DNA of 64,000 nt from Chondrosia reniformis (taxonomy: Eukaryota; Porifera; Demospongiae; Chondrillida; Chondrillidae): NCBI GenBank assembly GCA_947172415.1, contig OX359198.1:6417401-6481400 (forward strand), read 5' to 3'. A program made the translations under genes and the position numbers. The notes under the pieces were generated by a model. The model did no database searches. It was given only the letters and a program-made list of their open reading frames with translations, and was not told the DNA's origin. Shown here one piece after another: positions 1 to 64,000 of this stretch. How positions within the stretch are numbered: the first letter of the stretch is position 1; every line of letters starts with the position of its first letter.

Positions 1-2210
1 CATCTAACATGTATACATCTTAGGTGCATAATGAAATATACAGTACAAAAATCAGTACCTGTTTCTCCAACATCTCATAAGTTGGAGTGAGCCAAAACTC
101 TGCTAAACTGTGTTTAGAGAGATCGCCGGGTAGTTTTGGACCCAACGGTTCTCTGAGGTGGGCTGGTAGATCTGCTATTGGATTGTATGGCAGACTGGGA
201 CTCAGTCTCATGTTTGAGGATGGACCAGGGACATCACTATCAACATGTTCTATCTCATGGGATGTAGTAACAACTTCATTTTCAGTTGAAGATCGTAAAT
301 TTGAAGCCAGTCTCGGATCATCAATTGTAGCCTGAACACAGGGTTCTTCAGGTGAGTTAATGGGAGACATATCCATGGAAACGGCATCATCATCAGCCTA
401 TATACAAGATACACTAGCAAATATAAACCAGATGTATTGTAAAAATCAAACAATCCTGAGGTAGGTAGGCAATTAAAAACTGACAAAGTTAAGGTGTGTT
501 GGATGAAATAGACAGTCCTAGCTACAAGCGCTTAATAATGACCCAATCGGATATCTGATAAAGCATCTAGGTGGTCGGAGCTGAGAGGGGTGTGGCACAT
601 GGAGCTGAGAGGGGTGTGGCACATGGAGCTGAGAGGGGTGTGGCACATGGAGCTGAGAGGGGTGTGGCACATGGAACTGAGAGGGGTGTGGCACATGGAG
701 CTGAGAGGGGTGTGGCACATGGAACTGAGAGGGGTGTGGCACATGGAGCTGAGAGGGGTGTGGCACATGGAGCTGAGAGGGGTGTGGCACATGTGTCACT
801 CACAGAGGTGGGGTCTGATGGTATCTGAGTAAAGTGAGATTGTAGAAGCAGTGCCTGCTGCAGTGGATGCAAGTCTTGAACTACAGCGAAAACAAGATTA
901 CTAACCTGACTACAGTAGAGACATCCTTAAAACAGGTAACTTTGGGACTGTTAGCAATCTTAACTAAAGGGATCTTGAATGATAAGACTATATCCACACA
1001 ATAATGATATGCATACATACAACATACAATGAAAAAAGGGAGAGTTAATTGCACTGAGCTGATGACTGGGAGGCAATCACTGGTTGCCATTTTAATAGGA
1101 CTTCGGTCCCCCAGCTAAGAGTAGACTTCGGTCACTTGGCTGGTTTGGCATAATATCTCCCAGTGAATTATTTTGCTTATACAACATACAAATACATAAG
1201 GAAATGGACATTAAAACTGTTCAATTTACAGAGAGCTTTTGACTACAGAGGATTACATACATAGGTCAAAGGTCATAGGTTATAGGTCATATTGTAGGTC
1301 TAAGACATTAGCAAGCCGTACCTTGAAGGGTTAAAGGTGAGAATGGCTTACTGCTCTCCGTGCTGCCTCCAAGTGAAGAAGACACTTCTGGATTGCTCAC
1401 AGATTTGGGAACTGGAGAGAGAACTTCACTTGAAGATGATGACTTTCGGTTTTCCCTCTTCATCACAAAGGAAGAAGCTTTGGCAGTTGGTGTGGAACAA
1501 GTAGAAGATCGCTGGAGGACACCCTTGGAGGGCGTTGCCTCTCTAGAGGATCTGTTGTTGGTGGACTTTGGGAGAATGGACACTTTGGCTGGTGAACACT
1601 TATCTCTCATTTGATTGGCTGATTTAGTCATAGAGGGCTCATCCTCCTTCAAACTACATATGACACAAAAAGATGAATACTAGTTCAATCTGACAGGAGA
1701 ACCAGCATTACTATAATAACAAGTGTCTTCACGGAACACCACTCCACTCCAACTGCAAGGAGCCTTTAGAAAATATCCCAAAGGGGACATTAATACAATA
1801 CAGTAAAACTTCAAGGGCAACCTACATACGTAGCTCAATATATATGCTTGCTATTAAAATTTGGCAATTTTATCATCTTCAAGGGGGCCAAAATACTTTT
1901 AAGAGAGGGGGCAAATTCCCCCCTGCCCCTTAAATGAAACCCTGAAATAGTATGTACATACAGTATGTACATACAGTATGTACCGTTTTATGGCGCCTCT
2001 GGTGGGTTTGGTCCATTGAGACTTCTCTGTGCGCTGGTTGTAGTAGTACACTCTGCCCTTTGAACTGATGTGTTCCGTCCACACATCCTCAACCTCATCA
2101 CTGTTACTCTGGTGAAATTTTCTCTTCAAATCTGAGGTGTCTCTTGATCGATGCAAGTGGTGATAATCATGTTGATGATGACTATTGTGTTTCGAGGACT
2201 GATCTGTCAT
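1..2210 (-). CDS. WW-domain protein, WAC-like (partial, 3' end off window)
   Basis: At least four exons can be read on the minus strand: about 2210-1984, 1652-1325, 890-812 and 398-58. The first encodes a His/Ser-rich start and then a WW domain ([21 protein letters not shown]) with both conserved Trp residues and the YYYN core. This is close to the WW domain of WAC, the adapter that links RNA polymerase II to RNF20/40 H2B ubiquitination. The remaining exons are Ser/Pro/Thr-rich and low complexity, with a Q-rich stretch ([11 protein letters not shown]) near 880 that recalls WAC's leucine/glutamine-rich middle. A methionine six codons upstream, at 2225, is an alternative start. The coiled-coil C-terminus expected of WAC would lie beyond the left edge. 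The WW call is firm; the WAC assignment rests mainly on that one domain. Confidence 0.55.
571..795. repeat. 24-bp minisatellite in WAC-like intron
   Basis: About nine tandem copies of a 24-bp unit (GAGCTGAGAGGGGTGTGGCA plus CATG), with only G/A variation at one position. Because 24 is a multiple of three, several frames stay open and give false proteins (GAERGVAH or ATPLSAPC repeats). On the minus strand the array starts just after a good splice donor (CTCT|GTGAGTGAC) that ends the Q-rich exon, so it is intronic. Confidence 0.9.
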
Positions 2211-3660
2211 ATTCAGGAACGTCAATATACATCATATAAATGAATAACTGTACGTCTTAACATTTTAGAATCAGAAACTAACATCGCTTTATTGATTCTC
2301 CCTCCGCCTTGGGATGGTCCCTAGAATTTGAGGGTATTTCCCTTGATCCCTTTGAGGAGGAAACACTTGGATCCCAAGAAGAGTTTATTTCCTGTCGAAA
2401 GTGGTCAGTTTTGGAATTCTACAAACATGTACATGCAAGGAGTACTTCTCGTTGCATTCAATAATCTAGCTAATTTGTTATTCGAGCTATCTAAAACAAA
2501 ATCCAAGGGTTTAGACGTTTTGATCCGTGAGCCTGTGTTTGGTGATGAAGGCCCTGGGGTGTAATGTCATTGTTTACTGTACAAGCAGACAGTTGTGGTT
2601 TTAATAAATTAGTATGACTGGACATCTGTACATGTTTTTGGTATAAAAGTCGAGAGCAAAGAGGTTCCTCAGGTTGCTGGAGGTAGCAGTGTATATGTAT
2701 ACAATGACCTGTACAAAGCACAACATGGCTGACACTTCAAATACCTCCAGGAAAAGAATGCTATAAATCCAGAAACCTTGGGGGTGTTGGGTATTAAGAT
2801 TACTTCATAGTTAATTGCTACTAACACTGTAATTAAAGTGAATACTGTATTACTGTACAGGAATATAAACTCCTTTCTAATGAAAAATTTCACTCATTAA
2901 GTTAATTAAACTTGAATTATTGTTAATATTCTGGGCTAGCTATAGATGTATTACCAGGCTACTCTAACATTAATAGTTTTCAATAACATACATAATGGAC
3001 CTGAACAATGACAATCGCAAGACAGAGTCTGCAATGAAAAATGTACCCATAGCAAGTTGTGCTAAAACTTTCTTTCAAGCATATTGACTGATAATATAGC
3101 GTACACTTCTCACAAGAATTAGATTTGGGTAATAAAAAGGGTACTATAGCACCAGTCAACACCAATCACTTGAACTATATTCACTGCATAGAGCACTTAC
3201 AACATATTCTCTGCTCATTCCAAATCTTTGGTCTGTAATTACAGAATGGTCACTCAAGCGCTCTCCTTTCAATAGGACAGTTACCATCCGTCTCAGGTTT
3301 ACTGTAGCGGTTTAAGGCTCCTTTTTCTCAGTCTACCAGGGAAAGCTGCCTTTAGTAACCAATCCTTTCGCTAACGGTAAGTAGATAATTTAGCCCTTCA
3401 GTCACCCGGACCACCAAAGGAATTCTAAGTTGAAGAATGACAGCTCTAGTTAGTATTGCGTTTAATATTGTATTCTAGAAATAGATTAGTCGTAAAATTG
3501 GAGGATCTATCGTACCTGTATAGAAGAAATACCACAGAAAAAGGGATAAAAGCAATTTTAACATTTAGAGAACTCCCTGAATGACGCCATTTTGTCAGCA
3601 TGAGATGAATTCTTTCTCGTTTTTTCGTTTCCATCAACGTTCTTATCTCGTTTATCTAAA
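2211..3660. other. Intergenic region between two divergent genes
   Basis: This stretch separates the WAC-like start (minus strand) from COPS5 (plus strand). I see no convincing coding exon. Short open frames at 2328-2564 and 3446-3815 have no domain or plausible composition. It presumably holds both promoters and any 5' untranslated exons; no specific element could be assigned. Confidence 0.5.
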
Positions 3661-6600
3661 ATGGAGTCGTCTTCAAAAGCCCAAGCGCGATTTGAAACTG
3701 TTAACAAAATCCAAACAGTTGCTAATGTCGATGAAATATTCAAATATAATCCCAAGGATACGGCAAAGATTCTAGCCGAAAAACCATGGGCTAAGGAGTG
3801 AGTAAAGCACCACAAATTGTCTCATGAACAGGGCACTGATGTTCTCAGTATATGATGTATGTATTTTATGTTACAAATCAATTCTTTTAACTTTTATAGC
3901 CCTCATTATTTCAAAGAGATCAAGATATCCGCTCTGTCGCTCCTTAAGATGGTGATGCATGCGAGATCTGGAGGGAGGCTGGAGATTATGGGCATGCTGT
4001 TGGGCAAAATTGATGGCAACACATTAATAGTGATTGACTCCTTTGCACTTCCTGTTGAAGGAACTGAAACTAGGGTCAACGCTCAAGCAGCTGCCTATGA
4101 GTATATGACACAATATATTGAATCAACAAAAAAGGTACTTAAGGGACTAGTCTCGTGTAGCCAGACCGCTATATCGTCTCCATATTGGAGAGACTACTAA
4201 GGGTGTGAAACTAATATTGCATTGAGAGGTTTATCAGCTTTCTTGTTTATGCTGGATTGTTGAAAGATTATTACAGTACTTTTTGGGTTGGTTGTCCAGA
4301 ACAGACATTGCAATTGGGAATTGTAAAAGGTTATCGACGCATGCATGGTGACGTCGTTCTAATGAAAGTTTATTCAAATGTTATAGTCGCGAGTTACTGA
4401 TTGCAACATCCAGTCTGGACAACCAACCCAAAAAGTACTGTAATATTGTAGGAGGGCTATCTGGCATTAATAGGATGACTAGCTAATCAATTATTTGGTA
4501 CCGTTTAAAATAGTCATCAATATTGTAACATTTACAGTACATATATTTTACTATGATCTGGTTCTAGTTGCAAGAGGATCATTTTTGAGCTGCAAATCTT
4601 GTTCCACTTCTATTTCTGGTGCTTTAGGTTGGACGGCTTGAAAATGCCATTGGTTGGTATCACAGTCACCCTGGTTATGGGTGCTGGCTATCTGGTATCG
4701 ATGTGAGTACACAAATGCTGAATCAGCAATTTCAAGATCCTTTTGTGGCCATAGTAGTAGACCCAATACAGACCATGTCCTCCGGAAAGGTTAACCTTGG
4801 GGCCTTCAGAACATACCCAGAGGTGCGTAAGTCAGTTTTTTAAATCATGGGTCAAAGAGAACGATTGTACAATGGAGCTTTCAGTATCTTGTATTCTGTT
4901 ACAGTACAGGCGAGGACAGGAGAGGACTTGAGTGTGATGCACAAGGCACTAAGTATACATCAGATTCTATTGCAATTATCTTAGTACCCTGCAACTCTCC
5001 AGTCCTCTCCTGTCACTCTCCAGTCCCTACCTGTCACTCTCCAGTCCCTGCCTGTCACTCTCCTGTCCTCTCCTGTCACTCTCCAGTCCCTACCTGTCAC
5101 TCTCCAGTCCCTACCTGTCACTCTCCAGTCCCTGCCTGTCACTCTCCTGTCCTCTCCTGTCACTCTCCAGTCCCTGCCTGTCACTCTCCAGTCCCTGCCT
5201 GTCACTCTCCAGTCCTCTCCTGTCACTCTCCAGTCCCTGCCTGTCACTCTCCAGTCCTCTCCTGTCACTCTCCAGTCCCTGCCTGTCACTCTCCAGTCCT
5301 CTCCAGTCCTCTCCTGTCACTCTCCAGTCCCTACCTGTCACTCTCCAGTCCTCTCCTGTCACTCTCCTGTCCTCTACTGTCACTCTCCAGTCCCTGCCTG
5401 TCACTCTCCCGTCCTCACCTGTCACTCTCCAGTCCTCTCCCGTCACTCTCCAGTCCCTGTCTGTCACTCTCCAGTCCTCTCCCGTCACTCTCACGTCCTC
5501 ACCTGTCACTCTCCTGTCCACCTGATATATGCAGTATCTGTGTATGTTAGGGTTACAGACAACCAGAGGAAAGCACACAAGAGTATCAGACAATTCCTCT
5601 TGAAAAGATTGAAGATTTTGGTATTCACTGCAAGCGTTACTACTCCTTAGATGTCAGCTACTTCAAATCCTCCTTTGACTCACAGTTACTAGACCTCCTG
5701 TGGAACAAGTACTGGGTCGGGACGCTCTCCTCTTCACCTCTCCTTTCAGTGAGTTGGACCAGTCACATGTGATCACACAGTTAGTTTTAGAGAAGGGGGA
5801 AGACTTATTTGAGACTCTCTTTATAAGTATGTGTGTGCGAGGCGCTTTACTGTGAATTCTGCTGTACTGAATTTCTGTCACTAATCCCCTGCTAAGGCTA
5901 TGATATGACCACTTCCAGAAGCTGAATGCGAATGGTTAGCACATATTATTATCTCTTCATCACTAAAGTGACACGCCTGTCACTTCATGGAAATATCTCC
6001 CAGTGATTATTTCTATCATTGTTCATTCAGCCTACACAATATATAGCCATTAGCCTATTAAGGTGGCCTTGTAGCCTAGTGGCATGACTATATCTCTGCC
6101 CTCTTACCTAGAATGCAGATTATACTACTCAACAGATACTGGATTTGGGTCAGAAACTTGATAGGGTTTGCAGTGGACAGAGCGTAGGTTTAGTGTAGTA
6201 CTATTTATGAATCATTGATATACGTATTGATTTCCTTTTCCTATTAAACTACATACAGCTAAGATTGTTTAGAACTATTATTTAGTATACAGCGTAAATC
6301 GAACTGTACATATATATAATTGGTCCTACTGGTATCTGGTTTAGCCTGTACATACGTATGTATTTCATGCATTCGATTCCATACAGTATGTTTCAAATGT
6401 TGTGTGTTACCATGTAGTCTGTGGGTGCCTATGTAATGCACATTGTCCCTGACTGTATGCAGAGCTCTATCGGAGGCATGGTGCTGAGGCCAACTGGACA
6501 GGGGAGAGATAAGGGGAAGCTGTCAAAAGTAGCTAAAGACAGGTGTGACCTGCATATGCATGCAACTACTGGTCCATGCAGCTAAGCTATACATACATGT

Positions 6601-7023
6601 TGACCCTTGGCACGCATGCACAAGACAGGCATTACAGTATTCAGTCTCTCTGTGTGTGTTTGTCAATGTCATCATGCTTTATATACATAGGTGTACAAGT
6701 TCACAAACAGTTACAATGTGGTAATAAAGACTTTTGATTTGTGAATTTTTAAAAATACTTCCTTTGAAAGATAACATGTATACATAGATTGCATGTACGT
6801 ATACATATAGACTATATGTTTATGTACGTACGTATATATACACAGTATATATTGTATGTACATAAACTGCATGTTTGGGTATGTATGTAGCTCAAAGATT
6901 GCTATAGAGGCCATTCATGGGCTAATGGACCAAGTCATCAAATCACAATTATTTATGCAGCCGGCAACTTCGGGATCATTAGTCCAGCCCTCTCCGTCTG
7001 CTGAACCCATGATAACTGAATGA
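3661..7023 (+). CDS. COPS5: COP9 signalosome subunit 5 (CSN5/JAB1), JAMM deneddylase
   Basis: Seven exons: 3661-3797, 3900-4134, 4628-4822, 5551-5748, 6112-6183, 6463-6542 and 6891-7023. The protein begins [11 protein letters not shown] and follows CSN5 throughout. The MPN core includes [20 protein letters not shown] and [20 protein letters not shown]. Exon 3 holds the metalloprotease motif [14 protein letters not shown], with both His residues, the Ser and the Asp that bind or position zinc. In the COP9 complex this subunit removes NEDD8 from cullins. The C-terminus ([18 protein letters not shown]) is the conserved helical tail, followed by a species-specific Ser/Pro end. Splice phases agree at every junction. 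Its stop is 220 bp from the stop of the convergent MAGUK gene. Nothing looks broken. Confidence 0.97.
4271..4443. mobile_element. MITE with about 30-bp terminal inverted repeats and TA target duplication
   Basis: A 173-bp element in COPS5 intron 2. Its ends are inverted copies beginning TTACAGTACTTTTTGGGTTG and continuing GTTGTCCAGA, with looser pairing further in. It is flanked by TA on both sides (4269-4270 and 4444-4445), as expected for a non-autonomous Tc1/mariner-type transposon. It has no coding capacity. Confidence 0.85.
4985..5520. repeat. 21-bp C/T-rich minisatellite in COPS5 intron 3
   Basis: About 25 degenerate copies of CACTCTCCAGTCCCTGCCTGT and a variant with TCCTCTCCTGT, interspersed in no strict order. 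The array fills most of the intron between the exons ending at 4822 and starting at 5551. Minus-strand open frames (VTGRDWR and ESDRQGL repeats) are by-products of the 21-bp period. Confidence 0.92.
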
Positions 7024-7243
7024 GTGTCGTTTCTTCCTAGAAAATGGTTCATTTTATGCATGTACGTACTTGCATTGTTAATACATTTGCCCACAATCAA
7101 TAAATAATAGTAATTGATTATGAATCTATTGTCTCTTGGTGGTGAAATAAAAAGACTATCTGAATCTCGACTGTGTTAGTTTCATATAATATTTATAGCT
7201 ACATCCTTTAGAACATGTTAGACATGTGATATGCATGTGATTA

Positions 7244-10200
7244 TCACAAGACCCATCCACTGGGCACCCATTGAGGGCCAGTAGTAAAATGCTTAATTGT
7301 GGTAAGCAGTTCCTCATAAGCTATATCAATGTCCTCATTGATAATAGTGGCATCAAAATAGGGAGAATACAACTTTTCAATTTCAGCTGTTTCATCTAAG
7401 CACCTCTGTAACTCGGCATCCTAAATACATACAAGACACGAGATAGTCTGTCACAGGGTATATACAAAAGGCTTGAATGTTAAATCCCTTCAGTATAACA
7501 CATGTAACACAGTTATTTAAATCCTAAGGCAAAAATGACCTTAAATACCTAGTTATTTGTAACTGAAAGTATTTTTATTGATTTATGACCACACATTGAA
7601 CAGGGCAACCATGTTTTTTTTTTTCAATCACTACTTAAGAGAGTGCGGATATATTCTCTAATTAGACTCTCAATCAGTGATAGCTACTGTCACCCAGCTG
7701 TCATTAGAAGTCCCTTATGACACTGCAAGGTCACTTGGCTATACAAGTGGGCGGATGAATCTTCAGGACTTACCGATGGAACAGGTCCCACCCTCTGCAT
7801 TAACACATTCTGGTAAAGTTGTTTCAACCCTGTCATCGTGGATGGTTTAATAAAAACAATAATTGGAGAATAGAGAGGAGTTCTTAACATTTTTATAGTC
7901 TACAGTGAGAAAACATTGAGTAAACGATGGTAATTGAGACGTGAAAAGGAACCACAAGTCCACAGAGAGAATAATTGGAATCTGATACATTACTGTATGT
8001 ACTGTATGTATGAAAAATCTAAGATACCATTCCTACATGCTATGCCTATTCTGTAAAAGAGCCTATAGGGGAACTAAATGTATGTACTGTATGCATGTAT
8101 GCATGTATAACATCCAGTGAAAATAAAAGGAATAATCAGTATGAGGAGAGGGGCTATAGACCGTCCCTTAGTTATAAAATCCAAGAAAGTAGTACTCTAT
8201 TCTATATTTGTATGCTTCTTAGCCTTGTATACAAGTCAAGCATATCTACAGTCATGTGTACATCATCAGCTTGTACTGATGAAGAGAATCACCACTGATT
8301 AAGAATGTGTATATATGTATACACTCCTACAAAGTATATAAACAATGATTTATCTCATTGACGAGATCCGAGTGTCAAACATTCTAGTTTCTAGAAGATG
8401 TACATATTGCTACCTAGATACACATTTCTATATTAGGAAGTTCCCGCCTACTCTTGCATACCTGGGGGTATACGTCCAATACAACTATTCTACCATCCTC
8501 AATGACGTTTAGTACCGATTCTATCTTGATGCCATAGAGATACTGCTGGTGGCGACCATATTCAATGAATTTGTGATTCTGAATGTCTGTCTTCATAGAT
8601 TCCTCTGTGACATGAAAGTAACCGTCATTTACTTCTGGTATCTCAGCTGCTTGTCTAGGCTTTGAAGTATCTAAAACCAATACAAGAGTCATAACAGAAA
8701 CGTCACTTGTACATTATGATGTTGGATTTATCTATGCTCCATCGTTTTGATGACTATACTTGAGGTGATAGCTAAACCACAACCATACTATTTATCTATG
8801 CTCCATCGTTTTGATGACTATACTTGAGGTGATAGCTAAACCACAACCATACTATTTATCTATGCTCCATCGTTTTGATGACTATACTTGAGGTGATAAC
8901 TAAACCACAACCATACTATTTATCTATGCTCCATCGTTTTGATGACTATACTTGAGGTGATAACTAAACCACAACCATACTATTTATCTATGCTCCATCG
9001 TTTTGATGACTATACTTGAGGTGATAACTAAACCACAACCATACTATTCTAGTTGTAATAAGCTATCACAGCAGCTTGGTGCTCTGTTACTGATCAACTC
9101 ACAGCTATGACATGTACATACTGCAGTGCTGCCAAAGTTTCGGATTTTGTCCTAATACTCGGATTTTTGAAAGGACTTGCAGCAGCTCGGATGGATTTAT
9201 TAAAACTAGAGCTAATTCAGATTTCACCGTAACTGAATGGTAAAGGTCCTCACAAGCGGAAAAAGTTAAAATTCGCCACCAAATGAATATAGCTCAAGCT
9301 CAAACAGTCGCAGTGAAAGTTTAGAAAGTTACAGCAACAGAGAGTTACCTTCAAAGAAGCCCAGGTATAAATACGGATTTTCTAGTAAATTTCGGATTTT
9401 TGTTTACGTGAATTGGGACAATTATCAAATAATGTTGGCAGCACTGATACTCTCCCTCATTTTTCTTGTACATGAATAATTACAGAGATAACCAAACCAC
9501 AAGTCTCAATATCCAAATATCATTGAATGCAAACGGTGTAAACATTGAATTAACACCAGAGGTCACTAGCCAACCCACCAGAGGTCACTAGCCAACCCAC
9601 CAGAGGTCACTAGCCAACCCACCAGAGGTCACTAGCCAACCCTACTCTGTCAGTTATGATACATTCCCTAAAAATATACACTCACGAGCTGTCACTTGGG
9701 CGTATTTATCTTGAGCATCCTCAACAAGGCGATCCTTTAGCTGTCTCCGCCCAATAAATGGTGGGCCAATCAATATAAGGGTCTTCCTCTTAAACTCTGG
9801 AACCAGACTCATCTTCTCATACAGTATCAAATCATACGGTTCAAACACTACATCAGAATGAGGACACATCAAATGACTAATGTACAGTACAAAGGACAGA
9901 CCTACCCACATACGCACAAAGAAGCTAAGTGACATTAATACAGATATTACGCAAGATCTTTACCTATCAATTAAAGCAATTGTACATTTAAAAAGAACTT
10001 AAAACCAAACTCACATCCGTTGTGATGAGATGAATAAAGAAGCTGCCTTTTCGGCTTTCTCCTTCCTAAGCACCCCACCATGGCATTGTTATCCGTCTGA
10101 TACATCTTCCTTCTCTCTTCCAGCTGCAAACTGGGGATCAGACCGGCTGCACTGTGTGTGCCATAGCGACAAGCCTGCCACCAGAAGGTATCATCCTGAC

Positions 10201-13200
10201 TGAGGACCTCCAGAATGTCTCCCTTGCTGAAGGCCAGGCCGGCCTCCTTGGAGGGGATCAGCCGGTCAATCTTTGGATTGTAGTCAAAGTGAGCTCTAAC
10301 ATAAACTTGAGTTCCAAAAAAGGAAGCATCGATCACACTGGGCTCCACGGTAATCACCAGGGACCCACTTGACCCTTTCTACAAATAGAGAGCAAGTGTC
10401 ACAGGTTGGCTTTGGATAACTGTTTCATTAAAATAGGAGAAGGTTGGCTTTGGATAACTGTTTCATTAAAATAGGAGAAGGTTGGCTTTGGATAACTGTT
10501 TCATTAAAATAGGAGAAGGTTGGCTTTGGATAACTGTTTCATTAAAATAGGAGAAGGTTGGCTTTGGATAACTGTTTCATTAAAATAGGAGAAGGTTGGC
10601 TTTAGATAACTGTTTCATTAAAATAGGAGAAGGTTGGCTTTGGATAACTGTTTCATTAAAAAAACTAGAAACCTACTAGTTAAAAAGGAAAGTCACACGA
10701 ACAACCTAAACACCCTTTTTCTGCCGACTGACCAGCATTGCCTGTAGCTCCTCGGGAGTCATACTCCCCACTTCCTCTTGATTGACCTTTATGATTTGAT
10801 CTCCTACTTGGAGGAGACCTTGCTTGTGAATGAGCCCGCCATGGAGAATACGTGCTATCACCACTTTTCCATCAACCAACTTTAGGGTAATTCCCTAACA
10901 TAGGGAGACCAACAGTTATAAAGATAATATTTTAATTGTATGACAACCTGTTCATAACAACAAGAAGGCTCTTCCAATTTTACTATCTCTAAAGTGCTTA
11001 ATTTGTCAAAGTTGTGAACATCTCAGAGCGAAGGAGATATTCAGAGATAAGGAGATCTAAATGTCTGATAAAAGTCTTTAATCAATGAACAACACCTTAA
11101 GATGACCCAATTCAAAGGATGGAGTTAGTAACATTCACTCCAACTTCAAGACAGTAGTACAAAATTCATAGAATGACTTACAGACACTAAAAGGACAAAG
11201 GCTCCTCCCATTCAGGATCACATACCAAGGAGAATTTAGATTATTTATGTATGCTACACATGTGACATATATACGTAGGTTTCATTTATGCTGGAAGGAC
11301 ATGGTGCAGTATGTGAAACAATTCTTTCTTTGACTTACCAGGTGCTGGTCTGCACTCTTATGGAGGCCAACTGTTCTGTGTACCGTTCCATCGGTTGAAT
11401 TAGACATGTTCATGGGATAAAAGGGGACTTCTAGGACTGGCATTTGGGGATTGTACTGGCGGTCCTTCACTTTATCATGAGTGTCAAAGAGGGCCAGCAA
11501 GTGAGGGCTCTTCAGTAAGTGTATGAGTTCCCTCTCTTGCGATCCAATTGGACCTTCTGTATGTACAAACTAGAGAAGTGACAAATGCTATATAAAATCA
11601 AGATATTGACTATAGAGTATTACGCAACCGGGTTACTGAAACAACTGTTTATCTAAGATAAGTTGATTATCACCATTTTCTCACAAGTAACAAACCCTAG
11701 GCAGTCCCAGGTGGTCCATATACTGTATATACAAGCCTAAGGGGCTGGTATCACCCACACATCACATAATTACTGTACTTTACCCTTTTCCTCATAAACA
11801 TTACAGGTTGTAAACAATCTTATGTAAACCTTGTTTCAGCACTGTAAGTTACCCTATATTGAAGTACTATTGAAGCCACTTAATCTGAACCACACGTATA
11901 AAAGCCACTGTACCAGTAGCAAACATACGTTCGTCATTCTAGAACACATATATATACAACAGAAGAATTTCTTTATCCAAAGGTTTAACTACAGGGTATG
12001 TGTCTTGAAGGTGAGTGAAATTGTGAATGCATGAAGGGTGGAATACCCAGAAACAGCTGCCTGGCCCAGTGGAGTAGAAGAAGAAAAAAAAAGAACAGAA
12101 GAAAAAAAAGAAGAAAGAAAAGAAAAGACTCCTGTATCTTTATCCAAAGCTCTCTCCAGGTTAGTTCCCTATAGGTTGTTTTACAGAGTAGGCATAGCAT
12201 GTAGGAAAATGGTTTATTAGATTTTTCATACATTACATAGAAAGTTACACATATTAATGACCAGCATATGCTTGTGGCATATAAAGTAACACGACCTAAT
12301 TCTGTCCCACATCTCAACATTAAATACTTGCATGCACACTTCCTAAGAATGCCACTTAATCACCTCACAAGCATCTGGAATGTTTCACTACCTAAGATAA
12401 CATCTCAGAGGTGAAATATTCATACACCTGTGACATTTCCATTCTCTTCTTATGGATGAGATGGCCTGTACCACTGGGTGCTCCTGCATTCCTAGACAAC
12501 CTCTCACTCCTCTCCTCACCTTAGATTTGGGTTGTGCATCATAAAGTAGTCTCTCCACTAGGGGATATAGCAGGGAGTGTCACCCCACCCCACTCAGCCT
12601 GACCACCTCATGAACAATCTAACACACCATATTTCAGCAATTCTACAAGGTCTATAGGGAACCAAACCTAGCGAGAGCTTTGGATGTAGATACAAGAGTT
12701 TTCTCCTTCTTCTCCTTCTCTTCCTCTCTAGACAGTTTTTCGGGGAATTCCACCCTTCATTGGTGTCCCTGGGACCATGTCTTCCAGACCACCCTTCTTC
12801 CCTTTGTCTACTTAAATACTATGCAGGGATGTAGGCAAGCTCCACCCTAACTATTACTACAGCTCTAAGGTGTCCACATAGTGTATGTAAAGGACAATGG
12901 TACACTCTACACACCTCCACACAGATATGTTCGGTTTACTCATCCAATACGTAATGGACACATATTATTGTAAATTTGTAAAACTACAAACCTGATCCAC
13001 TAAATCATACACTTCACTGACTGGCTGATCTAAGGCTTGAGAATCAGCCACCTGATCGTGTACCTAGGGGTGGATAAACAATCAGTAAGTTAACCTCATA
13101 ACACACGTACACAAAGACAAAGTAAGAAATTAAATTATATCAGATATACCAGATAATTAGCAAAAGAAATTTAAGTTCAGATGATCGGCCAAATCCACTG

Positions 13201-14698
13201 CTTTGGAAGGATAGCCTCCACACTACCCTTGTGTATTTAGCAGTAGCTCATGTCCATGATTGGTACCTCATATAGTACATAGGTACCTCATATAGTACAT
13301 AGGTACCTCATATAGTACATAGGTACCTCATATAGTACATTGGTACCTCATATAGTACATAGGTACCTCATATAGTACATAGGTACCTCATATAGTACAT
13401 AGGTACCTCATATAGTACATAGGTACCTCATATAGTACATAGGTACCTCATATAGTACATAGGTACCTCATATAGTACATTGGTACCTCATATAGTACAT
13501 AGGTACCTCATATAGTACATAGGTACCTCATATAGTACATAGGTACCTCATATAGTACATAGGTACCTCATATAGTACATAGGTACGTACCTCATACGTA
13601 TACTAAATAAATAAGGCTCAAGTTTGTGAATACACATCAATTAATCACTTTCACTACATTTAAGTTGGTCTTTATCACAAAATCTGTGAATGTTGTATCA
13701 AGGAAAAATGAATATTACAAATATGTACCGAATTACAAGTGAAAGAGCGCAAATTATAACTTGTAAGTGACTGGTAAATTTAACAATACCTATTGTATTA
13801 TATAACTGTCAAATTATTATTATACACATTACATTGTCACTATATATCTACATTATGTAACTGTCAAATTATTCATTATACATTATGAAATCAACAGCAA
13901 TACTATATATACTTGTGCATAGATACTTGTATAATATTACAGTGCAAGGTGCAATATACGATATAATCCAATGTAAATAAATAATTTATTTAAATATGGC
14001 TCCAAAAAGGGTCTGGTTGCCTAAATCTACTGTTGATTAAGAGAATTTGGTCAAATATATGAACCTGAAGCCAATGAATTGAAAACAGCCACAACCCAAC
14101 CTTACCTAAAGGACTGCAATACAATACTAGCCACATGAACACATATAAAAAGTAAGTGCTGTAAGTGTTCAATTAGAGCTACCAGTAAAACAATAAATTC
14201 GGCTGCAAATAACATTCAATAGTATTCGGATGCATATTTTAATTAGTGCAATGCGACAAGTAATCTTTGAGGTTCAAATAAGATATTTCACCAATTCCCA
14301 CCTTAGCCAAAACTTGCCACTGAGGATTCTGGAACATTTGCTGCAGTTCGGTAACTTCCGATTTATCTGCTATACCCTTGACTTTGATTACCGATAGAGC
14401 AGAATCTAGGTTCTTTAGAATACCTGCAAGGAGTTACGAAAGGGCCTGTCTAACAGCATTACGAGCTATTTTGACAAACATTGACTCATTGAATATCACT
14501 TTAATTTTAGCAAAAAATATTCGCATCTTCTCGAGTTAGTAAAAAGCCGTACATAATACTTTATGTAAAAGGTACCACGTGAAAGTGGGAGCATTACCAA
14601 CCATAGTCCTACATTAAATTAATCAAGATGGCGAACGTCTACCTTGAAGTGAATCTGTCGGAGGGTCTTCCTCATTTCGATCCGAAGTAGCTGGCATC
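7244..14698 (-). CDS. PALS/MPP-family MAGUK scaffold (L27-PDZ-SH3-GuK)
   Basis: A spliced gene of about ten exons. The start at 14698 gives MPATSDRNEEDPPTDSLQG, then an L27 module (SEVTELQQMFQNPQWQVLAK, 14424-14304) and a second short L27-like exon near 13063-12991. A linker exon (11570-11339) ends in the conserved HKSADQHL lead-in to PDZ. The PDZ exon (10897-10707) has GGLIHKQGLLQVGDQIIKVN. The SH3 exon (10380-10013) has VRAHFDYNPKIDRLIPSKEA, then a basic hook region. Guanylate-kinase exons follow (KRKTLILIGPPFIGRRQLKD near 9780, EYGRHQQYLYGIKIESVLN near 8540, QWVPSGWVL at the end). The GuK loop has the GRR form, as in other MAGUKs, so it should bind protein rather than phosphorylate GMP. 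Such proteins organise cell junctions and polarity complexes. MPP2/PALS2-like is the nearest match, but no one-to-one orthology is claimed. Confidence 0.93.
8008..8080 (+). repeat. Fragment of the dispersed SINE/MITE-like family R1
   Basis: A partial copy holding the segment CCTACATGCTATGCCTATTC and the adjoining TATAGGGGAACTAA, which also occurs in both orientations near 12.1, 16.3 and 38.9 kb. It lies in an intron of the MAGUK gene. Confidence 0.55.
8727..9048. repeat. 64-bp minisatellite, five copies
   Basis: Five nearly identical tandem copies of a 64-bp unit beginning TTTATCTATGCTCCATCGTT, inside an intron of the MAGUK gene. Copies differ mainly by AGCTAAACC versus AACTAAACC, which suggests recent expansion. 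Confidence 0.93.
9124..9446. mobile_element. Non-autonomous DNA transposon with 12-bp inverted ends (hAT-like)
   Basis: A 323-bp element bounded by CAGTGCTGCCAA and its exact reverse complement TTGGCAGCACTG. The CAG...CTG tips resemble hAT-superfamily ends, but I could not find a clean 8-bp target duplication, so the superfamily is uncertain. No coding potential. Confidence 0.6.
9557..9638. repeat. 22-bp minisatellite, four copies
   Basis: Four tandem copies of ACCAGAGGTCACTAGCCAAC plus CC, in a MAGUK intron just 3' (plus-strand sense) of the hAT-like element. Confidence 0.85.
10399..10660. repeat. 38-bp minisatellite, seven copies
   Basis: Seven tandem copies of a 38-bp unit starting AGGTTGGCTTTGGATAACTG. 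The array lies about 20 bp upstream (minus sense) of the splice acceptor of the SH3 exon of the MAGUK gene. Confidence 0.92.
12030..12235 (-). repeat. Dispersed R1 repeat, near full-length copy
   Basis: The best minus-oriented copy of a repeat seen at least nine times in this window. It runs from GGGTGGAATACCCAGAAACA through GGCCCAGTGGAG, a purine-rich stretch, CTCCTGTATCTTTATCCAAA, TTAGTTCCCTATAGG and GGCATAGCATGTAGGAAAAT. The stretch TGGCCCAGTGG fits the RNA polymerase III A-box consensus. A clear B box at tRNA spacing was not seen. Confidence 0.7.
12645..12778 (+). repeat. Dispersed R1 repeat, opposite orientation
   Basis: A copy containing CTATAGGGAACCAAACCTAG, GAGCTTTGGATGTAGATACA and TTCCACCCTTCATTGGTGTC. 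It lies 0.5 kb from the previous copy in the opposite orientation, in the same MAGUK intron. Confidence 0.7.
13262..13588. repeat. 20-bp minisatellite, about 16 copies
   Basis: Sixteen near-perfect copies of GGTACCTCATATAGTACATA, with a rare T for A at the unit junction (ACATTGG). It sits in a MAGUK intron and has no spacers, so it is not a CRISPR-like array. Confidence 0.95.
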
Positions 14699-14904
14699 GT
14701 TCTTTCTTCTCCGGTCCACACAAGGACAGCTCTAGACTATGGATGGAACGCAATCAAACCGCAGGAATTCTATCACGTGTTTGTCACGCGAAATGGGTCT
14801 GTGACAAGGAAGCGCATTTGATTCTAAGCGTTTGATTAACAAAGAAGCAGGTTCAGCTCACTCCAAAGTGCTCCCAAGGCATCGCTTTCTTCCAGTGAAC
14901 CAGG
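14699..14904. promoter_or_regulatory. Divergent promoter region, MAGUK and sulfotransferase
   Basis: 206 bp lie between the MAGUK start codon (minus) and the sulfotransferase start codon (plus). Both transcripts must begin within or near this gap. No TATA box or named factor site could be assigned by eye. Confidence 0.55.
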
Positions 14905-15846
14905 ATGGCGATAGTGCCCCGTCGAAGTAGGATTCTGCGATGGTCGTTGCAGGCTCTGGTTTTCTTCTTGCTAGTGAATGTGGTATATCTCATATCTCTG
15001 TATTCTGCTGGTGGAAGTGTGCATGGTACAATTGTAAAGAAATTTCAAATGCGAAATCGACAAGTTATCCGAAATCAAACTGTGAGGCGAGTTTGCGATG
15101 GATTCAAAGTGGAAACGGAACTTCCCGCCGAGCGACTGGAATACGTTTTCCAGCACATAATAGTAGACGACGAGCACAAGCTGTTGTATTGCTATATTCC
15201 AAAGGTAGCATGCTCGAATTGGAAGCGAGTGTTTCTCGTTCTCAGTGGAAAGTATCGAGTGGTAGAAGAGATTCACCATTTGGATCACTCTGACTTCAAG
15301 TTCTTATCAGATTATTCTCCAAATGAAGCTCAAAAAAGACTTCAAAATTACTTCAAGTTCATGTTTGTGAGAGAGCCACTTGATCGGTTGGTGTCTGCCT
15401 ATAGGAGCAAGTTCCACAAGGATGTGGATTTTCAGCAGCAATATGGCCGACAAATTATCAGGACCTACAGAGATGAGGTTACCAAAGACAACAAAGGAGA
15501 GGATGTTACTCTTAAAGAATTTTTACAGTACTATTTAGATTCAGATCCAGAAAAGATGAATGAACATTGGAAGAGCTACGAGAGTCTGTGTCAGCCGTGC
15601 CATATTAGATACAACTTTATTGGGCAGTTTGAACATTTAAAAGATGAGACTGCGTACCTCCTAGATCAGTTAGATCTCTCAGAGCAAGTCTACTTTCCCT
15701 ATAAACAGAGTCACTATGAAGACACAAAGGAAGATCTATGGAACCAAATTCCCTCCGATTTAAGAGTAGAAGTTGAAAAGACACTTCAGCGTGATCGTGA
15801 ATTATTTCAATATACAGTTCCAGAGGTTTCAAATGAATCTAACTGA
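14905..15846 (+). CDS. Golgi carbohydrate sulfotransferase (CHST8-14 type), single exon
   Basis: A 313-residue uninterrupted frame. It is a type II membrane protein: short basic N-terminus (MAIVPRRSRILRW), one hydrophobic anchor at about residues 13-31, then a lumenal catalytic domain. The 5'-phosphosulfate loop is YIPKVACSNWKRVFL and the 3'-phosphate motif is FVREPLDRLVSAYRSKF; both are hallmarks of the sulfotransferase-2 family. These enzymes move sulfate from PAPS to GalNAc or GlcA in chondroitin, dermatan or N-glycans. The C-terminal IGQFEHLKDETAYLLDQL block is also typical. Length matches the family (about 300-420 residues). Substrate cannot be told from sequence. The start has three hydrophobic-anchor-compatible upstream basic residues and is the only sensible one. 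Confidence 0.93.
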   Translation: MAIVPRRSRILRWSLQALVFFLLVNVVYLISLYSAGGSVHGTIVKKFQMRNRQVIRNQTVRRVCDGFKVETELPAERLEYVFQHIIVDDEHKLLYCYIPKVACSNWKRVFLVLSGKYRVVEEIHHLDHSDFKFLSDYSPNEAQKRLQNYFKFMFVREPLDRLVSAYRSKFHKDVDFQQQYGRQIIRTYRDEVTKDNKGEDVTLKEFLQYYLDSDPEKMNEHWKSYESLCQPCHIRYNFIGQFEHLKDETAYLLDQLDLSEQVYFPYKQSHYEDTKEDLWNQIPSDLRVEVEKTLQRDRELFQYTVPEVSNESN

Positions 15847-16049
15847 ATCTCTAGAAATCCAAACTATTTTCCTCACAAGTTCTCATATCACTAAAAACTA
15901 GTTTTATATAGGCAGTCACTTAAACAAGAACTATATTTTAACTAAATGTTTGACCTGACAATATACTACCTTCTACAACAGTACGTATTTATTAAAATGT
16001 ATTGTAAGATATTACATTTGTATTTCCACCATTTGAATATTCTAGTAGT

Positions 16050-18587
16050 CTATTTTTGTTCTAATTCTACTAAAACTCCATTGCAATCTTTTGGATGTAG
16101 AAAAACAACTGGTTTACCATGGGCACCAACCTGTAATGTGGGAAAGAGATACATTGACATAGGTATACATGAACAATCTAGAATGCCATGTTCCAAGATA
16201 TTATGGTTAACATGTGGAGAAGAAGATGAAAGAAAGGAAAAGACTCCTGTATCTTCATCCAAAGCTCTCTTCAGGTTTAGTTCCCTATAGGCTTTTTTGC
16301 AGAATAGGCATAGCATGTAGGAAAATAGTATCTTAGATTTTTCATGTCTATGAAGTTAAGGAAGCATAAAGAGAATAGAAATTTTCTTTAGATTAAACTT
16401 AAAAACAATTATCTTAGACTGTATAGACTTAAAAACATAATTTTCCCTTCCACTGGAATACTCTAACGACAACCCCACCCCCTTCCACTGGAATACTCTA
16501 ACGACAACCCCACCCCCTTCCACTGGAATACTCTAACGACAACCCCACCCCCTTCCACTGGAATACTCTAACGACAACCTCACCCCCTTCCACTGGAATA
16601 CTCTAATGACAACCCCACCCCCTTCCACTGGAATACTCTAACGACAACCCCACCCCCTTCCACTGGACAACCCCACCCCCTTCTGCTAGTTTATTCTAAT
16701 TTGGGTAGAAGGTGTATCACTGATTTGATAACTACTATAAATATGACTGAACCAGCTACACACTGTTACCATTGGGTCATATTACAACTCATTATCTTCT
16801 CAAAGATCCTCTTACTTTGTGTTAGTGAGAGAAGTATATATAATATACTTTATATAGTGGAAGAGTCTTTGAGACAGCTTGCGCCACAATTTTATGAATG
16901 TCTTTATTCAAGAGTAAAACCCTTTCCAAAGAGGAGCTAATTATTAGTAACATTGAAAGATACAACAAAAGAATCAAGTAATCAGGCTCCTATATACAGC
17001 ACATATGTACGTATATATACGCCTACCTTTGGTTCAGATGTAAGAGGCCTCACTTTGTCCTTCACATCTTGAATAGCCTTTGCTATATCATCCACTTCTA
17101 TACATATGTGATGCATTCCTCCAGAAGGATTCTTTTGAAGGAAGGAGGAGATGGGACTGTTCTCTCCCAGAGGATGAAGAAGCTGAGAGTAGACAAACAA
17201 TTCAGTGTAAGTGACTCGTGTCTTCCCTGTTTTCATGAGAAAAACTGAAAGAGGTCACTTTAGGGAATAATGTCATATAACAACTAATAGAGACAATGTC
17301 ATATAACAACTAATAGAGACAATGTCATATAACAACTAATAGAGACAATGTCATATAACAACTAATAGAAACAATGTCATATAACAACTAATAGAGACAA
17401 TGTCATATAACAACTAATAGAAACAATGTCATATAACAACTAATAGAAACAATGTCATATAACAACTAATAGAGACAATGTCATATAACAACTAATAGAA
17501 ACAATGTCATATAACAACTAATAGAAACAATGTCATATAACAACTAATAGAGACAATGTCATATAACAACTAATAGAAACAATGTCATATAACAACTAAT
17601 AGAAACAATGTCATATAACAACTAATAGAGACAATGTCATATAACAACTAATAGAAACAATGTCATATAACAACTAATAGAGAAGCCTGTACAATTAAAG
17701 TGTGAATTGTATATAGAGAAACCTTTACTACCTCAAGTTTGGTGTTTTCAAGGTTGATAAATACAGTAGTGACTCCATGTTCTGGGAGGGGCTAGAGTGT
17801 GAGGAAGACATTAGGAATGAAAATTAACTTTATCACTGTTTATGTGCTCAGAAATATACTATGCTGGATATGATAAAGGCTTACCAAAGACACAATCACC
17901 AAAGACACACTCACCAAAGACACACCCACCAAAGACACGCCCACCAAAGACACGCCCACCAAAGACACGCCCACCAAAGACACTCACCAATGGCTTACTG
18001 ACTTTTGCTCCAAATATGTTCCTGTAGAGAGCTGTAGCTTTCTCTATAAATATTAAGCACATGTCGTCATCACCATAGCTACTGGTACCAAAGTCGTGAG
18101 GAGATCTCCATCTTACCTAGATCTGGAACAGCTATTGCGATGTGATTGAGGTGACCCAACTTCCAATCCTTGATTACAGAGGACTCCTATATATATTACA
18201 GGTTGACAGGATGAATTATTATACCACACCCAGTTTTAGGGTCTCAGATCTAGATCTTAGAGAAGTAATCATGAAGAATTTGGAAAATAAACAGAAGTGT
18301 AAATGAAACATGAAGCAATATGTTAATATTTTACATGGTAAGTGCCTGCTCATTCTACCACTACATGCTGGCAGGCAAAGACTAAAAAGCACATGATGAG
18401 CACGTGACCTCATATTGTATGGTATTCAAAATTCCAGCTGAAGTTGATATGCTGACCTGCAAAAGTGAGGGAAAGTCCCTTATTACATAACTCTTGTTTG
18501 ATATATTTAACAGGAACAACTTACTCCTCCTAATGCTTTTTTGAAATTGAAGAGAAGGCGCCTCGTATGAGTAACAAATAACGACAT
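16050..18587 (-). CDS. MCEE: Methylmalonyl-CoA epimerase, mitochondrial
   Basis: Six exons: 18587-18525, 18186-18117, 18043-17988, 17791-17732, 17182-17027 and 16130-16050. Exon 1 encodes MSLFVTHTRRLLFNFKKALG, a basic amphipathic leader suited to mitochondrial import. Exon 2 gives KLGHLNHIAIAVPDL, with the first metal-binding His of the glyoxalase/VOC fold. Exon 3 gives EKATALYRNIFGAKVS, exon 4 PLPEHGVTTVFINLENTKLE, exon 5 GGMHHICIEVDDI (second metal His) and exon 6 GAHGKPVVFLHPKDCNGVLV, with the last Glu ligand in VELEQK. The enzyme interconverts D- and L-methylmalonyl-CoA in propionate breakdown. All splice junctions follow GT-AG. The stop lies 203 bp from the convergent sulfotransferase stop. 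Confidence 0.96.
16205..16350 (-). repeat. Dispersed R1 repeat copy in MCEE intron
   Basis: Contains GACTCCTGTATCTTCATCCA, TTTAGTTCCCTATAGG and GGCATAGCATGTAGGAAAAT. It lacks the GGAATTCCACCC end seen in fuller copies. It lies just upstream (minus sense) of the last MCEE exon. Confidence 0.7.
16446..16680. repeat. 36-bp C-rich minisatellite in MCEE intron
   Basis: About six tandem copies of CCCTTCCACTGGAATACTCT plus AACGACAACCCCACCC, the last one shortened. Confidence 0.9.
17268..17685. repeat. 26-bp minisatellite, 16 copies, in MCEE intron
   Basis: Sixteen copies of AATGTCATATAACAACTAAT plus AGAGAC or AGAAAC. The two unit types alternate in a GAG/GAA pattern that repeats in blocks, showing that multi-unit segments were copied. 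Confidence 0.95.
17880..17980. repeat. 15-bp minisatellite starting at an MCEE splice donor
   Basis: About seven copies of ACCAAAGACACGCCC. Read on the minus strand, the array begins at the donor of exon 3 (CCATTG|GTGAGTGTCTTTGGTG), so the unit carries donor-like sequence. Confidence 0.9.
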
Positions 18588-18670
18588 GTTTTGTGCTGCA
18601 ATCACAGCAAGAGTATCCTACTTCAGTATACGGATTTGCGTAGTCCGTACACACCGCGTGTTCTCCAAAA
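18588..18670. promoter_or_regulatory. Very short bidirectional promoter, MCEE and aminopeptidase
   Basis: Only 83 bp separate the MCEE start codon (minus) from the ATGGCAGCTGTGAGTAAG start of the aminopeptidase (plus). An upstream in-frame ATG at 18586 on the plus strand would extend the aminopeptidase by 28 residues and overlap the MCEE start by two bases. The downstream start is preferred because [13 protein letters not shown] aligns with the family start. Confidence 0.7.
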
Positions 18671-21600
18671 TGGCAGCTGTGAGTAAGAAGCCCTTCCAGC
18701 GCTTACCGACTAAGGTTAAACCAGTAAACTACGAATTGGTCCTAAAACCTGATCTCCAAGCGTTCAAGTTTGAAGGAAATGTAAAGATTACAGTAGAAGT
18801 CAAAGAAGCAGTCAAGGAGGTCAAGCTGAATGCAGCAGATTTGGAATTTAAAGAAGTTTCTTTCCAAGAAGAAGGCAAAGGTAATCTAGCTTGAATTTGT
18901 GTTGCCTTGCTCGAAATTACGCGTATATTATAATGTTGTCTGCATTGTCTAGAAATTGTGTTTGTCAGTAACTTCATTCGATTAAACATTTAGTAATAAT
19001 TATGTAGTTATTAGTTTTATTGAAGAACCTTTAACTGAAGGTCACTTTGCAGTTCTTCCAAGCATTATGGTTATCATGTTCTTTAATCTTATAAAAGATA
19101 TAATGGAAGGCAGAACAGAAGTAGACAAAGAGGAGGAGACTGTGACGTTGAAGTTTGATAGTGATTTGAAAGTGGGAAAAGGGTGTTTAGAGATTGCCTA
19201 CACAGGAACATTGAATGATAAGATGAAAGGCTTCTACAGAACCATGTACAAGACACCTTGGGGAGAGGAGAGATATGCCGCTGCTACCCAGTTTGAAGTA
19301 AGCAATCCCAGGGGAACCATATAATTATGTGATGAGCAGTCTTACAATCCAGACCTCTCCTGCTGCCATTTTATACCAGTTGAAGAATGATACAAGACAA
19401 TAGTTTAGCTAGTAAATGTTATAGTACGTTACCTTTTATGGTTTTTCAGTTTATAGTGTGATTATAATGAGCAAGCTTGTAATACAGAGCTCTTTGCTTC
19501 TCTTCTGTGAATAAGTACTATGTACGAAGCAATAGTACCACATACATTAGTGGTAAAGAGTCTTGCAGTACAGACCACTTATGCTGCCATTTTATACAAC
19601 TGGTATGGTTGAGGAATGACCAAAGAGACGGGACGTGTGAGGTCTTCTTCAGTACACATGAACCCACAAATGTTCCTCATTATTTTGAACTATTTACACC
19701 TCTTATACTTTACTTGTCAGAGAATGTGTCGAATGTCACCCGTGAATGCTGTTTTGCAGGCTACTGATGCTAGACGAGCCTTGCCATGTTGGGATGAGCC
19801 ATCCCACAAAGCCACCTTTGATGTTACCATGGAAGTACCTCACGACAGAGTGGCCCTTTCAAACATGGTACGCGTCACCTTGACATGAAATAGGAAAGTA
19901 TAGTGTTGAGAAGTGTGTATGCCTGTTACTAAGTTACTGTTACTAAGTTACCGTTACTAAGTTACTGTTACTAAGTTACTGTTACTAAGTTACTGTTACT
20001 AAGTTACCGTTACTAAGTTACTGTTACTAAATTCACACATTTTTATATGTACAATGTTGAGTTTGTGTTTATTTTAGAATGCCATTAGAGTTGAGAGGAT
20101 AAGAACCAACAAGAAAAAGGTAACATTCGCAAGAACACCACGAATGTCCACTTATTTGTTAGCCTTTGTTGTTGGAGAGTTTGACTATGTTGAGGGAAAC
20201 GATGAAGATGGAGTTTTAATTCGTGTCTACACTCCTCTACTGAAAGCAAAGCAGGGACAATATGCCTTGGAGATAGCCAAGAAGACACTCCCGTTTTACA
20301 AGAAGTATTTTGGAGTGGCCTACCCATTACCCAAAATGGACCTCATCACCATTCCTGATTTTGCAGCAGGTGCGATGGAGAACTGGGGCCTGGTGACATA
20401 CAGAGAGAGGCTGCTCCTAGTGGACCCTGAGAACTCCTCTCTGCAGAACAAGCAACTGGTTGCCCTAGTTGTTGGTGAGTGTATTTCTTAGCCAGTAAGT
20501 GTGTGGTGCAGTAACTAGGTCCAGGTAGAGAAGGAATAACCACTACATAATGGGTGCCTCCATTAGGATCTTTGAAAACTTTTCTCATCATTGAAACCCT
20601 CTCATATTTGGCAGGTATTTATTAAGTCTTTCCTTTTCAAGCTTTCATGACTGCTTGGGTGTGGCAGCCATGTGGTCTTATTTGTGGGTGTGGCAGCCAT
20701 GTGATCTTATTTGTGGGTGTGGCAGCCATGTGGTCTTATTTGTGGGTGTGGCAGCCATGTGATCTTATTTGTGGGTGTGGCATCTTATCTGTACCTGTGT
20801 GCGTATCTACGCAAGTTTATTACTTCTTTCCTGTCAGGTCATGAGCTAGCACACCAGTGGTTTGGTAACCTGGTAACCATGGAGTGGTGGACACACCTCT
20901 GGTTGAATGAAGGGTTTGCCACCTGGATTGAATACCTCTGCGTTGATCACTGTGAAAAGGATTTTGACATCTGGACACAGTTTAACAACCAGACCTATGT
21001 TCCAGCCCTCAAGAGTGATGCACTAGCCAACAGTCATCCCATTGAGGTAAGGAATGTGCAACTCTACATCCACCTGTCAATCATTCACCCACCATCCATC
21101 CTTCCATCCACCCACCCATCCATCCACTCACGCATCCATCCACCCACCCATCCACCCATCCACTCATGCATCCACCCATTCATCCACTCACGCATCCATC
21201 CACCCATCCACTCACACATCCACCCATCCATCTACCCACCCATCCATCCATCTACCCACGCATCCATCCATCAGTCATGGCTCAGTGGAAAAAAGAAGAA
21301 AAATGGTATAAAACTGTATCCTCATCTAAAGCTCTAAAATGGCTCTAGGAACCAGTCGATACTAAGGGTCATCCCCAGCCTCACATTGGTGTCAACCTTG
21401 TCCTTACATTTTAGATTAATCATCTGTCCACTCATTCATTGTCCCTCATTCAGTCTATGTCTTCATCATGCTGTTCCTCTATCTAAGGTTAAAGTTGGCC
21501 ATCCTTCTGAGGTGGAGGAGATATTTGATGCCATCTCTTACAGCAAGGGAGCCTCAATCATTCGCATGCTTCACGACTGGATAGGAGATGAGGCGTTCAA

Positions 21601-24600
21601 GAAAGGAATGAATGCCTACTTGACCAAGCACAAATACGGAAACACTGAGACAAGTAGGTACCACCAGACCTTACCAATCCATAGTTATGAATAATTAAAG
21701 TGATAGTGAACCACAAGTATTATTCTGAAACATCATGAAGTAGTAACTCACTTATTTCTGTTGGTCAGGTGACTTGTGGAGTGCCCTAGGAGCAGCTAGT
21801 CAAATGGATGTTCATAAGGTTATGGGGACATGGACTAGTAAGATGGGATACCCTGTGCTGGATGTCAGGAAAGAAGAGGTACCTGCCCCTCCCACCTCAC
21901 ACCCACAGTATACCTGCCCCTCCCATCTCACACCCACAGTGTACCTGCCCCTCCCACCTCACACCCACAGTATACCTGCCCCTCCCATCTCACACCCACA
22001 GTGTACCTGCCCCTCCCACCTCACACCCACAGTGTACCTGCCCCTCCCATCTCACACCCACAGTATACCTGCCCCTCCCATCTCACACCCACAGTGTACG
22101 TGCCCCTCCCACCTCACACCCACAGTGTACCTGCCCCTCCCACCTCACACCCACAGTGTACCTGCCCCTCCCATCTCACACCCACAGTATACCTGCCCCT
22201 CCCATCTCACACCCACAGTGTACCTGCCCCTCCCATCTCACACCCACAGTATACCTGCCCCTCCCACCTCACACCCACAGTGTACCTGCCCCTCCCATCT
22301 CACACCCACAGTATACCTGCCCCTCCCATCTCACACCCACAGTGTACCTGCCCCTCCCATCTCACACCCACAGTGTACCTGCCCCTCCCATCTCACACCC
22401 ACAGTATACCTGCCCCTCCCACCTCACACCCACAGTATACCTGCCCCTCCCATCTCACACCCACAGTATACCTGCCCCTCCCATCTCACACCCACAGTGT
22501 ATGTGCCCCTCCCATCTTATGGCAACTTAATGTCAGTTAATCAAATTAATGTACTGTTCAAATCTTCACTACAGAGTGGTGGAGAGGTCAAGTTGACCAT
22601 TAAGCAAAAGAAATTCTGTGTAGATGGAAATGATGAGAAATTTGAAGATTACATTTGGCAAATTCCAGTCTCAGTGGAAGCAAAGAATTGGAAGAAAACG
22701 TTCCTGATAACAGAGAAGGAGCAAGTTATCACACTCAAGGGAGCTCCCTCTGGTAGTTGGATTAAGGTGAATATCAAAGTACTAAGTCCTATTAATTACT
22801 GTAGGTTACACTATTGATGCTGTACCATATATATTCAATTAGAAAGATTGTAATAGAATAAGGATTTCTTCTAACTGCGTCAACCGTATCTTTGGAAAGG
22901 GTCATCTTTCAACTTTGGGAGCGTCTAGAGACACAGTTTTTTTGGTTCTGCCAAGTCACTGAAGAAGACCCCCAGGGTCGAAACGTTTGGCAGAAAGAAG
23001 AACCAAAAAACTGTGTCTCTAGACACTCCCAAAGTCAAAAGATGACCCTTCCAAAGATAGAAAGACTTTGTCTAACTTTATTTTCATTAGTTGAACCCAG
23101 GAAGAAAAGGTTTCTATCGTGTCCATTATTCTACTGATATGATGGAAGCTTTGAAAAAGGAAGTGTCTTCTTTCCCTCCAACTGACAAGTTGGGCTTGCT
23201 GGATGAAGCTGTTTCTCTTGTGAGTTGGTTCTGATTTGACCTTTAACCTTGTGCACTTCATTAAACAGTGAATTCACATCTACTCAACCATTATAAATGA
23301 ATTAAGTATTTAAATGTTTTTTATCAATGCAAACCATCCCTGACTGGTAATCATTTCTTTAGAACGTAGTGATATGTTTGATTTAAAGAGTTTTAAATTA
23401 TGAGATTCCATTGTACGTATGTAGTTTGTATTACTAGTTTGTATGTATAAATAGTCTTTCATCATCTTCCAACAAGTTATGCATCTAATTTAGAGTAAAA
23501 GTCCTATAGGGAACTAAACCTAGTGAGAGCTTTGGATGAAAATACAAGAGCTTTCTCCTCCTACTCCACTGTGCCAGACAGCTGTTTCTGTGAATTCCAC
23601 CCTTCATTAGTGACCCTGGGAATCTTTATCTTCTTCTTGAATCTTTTGAGAACCCTGTGTAGATGTACTGATTAATATTCATGACATGTCAGACACTTAG
23701 CTACTTTATAGATAGTCTTTGACTATTCCCTGAAGTTGATCTCTCACTAAAAGGTACTATTATTTGGTGTTTAATTCTGTGATATTTCTGGCAGGCCTTG
23801 GCTTGTGTTGCAGAGACAAAGGACTTCCTGATCCTCTGTCAAGGCTACAAAGAGGAGACCAACTACACTGTTTGGGAGAACATGATTGGATCTCTTACAA
23901 CCCTCGATCGCCTTCTCTCCGACAGCAATTTACATGATGCTTACAAGAGGTGTGTCCTCAGATTGCTTAACAAAGTAGTTGAGACTGTAGGCTGGGAGAA
24001 AAAGGAAGGGGAAACCCCTCTGGATTCAATGCTTCGTCCTCTTGTGTTGGGTTGCCATGGCAAATTTGGTGGCCAAAATACATTGGATGAAGCTGAGACT
24101 AGACTGGCCAATCACTTGAACAAAAAGGCCAACATTCCAGTTGATTTGAGAGGAGTGGTAAGTGGTGATTTTATTTGTGGCGTATTTGTACTTACATAGC
24201 TTGAATTGTACGTATTTCTCAAATTACTTGTTTATGTAAAGGTATACTCTTTGGCAATGAGAAAGAATCCTGCTGAAACCTTTGATAAACTTTATGAGGT
24301 ATGCCCCAACAGCCATAACTTGTTGGACTGACATGTACAAGAGTGGGGAGTGTTGAGTGAATGTCAAGGAGATGGTATATACATACAATACAATGTACTG
24401 GTAGTGGTTGATATCTGATAGTTTAACATTGAATGTTAGTGCTGGTATAGGTGAGAGTGATTGAATGATATGGAGACTTAATTTTTCCCAGTTGGCCAAA
24501 AATGAAGATTTGCAAGAAGAGAAAGTGAGGCTGTATAGAGCTATGTGCAGCTCAGACCATGAAGAAAGCATTCAGAAGTGTCTTGAGCTTGGCCTGAAGG

Positions 24601-25782
24601 TAGGTATGCCAGGGTCTGTACACTGATAACTGAGGGTTTGTTTAAGGGTTTAGAAATTGAATCCACTCTCAATAGAATCTTATGTGCTGTATTTCAGATG
24701 CTATTTTATTAACTAATTTTATAATTTTTACCTAATCGCACGATAGTATCAATGTTACAAACTAAATTACGAACATTTGGTTCATTATATTTAACCATTA
24801 TTACTTTTCACCATTCACAGGACGAAATTCGGCCGGCAGATGCTTGGATATTCTTTGTTGCCTCTTCAATGTCAAGGTTCGTAGGCTTTAATTAATTAAA
24901 ATAAATCTCACTATTTTTGTCAAGTTAATTGCTGTCAATGGAAACTTTGAGTGATTTGTAACGGTACATGTAAGTATGTTGTGACGTTCAATCTACCAAT
25001 AGATTTTCTATGAAACATACGTCTTGTCATATGTCTCTTTCAGTGCCAAAGGAAGAGAGGAAACTTGGAAATTCATCCAGGATAACTTTGCTAAGATTGA
25101 AGCCAGATTTGATGGTCTCTTTCTTCTGCCTCGAATCATTGAAATGACTACTAACCTGTTTACATGTGAAGAAAAAGCCAAACAAATTGAAGTGATTACT
25201 CATATATATATACACATACAATCTATCACCTTTTCAGTTTTAAGTGCTAGTGTTGTAAGAGATTTTAATAGTATGTAAGTGCCTTATTGTAGTAATTGGC
25301 TGTTTGTCTAGGGGCTTGATTGCCTCCTAGACTTTTGGGAAGTTAATAAAGGTCCTATGACATAAAAATAATTATATATATATATATAATTCTAAACCCA
25401 TATATAATATTATGTGAGAATAGTGAGCTGAATACACTCAGCAGTATCAGCACTGCCTGAGACAAAGCAGACAAGAAAATTAGAACTTCCTATAGAGAAC
25501 ATGAACCCCCTAACTGCTTCAACACCCTCATACCATTACTCCCCTAAATTTGGAAAGTTTCATTTTGCCCCCCTTCCCCCTCGGCCCTAAGTTCTGCATA
25601 CAGCCCTGATTATATTACTGTTTTGTCTCACTTCTTTATGTGCTCATTTTTAGAAATTTTTTGAAGAGCATAAAGTTCCAAGCGCAACAAGAGTCATTCA
25701 GCAAAGTCTGGAGTCAGTGAGAAACAATGCTAGGTGGCTGAGAAATGAAAAGGAAGCTCTAATGGCATTTCTTGAAGCATAA
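18671..25782 (+). CDS. NPEPPS: Puromycin-sensitive aminopeptidase (M1 family)
   Basis: About sixteen exons give a protein close to the family's usual 870-920 residues. The N-terminal beta domain starts at [20 protein letters not shown] (exon 1 ends 18880). Substrate-binding [17 protein letters not shown] lies near 20370. The zinc site HELAHQWFG starts at 20840, and the second Glu is in [14 protein letters not shown]. The C-terminal helical domain follows ([20 protein letters not shown] near 23850, [20 protein letters not shown] at 25044). The last exon ends in [16 protein letters not shown]. This cytosolic zinc enzyme trims N-terminal residues from peptides. It has no signal peptide, as expected. 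Many introns carry minisatellites. The exon at 22574 follows a long repeat-filled intron that is open in the coding frame. Confidence 0.95.
19922..20036. repeat. 14-bp minisatellite in aminopeptidase intron
   Basis: About eight copies of GTTACTAAGTTACT or the ACC variant, between the exons ending at 19868 and starting near 20078. Confidence 0.88.
20650..20795. repeat. About 30-bp minisatellite in aminopeptidase intron
   Basis: Four to five copies of TGGGTGTGGCAGCCATGTGG plus TCTTATTTG (GATC variant alternates), upstream of the HELAH exon. Confidence 0.88.
21060..21275. repeat. CATC/CACC-type simple repeat just after a splice donor
   Basis: Degenerate CATCCACCCATCCACTCA repeats begin about 15 bp past the donor that ends the zinc-site exon (ATTGAG|GTAAGG). 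Thr/His/Pro-rich open frames here are not genes. Confidence 0.88.
21283..21365 (-). repeat. Diverged R1 repeat fragment
   Basis: Holds CTCAGTGGAAAAAAGAAGAA, TGTATCCTCATCTAAAGCTC and CTCTAGGAACC, matching the R1 family in minus orientation but more diverged. Confidence 0.5.
21881..22512. repeat. 31-bp minisatellite that starts at a splice donor, about 20 copies
   Basis: About twenty tandem copies of GTACCTGCCCCTCCCACCTC plus ACACCCACAGT. The first unit coincides with the real donor of the exon encoding [11 protein letters not shown] (GAAGAG|GTACCTGCC). Each unit begins with a donor-like GTACCT and ends with a pyrimidine-rich CCCACAG acceptor-like motif. As 31 is not a multiple of three, all three forward frames are visited, yet none meets a stop. 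The coding frame continues through to the next exon. Confidence 0.95.
22878..23075. mobile_element. Fold-back element, family F1
   Basis: Long inverted arms (CTTTGGAAAGGGTCATCTTT ... AGATGACCCTTCCAAAG, continuing through ACACAGTTTTTTTGGTTCT and its complement) surround a centre with CTGAAGAAGACCCCCAGGGT plus CGAAACG. The centre itself forms a five-pair hairpin (GACCC/GGGTC). A related element with the same centre lies at 38030-38200. Confidence 0.8.
23497..23628 (+). repeat. Dispersed R1 repeat copy in aminopeptidase intron
   Basis: Contains TCCTATAGGGAACTAAACCT, GAGCTTTGGATGAAAATACA, CCAGACAGCTGTTTCTG and TTCCACCCTTCATTAGTGAC. Confidence 0.75.
25480..25612 (-). repeat. Partial copy of the CAGGGCTGCATA MITE
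   Basis: The reverse complement begins CAGGGCTGTATGCAGAACTT and matches the element at 33597-33768 through the G-rich GGGGGC and ATGGTATGAGGGTGT segments. It lies in the aminopeptidase's last intron. The other end is not clear. Confidence 0.65.
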
Positions 25783-25846
25783 ACTGACAATTTCTTTCTA
25801 CATTATTTGACTGGGTTAACCCAGCATTGCTAATTAATTTGTGGTG

Positions 25847-25852
25847 AAAAAA
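25847..25852 (-). terminator. Pol III T6 terminator of tRNA-Arg
   Basis: Six A residues on the plus strand give TTTTTT on the minus strand, seven bases downstream of the tRNA 3' end. Confidence 0.75.
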
Positions 25853-25858
25853 GATAAG

Positions 25859-25931
25859 CGACCCTGGTGGGACTCGAACCCACAATCCCCAGCTCCGGAG
25901 GCTGATGCCTTATCCATTAGGCCACAGGGCC
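25859..25931 (-). tRNA. tRNA-Arg (anticodon CCG)
   Basis: The minus strand reads GGCCCTGTGGCCTAATGGAT at its 5' end and folds as a full cloverleaf. The acceptor GGCCCTG pairs with CAGGGTC and is followed by the discriminator G. The D arm is GCCT/AGGC, the anticodon arm TCAGC-CTCCGGA-GCTGG gives anticodon CCG, and the T arm is GTGGG-TTCGAGT-CCCAC. Both Pol III promoter boxes are present (TGGCCTAATGG and GGTTCGAGTCC). A run of six T residues about 7 nt past the 3' end (plus strand AAAAAA at 25847-25852) is a good Pol III terminator. There is no intron. It sits between the aminopeptidase stop and the MGAT5 start, only 74 bp upstream of the latter. Confidence 0.97.
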
Positions 25932-26005
25932 TTCCGGTATTTGTGAGAATTGTTATATATAAATAAAGCCTCGGCGCTCTGATCTCGTCATTAAAATATT
26001 AATAA

Positions 26006-29000
26006 ATGAAATTTCGAGGCAGATTAAAACTTCTCCTTTGCGGAGTATCAATATGCTTCTTCATCGCTCTCTACTTCAACTACAACTTAGCATCTCTAAA
26101 CAAAGTTCAGTCGATCCATTTCAGAAAAGGGGAAGAGGTAAGTTAAGTGTGTGGCCTTACAGCAATCGACACTGGTAGCATTGGAATCTCAGCTTAGTTT
26201 ATCTGCATCACACCTCTTGTCTTCCTCGTTTACAGGATAGCCTGCCCACCAAGAGATCTTTGAGCGGTGAGTTACCAATAACAAGTTCCTAGACGAACTA
26301 ATGTGGTTATCCGCGTTAACTACTGCCACTTTTCCTTAACAGGTTTGCAATCAACTTCTGTACAAGTGGACAGTCAACGTCCTACAGACAAGGAAGTCGT
26401 TCGTGTCGATCCTAGTGTTTGTGATGGCCCTTGGCCAGCTTATCCAAACTGTGAATCGAAAATGGAGGCGAGTGAATTATTAATGAAGCAACTATAATGA
26501 CACAAGGTTTCACCATTAATATTAGCCCTGAGCTGTGTAATTATCAGCTACATCTCTGCCACCCCAATCTCTGCCACCCCAATCTCTGCCACCCCAATCT
26601 CTGCCACCCAATCTCTCCCACCCCAATCTCTGCCACTCCCATCTCTGTCACCCCAATCTCTGCCACCCCAATCTCTGCCACTCCCATCTCTGTCACCCCA
26701 ATCTCTGCCACCCCAATCTCTCCCACCCCAATCTCTGTCACCCCAATCTCTGCCACCCCAATCTCTGCCACCCCAATCTCTCCCACCCCAATTTCTCCCA
26801 CCCCAATCTCTGCCACCCCAATCTCTCCCACCCCAATCTCTGCCACTCCCATCTCTCCCACCCCAATCTCTCCCACCCCAATCTCTGCCACTCCCATCTC
26901 TGCCACCCCAATCTCTGCCACCCCAATCTCTCCCACCCCAATCTCTGCCACCCCATTATGAGCAGTTCCTTATATGCAGTGGATGGCAGCAATGTGGCAG
27001 TCAGATCCTTGCTATGCATCATATGGAGTAAATGGTTCAAGGTGTTCATTTCAGCAGTATCTTTCAGAAGTAAGTCATTCCCAGGTCTGTTAGCTAAACT
27101 TATTGAAAGTGAAACGCTACAATTTTTACCTTAATGAATAATCCAACGCACTGTTATACGTTTAATCCAGAGGTATTATTGAGCAACAGCAACATGTTTG
27201 CTGATGAAGACCCACGGGTTGAAACATCCTATTATCAATAATTTATGTTGCTGTTGCTCAATAATACCTCTGGATTAAATCATGATTGCAACAACCACCC
27301 TTATCACTTCACTGTTATATGTACGTATATGGATATTATCAATTATACCCTAAACCTACTCACAAATGGTCATTTTACCATGGACTGATATCCATAGTCA
27401 CCATAGAAGAGTTTACCCCCCCTCCCTTGATGATGCTGTTTTCATGTAGATTGAATTTGAATGTCCTTTGCTTCCTTGGAGAAAGAATGAGGGAAAATCC
27501 CACAACAACATCAATAAGGTATGAAGCATAGTAGACCGTTCAATTAGGTAGAATCAGATTGTGTCTTATACGTATTTACACCTTGTGATAAACATTTCCT
27601 GGTCATGTTTTTACTCTTAGTTTGTTAGCTTTGCGTGTGAGAACATTTCTTTAAATAATCTATCCGATAGAGCTTACCTTGTTCTTAGCCGCAGGCACAC
27701 GTTCAAACTGATTTAGAACCCCTTAAAGATGTCCTCTTGCATAGCAATGATATTAAATACAAATGGATCATAGACAGAATTATTAGCCTTTGGCCAAAGT
27801 GGGTCAGTACTGTGAAATCCATGGAAGCAGCAAAACCCCTTAATCACAGTAGCAAAAAAGTAAGTTTCAGTCATGTTAGGTTTTAGTATGGTTTCCTTTT
27901 CATATTGCTTGTATATATAGTTTTTAAACTCAAAATACTTGTAGTACTCATATGGTCATATGTATTATATGTATTCTACATATATATATATATATTCCGT
28001 TGCCGGGGCAACCGCCTGTGTTTAAATTTCCTAACCATGATATAACAGGATTTAAGAAGCTATATACTGCATCTGCTTCTAAATCCTGTTATATCCCTGC
28101 TCAAATATGGTAAACTAAGATGTTTCTACTTGGGGGTGGACAATTCTCCTTACATTTAGGACAGTTGGAGTAGTCAGGGCAAGAGCATTCTATGAAGTCG
28201 TCAGTGTTTAAGCAAAACCAACCAGCCTGAAAGTCACGCCAAAATAACAATAAGAAGCGACGGAGTATTTATCACACATACCATGGCACTTCGGTGTATA
28301 TGGGTTTTATACGTACTCGCCCTCGGGCGCTACGGGCGCTCGTGACTCGTACGTATAAAACCCATATACACCTCAGCACCGTGGTATAACTAATACATAA
28401 TGAATTGCACTATAGAGGCTTCTTTGGGACAGCTGAATATTAATTATGTATTCAATTGATATAATAATTAAATAAGCTGTACTTCCCGTCTTTCTGTCTA
28501 TTATAGGTACTGTTATATCTAGGTCTTCTCTCTGATAAAGCTGGTTTTCATATTGGTGAAAATGCATACTCGGGAGGGCCCCTTGGAGAGCTTGTGCAAT
28601 GGAGTGACTTGATTGCATCACTCTATGTGTTGGGGTACAAACTTGACTTCTCTCATGAATTGGTTGACATAAAAACGTACGTACGTATGTTTATAACACT
28701 AATCCTGTGAAGGTTATAGTGAAACGTTTGTAGAGGGAGGTATGAATGTACAGTTACATGTAATTACTGTTTAAACTATTTAAAATGGCATGAATTAAGT
28801 ATGTTATTGTCAATTGACAACCTATTTACAATATTAGCTGTTTTCTCATAGGAAATTCCAAAATGTTGGCAATGCAGACAATTGTAGGGGAACTTCCCTA
28901 ATGCCATATGATATGATTTATACTGATATAGTCGGAATTAAACATTTCAGAACAGTCACTAAACATAAATTTGAACGTATAAAGTGAGTTGTATTACATG

Positions 29001-32000
29001 TATGATTATGTTTATATACCAAAGAATATGTAAGAGATAGAGGGATGTGTTGTGGAGGGATGTGGAGGGATGTATGGGTGAGGTGGGATGTGGAGGGATG
29101 TATGGGTGAGGTGGGATGTGGAGGGATGTGGAGGGATGTATGGGTGAGGTGGGATGTGGAGGGATGTATGGGTGAGGTGGGATGTGGAGGGATGTATGGG
29201 TGAGGTGGGATGTGGAGGGATGTATGGGTGAGGTGGGATGTGGAGGGATGTATGGGTGGGTGGGATGTGGAGGGATGTATGGGTGAGGTGGGATGTGGAG
29301 GGATGTATGGGTGGGTGGGATGTGGAGGGATGTATGGGTGAGGTGGGATGTGGAGGGATGTATGGGTGAGGTGGGATGTGGAGGGATGTATGGGTGAGGT
29401 GGGATGTGGAGGGATGTATGGGTGAGGTGGGATGTGGAGGGATGTATGGGTGAGGTGGGATGTGGAGGGATGTATGGGTGGGTGGGATGTGGAGGGATGT
29501 ATGGGTGAGGTGGGATGTGGAGGGATGTATGGGTGGGTGGGATGTGGAGGGATGTATGGGTGAGGTGGGATGTGGAGGGATGTATGGGTGAGGTGGGATG
29601 TGGAGGGATGTATGGGTGAGGTGGGATGTGGAGGGATGTATGGGTGAGGTGGGATGTGGAGGGATGTATGGGTGAGGTGGGATGTGGAGGGATGTATGGG
29701 TGAGGTGGGATGTGGAGGGATGTATGGGTGAGGTGGGATGTGGAGGGATGTATGGGTGAGGTGGGATGTGGAGGGATGTATGGGTGAGGTGGGATGTGGA
29801 GGGATGTATGGGTGAGGTGGGATGTGGAGGGAGATGGATGTTGCAAAACAACTGCGTCTCTGCTACCCTATTCAAATGGTAGATGCTTATTTCGTGTATT
29901 GGACTCATTTGGAACTGAACCAATTTACAACTTCAAACTTTGGAAGCCATATATAATTGGCGACATGGGGAAAACCTGGGGAAACTGGAACTTGCAACCT
30001 AGACAGTTTATGACAATGTTTCGTGAGTTTCTGATGGTCTTCTATAAATGTCTTCGTATTGACCCAACAGCTGCCAATGATAGTCTCTTCTTCTTCTTCT
30101 TCTCTGTTTAGCTCACACTCCAGACAACTCATTTCTAGGCTTTGTGATAGATGTAGAGCTGGATCCTTCGGTTAAGTTTAAAAAGAAACATCAAGGTCTT
30201 GTTTATGGAAAAGAAAGCTACATGTGGGAGGTGGGTGTGTCAGTAGTAGTACCATTGGGAGGTGGGTGTGTCGGTAGTACCATAGGGAGGTGGGTGTGTC
30301 AGTAGTAGTACCATTGGGAGGTGGGTGTGTCAGTAGTAGTACCATAGGGAGGTGGGTGTGTCAGTAGTAGTACCATTGGGAAGTGTTAAATCTCTTCATT
30401 TCATTAGGATAAACGGGACTACCTTGATATACTGAGTAAATACATGGATATCCATGCCACAGTTACAACAGAAGTGAATATTAAGGTAGGTTGAGCAATA
30501 ATAGTACATACGTACGTATATATACATATTTTCATCTTTTCACTTTATCTTGGTAGAATGAGAAGGTTGAAAATGTACAGGTGGAAATTCCTGGATTTGT
30601 TTTTAATCATGAAATCCTCCCACGAAACGATCTCTTTGACTTGCTAAAACAAACAAAGGTTATACAGTATATCCATACAGTGTGTGGTAAGCAAACTGTT
30701 TTACCCTTGCCTCTACAGGTATTTATTGGTCTGGGCTTCCCGTACGAGGGTCCCGCCCCTTTGGAGGCTATTGCTCTTGGGTGTATATTTCTTAACCCTT
30801 TAATGAAGCCACCCATCTCCAGAACAAATTCAAAATTTCTAGCCTCCAAACCAACTGAACGAGAAGTACATATGTGTGGTTGTATACAAATTTATGTACT
30901 CATGTACCTAATAAATATGTGTTACTGATTACATCATCATTTAACTCTGGGTATTACCCCTGCCCACTCATGTCCCCTGAGGAGCACAATGAGCTAATGG
31001 GCAGAACCAAAGTTTGCTTAATGGGAACCAGAGTCTCACCCTAGCCACTCAAAAAGATGGTCGAGCCATAGACAGCTGTTTCGTCCTTTTGTTACTGATT
31101 AGTTTGAATGAGCCTCAGCAATACAATTTTTCAGCTATTGAACATTTCAACATGGAGGTCTTCATCAGCAATAAATTATTATTGCTGATGAAGACCTCCA
31201 GGTCACATATACATATATATATATACAGTATCGTATATATACAGTATATATATCACATTACCAGGGCAACCGGGTGATATCTGGGGTGTTATAAACCTTT
31301 ATATTTTACACTTGAACTAGGCCTACTGGTGATATAACATTTATAACTACTCATGTTTACTTATCATCACCTTTACAATTGATTCAAGTCATATGTGATA
31401 TATATTAATTATACCACACTCAAGTGTGATGCTAAGTGATATCCGCCTTCCGCCTTGGGCAGATATCACTTATGCATCACACTTGAGTGTGGTAAAACTA
31501 CTACATATAAATGAGTTTTATACCCTAAAGTTTATGATAATATGCCCCCATTTTGTTTCAAGGTCCTTTCTTGGAGCCATATGAATTATTTATATTATTT
31601 ATTTATATTATATTAAATTACCGTAGTATATTGTAACTTGCACTGTATATATGTATATACGTATGTGAAATACAGTATATACCGATATATTAGTTTCTTA
31701 ATAGGTCTCTGCATTCATGTATAAAACACATATTGTCTTGATTTTTTGCTTGTCTTAGCTTACATCTCAGCACCCCTACACCGAACATTTCATTGGCCAA
31801 CCACATGTCATAACCTTTGACATGAAGAATAGCACAGAAGTTAATCTTGTGGTTTCCAAAGTCATGAAAATGGAGGCTAGTAATTCTACGTATACGTAGT
31901 TTAAAACCATATCAGTTCTAAGTTGGAAAGTTATACTTTTAGTCACAACTTATGTATTTCCCCATTTGTTGCTATTATAGTTAATTTGCTATTGTATGTG

Positions 32001-34025
32001 TGTATTTTAAATGTCTTCAGATGTCTAAAATTCAAACAGTAGAATGTCTAATTCTTTAAATAGATTTGTAAAGGAGAAATAGGTGAATTATACTGTTAAG
32101 CCATTCTCTATGGTATCCATATATGTAGGAGCCTAGTGAGAAATGAGATTTATCCAGGGTCCAGAATTAAGTACATGCGTACGTAATATGTGACATTCAA
32201 AATTTTAACATCAGCTTAAATCTTATATTCCCCTATTTTTTCATAACAAACTTTGGCCTTAGAAGGCCCTGTCCCTAATTTCTTTAAGTTTACTGTAAAT
32301 TGAACAGATATAAGTATTGATAAAGAGATTCAAATGAATCTCAGCAACACAATTTTATCAAATTTGAACGTTTCAACCCGAAGTTCTTCATCCTCGTCTT
32401 CGTTGAAACGTTCAAATTTGATAAAATTGTGTTGCTGAGACTCATTTGAATCCCTTTATTAATATGATCGCAACAAATAATCCGTATCATTTCATATAAG
32501 TATTGGTATGGATAGAGGGTTAGATAGTCTAATGATGACAGGATTTATCTGCTTTAGCCCCCTGATCCTTATCTGCCTTTTGAGTTCACTATGGAAGGAA
32601 TGTTGGAGAGGCTTCTTGTATACAATGAGCATCAGGTAATGTATTCTTCCTCCTGTGAACAGTAACTAAACTGTGTTTAAAGAGTATTTTCCTGTAATTT
32701 TCAGTCTTACTGTCCGGACTCTGAAGCCAAAGTACAATGGCCGCCTTCTTCTGAATTAATTACAAAGCTTAGCAACCCAGGGGATGACTGCAAGACCACT
32801 TGTTACAATGAAGGTTTGAAAACATGAAAGCTACTCAGTAATGAATTAAAAATAGCCTATAGGAACTAAACCTGGAGAGAGCTTTGGATGAAGATACAGT
32901 AGTCATCTCTTTCTTCTTCTGCTCCACTGGGCCAGACAGCTGTTTCTTGGGAATTCCACCCTTCATCAGTGACCCTGATCTTTTATGAATCTATGCAAGA
33001 TTTAAATTGCATTATTGCTATTTTCGTGCCCTGTAGGCCTACTGCAATACTGTATGACATTCTTCCACGGAAGATCCCATTAATTAGCCTTTCCCCTACA
33101 TAAACCCAAGGAGCCAGGGCTGTAGCCAATTCTGTGGCAATAGCATTGATATACGTATATGTTGCAATAGGCGGTATAGCTACATGTACGTATATACAGT
33201 GTATATGTTGCAATAGGTGGTATAGTTACATGTATATATGGTATCAATACACTGTGTACGTATGTATTTGTTAAGCCATTTTAATTTTCTTCTTTACCTC
33301 TTTGTTTTCTCTCTCAAATGCAGACCTGATTTGTGATCCAGATCTGTTTCCTCTGATTAACAGAGAATCAGTATTTGAAGAGTGAGATTGCCTTAGGAAA
33401 TATTTAACGTTGATCAGACCAAGTCTTAGTCTACCTACGTAGTCCAATAAATAAGTTACACAATTATCACACATGAAACAGAAGTGATAGTTTTATTGCC
33501 AAACTGTGTTATTCACTCTTTGTAAATAAGTTTAGTTTAGATACCATTTAATACTTGTGTTTCCATGGTTACAGGTTTGGTTAAATTTACTAAACAGGGC
33601 TGCATACAGAACTTGGGGCCAGAGGGGGCAAAATGAAATTTTTCAAAATTTGGGGGGGGGGGCAATGGTATGAGGGTGTCAAAGCAGTTAGGGGTTTCCC
33701 AAAAGTCTAGGGGGGAGGCAAAATCAATCCCGGGAGGGCCTCTGCCCACCTCTATGCAGCCTTGTTATATAGCTGTGTAATGGAGTAGTGTATATAATAG
33801 CTTGTTTTGTGTTTCCATGGTTACAGGTTTGAAATGAAATGTCCAGTAGAATCACGGATGAGTCACACTGCTCCTTCTTACAGCAAACGACGCAACAAAT
33901 GTTTTGTCAACTCAGCTCAACTCTTGTTGGGCTGTGCTGGGAAAGACGACACAGTTGTACGTATATGTCCCTGTAGAACATACCGTAAAGGACAAATAGC
34001 TCTATGTAATTCCTGCACCAGATGA
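26006..34025 (+). CDS. MGAT5: Alpha-1,6-mannosylglycoprotein 6-beta-N-acetylglucosaminyltransferase V
   Basis: About seventeen exons cover the whole family length (roughly 720 residues). Exon 1 encodes a type II anchor (MKFRGRLKLLLCGVSICFFI). Luminal exons then match MGAT5 in order: QSDPCYASYGVNGSRCSF (near 26990), ECPLLPWRKNEG (27455), GLLSDKAGFHIGENAYSGGP and LGELVQWSDL (28520-28610), RVLDSFGTEP (29890), GKTWGNWNLQPRQFMTMF (29970), HTPDNSFLGFV (30112), FIGLGFPYEGPAPLEAIALG (30722) and HPYTEHFIGQPHV (31760). The Cys-rich end is ICPCRTYRKGQIALCNSCTR. The enzyme adds the beta-1,6 branch to N-glycans in the Golgi. Several introns hold minisatellites or fold-back elements, and the last intron contains a duplicated splice acceptor. 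Confidence 0.96.
26560..26955. repeat. 16-bp minisatellite in MGAT5 intron
   Basis: About 25 copies of CCCCAATCTCTGCCAC with CTCC, GTC and ACTCCCAT variants. The last unit abuts the acceptor of the exon starting near 26956, so the C/T-rich repeat may serve as its polypyrimidine tract. Open frames on both strands are artefacts. Confidence 0.93.
27168..27282. mobile_element. Fold-back element, family F1-like
   Basis: Inverted arms CCAGAGGTATTATTGAGCAA and CAGCAACAT, with their complement ATGTTGCTGTTGCTCAATAA TACCTCTGG. The centre has CTGATGAAGACCCACGGGTT followed by GAAAC, like the other F1 elements. Confidence 0.75.
28042..28098. repeat. Short inverted repeat in MGAT5 intron
   Basis: GATATAACAGGATTTAAGAA with its complement TTCTAAATCCTGTTATATC, about 20 bp apart. 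Possibly a MITE remnant. Confidence 0.6.
28278..28387. mobile_element. Fold-back MITE, ATACCA-type ends
   Basis: Arms ATACCATGGCACTTCGGTGT and ATATGGGTTTTATACGTAC, with imperfect complement GTACGTATAAAACCCATATA CACCTCAGCACCGTGGTAT. The centre is GC-rich (CGCCCTCGGGCGCTACGGGC). Confidence 0.8.
29035..29832. repeat. 28-bp minisatellite, about 28 copies, in MGAT5 intron
   Basis: Tandem copies of GGATGTATGGGTGAGGTGGG plus ATGTGGAG, with some shorter GGGTGGGTGG variants. Minus-strand open frames of about 300 residues (PSTSHLTHTSLHIPP-like) are pure repeat and are not genes. The array ends about 40 bp before the exon encoding RVLDSFGTEP. Confidence 0.95.
30222..30385. repeat. Tandem duplication of an exon-intron boundary in MGAT5
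   Basis: Five copies of a roughly 32-34 bp unit, GGGAGGTGGGTGTGTCAGTA plus GTAGTACCATT. The first GGGAG is the end of the coding exon (SYMWE) and GTGGGTG is its donor. The exon-intron junction itself is therefore tandemly repeated, giving several near-identical candidate donors. Confidence 0.9.
31090..31205. mobile_element. Fold-back element, F1-like
   Basis: Inverted copies of GGAGGTCTTCATCAGCAATA around an AT-rich loop. The complementary strand reads CTGATGAAGACCTCCATGTT followed by GAAAT, resembling the F1 centre. Confidence 0.65.
31408..31496. mobile_element. Short fold-back element with TACCACACTC ends
   Basis: TACCACACTCAAGTGTGATG and its complement CATCACACTTGAGTGTGGTA flank AAGTGATATCCGCC and its complement. 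Layout and GC-rich centre resemble the element at 28278-28387. Confidence 0.75.
32322..32455. mobile_element. Fold-back element, F1-like
   Basis: Arms GATTCAAATGAATCTCAGCA and ACACAATTTTATCAAATTTG with nearly perfect complement. The centre on the complementary strand reads GATGAAGAACTTCGGGTTGA AAC. Confidence 0.75.
32852..32978 (+). repeat. Dispersed R1 repeat copy in MGAT5 intron
   Basis: CCTATAGGAACTAAACCTGG, GAGCTTTGGATGAAGATACA, CCACTGGGCCAGACAGCTGT and TTCCACCCTTCATCAGTGAC are all present; one of the best-kept copies. Confidence 0.75.
33597..33768 (+). mobile_element. MITE with CAGGGCTGCATA ends (hAT-like)
   Basis: Left end CAGGGCTGCATACAG and right end CTATGCAGCCTTG are inverted copies. 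The interior is G-rich, with a run of about 11 Gs near 33651. A related partial copy lies at 25480-25612. It is in the last MGAT5 intron, between two copies of the acceptor sequence. Confidence 0.65.
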
Positions 34026-34404
34026 TGACGGAAAGGCGGAGAGGATTTATGCTGCTGAAGTGATCAGCTTTCAAATAACTGTTGTTTTTATAACTTTTTA
34101 GTAATTCCCAGTATGCATGAAACTTTGTACTCTTTCTTCTGTCATCTAATGACATTACTCTTGGCTGTCTACTTTATGACAAGGTTTGGCCAACTACATA
34201 ATGACTACAAATATTATAACTATGAGGTATTCACAGAGCCTGGAAGAAACTGTATGTATTATATTAATGCCTGGCTTGCCAAACTGTTCTTGACACTGAA
34301 GAAATCAAAGGATGACAATTCCATCTGAATGACCATTTCATGCATAATACTTCATCATATATAATACAAAAAACCGTGTAGAGTGATGGAGAAAAAGGGG
34401 AGGG
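34026..34404. other. Convergent intergenic region, MGAT5 and RBR ligase
   Basis: Presumed 3' untranslated regions of both genes. A 71-residue open frame at 34113-34328 shows no domain and is not called. Confidence 0.5.
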
Positions 34405-37400
34405 TTACTGGGGTGAGTGCTGTGGTTGGGGAGGAATGTTATCTCGAGGAATATCTTCAGCCAATCTTAAATTGAACATGAGCAATCTTAAAAAAACATT
34501 AGCAATCTCCGGATCAGTTTCTAATGTCAAGCTGTAGAACTCTTCTTCTTCGAGACTCTCTGTACTGTTCTCTTCTTCTCGTTTGATTAAGTTATTTGCA
34601 ATTGGTTTAAACATTTTTATATAATTATTACAGAGATGAACTAGAGATTTAGCAGCTTCAACTATCTCTGTTCTGGTAGCCTTCAAATGCGATTCGGTGA
34701 TAAGCTTGGCTAGTTCCTCCTCTGAAGCCTCAATTCTACCCTAAACAACAAATAAATTTGATTTAAGAGGACAGAAATTTTTCAATCTAATTTGATATGA
34801 TAAAGGATTCCTTCCACTGAATTGGGTAAAGGTTTATATTGAGCATCTAAAGAGAAAGTTTTGGTCTTCTTCAGCACCTGTGTTCATTAGACACTCAAAA
34901 AGTCCGGAAGTCTCAAAGATATTTCACTGTTATGACCATGAAAGTAACGACCACCAGAAAATTAGTACACAGATGTACATATTTGGTCACTGGTCTGGCT
35001 TAATATCTTCCAGTGGTTGTCATATGCAAGTAAGTACTTACGTACATGTAAGTAAAGATTTCCTACCTGCATGGTACTGTGTTCCTCCATACAAGATCTG
35101 GATTGGTCGCCCTGATCTAGAAAGAATGTAAGAGCGTAGGATGCTGCAAGAATAGGTCTCGTTCTAATCAGAACACCCATAACCAAGTAAAGAAAGTTGT
35201 CATCCGTCTGCAGCTGGGAGGTGTTTGTGTCAACATAGCAGCCTGTTGCCTTGGCTACTTTAGACACTAGACAAAGTAGTTTAAGACAAATGCATGAGAC
35301 ACACTAATCATTGAACATACAAGCTATGAATATATTTAGGATAATGTGCACTGTGCTCAGAAAACTAGAACTTGGATGAAGATATGTACGTAACTCTTCA
35401 ATGAGTTTCCTCCATCTGCTAATATTGGACAGTGACGAAGACTAACCTCTGGAGTCTAACACTGAAACCAATTTAGCCATTTCCTTTGTCTTCTTCTGAG
35501 ATTTAGCCAAATGATTCCTTTCCAACTGTGAATATACATACATACATATGTTGCAGTGTATGTGTATGTTTGTAACTGTATTATTTATATACGTAATATA
35601 GCAGTATTGACTAGGGACAATGTATACGTAGGTATATAGGTAAATTCCTATTCAATGTATTTGTGTACTACAGGCAGACATATTGTTACAAGCATACGTA
35701 TCTAATGCAACCCACTGCCATGCTCTCCAAATGACTGTTAAACTTTTTGTGCAACATGTCAAATTTTCTCTTTCTGGCTTTCTTGAGGTCATCTGTGATC
35801 TCTTCGGCCTTCTTTTCCTAACATTTAGAGCAATCATATAACAACCAATCACATAGGCATTCCTGGTAACATAGCAACAGAATACAAACTTGTTCTTTCT
35901 GCATTTCAGATAACCTCTGATTGGCTGCCATAATCTCTGTAACTCTGTTACACCTATCAGATATTCATATTACAGCAGTTTGCGCAAACATGTAAGTGGT
36001 AATATGTCTGCAATTTAAAATTTGAGCAATTAAACACAACTCACTGGAAATATCCTCCAGTGCTTCTGTTATGCTTGTTCCATGGATCTAGACAGGTCCA
36101 GCAGAACTCATGTGCACACTACAGGCAGTAGACAGACAAGGTAATGAGGACCATATGCACATGGAGGAAGCTTGATGAGAATTTCACACTTGATTACCTT
36201 GACGCAAGTCATATGATTGCAGCCAAAGTTCTTCTGTATAGGAATTCTGTAGAACACATACAACCACCTTACATTTCCAACACACACACACACTCTCTCT
36301 CTCCACACCCAAACAAAAGGATCATTTGATACAACTGCAAAACATATATTTTTGGGTAAAAGGTGATTAATTAGCTCATTTGATGTGGCTTTACCTGCAT
36401 TTAGGGCAAGGTTTAGTGTTCTCTGCTATCCAATAGAGGCCATTAGCCTCCGCCTTCATGGTCTTAGTGAGACTCACTTCACCTAATTTGGCATAATTGA
36501 GATTGTACTACACTGCACAGGCAAGGAACACAGGACAAGACAAACCATCTTGAATCTCCTCAATTACTGATAGCCACTCCTTCCAGAGCTCACAAGGCAG
36601 TGGTTCATGCCCTGGTTCCTCGTGACACAACCTAACAATAAAATCAGTTACTGTCTCATGTTGCCAGGCAACACAACTACAATGAGAGGACTCACCAACA
36701 AAAGGTGTGACCATCCTCGCACTCCACATTCACCTCGGCTGTAACAGCCACACAAGTTCCAGGCGGTAGAGCGACCACCTTACCACACCCCTGGTAAGGG
36801 CACCACTTAGTGTTGTTACTGCCATCCACATACGCCTGAAGGCCAAATCTCTTATACTTCTCTTTCATGTCATCTGGGAGACCTTTCTCAACCACATTCT
36901 AGCATACAACACATGCATGAAAAATCTAAAAAAATCTGGCTCATGCATGTATACCTAATGGCATTCTAACTGTACGTACATATTATGCATTAGAAATATT
37001 GGCTCTTCTAAATAAAATAAAAAATCATTGGATTACAAGTTTACTTACTGGTGGGATGAGATTGGAGCAGCTTTGTCCCGGACACTTGAGCTGTGTTTTA
37101 CCGTCCTTGACTGAAGTCCCCACGAACCTTAAGTGGATCAGCAAACCATTGCATCATACAGACAACAATGACACTGAAGTTAGTATACTTACTCCGATAA
37201 ACAGCTTGAGCAAAAACAATGCTCACAACGTAACCCTCTCACTCTGTATTCATTAGTGCATTCCAACAAGCAAATCTCACACTACAGTAACACCAAGGTG
37301 TGATGATAACTAAACCACAACTGTTCTGTATATACCATAAATAGAAAAAGTGAAAAGTAGCCATTGCTAGTAATTGAATCCATTGCCTTATCCACCAATC

Positions 37401-40400
37401 AGCAGCTTAACTACTGCTACCATGGTGATCCTATCTGTACTCAATATATATTGTACTACTTTGCAGCCATAAAATAAGCTATTGGAAGCTACCTACCTCA
37501 AAAAAGTCTTTTCCGAACGAAAGAGTCGGGTTGCGTACCTTCTGTATATGATTATTGTTTGCTATGTATGAATAAATAAACCTGCTTTGCTAAGCATATT
37601 TCAACTACTCTTTGTGAATAAAATTATTGAGCTACACATTAATTAATAATGTTACATAAGTAAGTTAATACTGTCATCATAGTATGTCTTAGGGTAACCT
37701 CCCAACTAGACTTAGACCTATTATGCTGGTATAAGGTCTATAGTGATCTTATTAGACAATATCTCAACTTTCAAAGTTCAAAATTATTGCTGCAAAACTT
37801 ACCCGTCAGTAAACCTTCTATGCCTGCCTCCTTCAAAGCCTTAACTTTATCTTCCTTCCACGCTTCCTTTACAAACTCCTCCGACCAATCTATCATTTAA
37901 TTGAGGAATTAGATGAGTTTTGTATATATGAAGAACATTCTGTAAAGAAGTGTATTTAACTTGATTCAGTGAAACAGTTTTTCTACTAATTAAAATTTGC
38001 CAAATGTAATTTAACAATCATAGAATAAGGATTCCTTCTAACTGCGTCAAACCTATCTTTGGGATGGTATATCCTTTGACTTTTTGAACATTAAAAAAGG
38101 CAGTTTGGTTTCGTTTATTAGTCAAACATTTCGATCCTGGGGATCTTCTTCAGTGACTGATCGCTCAAAAAGTCAAAGGATGTACCATCCCAAAAGTAAT
38201 ATAACAATTTTGGACATTTATTGGACTGGCATCCTTTTCTAATAGAGACCCACTAGATATGAGTTTAAAATTCCACTAACTATTGTGTATGAGCAGGGCT
38301 TCTGCTTCGAAATTCTGGATATTTAGTTCTTTTCCAAGCGATTCAATCATATCCATTTGAAGCCTTCTCAAATCTTCACTGTTACTATCCATTGTAAGTG
38401 TTCTTGCCCGAAAACTTAATTCTGAATCATCCATACTTTTTTCTGTTGAATTCACAAACACCATTTTAGACTCCATCAGCTTCAGAATTATAATCTGTTT
38501 TCCCTCTTCAGCAAGATCTGAAGGTGTCTTTCCAAACACATTTTTAGCAAACAAATCAGATCCATGAGCCAACAGTAACTGTGTACGTGAGATATACATG
38601 AGATGTACATGGGATGTACATGGGATGTACATGCATGAGACATACATACATGGGATGTACATGGGATGTACATGCATGAGACATACATACATGGGATGTA
38701 CATGAGACGTACATGAGATATACATGGGATGTACATGGGATGTACATGAGATATACATGGGATGTACATGGGATGTACATGGGATGTACATGGGATGTAC
38801 ATGGGATGTACATGGGATGTACATGGGATGTACATGGGATGTACATGGGATGTACATGGGATGTACATGGGATGTACATGGGATGTACATGGAGCAAAGG
38901 AAAAAGAGAAGACTCCTGTATCCTCATCCCAAGCTCTCACAGTTTAATTTATTACAGAGTAGGTATATATAGCATGTAGGAAAAGAGTGTATTAAGATTA
39001 TTCATAATATGTGTATTAGACACAGAATGTTCGAAACTTAAATCGTTAGAATAGTAATTACCTCAACACAGCCAAAGAGGCCTGAGACTGCTGCAATGTG
39101 TAATGGAGTATTCTTCTCCTGGACAACAAAAATAACACAAAACCAACAAAATAAACAGTATTTGCATGAGATAGTAGTTTGCTGATTCTGTCTTTTATTC
39201 AATTTCAGTTCCATCTAATATAAATCAATTGTTATAGAAACTTTTGAATTCAAGATATCAAACTGGATTCAATATCAGGAAAATGGCTATTTAATAAATA
39301 TGACTAATTATGCGCATAGAATTTCCTATTAATAGGACAGTTAACTAATTATAGACAAAGCTTCAGAGTGTACACATTCCAGCCAAATACAGTGTGTACT
39401 GGTACATCTAAAATCAACCTTTAAAACCTTCCTATCCCGGCAGCCTCTAGTTAGAATCAAGTATTTTCATCTACAATAGTAAATCTTAAATCTGTGAAAA
39501 TTGACATAGGTTTTCTGGAGCATTTCAGAAAAGCACCATAGCAACTTTGAGCACAATTGGTCAACCCTTTACAGTGGCACATTAAGTCACAAAGTTAATA
39601 AAGTTGCAGAGGTAAGCAGAGAACTGGCAAACTAGTAATTCACCTTTCAAAACCAAAATAATTAACCTAAAAGTCAAGCCAGACATAATCAGAGAGTACG
39701 GTAGTACTCTCTATGTAGGGATGGTACGGGTTGTTTCGTTTTCCCCATACATTGGTATAAGAGCGAAATTCCGAATTAGGCTGAAAATCGCCAAAACGAG
39801 ACTATGTAGAGTTGAATATAGAACAAACATGCTATAAATTGGCCTTGAAGGCAAGCGACCGTGTATCGTTGGCAAACGAACGAACTTTGAAATCTCCCAT
39901 TTTCGTTTTCTTCTTCTTCATCTTCTTCATCTTCTTCGCCCGCTGTAACTAAAAAACGAAATAAGCCTTCGGACTACTTCTTAATCGAAATTACTCTAAA
40001 TTTTCCGAGCTGTATTCTTTTGTAGAAGCGAGAGCGATAACGCTATTATTGAGTATGACAGTTTTCATGGCTCAAGAGTCAAGACCTCAATAAATTCGCC
40101 ATTTTAATGACGTCATAATCAGTCGAACATTGCAAAACCAAAGTGGTTTAAAATACAACGAATTCCTAGCTTATGTTCCATAAAAAGTACAGAAACTAGA
40201 GAACAATAAAAATTTTCTACAAAAATAGTGAAGATGTAGGGATGGCACAAAAAGCATAGAAACAAGAAAGGGATGTTACACAGTGAAGCATTAGCTATGC
40301 ATGAATCCTACAAGCAAGGGTGTTGTATGATTCGTGCATATATAGCTAATACTTCACTGTGTAACATCCCTTTCTTGTTTCTATGCTTTTTGTGCCATCC

Positions 40401-41252
40401 CTACATCTTCACTATTTTTGTAGAAAATTTTTATTGTTCTCTAGTAATAATAATACTAATACTACTATGTATGAGACACATATTCAATAGGCTACGAATC
40501 AATATTATATACAAAAAGTCATTATTGAAAAAAACATTCCCTTATGTGTATTAGGCAAAGGAGTTCCTATTAGAGAGATACTGATACTCAGTTTACTACT
40601 TATGACACTTGCGCTAGTGACTATTCAGTTTTGTCTCATAAACCAATATCTGACTGTTCAATCTACTGATAGCTCACTACTTAGTCACTAGAGTAAGAGT
40701 GTCATAAGTAGTACTAGATATTGGCTTATAAGATGCATACAATACCTTATCCTGGAGACTGACAGCGGGATGGTACCTCCAACTGCGCTCTATCATATCC
40801 CGTAAATCCGCTCCTCCTTCGCCTTTACCGTGGGTATTTGAAACATTATTAGAACTACCAGAGGGCAACGGATGGTCAAGTAAAATATGCAGTAGCTCCT
40901 TTCGCTTCTTGTCCACTCTCTGGCTGGCCCTTTTCGACGAACAGGCGACGTGAAAGGCAGATTGTCCCCGTCCATTGGACAAGAAGGGGTTTCCTTTACA
41001 TCTTAGACATTCGTCCAAGAATAGCTTGTGCTCGTATCGCACGGCATAGTGCAGCGGCGTGTCTCTGAACTCGCTTTGGGGCATATGTTTGTTGGGGTTG
41101 AAGGTTCGAGCTAAATCGGCGGAAATATCTGATTCCGAAGAATGCATCTTTCGCAATATTTCCACTTCTCCAGGAAGAGAGCCCCCATGCACCTGATCGC
41201 TGCTCTGAAGAGTACAAAGAAAGTCAAAAAACTTGGACTCTGACGATCCCAT
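34405..41252 (-). CDS. ANKIB1: Ankyrin-repeat RBR E3 ubiquitin ligase (ANKIB1-like)
   Basis: About fifteen exons. The start at 41252 gives MGSSESKFFDFLCTLQSSDQ. Ankyrin repeats follow (FRDTPLHYAVRYEHKLFLDE; KNTPLHIAAVSGLFGCVE at 39115-39063; LLLAHGSDLFAKNVFGKTPS at 38580), then a UBA-like segment (ALLIHNSDWSEEFVKEAWK). RING1 lies at 37275-37190 (CEICLLECTNEYRVRGLRCE HCFCSSC). The IBR region is near 36890-36690 (TKWCPYQGCGKVV, CEDGHTFCW). RING2 spans 36420-36060 (TKPCPKCR, IPIQKNFGCNHMTCVK). A coiled-coil region and helical Ariadne-like tail run to the stop. RBR ligases take ubiquitin onto a RING2 cysteine before transfer. The catalytic RING2 cysteine (GCNHMTC) is present. The UIM-bearing tail of vertebrate ANKIB1 seems absent. 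Confidence 0.92.
38024..38203. mobile_element. Fold-back element, family F1
   Basis: Arms AAGTCAAAGGATGTACCATC and ATCTTTGGGATGGTATATCC are inverted. The complementary strand of the centre reads CTGAAGAAGATCCCCAGGAT plus CGAAATG. The flank GAATAAGGATTCCTTCTAAC is also present at 22858-22877, so both elements belong to one family. Confidence 0.8.
38588..38890. repeat. 11-bp minisatellite abutting an acceptor in the RBR ligase
   Basis: Tandem ACATGGGATGT units with ATGAGATAT and ATGCATGAGAC variants. On the minus strand the array ends within about 15 bp of the acceptor of the LLLAHGSDLF exon (GTACACAG|TTACTG). Tryptophan- or His-rich open frames are artefacts. Confidence 0.92.
38893..39012 (-). 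repeat. Dispersed R1 repeat copy beside the 11-bp minisatellite
   Basis: Contains GACTCCTGTATCCTCATCCC, AAGCTCTCACAG and AGCATGTAGGAAAAG. It directly follows the last minisatellite unit. Confidence 0.7.
40196..40443. mobile_element. Large palindromic (fold-back) element in RBR ligase intron 1
   Basis: Two near-perfect inverted arms of about 115 bp (ACTAGAGAACAATAAAAATT ... AAGGGATGTTACACAGTGAA) around a short spacer that is itself partly self-complementary. No coding potential. A short related stretch (GTAGGGATGG) recurs at 39716. Confidence 0.85.
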
Positions 41253-41421
41253 GGCTTAGGCGTAGTTGAGGGAGAGTCCCAATCTCCACATCACGTGCTG
41301 TAGCATGTGACACATAGTCGACGTAATATGACGTCATCTATTGATTCTTTTCTATATACCAATATGATATGCAGTAACACATTTAGCTATAGTCTATATT
41401 TGTCATTTTCACGCCTCTTAA

Positions 41422-43396
41422 TTAGCAAGCTTTCTCGATGCCATCCAGAACACCAGAATATTGAGTGCAGGAGTAGATTACACCACCAGCTGGTCCTATT
41501 ATAATATCCCTTTGAGCATCAAAGTGGCCTGCTAGGAGGTAGTTGCTGCCTGGACTCAGCCTAATGCTGTTACATCCTAGCACTGGAGTGACAAAGAGGT
41601 TGAGCACTTCCTCTGCAAAGATGACACCCTTATACGCCTTCCTGACCATCACATTGAATCCTAGAGATCCTCCCTTCTCCATAATAGGCTGTCTTACTGA
41701 CACTAAAGCAACTACAATTATAACAAAACACTAATGGACACAGATTTTAGTATTGACTGAAGTAAAGTATAGTATACAGTATACTACAAATAACTACATA
41801 TTACTCATGAGTAATCAAAGACCCCATTTTCCTATAGACTATGACTTTCACCAGTATAAGACCTATAGAGAACTAAACATAGTTAGAACTTTGGATATGG
41901 ATACAGTCTTCTCTTTACTCTTCTGCTCAACTGGACCAGACAGCCATGGTCCCCATGCATGAAATGGATATAATACAGTTGAAATGAGTAATCTCTCTAT
42001 CATCCAGAAGTTTGTTAAGATGCATGCATGCATATATGTAAAGACACTAAATATGCCAACTCTTACCAATACTACGTCGACAGATCATATCTGCAGAAAT
42101 GTCAGCATCAAAGCAAGTGGCATTATCATTTTTGGAAGGTGGAGCTATAATAGAAGAAGAACACATCCTTATCATAGTTAAATATAAGATTTTGGATATA
42201 TATGACAGGAAAATTAGTGAAATTTTACTTTTTTGACAAGCTGACTCACGTGCAGTGGAGCGAGCATCATTTACATAAACAATGACCCGAGACAATTCTT
42301 TAGACACTCTAACAAGCTGTGATTTCTTATTGAGTTCAGGAAACCGGACATTGATTAACCTCAATCTGAAGAATGCTACTTTTTTAAGTGACTCCTTGTA
42401 AGGTAACACTATAACAGGCAAAATACTCATAGTAGCACCTTCTTTGAAAAACACCTCAAAGATGCCTCCTTGAAAATGAATTCCAGCTTCATGAAAAAAG
42501 GAAGACAGTGCAGTCATATATTGTATGCACGACTTGTATACGTATATACAGAGTATAGAGATACAGAATATTATATGACTAACATATAAGAGATCCACTG
42601 GATACTATAACTTGTACATACATATCTTCAGGAGCTGGTGCTGACAACATTAAAGTGACCCAGTGAACCCTTCTACCCTTTGAGAAGTTATAGCTGGATT
42701 GTGCAAACTGCACATAAACAACTGAAAAAAGATAAAGTAAATCAGAGAAGTAGCTATTGATCTATACTTCCAGACATATACTCATTCTAGAAATTATAAA
42801 ATATATATACGTATATACGTACGTATATATATTTAATATACAGTGCTAGTAGCAACTACTGCATAAGGGAAAAGCTGTATTGATCAGAGATACATACTTT
42901 ATTTATATGATATATGTACATATAATGACCACTAACATCCATCATCATTTTTGACGTGAACTTTAGCCTCAGAGATGCCTGGAAACTGGACTTTTGGATC
43001 AGTTGACTCGAGGGACAGAGTGACATTTCTGTCTGGTCCAACCTCTTCATTGTCACTTATTCCGAGAAAGATGCAAGCAGACTCTTCACCGGCCGAAAAG
43101 GTCACATTGCATTGTGTTCCCCCAACACATGGCTGAGGATCATTGCAGGGACAAGCAATAGTACCTACATATAGCATCAACATTATATTATGTATATACA
43201 TACGTATGTACATAAAATGAGGATTGGGCTTTGACTTTGTAAATGTAGCTGAAACATGTTTTGACAGTTCAAAAAGTCTACATAAGTAGTCGAATGTAAC
43301 TGATCATTGTTGCTTTTTGAGATGATAATTGACAATACGTTGAATAGAGTGGACATGTTTTATTGGTATCTTATAATTATTTAGAGAATTACCATC

Positions 43397-43465
<69 letters not shown>

Positions 43466-46400
43466 ATTATTTATATTAGATTACCTTAGTATATTGTAAC
43501 TTGCACTGTATATATAGTTATAATACTCATGTACAAATTTCATACTCTCGTGTCTCATGTCGTATTGACCACTTGTATTAGTATATTGTTATTGACACCT
43601 ACCATTATGAGTCTCTACTTTGTCACCTACATAATAACAGAAAAGAAAAATCAATGTAATTGATTTTAGGCATACAATATTTAATAGTTGCATGCATTAC
43701 ATGTTTCTCAAAATATACCTGCAACTCAGCAGGTATACATACTATGTATATATAAAACATCCACTATATATACAGTATAATTTATACACTTTCGTATTAT
43801 TTACTTACTGTATATACGTATATGTGTGTACTATGCATATAAAAATTCACTGATATTTATACCCTTTTATTGTACATACTTTCTGACAATGGTTCACTCA
43901 AAGCTAACTGAAGGAAAAAATCTCTCTCCAGATTCCCACTGGCTTTCAGAACCACATATATACCACCGGAAGCTTCAGTTGTTGTGTAAGAATCAAATTC
44001 AAAAGTTACTCCCGCTATATGAAGGTATAGGATAAACTGACACATAATTAAAGGGTTTGACCTACAGTACACAAATTGCAAACTGACCAGGGCAATCTTC
44101 CTTTTTGATACATATTCCTTCATGAAGAGTGTAACCTTTATCAGAGTCACAGAAGCATCCATCAACACATGGACCAAAGGTTGGATATGGTTGCAAGCAT
44201 GTTCCCTCTACTACAGGTCCACAGATTGAATATTTCTGGCCAACTTCACATTGAGGTACTGCAGTTATATTAAGAGACACTAAATAATGATTTTACTAAA
44301 CCTAGCCTAGTAATCATGCATGAATTTCATGCGGTAATTACACATACAGCATTCTTTTGGGAATTTCTCCTCTGGTGTTTCAAAGCCTAGCTGGTGACAT
44401 CGTCCTAAATATTCAAAAACAGAATCACAAGCTATCTCCACATTAATACTCCCATCAACTTCTTCAGCAGCACAGTAATCAAAGACACAAGTATTGATGA
44501 ACTCCAACGGACTGAGAGGTTTCATGCAACCCGAATCTCTTCCAATTTTAGTCAGGACTGCACAGAATTCCTCTCCCCTCTTCTTTCTTGACCCCTCGCA
44601 AGGAGCTGGTGTAGCTTGCTCCACATTACAATCATCAGCCTCTGACAGCTCATAATTGGCCCATGATATTCCAAAGGCAGCCACATTTGTCGTGACAGTC
44701 TGGGTTCCATTAGGTCCTAATATGGCAAAGTCATCATTGGGATTGTCATTGAAGTTTCCACAGAGACCGCACATTCTTCCAATAAAGACATCAGGTACTG
44801 TGACACCAACTCTAGTGTAACCATCATAAGTAACAGTAACAGGAATAGTAGTCAACTCATCATCATCAGGAAACATGTGTGGTATCTGAATGACTATGGT
44901 GTGACCTGCACCATGGGCAGTCACTTGGAATATATGGACAGGCAGTTCTGTTGGGACAGATATAAGCTGTGATCGTCTAAGTTCTATGCTATAGTTTTCT
45001 CCATAGGCTTCAACTTCAATGACTATTCCATGGATGCATGTGACAGTACTACCGCATCTATACTGGTCACTGTATATGGCAAAGGTTTCTCCAAAGCAGT
45101 CCTTGGCAAAGGTGTAGAAACACACTCCCTGGAAGTGGTGCACTGCTCCATCAAAGGTGTAATAATGTGGGTCCCCACTGGCAGTACATGTCCTTGTTTC
45201 AGTCTGTTTTGGTATATCAACAAATCCTAGGTAAAGTAAGGTGAATATAGTGGAACCATTCTGGAAATTTTGAAAGCTGAAACTTGTAAGTCAAGGAAAG
45301 ACATTACCTATATGCCTAGTCTCACCTCCGCATTCTTCAGGTTTTTTACATGTCTCTGAATCCTTATCCAGGAAGAAGCCATCTGGACAGAAGCATCCAG
45401 CAACACAGGGCTCCCTCAAACCAACCTGATCCTTACATGTTGGAGGCACCCTTGGTCCACACACTTTGTACACCCGTCCCACAGGACAGTCAGGCACTGA
45501 AGTGGCATAATGTACATGAGATGACCTATAACATGCTAATTAGCAATCCTACTAAGTGCTACAAATTGATAAATGTAGGTGTGAAAGGTCTGGTGTGTAG
45601 TACTAAATGTAATTAGTAGGGCTTAGGTTGCACAGCCTAACTTAATTTGTAGACCAGGGAAGACTGTCATTGTTGCTAGATATAAAAACTTCTGTATACT
45701 GTTGAAATGTTATCAAAGGAAAGTTTATGTTTGAAGTGTAAATTGTATGTCCTCTGCAAACCATATTATATATATATACAAACACAATAAGGCTACAATG
45801 TATGTGCAGTTTAATGTGTAATTAATGTACTAGTGTATGCCTGCAAGCTAATGCTAAATACTTACAGCATTTTGAAGGAGGGGGTCCAATGGTAACATTA
45901 TAAGCTTGACATCTCTCAGCATAATTGAGAATGGTCCCACAGCCACAAGTGTCGGTTTCACAGACACAAGAATCAAGAACACAATCTGTATGGACTCTAT
46001 CAGGACTAATGATATCATGACAAGAGGCATATGAACCATCCTCATCCAAAAGGACAGCACAGAAGGATTCAGCTCTTGTTTTGTCTTCTTCCCCACATGG
46101 TTCCGGTTCCATTGGCGTCTGAGGTCTGCAGTCATCATCATGTATGCCAAAGTCACTAGCATTCACACGATAGTCCAACTCAAATTCAAGTAAGCCTGCT
46201 GTTTCACCATTTTGAAGCATAAATTCATTGTTAGTGTCTCCGTCATAATTGCCAAGCAACCCACACATGCTATTTTTGTAGGTGCTTGGAACCGTTACTG
46301 ATAGATAATACCGACTATAACTAATGCTGACATCATAATCATACAAGATAACTGTGTGAGATCCAGAACTTGAAATGACCCGCATTGTGGATTCTGGAGG

Positions 46401-48386
46401 TGGGTCATCATCACCAATAAATGTTGCTTTGCTACCATCAAGAAGTAGATTAACGTTCAGCTCAGGAACACTTACAACAGCCTTCTCAATACATGTTGGT
46501 GCTCTCCCACCAGAACAGGCATTGGATGTAAAACTGTAAACTGTGAATGTCTCATTCGCGCAGTCTTTAGTAAAGATGTGAAAGCAGTGGTCAAACAGGT
46601 CATAATAGAGACCATCGTATGTGCGGTAATGGGGATCTCCAACTCCGGATCCAGTAGCTGTTTGGGTATCAGGTTTGGGAGGTTCAGGAGCCTCCATGCA
46701 GTCATCTTCATTTATACACTTGTTTGTTTGGACATGAAAAACAGTTCCTTCAGGACAAAAACAGTTAAACTCCTCTACAGCTCCAGTATGATCAGGATTC
46801 TTCTCCAAGCAAGTGGGCTCTGGCGAGAAAGAGTGGCGAGCTATCTTCCCTGATGGGCCATCGCAATCTATACAATATATAGTACATATACTCATGTATA
46901 TATTACTCAATAGAATATGAATACCGGTAAATTAAAATGTTTCCAGAATATTGAGGATAAAAACAACCAATTAGTTTTTCTACATTTGGACACCATTAAT
47001 ATAGTTCTTATTACTGTATATACTTACATTCAATTCAGGACAATGTACGTATTGAAATAGACGGTTTGCTATATATGTACATGTGTAAACAGTATACATG
47101 CAGTAGGGAAATGTAATGACTATATGCGCTTCCACTTTATAGACTCATAGTCTGATGGTATTGTATGCATAATAGACTGGTATATATTCATATAAAGATG
47201 GAATTGAATTTCTTACTCAATGCATCATCATCCTTAATGGTTACTGTAATTAATGTTGTACCAGTAGTACCAGTGGTAGGATTTAAAGCGGCAAGAACAC
47301 AAAACATAGTTTTGTCACCATCTTCATCGCTATTATCTGTTATTGGAACTGTCACAGTAGTAGTACTTTCGGTAATAAATGAGACTACTTGAGTTACTGC
47401 CTTGAATGCTACAAAAAATTAAAGAATATATATATACATACAGGCATAATTTGAATACTGTAGGAGATTACAAAAAGTGGCTGTCTAGATTCTAGTAAAG
47501 AATGCTGCATGAGTACTGAAGCAAATAACACATATTATATGAAAAGGGATTTACTTGCACAAAACCTATAGTACAAAGGCCATAATACAATTATGACGAT
47601 CACTGGATTCATTAAACCAAACTAGCCAGGCAAAATCTTAGTTAGGGGACTGAGGTCCCATTAAAATGGCAACCAGTGATCACCTCCCAGTCATCCAAAA
47701 TCAGTGAACCTCAGATAGCTATTTGTTTACCTCTGATTGGCCTCCTTAATAACATATGTATATATACTATAGTGACATGCAGTACAAATTCTTACGTAGA
47801 AAGAGAGGTATACAAGTGACTTGTGCTCTGGCAGGAGCTGGCAAAGTAAACACTCCACTGAGAGTAACAGTGATTTCAAAACTTCCAGAATTCTCCGCAA
47901 CTTCTTTACTGGCAGACCCAAGTGATACAAACTCTAGAGACCATTAATTAAATATTAATGCAATATGTGTATGCATATATATAACAAATGAAAAGAAGCT
48001 ATATTATGGCATCAATAATTAAGTGTTAATTCCACAGGTAATCATATTATAATAGTTTGCTGAAATGAATTTCAAAGTATAAGAAATATTATCATTATTT
48101 ATCCAAACCTGTTGGTACTATAATCTGGCTTGTTGTAGCTGCAGCCATCATAAGAACCACTAGAAACACAGTGAGAAGGAGTGAAAATAGGAAGTGTGTG
48201 AGGAAAGGGAGAAGTAAAAGGGAGTAATAAATTCCCACTGTTGCTTCTTACAAAATCATTTATATTATAGCAAAATCTCCTTTAAATCCTGTCACTATAG
48301 ACATATTTTAACACAAATGTCACTAATAACACTACAGATCAAACATGTAATACATTCATACCTAGGATAAAGAGTGTACTCTTCAT
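41422..48386 (-). CDS. Secreted Calx-beta / VWD-C8-TIL (x2) / NTR-like protein, copy A
   Basis: Minus-strand exons in order: signal peptide split over 48386-48370 and 48165-48115 (MKSTLFILVVLMMAAATTSQ); Calx-beta-like strands (47937-47798 and 47412-47205, FEITVTLSGVF, TLITVTIKDDD); VWD with GSGVGDPHYRTYDGLYYDLF and SMCGLLGNYDGDTNNEF, then C8 and TIL cysteines (46868-45867, 45500-45327); second VWD with GDPHYYTFDGAVHHFQGVC and MCGLCGNFNDNPNDDF, then C8 and TIL (about 45220-44090); further Calx-beta-like exons (44020-42935, 42725-42250). The last exon is NTR/C345C-like (LNLFVTPVLGCNSIRLSPGS). An in-frame stop at 42932 follows a GTTAGT donor, so splicing onward is expected. CGLCGN motifs suggest disulfide-linked multimers. 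The role is unknown; sponge aggregation factors also combine Calx-beta with VWD. Confidence 0.82.
41857..41965 (+). repeat. Dispersed R1 repeat copy (in duplicated unit A)
   Basis: CCTATAGAGAACTAAACATA, AACTTTGGATATGGATACAG and GGACCAGACAGCCATGG. The matching copy in unit B is at 50846-50945, so this insertion predates the duplication. Confidence 0.7.
43400..43462. repeat. (CT)n(TA)n microsatellite
   Basis: CT repeats followed by TA repeats in an intron of copy A. The corresponding site in copy B is shorter and adjoins a large palindrome insertion. Confidence 0.9.
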
Positions 48387-49094
48387 TCTCACAATTCCTG
48401 CAAGAATTGCAAAAAGTGTCAGGTAGCATAACCACTTATCTTAAATACCTTATATGTGCAGACCACATAGCACGTGCACAAGAATAAATAAGGTGAGTCA
48501 TGCCTTGACCTTCCATTTGACCAGGAGGGAGGCAGTTGGGGCTTGCATATGTTTTCTTCTGACTTGCACACTTGTAGGGTATAATTGCATGTGCAGGTGC
48601 ACACGTTGCAAGTTGAACAAATGAGTGTTTATATATAGAAGATTTGCAAGTGTTATATAGTACAGCTAATTAAGTTGTGCAAATGGTCATAAGATACCTC
48701 AAAGGTCACATATATATACTGAAATTTATTTGTATTAGATGACCACTACATTACTATTCTTTTGAGTGTCTTGTGTATATATATATCATAAATATAATAA
48801 CGCCCATACTTGAGAAATCAAAGGTCGCATATATATATATACTGAAATGTATTTGTATTAGATGACCACTACATTACTATTCTTTTTGAGTGTCTTGTGT
48901 ACATATCATAACTAAAAGGTATAGACTAAATGTAACAAAAGTACATAAGTGAACAAAATATAGTTAGTTCACTGTTAATTATTTGGCGACAGGCACAACG
49001 ACCTATACTTCTGACAACAGTCTAGTCTAAGCGCATGCAGGACTTGCTAAAATAATCAATCCTATTTTCTAGCTCAACGCCTCCGGTTGATCAC
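48387..49094. promoter_or_regulatory. Divergent promoter region, copy A
   Basis: Lies between the secreted-protein start (minus) and the protease start (plus). It includes a local tandem duplication of about 110 bp (two copies of GTATTAGATGACCACTACAT near 48732 and 48856) that is single in copy B. Confidence 0.6.
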
Positions 49095-50078
49095 ATGGCC
49101 CATGGAAAAGGTAAGCAGTGTTAATTAATATTATTTGTCAATTATCGCTACTCCTCAATGCAAGTTTCCTAATCGTATCTTGACAGGAATATTTTTAGGA
49201 GAAGCCTCTGTGTTCGATCAATGTATTATATGTCACCTACTGTATTCGGATCGATCGTTATTATAATTTTCATTATCATTACCAATTGCAAATCATTATT
49301 ATACTGATACTCAGGGAGCCCAGTGACAATATAAGAGATGGATTGTTAATTATATATACCGTTTAGTTTACCATTTATTACGTCGCGGTAGTGAATCTTC
49401 CTGCTTAATATATTTTTTTAATTCAGTCGTCTGCTTGTCTCCTTAATAATAGAAATTCTAAAGTTGGTATAGGAACAGGATTTTTGGCAGAGTTTAAGGT
49501 TCCATTCCTCTCAACAAAGTATATCGTTCTAGCGACCAATAACCATGTCCTTCAAGACGTTGATCTTGCGTTGCAATCAGAAATTGTATTCGATACAGGC
49601 CAACAAGAGCACACCTTTACTGGTAAAGAGCTCTTCAATACTGAAATATGGAAGAGTAGCGATGCCAGAGTATGTGGTAGTTTTAGGAATTATTTACATA
49701 CATTTTGGAACACATTTTAGGGAACTGTATTATTGACTAAATTGTGTTTTTGTATGTTACATTTATTTATTGCAGGAATTAGACTATACATTGGTTGGAA
49801 TCAACACAGAGGTACTAAAAGTGATGCCATGTGGTGTTCCTATACCCATATCCCTGCAGCAACACCAGCAGTGTCATACTAACTTGCAACCGAAAGATAA
49901 CGTGTACATTGTACATTACGGCAGTGAGAAGGGGGAGCATGTCAAATCACTTAATGGATATATTGCCCATAAAGTAATAGGTACGTATTATTTGTGATAT
50001 TTTCTTAAAACACATATATCTTCAACCTACATACATATATGTATATATCTATGTATATATGTATGTATATATAATGGA
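49095..50078 (+). pseudogene. Truncated trypsin-like protease gene, copy A
   Basis: A damaged copy of the protease-Death gene at 58682. Exon 1 (MAHGK) and the exons with the catalytic His (LATNNHVLQDVDLAL, from 49434) and Asp (DYTLVGI, 49775-49980) remain. Exon 2 has lost about 90 bp, including its donor. The exon carrying GGSSGAP is gone: the sequence jumps at 49990 to what corresponds to 60127 in copy B. The Death-domain exon was never included in the duplicated segment. The remaining exons are well kept, so inactivation looks recent. This is a host gene copy, not a virus remnant. Confidence 0.85.
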
Positions 50079-50084
50079 CATATA

Positions 50085-50253
50085 TGTTTGTTGGGGTTGA
50101 AGGTTCGAGCTAAATCGGCGGAAATATCTGATTCCGAAGAATGCATCTTTCGCAAACTTTCCACTTCTCCAGGAATTAAGAGAGCTCGCACATCCCTGAT
50201 CGCTGCTCTGAAGAGTACAAAGAAAGTCAAAAAACTTGGACTCTGACGATCCC
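50085..50253 (-). pseudogene. Exon-1 fragment of the RBR ligase
   Basis: Starts MGSSESKFFDFLCTLQSSDQ exactly as at 41252, then shifts frame through a small insertion near the TCTCTTAATTCC segment. It ends at the duplication junction, with no ankyrin, RING or other exons behind it. It retains the upstream region of the parental gene and so may keep a promoter. Confidence 0.9.
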
Positions 50254-50396
50254 ATGCTTAGGCGTAGTTGAGGGAGAGTCCCAAATTCCACAGCATGTAG
50301 CATGTGACACGTGGGTACGTAATATGACGTCATCAATTATTCTGCCAATGTGTATGATATGCAGTAACGCATGTAGCTATAGTCTATATTTGTCAT

Positions 50397-53300
50397 TTAG
50401 CAAGCTTTCTCGATGCCATCCAGAACACCAGAATATTGAGTGCAGGAGTAGATTACACCACCAGCTGGTCCTATTATAATATCCCTTTGAGCATCAAAGT
50501 GGCCTGCTAAGAGATAGTTGCTACCTGGACTCAGCCTAATGCTGTTACATCCTAGCACTGGAGTGACAAAGAGGTTGAGCACTTCCTCTGCAAAGATGAC
50601 ACCCTTATACGCCTTCCTGACCATCACATTGAATCCTAGAGATCCTCCCTTCTCCATAATAGGTCGTCTTACTGACACTAAAGCAACTACAATTATAACG
50701 AAACACTAATGGACACAGACTTTAGTCTTGACTGAATTAAAGTAGTAAATATATAGTATACAGTATACTACAAATAACTACATATTACTCATGAGTAATC
50801 AAAGACCCCATTTTCCTATAGACTATGACTTTCACCAGTATAAGACCTATAGAGAACTAAACATAGTTAGAACTTTGGATACGGATACAGTTTTTTCTTA
50901 ACTCTTCTGCGCAACTGGACCAGACAGCCATGGTCCCCATGCATGAAATGGATATAATACAGTTGAAATGGGTAATCTCTCTATCATCCAGAATTTTTTT
51001 AAGATGCATGCATGCATATGTAAAGACACTAAATATGCCAACTCTTACCAATACTACGTCGACAGATCATATCCGCAGAAACGTCAGCATCAAAGCAAGT
51101 GGCATTATCATTTTTGGAAGGTGGAGCTATAATAGAAGAAGAACACATCCTTATCATAGATAAATACAAGATTTTGGATATATATGACAGGAAAATTAGT
51201 GAAATTTTACTTTTTTGACAAGCTGACTCACGTGCAGTGGAGCGAGCATCATTTACATAAACAATGACCCGAGACAATTCTTTAGACACTCTAACAAGCC
51301 GTGATTTCTTATTGAGTTCAGGAAACCGGACATTGATTAACCTCAATCTGAAAAATGCCACTTTTTTAAGTGACTCCCTGTAAGGTAACACTATAACAGG
51401 CAAAATACTCATAGTAGCACCTTCTTTGAAAAACACCTCAAAGATGCCTCCTTGAAAATGAATTCCAGCTTCATGAAAAAAAGGAAGACAGTGCAGTCAT
51501 ATATTGTATGCACGACTTGTATACGTATATACAGAGTATAGAGATACAGAATATTATATGACTAACATATAAGAGATCCACCGGATACTATAGTTTGTAC
51601 ATACATATCTTCAGGAGCTGGTGCTGACAACATTAAAGTGACCCAGTGAACCCTTCTACCCTTTGAGAAGTCATAGCTGGATTGTGCAAACTGCACATAA
51701 ACAACTGAAAAAAGATAAAGTAAATCAGAGAAGTAGCTATTGATCTATACTTCCAGACATATACTCATTCTAGATATTATATACGTACGTATATATATTT
51801 AATATACAGTGCTAGTAGCAACTACTGCATAAAGGAAAAGCTGTATTGATCAGAGATACATACTTTATTTATATGATATATGTACATATAATGACCACTA
51901 ACATCCATCATCATTTTTGACGTGAACTTTAGCCTCAGAGATGCCTGGAAACTGGACTTTTGGATCAGTTGACTCGAGGGACAGAGTGACATTTCTGTCT
52001 GGTCCAACCTCTTCATTGTCACTTATTCCGAGAAAGATGCAAGCAGACTCTTCACCGGCTAAAAAGGTCACATTGCATTGTGTTCCCCCAACACATGGCT
52101 GAGGATCATTGCAGGGACAAGCAATAGTACCTACATATAGCATCAACATTGTATTATGTATATACATACGTATGTACATAAAATGAGGATTGGGCTTTGA
52201 CTTTGTAAATGTAGCTGAAACATGTTTTGACAGTTCAAAAAGTCTACATAAGTAGTCGAATGTAACTGATCATTGTTGCTTTTTGAGATGATAATTGACA
52301 ATACGTTGAATAGAGTGGACATGTTTTATTGGCATCTTATAATTATTTAGAGAATTACCATCCTCTCTCTCTCTCTCTATCTATATATATATATATATAT
52401 ATTGTGTAGGAATAGTGAGTGTTATATATTATGCATGTTTAAATACAATCAAGTACTACACAGTGCAAGTTACAAATTTATACACGGATGCAAGTGACTC
52501 CCAAGATTATCACACTGAGGTATATAATATAATACGGATGCAAATGACTCCCAAAAATAATCACAATCAGGTATATTAAACGCTACAAGACTTTAGCCAC
52601 ACTGAAATTCTCAACTGCTGCATACAGAGTAGTAGTCTCTACAGATCATATAAGGTTAAACGCATGGCCTTCCAATTACCTTTTCACACTTAGTATAGAC
52701 TGAAGATGATGCATCTGCATGCCATTATCAGCAAAAATTCCAGTCTCATGCAGGGGGTCTCAGCCAATAATCACCGCAGATTTGACTTGCCTTGAGTGTG
52801 AGCTAGGAGTACCGTTGGTTGCTTGCATGCATTCACATAAACAACAGGGTGAGAGACAATTTGGTAACTTGCACACAAGGGACATAAAGGCTGGGGCCTT
52901 TAATTTATTTTATGAACAATGTCCCTTGTGTGCAAGTTACCAAATTGTCTCTCACCCTGTTGTTTATGTCAATGCATGCAAGCAACCAACGGTACTCCTA
53001 GCTCACACTCAAGGCAAGTCAAATCTGCGGTGATTATTGGCTGAGACCCCCTGCATGAGACTGGAATTTTTGCTGATAATGGCATGCAGATGCATCATCT
53101 TCAGTCTATACTAAGTGTGAAAAGGTAATTGGAAGGCCATGCGTTTAACCTTATATGATCTGTAGAGACTACTACTCTGTATGCAGCAGTTGAGAATTTC
53201 AGTGTGGCTATATATATATAGTTATAATACTCATGTACAAATTTCATACTCTCGTGTCTCATGTCGTATTGACCACTTGTATTAGTATATTGTTATTGAC

Positions 53301-56300
53301 ACCTACCATTATGAGTCTCTACTTTGTCACCTACATAATAACAGAAAAGAAAAATCAATGTAATTGATTTTAGGCATACAATATTTAATAGTTGCATGCA
53401 TTACATGTTTCTCAAAATATACCTGCAACTCAGCAGGTATACATACTATGTATATATAAAACATCCACTATATATACAGTATAATTTATACACTTTCGTA
53501 TTATTTACTTAATGTACATACGTATATATATGTGTGTACTATGCATATAAAATTTCACTTATATTTATACCCCTTTATTGTACATACTTTCTGACAATGG
53601 TTCACTCAAAGCTAACTGAAGGAAAAAATCTCTCTCCAGATTCCCACTGGCTTTCAGAACCACATATATACCACCGGAAGCTTCAGTTGTTGTGTAAGAA
53701 TCAAATTCAAAAGTTACTCCCGCTATATGAAGATATAGGATACACTGACACATAATTAAAGGGTTTGACCTACAGTACACAAGTTGCAAACTGACCAGGG
53801 CAATCTTCCTTTTTGATACATATTCCTTCATGAAGAGTGTAACCTTTATCAGAGTCACAGAAGCATCCATCAACACATGGGCCGAAGGTTGGATATGGTT
53901 GCAAGCATGTTCCCTCTACTACAGGTCCACAGATTGAATATTTCTGGCCAACTTCACATTGAGGTACTGCAGTTATATTAAGAGACACTAAATAATGATT
54001 TCACTAAGCCTAGCCTAGTAATCACACATGAATTTCATGCGGTAATTACACATACAGCATTCTTTTGGGAATTTCTCCTCTGGTGTTTCAAAGCCTAGCT
54101 GGTGACATCGTCCTAAATATTCAAAAACAGAATCACAAGCTATCTCCACATTAATACTCCCATCAACTTCTTCAGCAGCACAGTAATCAAAGACACAAGT
54201 ATTGATGAACTCCAACGGACTGAGAGGTTTCATGCAACCCGAATCTCTTCCAATTTTAGTCAGGACTGCACAGAATTCCTCTCCCCTCTTCTTTCTTGAC
54301 CCCTCGCAAGGAGCTGGTGTAGCTTGCTCCACATTACAATCATCAGCCTCTGACAGCTCATAATTGGCCCATGATATTCCAAAGGCAGCCACATTTGTCG
54401 TGACAGTCTGGGTTCCATTAGGTCCTAATATGGCAAAGTCATCATTGGGATTGTCATTAAAGTTTCCACAAAGACCGCACATTCTTCCAATAAAGACATC
54501 AGGAACTGTGACACCAACTCTAGTGTAACCATCATAAGTAACAGTAACAGGAATAGTAGTCAACTCATCATCATCAGGAAACATGTGTGGTATCTGAATG
54601 ACTATGGTGTGACCTGCACCATGGGTAGTCACTTGGAATATATGGACAGGCAGTTCAGTTGGGACAGACATAAGCTGTGATCGTCTAAGTTCTATGCTAT
54701 AGTTTTCTCCATAGGCTTCAACTTCAATGACTATTCCATGGATGCATGTGACACCTGTATTGCATATATACTGGTCACTGTATATGGCAAAGGTTTCTCC
54801 AAAGCAGTCCTTGGCAAAGGTGTAGAAACACACTCCCTGGAAGTGGTGCACTGCTCCATCAAAGGTGTAATAATGTGGGTCCCCACTGGCAGTACATGTC
54901 CTTGTTTCAGTCTGTTTTGGTATATCAACAACTCCTAGGTAAGGTAAGGTGAATATAGTGGAACCATTCTGGAAATTTTGAAAGCTGAAACTTGTAAGTC
55001 AAGAATATTACCTATATGCCTAGTCTCACCTCCGCATTCTTCAGGTTTTTTACATGTCTCTGAATCCTTATCCAGGAAGAAGCCATCTGGACAGAAGCAT
55101 CCAGCAACACAGGGCTCCCTCTGACCAACCTGATCCTTACATGTTGGAGGCACCCTTGGTCCACACACTTTGTATACTCGTCCCACAGGACAGTCAGGCA
55201 CTAAAGTGGCATAATGTACATGAGATGACCTACAATAACATGCTAATAAGCAATCCAACTAAGTGCTACAAATTGGTAAATGTAGGTGTGAAAGGTCTGG
55301 TGTGTAGCACTAATTAGGTGAAAAGTAGGGCTTAGGTTGCACAGCCTAACTTAATTTGTAGACCAGGGAAGACTGTCATTGTTGCTAGATATAAAAACTT
55401 CCTGTCTACTGTTAAAATGTTAGTAAGGTAGCTAATGTACTAGTGTATGCCTGCAAGCTAATGCTAAATACTTACAGCATTTTGAAGGAGGTGGTCCAAT
55501 GGTAACATTATAAGCTTGACATCTCTCAGCATAATTGAGAATGGTCCCACAGCCACAAGTGTCGGTTTCACAGACACAAGAATCAAGAACACAATCTGTA
55601 TGAACTCTATCAGGACTAATGATATCATGACAAGAGGCATATGAACCATCCTCATCCAAAAGGACAGCACAGAAGGATTCAGCTCTTGTTTTGTCTTCTT
55701 CCCCACATGGTTCCGGTTCCATTGGCGTCTGAGGTCTGCAGTCATCATCAAGTATGCCAAAGTCACTAGCATTCACACGATAGTCCAACTCAAATTCAAG
55801 TAAGCCTGCTGTTTCACCATTTTGAAGCATAAATTCATTGTTAGTGTCTCCATCATAATTGCCAAGCAACCCACACATGCTATTTTTGTAGGTGCTTGGA
55901 ACCGTTACTGATAGATAATACCGACTATAACTAATGCTGACATCATAATCATATAAGAAAACTGTGTGAGATCCAGAACTTGAAATGACCTGCATTGTGG
56001 ATTCTGGAGGTGGGTCATCATCACCAATAAATGTTGCTTTGCTACCATCAAGGAGCAGGTTAACGTTCAGCCCAGGAACACTTACAACAGCCTTCTCAAT
56101 ACATGTTGGTGCTCTCCCACCAGAACAGGCATTGGATGTAAAACTGTAAACTGTGAATGTCTCATTAGCGCAGTCTTTAGTAAAGATGTGAAAGCAGTGG
56201 TCAAACAGGTCATAATAGAGTCCATCGTATGTGCGGTAATGGGGATCTCCAACTCCAGATCCAGTAGCTGTTTGGGTATCAGGTTTGGGAGGTTCAGGAG

Positions 56301-58050
56301 CCTCCATGCAGTCCTCTTCGTTTATACACTTGTTTGTTTGCACATGAAAAACAGTTCCTTCAGGACAAAAACAGTTAAACTCCTCTACAGCTCCAGTATG
56401 ATCAGGATTCTTCTCCAAGCAAGTGGGCTCTGGCGAGAAAGAGTGGCGAGCTATCTTCCCTGATGGGCCATCGCAATCTATACAATATATAGTACGTATA
56501 CTCATGTATATATTACTCAATAGAATATGAATACCGGTAAATTAAAATGTTTCCAGAATATTGAGGATAAAACATAACCAGTTATGTTTTTTCTACATTT
56601 GGACACTATTAGTATAGTTCTTATTACTGTATATACTTACCATCAATTCAGGACAATGTACATATTGAAATAGATGGTTCGCTATATGTAAACAGTTTAA
56701 GTTTGCTATATATATATATGTACATATGTAAACAGTATACATGCAGTAGGGAAATTTAATGATAGTATGGGCTTCCACTTTATAGACTCATAGTCTTATG
56801 GTATTGTATGCATAATAGACTGGTATATATGTACGCATAGAGTCATATGAAGATGGAATTGAATTTCTTACTCAATGCATCATCATCCTTAATGGTTACT
56901 GTAATTAATGTTGTACCAGTAGTACCAGTGGTAGGATTTAAAGCGGCAAGCACACAAAACATAGTTTTGTCACCATCTTCATCGCTATTATCTGTTATTG
57001 GAACTGTCACAGTAGTAGTACTTTCGGTAATAAATGAGACTACTTGAGTTACTGCCTTGAATGCTACAAAAAATTAAAGAATATATATATACATACAGGC
57101 ATAATTTGAATACTGTAGGAGATTACAAAAAGTGGCTGTCTAGATTCTAGTAAAGAATGCTGCATGAGTACTGAAGCAAATAACACATATTATATGAAAA
57201 GGGATTTACTTGCACAAAACCTATAGTACAAAGGCCATAATACAATTATGACGATCACTGGATTCATTAAACCAAACTAGCCAGGCAAAATCTTAGTTAG
57301 GGGACTGAGGTCCCATTAAAATGGCAACCAGTGATCACCTCCCAGTCATCCAAAATCAATGAACCTCAGATAGCTATTTGTTTACCTCTGATTGGCCTCC
57401 TTAATAACATATGTATATATACTATAGTGACATGCAGTCTATGTAATACAAATTCTTACGTGGAAAGAGAGGTATACAAGTGACTTGTGCTCTGGCAGGA
57501 GCTGGCAAAGTAAACACTCCACTGAGAGTAACAGTGATTTCAAAACTTCCAGAATTCTCCGCAACTTCTTTACTGGCAGACCCAAGTGATACAAACTCTA
57601 GAGACCATTAATTAAATATTAATGCAATATGTGTATGCATATATATAACAAATGAAAAGAAGCTATATTATGGCGTCAATAATTAAGTGTTAATTCCACA
57701 GGTAATCATATTATAATAGTTTGCTGAAATGAATTTCAAAGTATAAGAAATATTGTCATTATTTATCCAAACCTGTTGGTACTATAATCTGGCTTGTTGT
57801 AGCTGCAGCCATCATAAGAACCACTAGAAACACAGTGAGAAGGAGTGAAAATAGGAAGTGTGTGAGGAGAGGGAGAAGTAAAAGGGAGTAATAAATTCCC
57901 ACTGTTGCTTCTTACAAAATCATTTATATTATAGCAAAATCTCCTTTAAATCGTGTCACTATAGACATATTTTAACACAAATGTCACTAATAACACTACA
58001 GATCAAACATGTAATACATTCATACCTAGGATAAAGAGTGTACTCTTCAT
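50397..58050 (-). CDS. Secreted Calx-beta / VWD-C8-TIL (x2) / NTR-like protein, copy B
   Basis: Complete second copy with the same exon order: signal peptide from 58050, Calx-beta-like exons near 57590 and 57050, first VWD-C8-TIL from 56478 to about 55030, second VWD-C8-TIL from about 54930 to 53800, Calx-beta-like exons, and the NTR-like last exon ending at 50397. Large exons keep their frames, with only a few residue changes from copy A (for example PGLNVN for PELNVN, HTVFLYDYD for HTVILYDYD). The exception is a loop near 54752-54769, where YICNTG replaces YRCGST. Both copies therefore look functional. As in copy A, an in-frame stop at 51898 lies just behind a GTTAGT donor. Confidence 0.82.
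50846..50945 (+). repeat. Dispersed R1 repeat copy (in duplicated unit B)
   Basis: Orthologous to the copy at 41857-41965, with a few substitutions. Confidence 0.7.
52597..53210. mobile_element. Large palindromic element, about 285-bp inverted arms, only in copy B
   Basis: Arms start GCCACACTGAAATTCTCAAC and GTAGAGACTACTACTCTGTA in inverted orientation, and are nearly identical over about 285 bp, with a spacer of about 40 bp. TA flanks both tips, suggesting a TA target duplication. It lies in an intron next to a CT/TA microsatellite. The corresponding intron of copy A has no such element. Confidence 0.85.
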
Positions 58051-58681
58051 TCTCACAATTCCTGCAAGAATTGCAAAAAGTGTCAGGTAGCATAACCACT
58101 TATCTTAAATACCTTATATATGCAGACCACATAGCACGTGCACAAGAATAAATAATGCCTTGTCATGCCTTGACCTTACATTTGACCAGGAGGGAGGCAG
58201 TTGGGGCTTGCATATGTTTTCTTCTGACTTGCACATTTGGAGGGTATAATTGCATTTGTGGGTGCACACGTTGCAAGTTGAATAATGGGTGTTTATAGAA
58301 GATTTGCAAGTGTTAATATAGCTAATTAAGTTATGCAAATGGCCATACTTGAGAAATCAAAGGTCGCATATATATATATACTGAAATGTATTTGTATTAG
58401 ATGACCACTACATTACTATTCTTTTTGAGTGTCTTGTGTACATATCATAACTAAAAGGTATAGACTAAATGTAACAAAAGTACATAAGTGAACAAAATAT
58501 AGTTATATAGTTCACTGTTAATTATTTGGTGACAGGCACAACGACCTATACTTCTGACAACAGTCTAGTCTAAGCGCAGGATTTACTAATTTACATAAGG
58601 AAATAGATCGACCAGCTAAAATAATCAATCCGATTATATCGATTTTTAGCTCAACGCCTCCGGTTGATCACAAACAACAAA
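58051..58681. promoter_or_regulatory. Divergent promoter region, copy B
   Basis: 631 bp separate the start of the secreted-protein gene (minus) from the start of the protease-Death gene (plus). Shared blocks with copy A include CACAACGACCTATACTTCTG and the CTCAACGCCTCCGGTTGATC just before the protease start. Confidence 0.6.
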
Positions 58682-60626
58682 ATGGCCGATGGAAAAGGTA
58701 AGCAGTGTTAATTAATATGATTTGTCAATTATCGATACTCTCAATGCAAGTTTCCTAATCGTATCTTGACAGGAATATTTTTGGAAGAAGCCTCTGTGAC
58801 GGTAAACAAGGGGGCAGACGCCATTACATGCGAAAACTGGGAGACAGTTAAGAAAGCCGTTTGTCGTATTAGGTGAATTCGATCAATGTATTATATGTCA
58901 TCTTCTCAGATCTGTATTATAAATACCGTTTAGTTTAAGTCCATTTATTACGTCGCGGTAGTGAATCTTCCTGCTTAATATATTTTTTAATTCAGTCGTT
59001 TGCTTGTCTCCTTAATAATAGAAATTCTAAAGGTGGTATAGGAACAGGATTTTTGGCAGAGTTTAAGGTTCCATTCCCATCAACAAAATGTATCGTTCTA
59101 GCGACTAATAACCATGTCCTTCAAGACGTTGATCTTGCGTTGCAATCAGAAATTGTTTTCGATACAGGCCAGCAAGGGCACACCTTTACTGGTAAAGAGC
59201 TCTTCAATACTGAAATATGGAAGAGTAGCGATGCCAGAGTATGTGGTAGTTTTAGGAAATTATTTACATACATTTTGGAACACATTTTAGGGAACTGTAT
59301 TATTGACTAAATTGTGTTTTTGTATGTTACATTTATTTATTGCAGGAATTAGACTATACATTGGTTGGAATCAACACAGAGGTACTAAAAGTGATGCCAT
59401 GTGGTGTTCCTATACCCATATCCCTGCAGCAACACCAGCAGTGTCATACTAACTTGCAACCGAAAGATAACGTGTACATTGTACATTACGGCAGTGAGAA
59501 GGGGGAGCATGTCAAATCACTTAATGGATATATTGTCCATAAAGTAATAGGTACGTACGTATATTGAGTACTCCCATCAATATAAGTATATATGAGGATG
59601 TGTGGTGTGAGGGTGGGTGGTGTGAGGGTGTGTGGTGTGAGGGTACCGTAGTGGGTGATGTTGAGGTGGGTGGTGTGAGGGTGTGGGTGGCATATAAGTA
59701 TAAACCTTTTGGTTAAAGCTATTTAAATCTGATCATTTTTGAAGTTCAATTAAATTTTCACTCTCTGTTTCTCCTCACAAATTCTTCTTATCAGGTCCAT
59801 TACTGACTCATTTGGCCACAACCTTTGGAGGGTCGTCAGGGGCACCCATATTTAAAGCAATCAATGGCCAGCTAGTAGCAGTAGCCATCCATCGAGGATG
59901 CGTGCCTCCTGATCCATCTAAAGCAAAGGTGAACGGAGGGACCCTACTGGAAGATGTTCTTTATCATGTCATTAATAACACTTACAAACCAGGTAATGCA
60001 GTAGGAATTTTTAACTGTACATGTAGCTAATTAATTGTTTCAGCCTTTTGAGTTATATGTTTCCGTAGCTATGACCACACACCTGGATCCTTATATAGTA
60101 TTTACACAAGCTTTTGATCAATTGACTGTGATATTTTCTTAAAACACATACATGTATATCTTCAACCTACGTGCATACATTATATGTATATACGTGTGTG
60201 ATGTGATGGGTATGTAATGTACCCATATATATACTGCATGCTACTATAGGGCTGCCTTCACTGAGTGAAATATTGCAGGAGTGTAGTGAAGAGGTAGATG
60301 GTTCACCAGGACCAATGAATAACTCCCCTTCTGAGGAAGATGAAAAGGCTCCAACAATGGAAGAACTAGGGGAATACATTTTGCAACTGTCATCGAATCT
60401 GCTACAGCTCGCCTCGGCTATGAATTTGTATGACTTTGCCATATCTATAAAGTTTGAACCTGGAACAGCCACTGATAAGTGCTCTCGATTACTGCATAAG
60501 TGGCTCACTTCTACTGCCAGTCCCACTTGGGAGACATTTTATCACATTTTGAGAAAACGAGGCCTTGATATGAATAATATGGCCATGGAGGTTGCTAGGA
60601 AACATTGCCCTCACGTCCTTAATTAA
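58682..60626 (+). CDS. Intracellular trypsin-like serine protease with C-terminal Death domain
   Basis: Six exons: 58682-58697, 58772-58872, 59023-59238, 59346-59550, 59795-59992 and 60250-60626, about 370 residues. There is no signal peptide (MADGKGIFLEEASVTVNKG) and no activation peptide. The protease part has GGIGTGFLAEF, the His in ATNNHVLQD, the Asp in LDYTLVGI and the Ser in FGGSSGAPIF, the order and spacing of an HtrA/Trypsin-2-type fold; GSSGAP replaces the classic GDSGGP. After an acidic linker (SPSEEDEKAPTMEELGEY), the last exon encodes a helical Death-fold domain (ILQLSSNLLQLASAMNLYDF; LLHKWLTSTASPTWETFYHI; MEVARKHCPHVLN). Death domains recruit partners by like-like binding, so this could be a protease switched on by assembly, as caspases are. 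Function is inferred only. Confidence 0.85.
59585..59700. repeat. GTGTGAGGGTG simple repeat in protease intron
   Basis: Degenerate GTGGTGTGAGGGTG repeats between exons 4 and 5 of the protease-Death gene. This segment lies within the part missing from copy A. Confidence 0.75.
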
Positions 60627-61092
60627 CCAAAAGAGCAGGAGAATAAATGGACCAGCTCTCAACATCCGTTTTTACATACACTTAGCTTTGTAATTTCTTA
60701 TTTCTTGTAAGATTTCCTATATGTACGTAGCATCAAATAGTTTTGTATCCATACCAGAGCTACGTACGTATATAGTACTTATCTTAATTATACGATGTCA
60801 AGGACAAGTAATTATATTCTGGCTACCGTCCTCGCCCCCTCGCCCCCGGGCTATATAACTTAACCTTTGTAAATGTATCTTTGCATGTCTTTATTGACCT
60901 TAGTTTTGTCATAATGGGTGACTCCATTGAACACCAGCAATTCTTAGATGTATGATTGCATATACATATGTATGTTATGTTATGTTACACATGTTAATTT
61001 TTCAAAGTATAGCATATACACTGTTTGACTACTTGCATGGCTTAAATGTACTGTAATAATTTTGTAATACCATTTGGTATTCGGTTGGTAAC
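60627..61092. other. Convergent intergenic region
   Basis: Lies between the protease-Death stop (plus) and the FN3/laminin gene stop (minus). It is AT-rich, with a short GC-rich patch near 60830 (CCTCGCCCCCTCGCCCCCGG). No coding exon is seen; presumably both 3' untranslated regions. Confidence 0.5.
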
Positions 61093-61670
61093 TTATGGAC
61101 CTATATCTATGAGACATTGAGCCACATTGTCCTTATCTGGTGTTGTCGTCTCCCTCGATGGTTCATCGTCACCCAGAAACTGACTATAAACCTTTATCTG
61201 AACATGTACAAATAAATTTTCAGATAATATAATGGGTTTACTACATATATAGTCCTGTAAAAATCAGGTATGTATATATATAACTTAAAGAAGTTGCAAG
61301 AAAAGAGTAACAATTCAATGAAACTAGTACAATAATCTTACCGAGTTCACACATCCGTCTAGTCCGTTAGTAGAAACAAATTCAGGAATATTTGTCAGTT
61401 TCAAACTTGTTGGAATGGAACCCAAATAGATTCTATTGCCAATTTGTATGCCTGATTCACTGCCCTAAAGATGGAGGAATAAAATATTAATGTAAGTAAT
61501 GCAAATGGAATCAGAAACTGCTAATTAGCTTCAATGATCAGTACCTTACTAGATATCCTGACAGATGGGTCATCATCTATTGACAGAGAAAGTGTAGCAC
61601 CACTGTAGGAAAGTGTCATTTTATACCACTGACTACTGCTATACTGTTCAGTTGTCCTGTGTATGAGAGA

Positions 61671-61707
<37 letters not shown>

Positions 61708-64000
61708 TAAACGTACTGTATTGAAATGTTGGATTACTTAGTGAAATGATTAATGCAATAAGCATATGTACCTAACTTCCAGAGTTTCTCTTCCTATTCT
61801 AGCATATGCAATCAGAGAACGGTTCTCCAATTTAACAAACAAAGAATTCCCGGAACCATCTTGATTTTGTGGAATAAAGACAAGTCCACCATTTGGTTGG
61901 TAGAAGCGGAAACTAATAGATATTGTATAGCTCTCCTTAAGTCCTGAATTAACCTCATATATAGAAAAAGAGCTTCCATTGAACCGTGCACCAGATATTT
62001 CTAAATAAAAGCAGATAAACAACAAAGTCTTATGAATATCTGTCGACCAATATACAGTATATGTTGTATACATACGAGAGCAACATCTGGCTCCAGCAAA
62101 TTTAGCTTTGCAATTACAAGTCCCAGTTTTCTAAAGTAAAATGGACATAAATTGGAATTGATTCATATGGCATCAATAGAAATGATCTATGGTCAAAGTA
62201 TGAGGTTTGTTTTAGATTCCTACAACTTACCAAGTTACAAGGAGAAGACTCCACTATGCCTTGCTGACAGCAGTCACACTTGGTGCATCCAAACACCTTT
62301 CTTGGACCCCAAAATCCACTTAAGCACTGATCACATCTTGCTCCCACTACATTTGGCAAGCAGTCGCACCTTCCAGTTGATCCATCACATTGACTTGACA
62401 CAGACCCATCGGGATCACATCTACAAGCTGTTACAATATATAAAAACTGTTCAAAATAGCTTCAGTTAAGTGTGACTTAATTTGACAGATTTGCATATAT
62501 ATAAATGTGTGATTAAGGTTGCAAATGGTTTAATAAAGTAATTGTATACTCTAGTTGACAAACATGTAGTATTTTTGAGTCTAGTAAACTATCAACATCA
62601 TGGATTGGGAATTATTGTGCAGAAAAATGAATTTAATAATTAAATTCAGATGATGGTATGCAATCACCATGTGCCTCTGTTGTAGCAGTTACAATAACTG
62701 GATCACTCTCTATGTCACCAATAAAGACTGTCACTGAGATGGTATATTCTGTGTTTGGCCTTAGTCCACTAAAAACTTCAATTGTTTTGTTAAAACTTAG
62801 TTTTACACTTATATTCCTGTTTCCATCAACTGCTGAAAGGGTTATAATATATCCATCTATCTTCACATTATCAGGATGTGTCCAAGTGACAATAATTTCA
62901 GATAATCCATTTGAAACACCAATCACATTCCTTGCAATAGGGATTTCTAAACCAAATTTATAGATTGAAAGTTTTTATACTTCTAGATCTTCATCTATCT
63001 TCCATGACAATAGGTATTAACAATTTAAACTACACATAAACATACCTGTAGTCACTGCAATTGAAGTAGGATCTCCCTCCCCATCTGGAGTCACTGCCCT
63101 TACTGTTAATGTATAGTTTGTGTTTGGCTGTAAGCCTTCTATTTCTGTGCTGTTTTTGTCTCCTCCAACTATCACAGTCGTGGGACTTCTCCCATCAGTT
63201 GGCACAATTGTCACAGTGTAATTTACAATATTATCATCGGGGACCCCTATCCAGGTTACTATCACACTTGTTTCTTTAGGTGTAACCTCCGTGACAGAAG
63301 GGGCTAATGGATATGAATATTAACATAATATTATTAATTCAGCAAGCTACTTTCCACTTGCAGCTAGATCAACTCACCAACTGGTACAGTTCTCACACTG
63401 ACATCACTACAGCCTAGGCGATCTCCATCTTTAAAGGCACACACTTTTATGTAATACTCAGTTGAGTTGCTAAGACCAGTAATGGTGTAGGGACTAGATG
63501 GGACAACATCATTCTCATCAACATCATCAACAAATCTCCACAAAATTTCATATTGTGTCGCACCCTCTACCTCACTCCATCTTAAAGTTATAGTTGTAGA
63601 ACTTATGCTTTCAACAGTAACACTTATGAAGGCTACAACGAGAGATAGGCAGCATTATGAATAGCAATATGAATACCATCAGTATTTACCCTCACCTGGT
63701 TCAGTGGTCACTGCAATTGAAGTAGGATCTCCCTCTCCATCTGGAGTCACTGCCCTTACTGTTACTGTATAGTTGGTGTTTGGCTGTAAGCCTTCTATTT
63801 CTGTGCTGTTTTTGTCTCCTCCAACTATCACAGTCGTGGGACTTCCCCCATCAGTTGGCACAATTGTCACAGTGTAATTTACAATATTATCATCGGGGAC
63901 CCCTATCCAGGTTACTATCACACTTGTTTCTTTAGGTGTAACCTCCGTGACAGAAGGGGCTAATGGATATGAAGAATAAACATAAAAATTTAGCAAGCTA
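61093..64000 (-). CDS. FN3 / laminin-EGF / laminin-G extracellular protein (partial, 5' end off window)
   Basis: Minus-strand exons in order: FN3 (about 63970-63700, VIVTWIGVPDDNIVNYTVTI ... GLQPNTNYTVTVRAV), a different FN3 (63632-63380, TITLRWSEVEGATQYEILW), an FN3 almost identical to the first (63306-63046), and a fourth FN3 (62947-62660). Two laminin-type EGF modules follow (62430-62232, CDCLPNVVGARCDQCLSGFW; 62133-62075, CNCKAKFAGARC). A laminin-G domain spread over four exons (61998-61772, 61660-61545, 61465-61342, 61198-61093) ends in CLIDIGP. The mix recalls usherin, but the C-terminal LamG order is different. It is probably a matrix or cell-surface adhesion protein. No membrane segment is seen before the stop. 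The N-terminus is outside the window. Confidence 0.88.

Follow-up and report, generated by a model that had tools for sequence, protein, structure and literature searches.

Animal Death-fold domains recruit caspases, kinases and adaptors, and the initiator caspases, RIPK1 and IRAK each carry a Death-superfamily recruitment domain and an effector enzyme in one chain. Predicted bacterial conflict systems include fusions of death-like domains with trypsin-like peptidases (PMC8195603). LypA, the CARD-trypsin protein of bacterial CARD-NLR/gasdermin systems, has a trypsin-like peptidase as well as a CARD-type domain and is required for lysis, which its S262A variant fails to restore (PMC13236601). 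For Amphimedon, caspase, PNPase and HD are presented as possible effectors following Death/TRADD-N units, and no trypsin is named among them in the relevant section of PMC8195603. FAM111A typically carries two ubiquitin-like domains, which are absent in members from Paramuricea and Branchiostoma, and its PIP box is found in mammals except marsupials and monotremes; the available portion of this account names no Death domain in FAM111A (PMC9798293).

We describe here a predicted gene of the sponge Chondrosia reniformis that links a Trypsin_2 serine protease to a C-terminal Death domain. It lies on chromosome 10 in a stretch of 64,000 nucleotides (C10:6417401-6481400), referred to as the window, within a genome of 117,379,552 bases on 15 contigs; the assembly is described as 117.37 Mb in 14 chromosomes plus the mitochondrion (PMC12181767). 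Like the bacterial EAD/bDLD trypsins and LypA, the window protein joins a helical adaptor domain and an enzyme in one polypeptide (PMC8195603, PMC13236601), and with the EAD-type trypsins it shares the Trypsin_2 family, an N-terminal segment and the S1 residues. The adaptor is N-terminal in LypA (PMC13236601), as is the EAD1 domain of P0037 (residues 6-78, just below the Pfam cut-off), whereas the window protein has an animal-type Death domain at its C-terminus, is encoded by an intron-containing gene and lacks an EAD family. FAM111A and FAM111B are, like the window protein, animal Trypsin_2 proteases with a conserved triad; in contrast to a typical FAM111A, the window protein has no N-terminal ubiquitin-like domains, with only 45 residues ahead of the Trypsin_2 match. 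The initiator caspases, RIPK1 and IRAK share with it the combination of recruitment domain and enzyme in each chain, but theirs is a cysteine protease, with an Asp preference, or a kinase, where the sponge enzyme is a chymotrypsin-fold serine protease with a predicted preference for Glu or Gln. The glutamyl endopeptidases V8 and Esp, together with the related SplB, match the sponge protease in profile searches, and the glutamyl endopeptidases have the same pairing of Thr/Ser190 with His213; V8, Esp and SplB are secreted by bacteria and are not known to carry Death domains.

Results

The gene occupies positions 58682-60626 of the forward strand, corresponding to 6,476,082-6,478,026 on OX359198.1, and, in a spliced open reading frame model, comprises six exons with five GT-AG introns and an open frame of 370 amino acids; its splicing is inferred from the DNA. 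The features are as follows.

58682..58697, forward strand: exon 1, with the start codon and MADGK; a GT-AG intron follows
58773..58872, forward strand: exon 2, an N-terminal extension that aligns with the pre-core segment of the bacterial relatives' proteases
59022..59238, forward strand: exon 3, protease; His70 codon at 59113-59115
59346..59550, forward strand: exon 4, protease; Asp114 codon at 59352-59354
59795..59992, forward strand: exon 5, protease; Ser194 codon at 59836-59838, Thr189 at 59821-59823, His212 at 59890-59892
60250-60626, forward strand: exon 6, with the acidic linker and the Death domain
60252..60350, forward strand: acidic linker, residues 247-279, with seven Glu (252, 256, 259, 260, 274, 275, 277)
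60351..60611, forward strand: Death domain, about residues 280-366, assigned from paralogues, profile comparison, model and fold comparison
60642..60647, forward strand: polyadenylation signal AATAAA, beginning 16 nt after the stop

The exons, catalytic residues and acidic linker lie where the sequence-only reading had placed them, and the six-exon model stays open for 370 codons across its five GT-AG introns. By eye, no signal peptide is evident at the protein start (MADGKGIFLEE...). A secreted digestive trypsin was ruled out on this start and on the Pfam assignment to Trypsin_2 and not Trypsin, and bacterial contamination was ruled out since the gene has introns and sits on a chromosome-scale Chondrosia reniformis contig.

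Trypsin_2 (PF13365) is the sole Pfam family found on the window protein, covering residues 46-209 (E = 1.2e-7; 33 bits against a cut-off of 27.6); the scan returned neither a caspase domain nor an EAD family. The window protein was aligned with three of its sister proteases and seven proteins from bacteria or metagenomes. His70 (NNHVLQD), Asp114 (ELDYTLVGI) and Ser194 (GGSSGAP) stand at the catalytic positions and are invariant in all 11 sequences, as are Thr189 and His212, at -5 and +18 relative to Ser194. Among 117 homologues, the 113 with a readable GxSG all have Thr or Ser at -5 and 109 of them have the His; the other four were left unscored. With Ser194, Thr189 and His212 taken as chymotrypsin 195, 190 and 213, the window protein has the Ser/Thr190 and His213 pair of a glutamyl endopeptidase-type S1 site. 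Both residues are given as mandatory S1 elements of glutamyl endopeptidases in PMC5508998, with the caution that His213 also occurs in Gln-specific enzymes and is not key to charge recognition. Because Thr189 and His212 occupy the alignment positions of the Glu/Gln-pocket residues in glutamyl endopeptidases, the enzyme is V8/FAM111-like and not a true trypsin, and these S1 residues predict cleavage after Glu, possibly Gln. The trypsin-like domain of the original reading is accordingly refined to an enzyme of the glutamyl-endopeptidase/FAM111 kind, not one with trypsin specificity. Profile matches in the PDB were SplB, V8-type glutamyl endopeptidases, staphylococcal exfoliative toxins and human FAM111A, the last matched by a sponge-only protease profile at 3e-4.

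Where the best protease matches have an organism name, it is that of a bacterium, and the similarity to bacterial relatives reaches the short N-terminal segment ahead of the protease core. In a first search, which gave nine relatives, PF19964 was present in two and PF20308 in four; in a second, 12 of the 117 relatives carried PF19955, PF19957, PF19961 or PF19964. Pfam itself names PF19955 EAD1, and we take the other three to be effector-associated families. The proposed kinship with bacterial adaptor-domain enzymes is upheld by these matches. The database combined public genomes and metagenomes, and named eukaryotes are few among these protease matches, so that the bacterial kinship is no proof of horizontal transfer.

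The Death domain was identified by comparison rather than by a direct search. A Pfam scan of exon 6 returned no family and no direct match to PF00531, so the HMM search proposed for the residues after the linker drew a blank in its direct form; profile-profile comparison with Pfam-called Death domains in hhalign gave 95-96% and an E-value of 3.6e-8 (4.7e-9 under other settings). The profile score of 50.5 exceeded all 60 shuffles, the best of which reached 15.8, and a chance assignment was ruled out by the shuffle and reversal controls. The AlphaFold model is confident over the Death region and of low confidence in the linker; it forms a six-helix Death fold, whose nearest neighbours in fold comparison are the Death domains of RIPK1 and FADD, with poor Foldseek E-values. 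A wider-family profile (A1, 14 domains, four of them Pfam-called) found the THOC1 Death domain as its best PDB match (3.6e-6), whereas a close-family profile (A2, 10 domains) found no Death structure above noise and a PDB search with the single window protein yielded nothing useful. Both sets were picked from homology-search matches, omitting near-identical or truncated copies (L020, L022, L023, L025, L026, L028, L031); a third set, A3, holds eight Death ORFs, all supported by PF00531, of which L002 is itself a weak match of the query. Paralogues, the shuffle-controlled profile comparison, the confident model and the fold comparison together identify the last exon as encoding a Death domain, in support of the C-terminal Death-fold exon first read from the sequence. 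The genome as a whole contains at least 142 Death-domain matches to PF00531 at E <=1e-3, many of them on C2, and P0018, from another contig set, carries a Death exon 95% identical to that of the window.

The architecture recurs in P0026, a metagenome protein encoded by a single ORF, in which protease, acidic linker and Death domain follow in the order of the window gene. This independent protein supports the architecture read in the window gene, in which a serine protease without evident signal peptide and a Death domain C-terminal to it are encoded together. P0026 has no clear match in the Chondrosia reniformis genome (the best, at 0.027, falls at a Pfam-Death place) and is thus not a close orthologue. 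No close relatives of it were found in 84,980 bacterial and archaeal species genomes or in viral contigs, which agrees with a eukaryotic source. Its model is good for the protease part, which matches the glutamyl endopeptidases V8 and Esp as well as SplB in fold, and of low confidence for the Death part. By eye, the stretch PAKRPKV in its linker resembles a nuclear import signal.

Besides a local fragment, the sponge genome holds seven further protease loci of this family, three on C6, two on C12 and two on C11, a list that may be incomplete. The sister proteases in sets A5-A7 were pieced together by eye out of open frames, with approximate exon edges, and A7 covers five of the eight family proteases (the window protein and four others). 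A death-fold-type ORF lies 3' of the serine exon at five of the seven sister loci, several of them broken. On C6 these are a Death ORF (4.6e-6, scored on an identical ORF), a CARD-like ORF (CARD_2 at 0.097, below the Pfam cut-off) and a decayed, frame-broken Death ORF; on C12 they are a CARD that reaches 1.6e-5 with its halves joined across an in-frame stop, and a CARD remnant. The phase-compatible join ranks first for the C12 CARD and second for the C6 Death ORF, behind a join that runs into a stop; the CARD-like ORF has a good join from a linker exon, and all candidate joins from the serine exon were filtered out. Additional Death- or CARD-type ORFs lie upstream of sister proteases on C6 and C12, so the assignment of ORFs to genes there is provisional. 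At L043, on C6, identical Death translations (2815-3141 and 4830-5156) stand on either side of one protease gene, which points to a local duplication of very recent date. At the C11 loci, both on the reverse strand, the protease is followed by macro ORFs (5.5e-11 and 9.9e-9; L046, C11:5735001-5745000) and by an RRM-like ORF (PARP14-type, 0.0018, below cut-off; L047, C11:5751001-5761000), suggesting that here the protease is joined to PARP14-like antiviral parts.

Related Death exons also occur in other settings, one downstream of a CARD ORF (3.2e-7) and a closely related one downstream of a ZU5-like ORF (0.0091, below the Pfam cut-off). In a rough test, taking at each of 12 Death loci the acceptor whose pyrimidine run is longest gave the phase used in the window gene at 10 of them (the window locus is a tie, its own acceptor included, and L037 differs), which fits exon shuffling. 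A genome-wide scan for Trypsin_2 returned eight places, one of them a C11 family member. Six others, read by eye as single open frames, look like one protein of the HtrA type, three trypsin-like proteins that are secreted and two short proteins, a pair, each from a single exon; none has a Death domain evident by eye, and the eighth place lies on C13. The window gene is missing from this list, so the scan overlooks split genes.

The local fragment lies some way upstream of the gene within the window.

47346..49987, forward strand: partial duplicate of 57001-59557, in pieces 86.7 to 97.4% identical

It has copies of exons 1, 3 and 4, and of exon 2 it retains the opening bases; the remainder of that exon, the serine exon 5 and the Death exon 6 were not found there, and it is therefore a fragment. 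On the reverse strand, 42050-46931 and 51032-56541 form a tandem duplicate of an extracellular-type gene, with VWD (3.3e-24) and C8 (2.8e-10) in the copy at 55435-56541, the one scanned against Pfam. This duplication, at an offset of about 9 to 10 kb, also took the head of the protease gene.

Discussion

Bacteria are known to combine a protease with a death-fold adaptor, and animals to have proteases of the FAM111 type. The PMC literature searched contained no report of an animal Trypsin_2-Death fusion, which does not imply its absence from print; where PMC11797021, PMC9334734 and PMC11788884 name trypsin and death domains, the two belong to separate proteins.

The predicted protein and its model contain a triad, S1 residues of the Glu/Gln type, a Glu-rich linker and a Death fold. 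We consider it reasonably probable that this is an intracellular Trypsin_2 protease, docked through its Death domain and activated by crowding, that cuts after Glu to give an immune or cell-death output. The Death domain would dock the protease on an upstream Death-domain scaffold or adaptor through Death-Death contacts, for which the CARD ORF beside one related Death exon and the ZU5-like ORF beside another offer a candidate context. Crowding would then render the protease active by induced proximity, as in the initiator caspases and in FAM111A, which is reportedly dimerisation-dependent (PMC10920703). The activated enzyme would cut after Glu, possibly Gln, perhaps within its own Glu-rich linker, and such self-cleavage could free it to produce the immune or cell-death output. 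That the enzyme might initiate immunity or cell death in the manner of a caspase without being one, as first suggested, is plausible, and the gene is a good candidate for a caspase-like switch made from an unrelated enzyme.

The protein might instead be a nuclear or housekeeping protease of the FAM111 type, with the Death domain serving solely as a protein-binding module and no part in immunity or death. The best PDB match of the wider Death profile, THOC1, points this way, as do the match of the sponge-only profile to FAM111A and the import-like stretch in the linker of P0026. The window protein itself lacks PAKRPKV, however, a related Death exon follows a CARD ORF, a sister protease on C12 adjoins a CARD, and bacterial proteins are among the 12 of 117 best-matching enzymes with PF19955, PF19957, PF19961 or PF19964; we regard this account as unlikely.

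It is quite improbable that the locus yields two transcripts, with the protease ending at exon 5 and the Death exon belonging to a neighbouring or alternative transcript. Read-through beyond exon 5 does meet a stop about 12 codons on, yet the join of exons 5 and 6 is a phase 1 GT-AG junction with normal signals, neither AATAAA nor ATTAAA occurs in the interval between them (a single ATTAAA lies at 59749, in intron 4), and a polyadenylation signal stands directly after exon 6. P0026, moreover, holds protease and Death domain in one frame, and death-fold-type ORFs lie downstream at five of seven sister loci. That the gene is a decaying or untranscribed copy, as the fragment lacking the Ser and Death exons and the broken sister loci might suggest, is very unlikely for a gene intact in frame, triad and splice sites whose Death exon recurs almost unchanged in P0018.

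If the Death-docked, crowding-activated protease is the correct reading, it would add a serine protease to the enzymes recruited by Death-fold domains and would link animal Death signalling to bacterial defence by CARD- or death-like-domain proteases, in which peptidase activity is needed for lysis (PMC13236601). It would also allow one to ask if animals place serine proteases of this crowding-activated kind upstream of gasdermins or other pores. More tentatively, and with rather less confidence, we propose that sponges and the organism of P0026 have a caspase-independent death-fold branch, in which Glu-directed serine proteases of the bacterial-defence type would dock by way of Death or CARD domains, become active on crowding and free themselves by cutting a Glu-rich linker; these docked proteases would then correspond, in animals, to the CARD-protease modules that bacteria use in immunity.

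P0025 carries a protease exon 76% identical to that of the window, from either the gene or its fragment copy. P0027, P0030 and P0038, which are Asn-rich and by eye apparently eukaryotic, share the protease domain and have other C-terminal parts, so that the protease family may extend beyond animals and bacteria.
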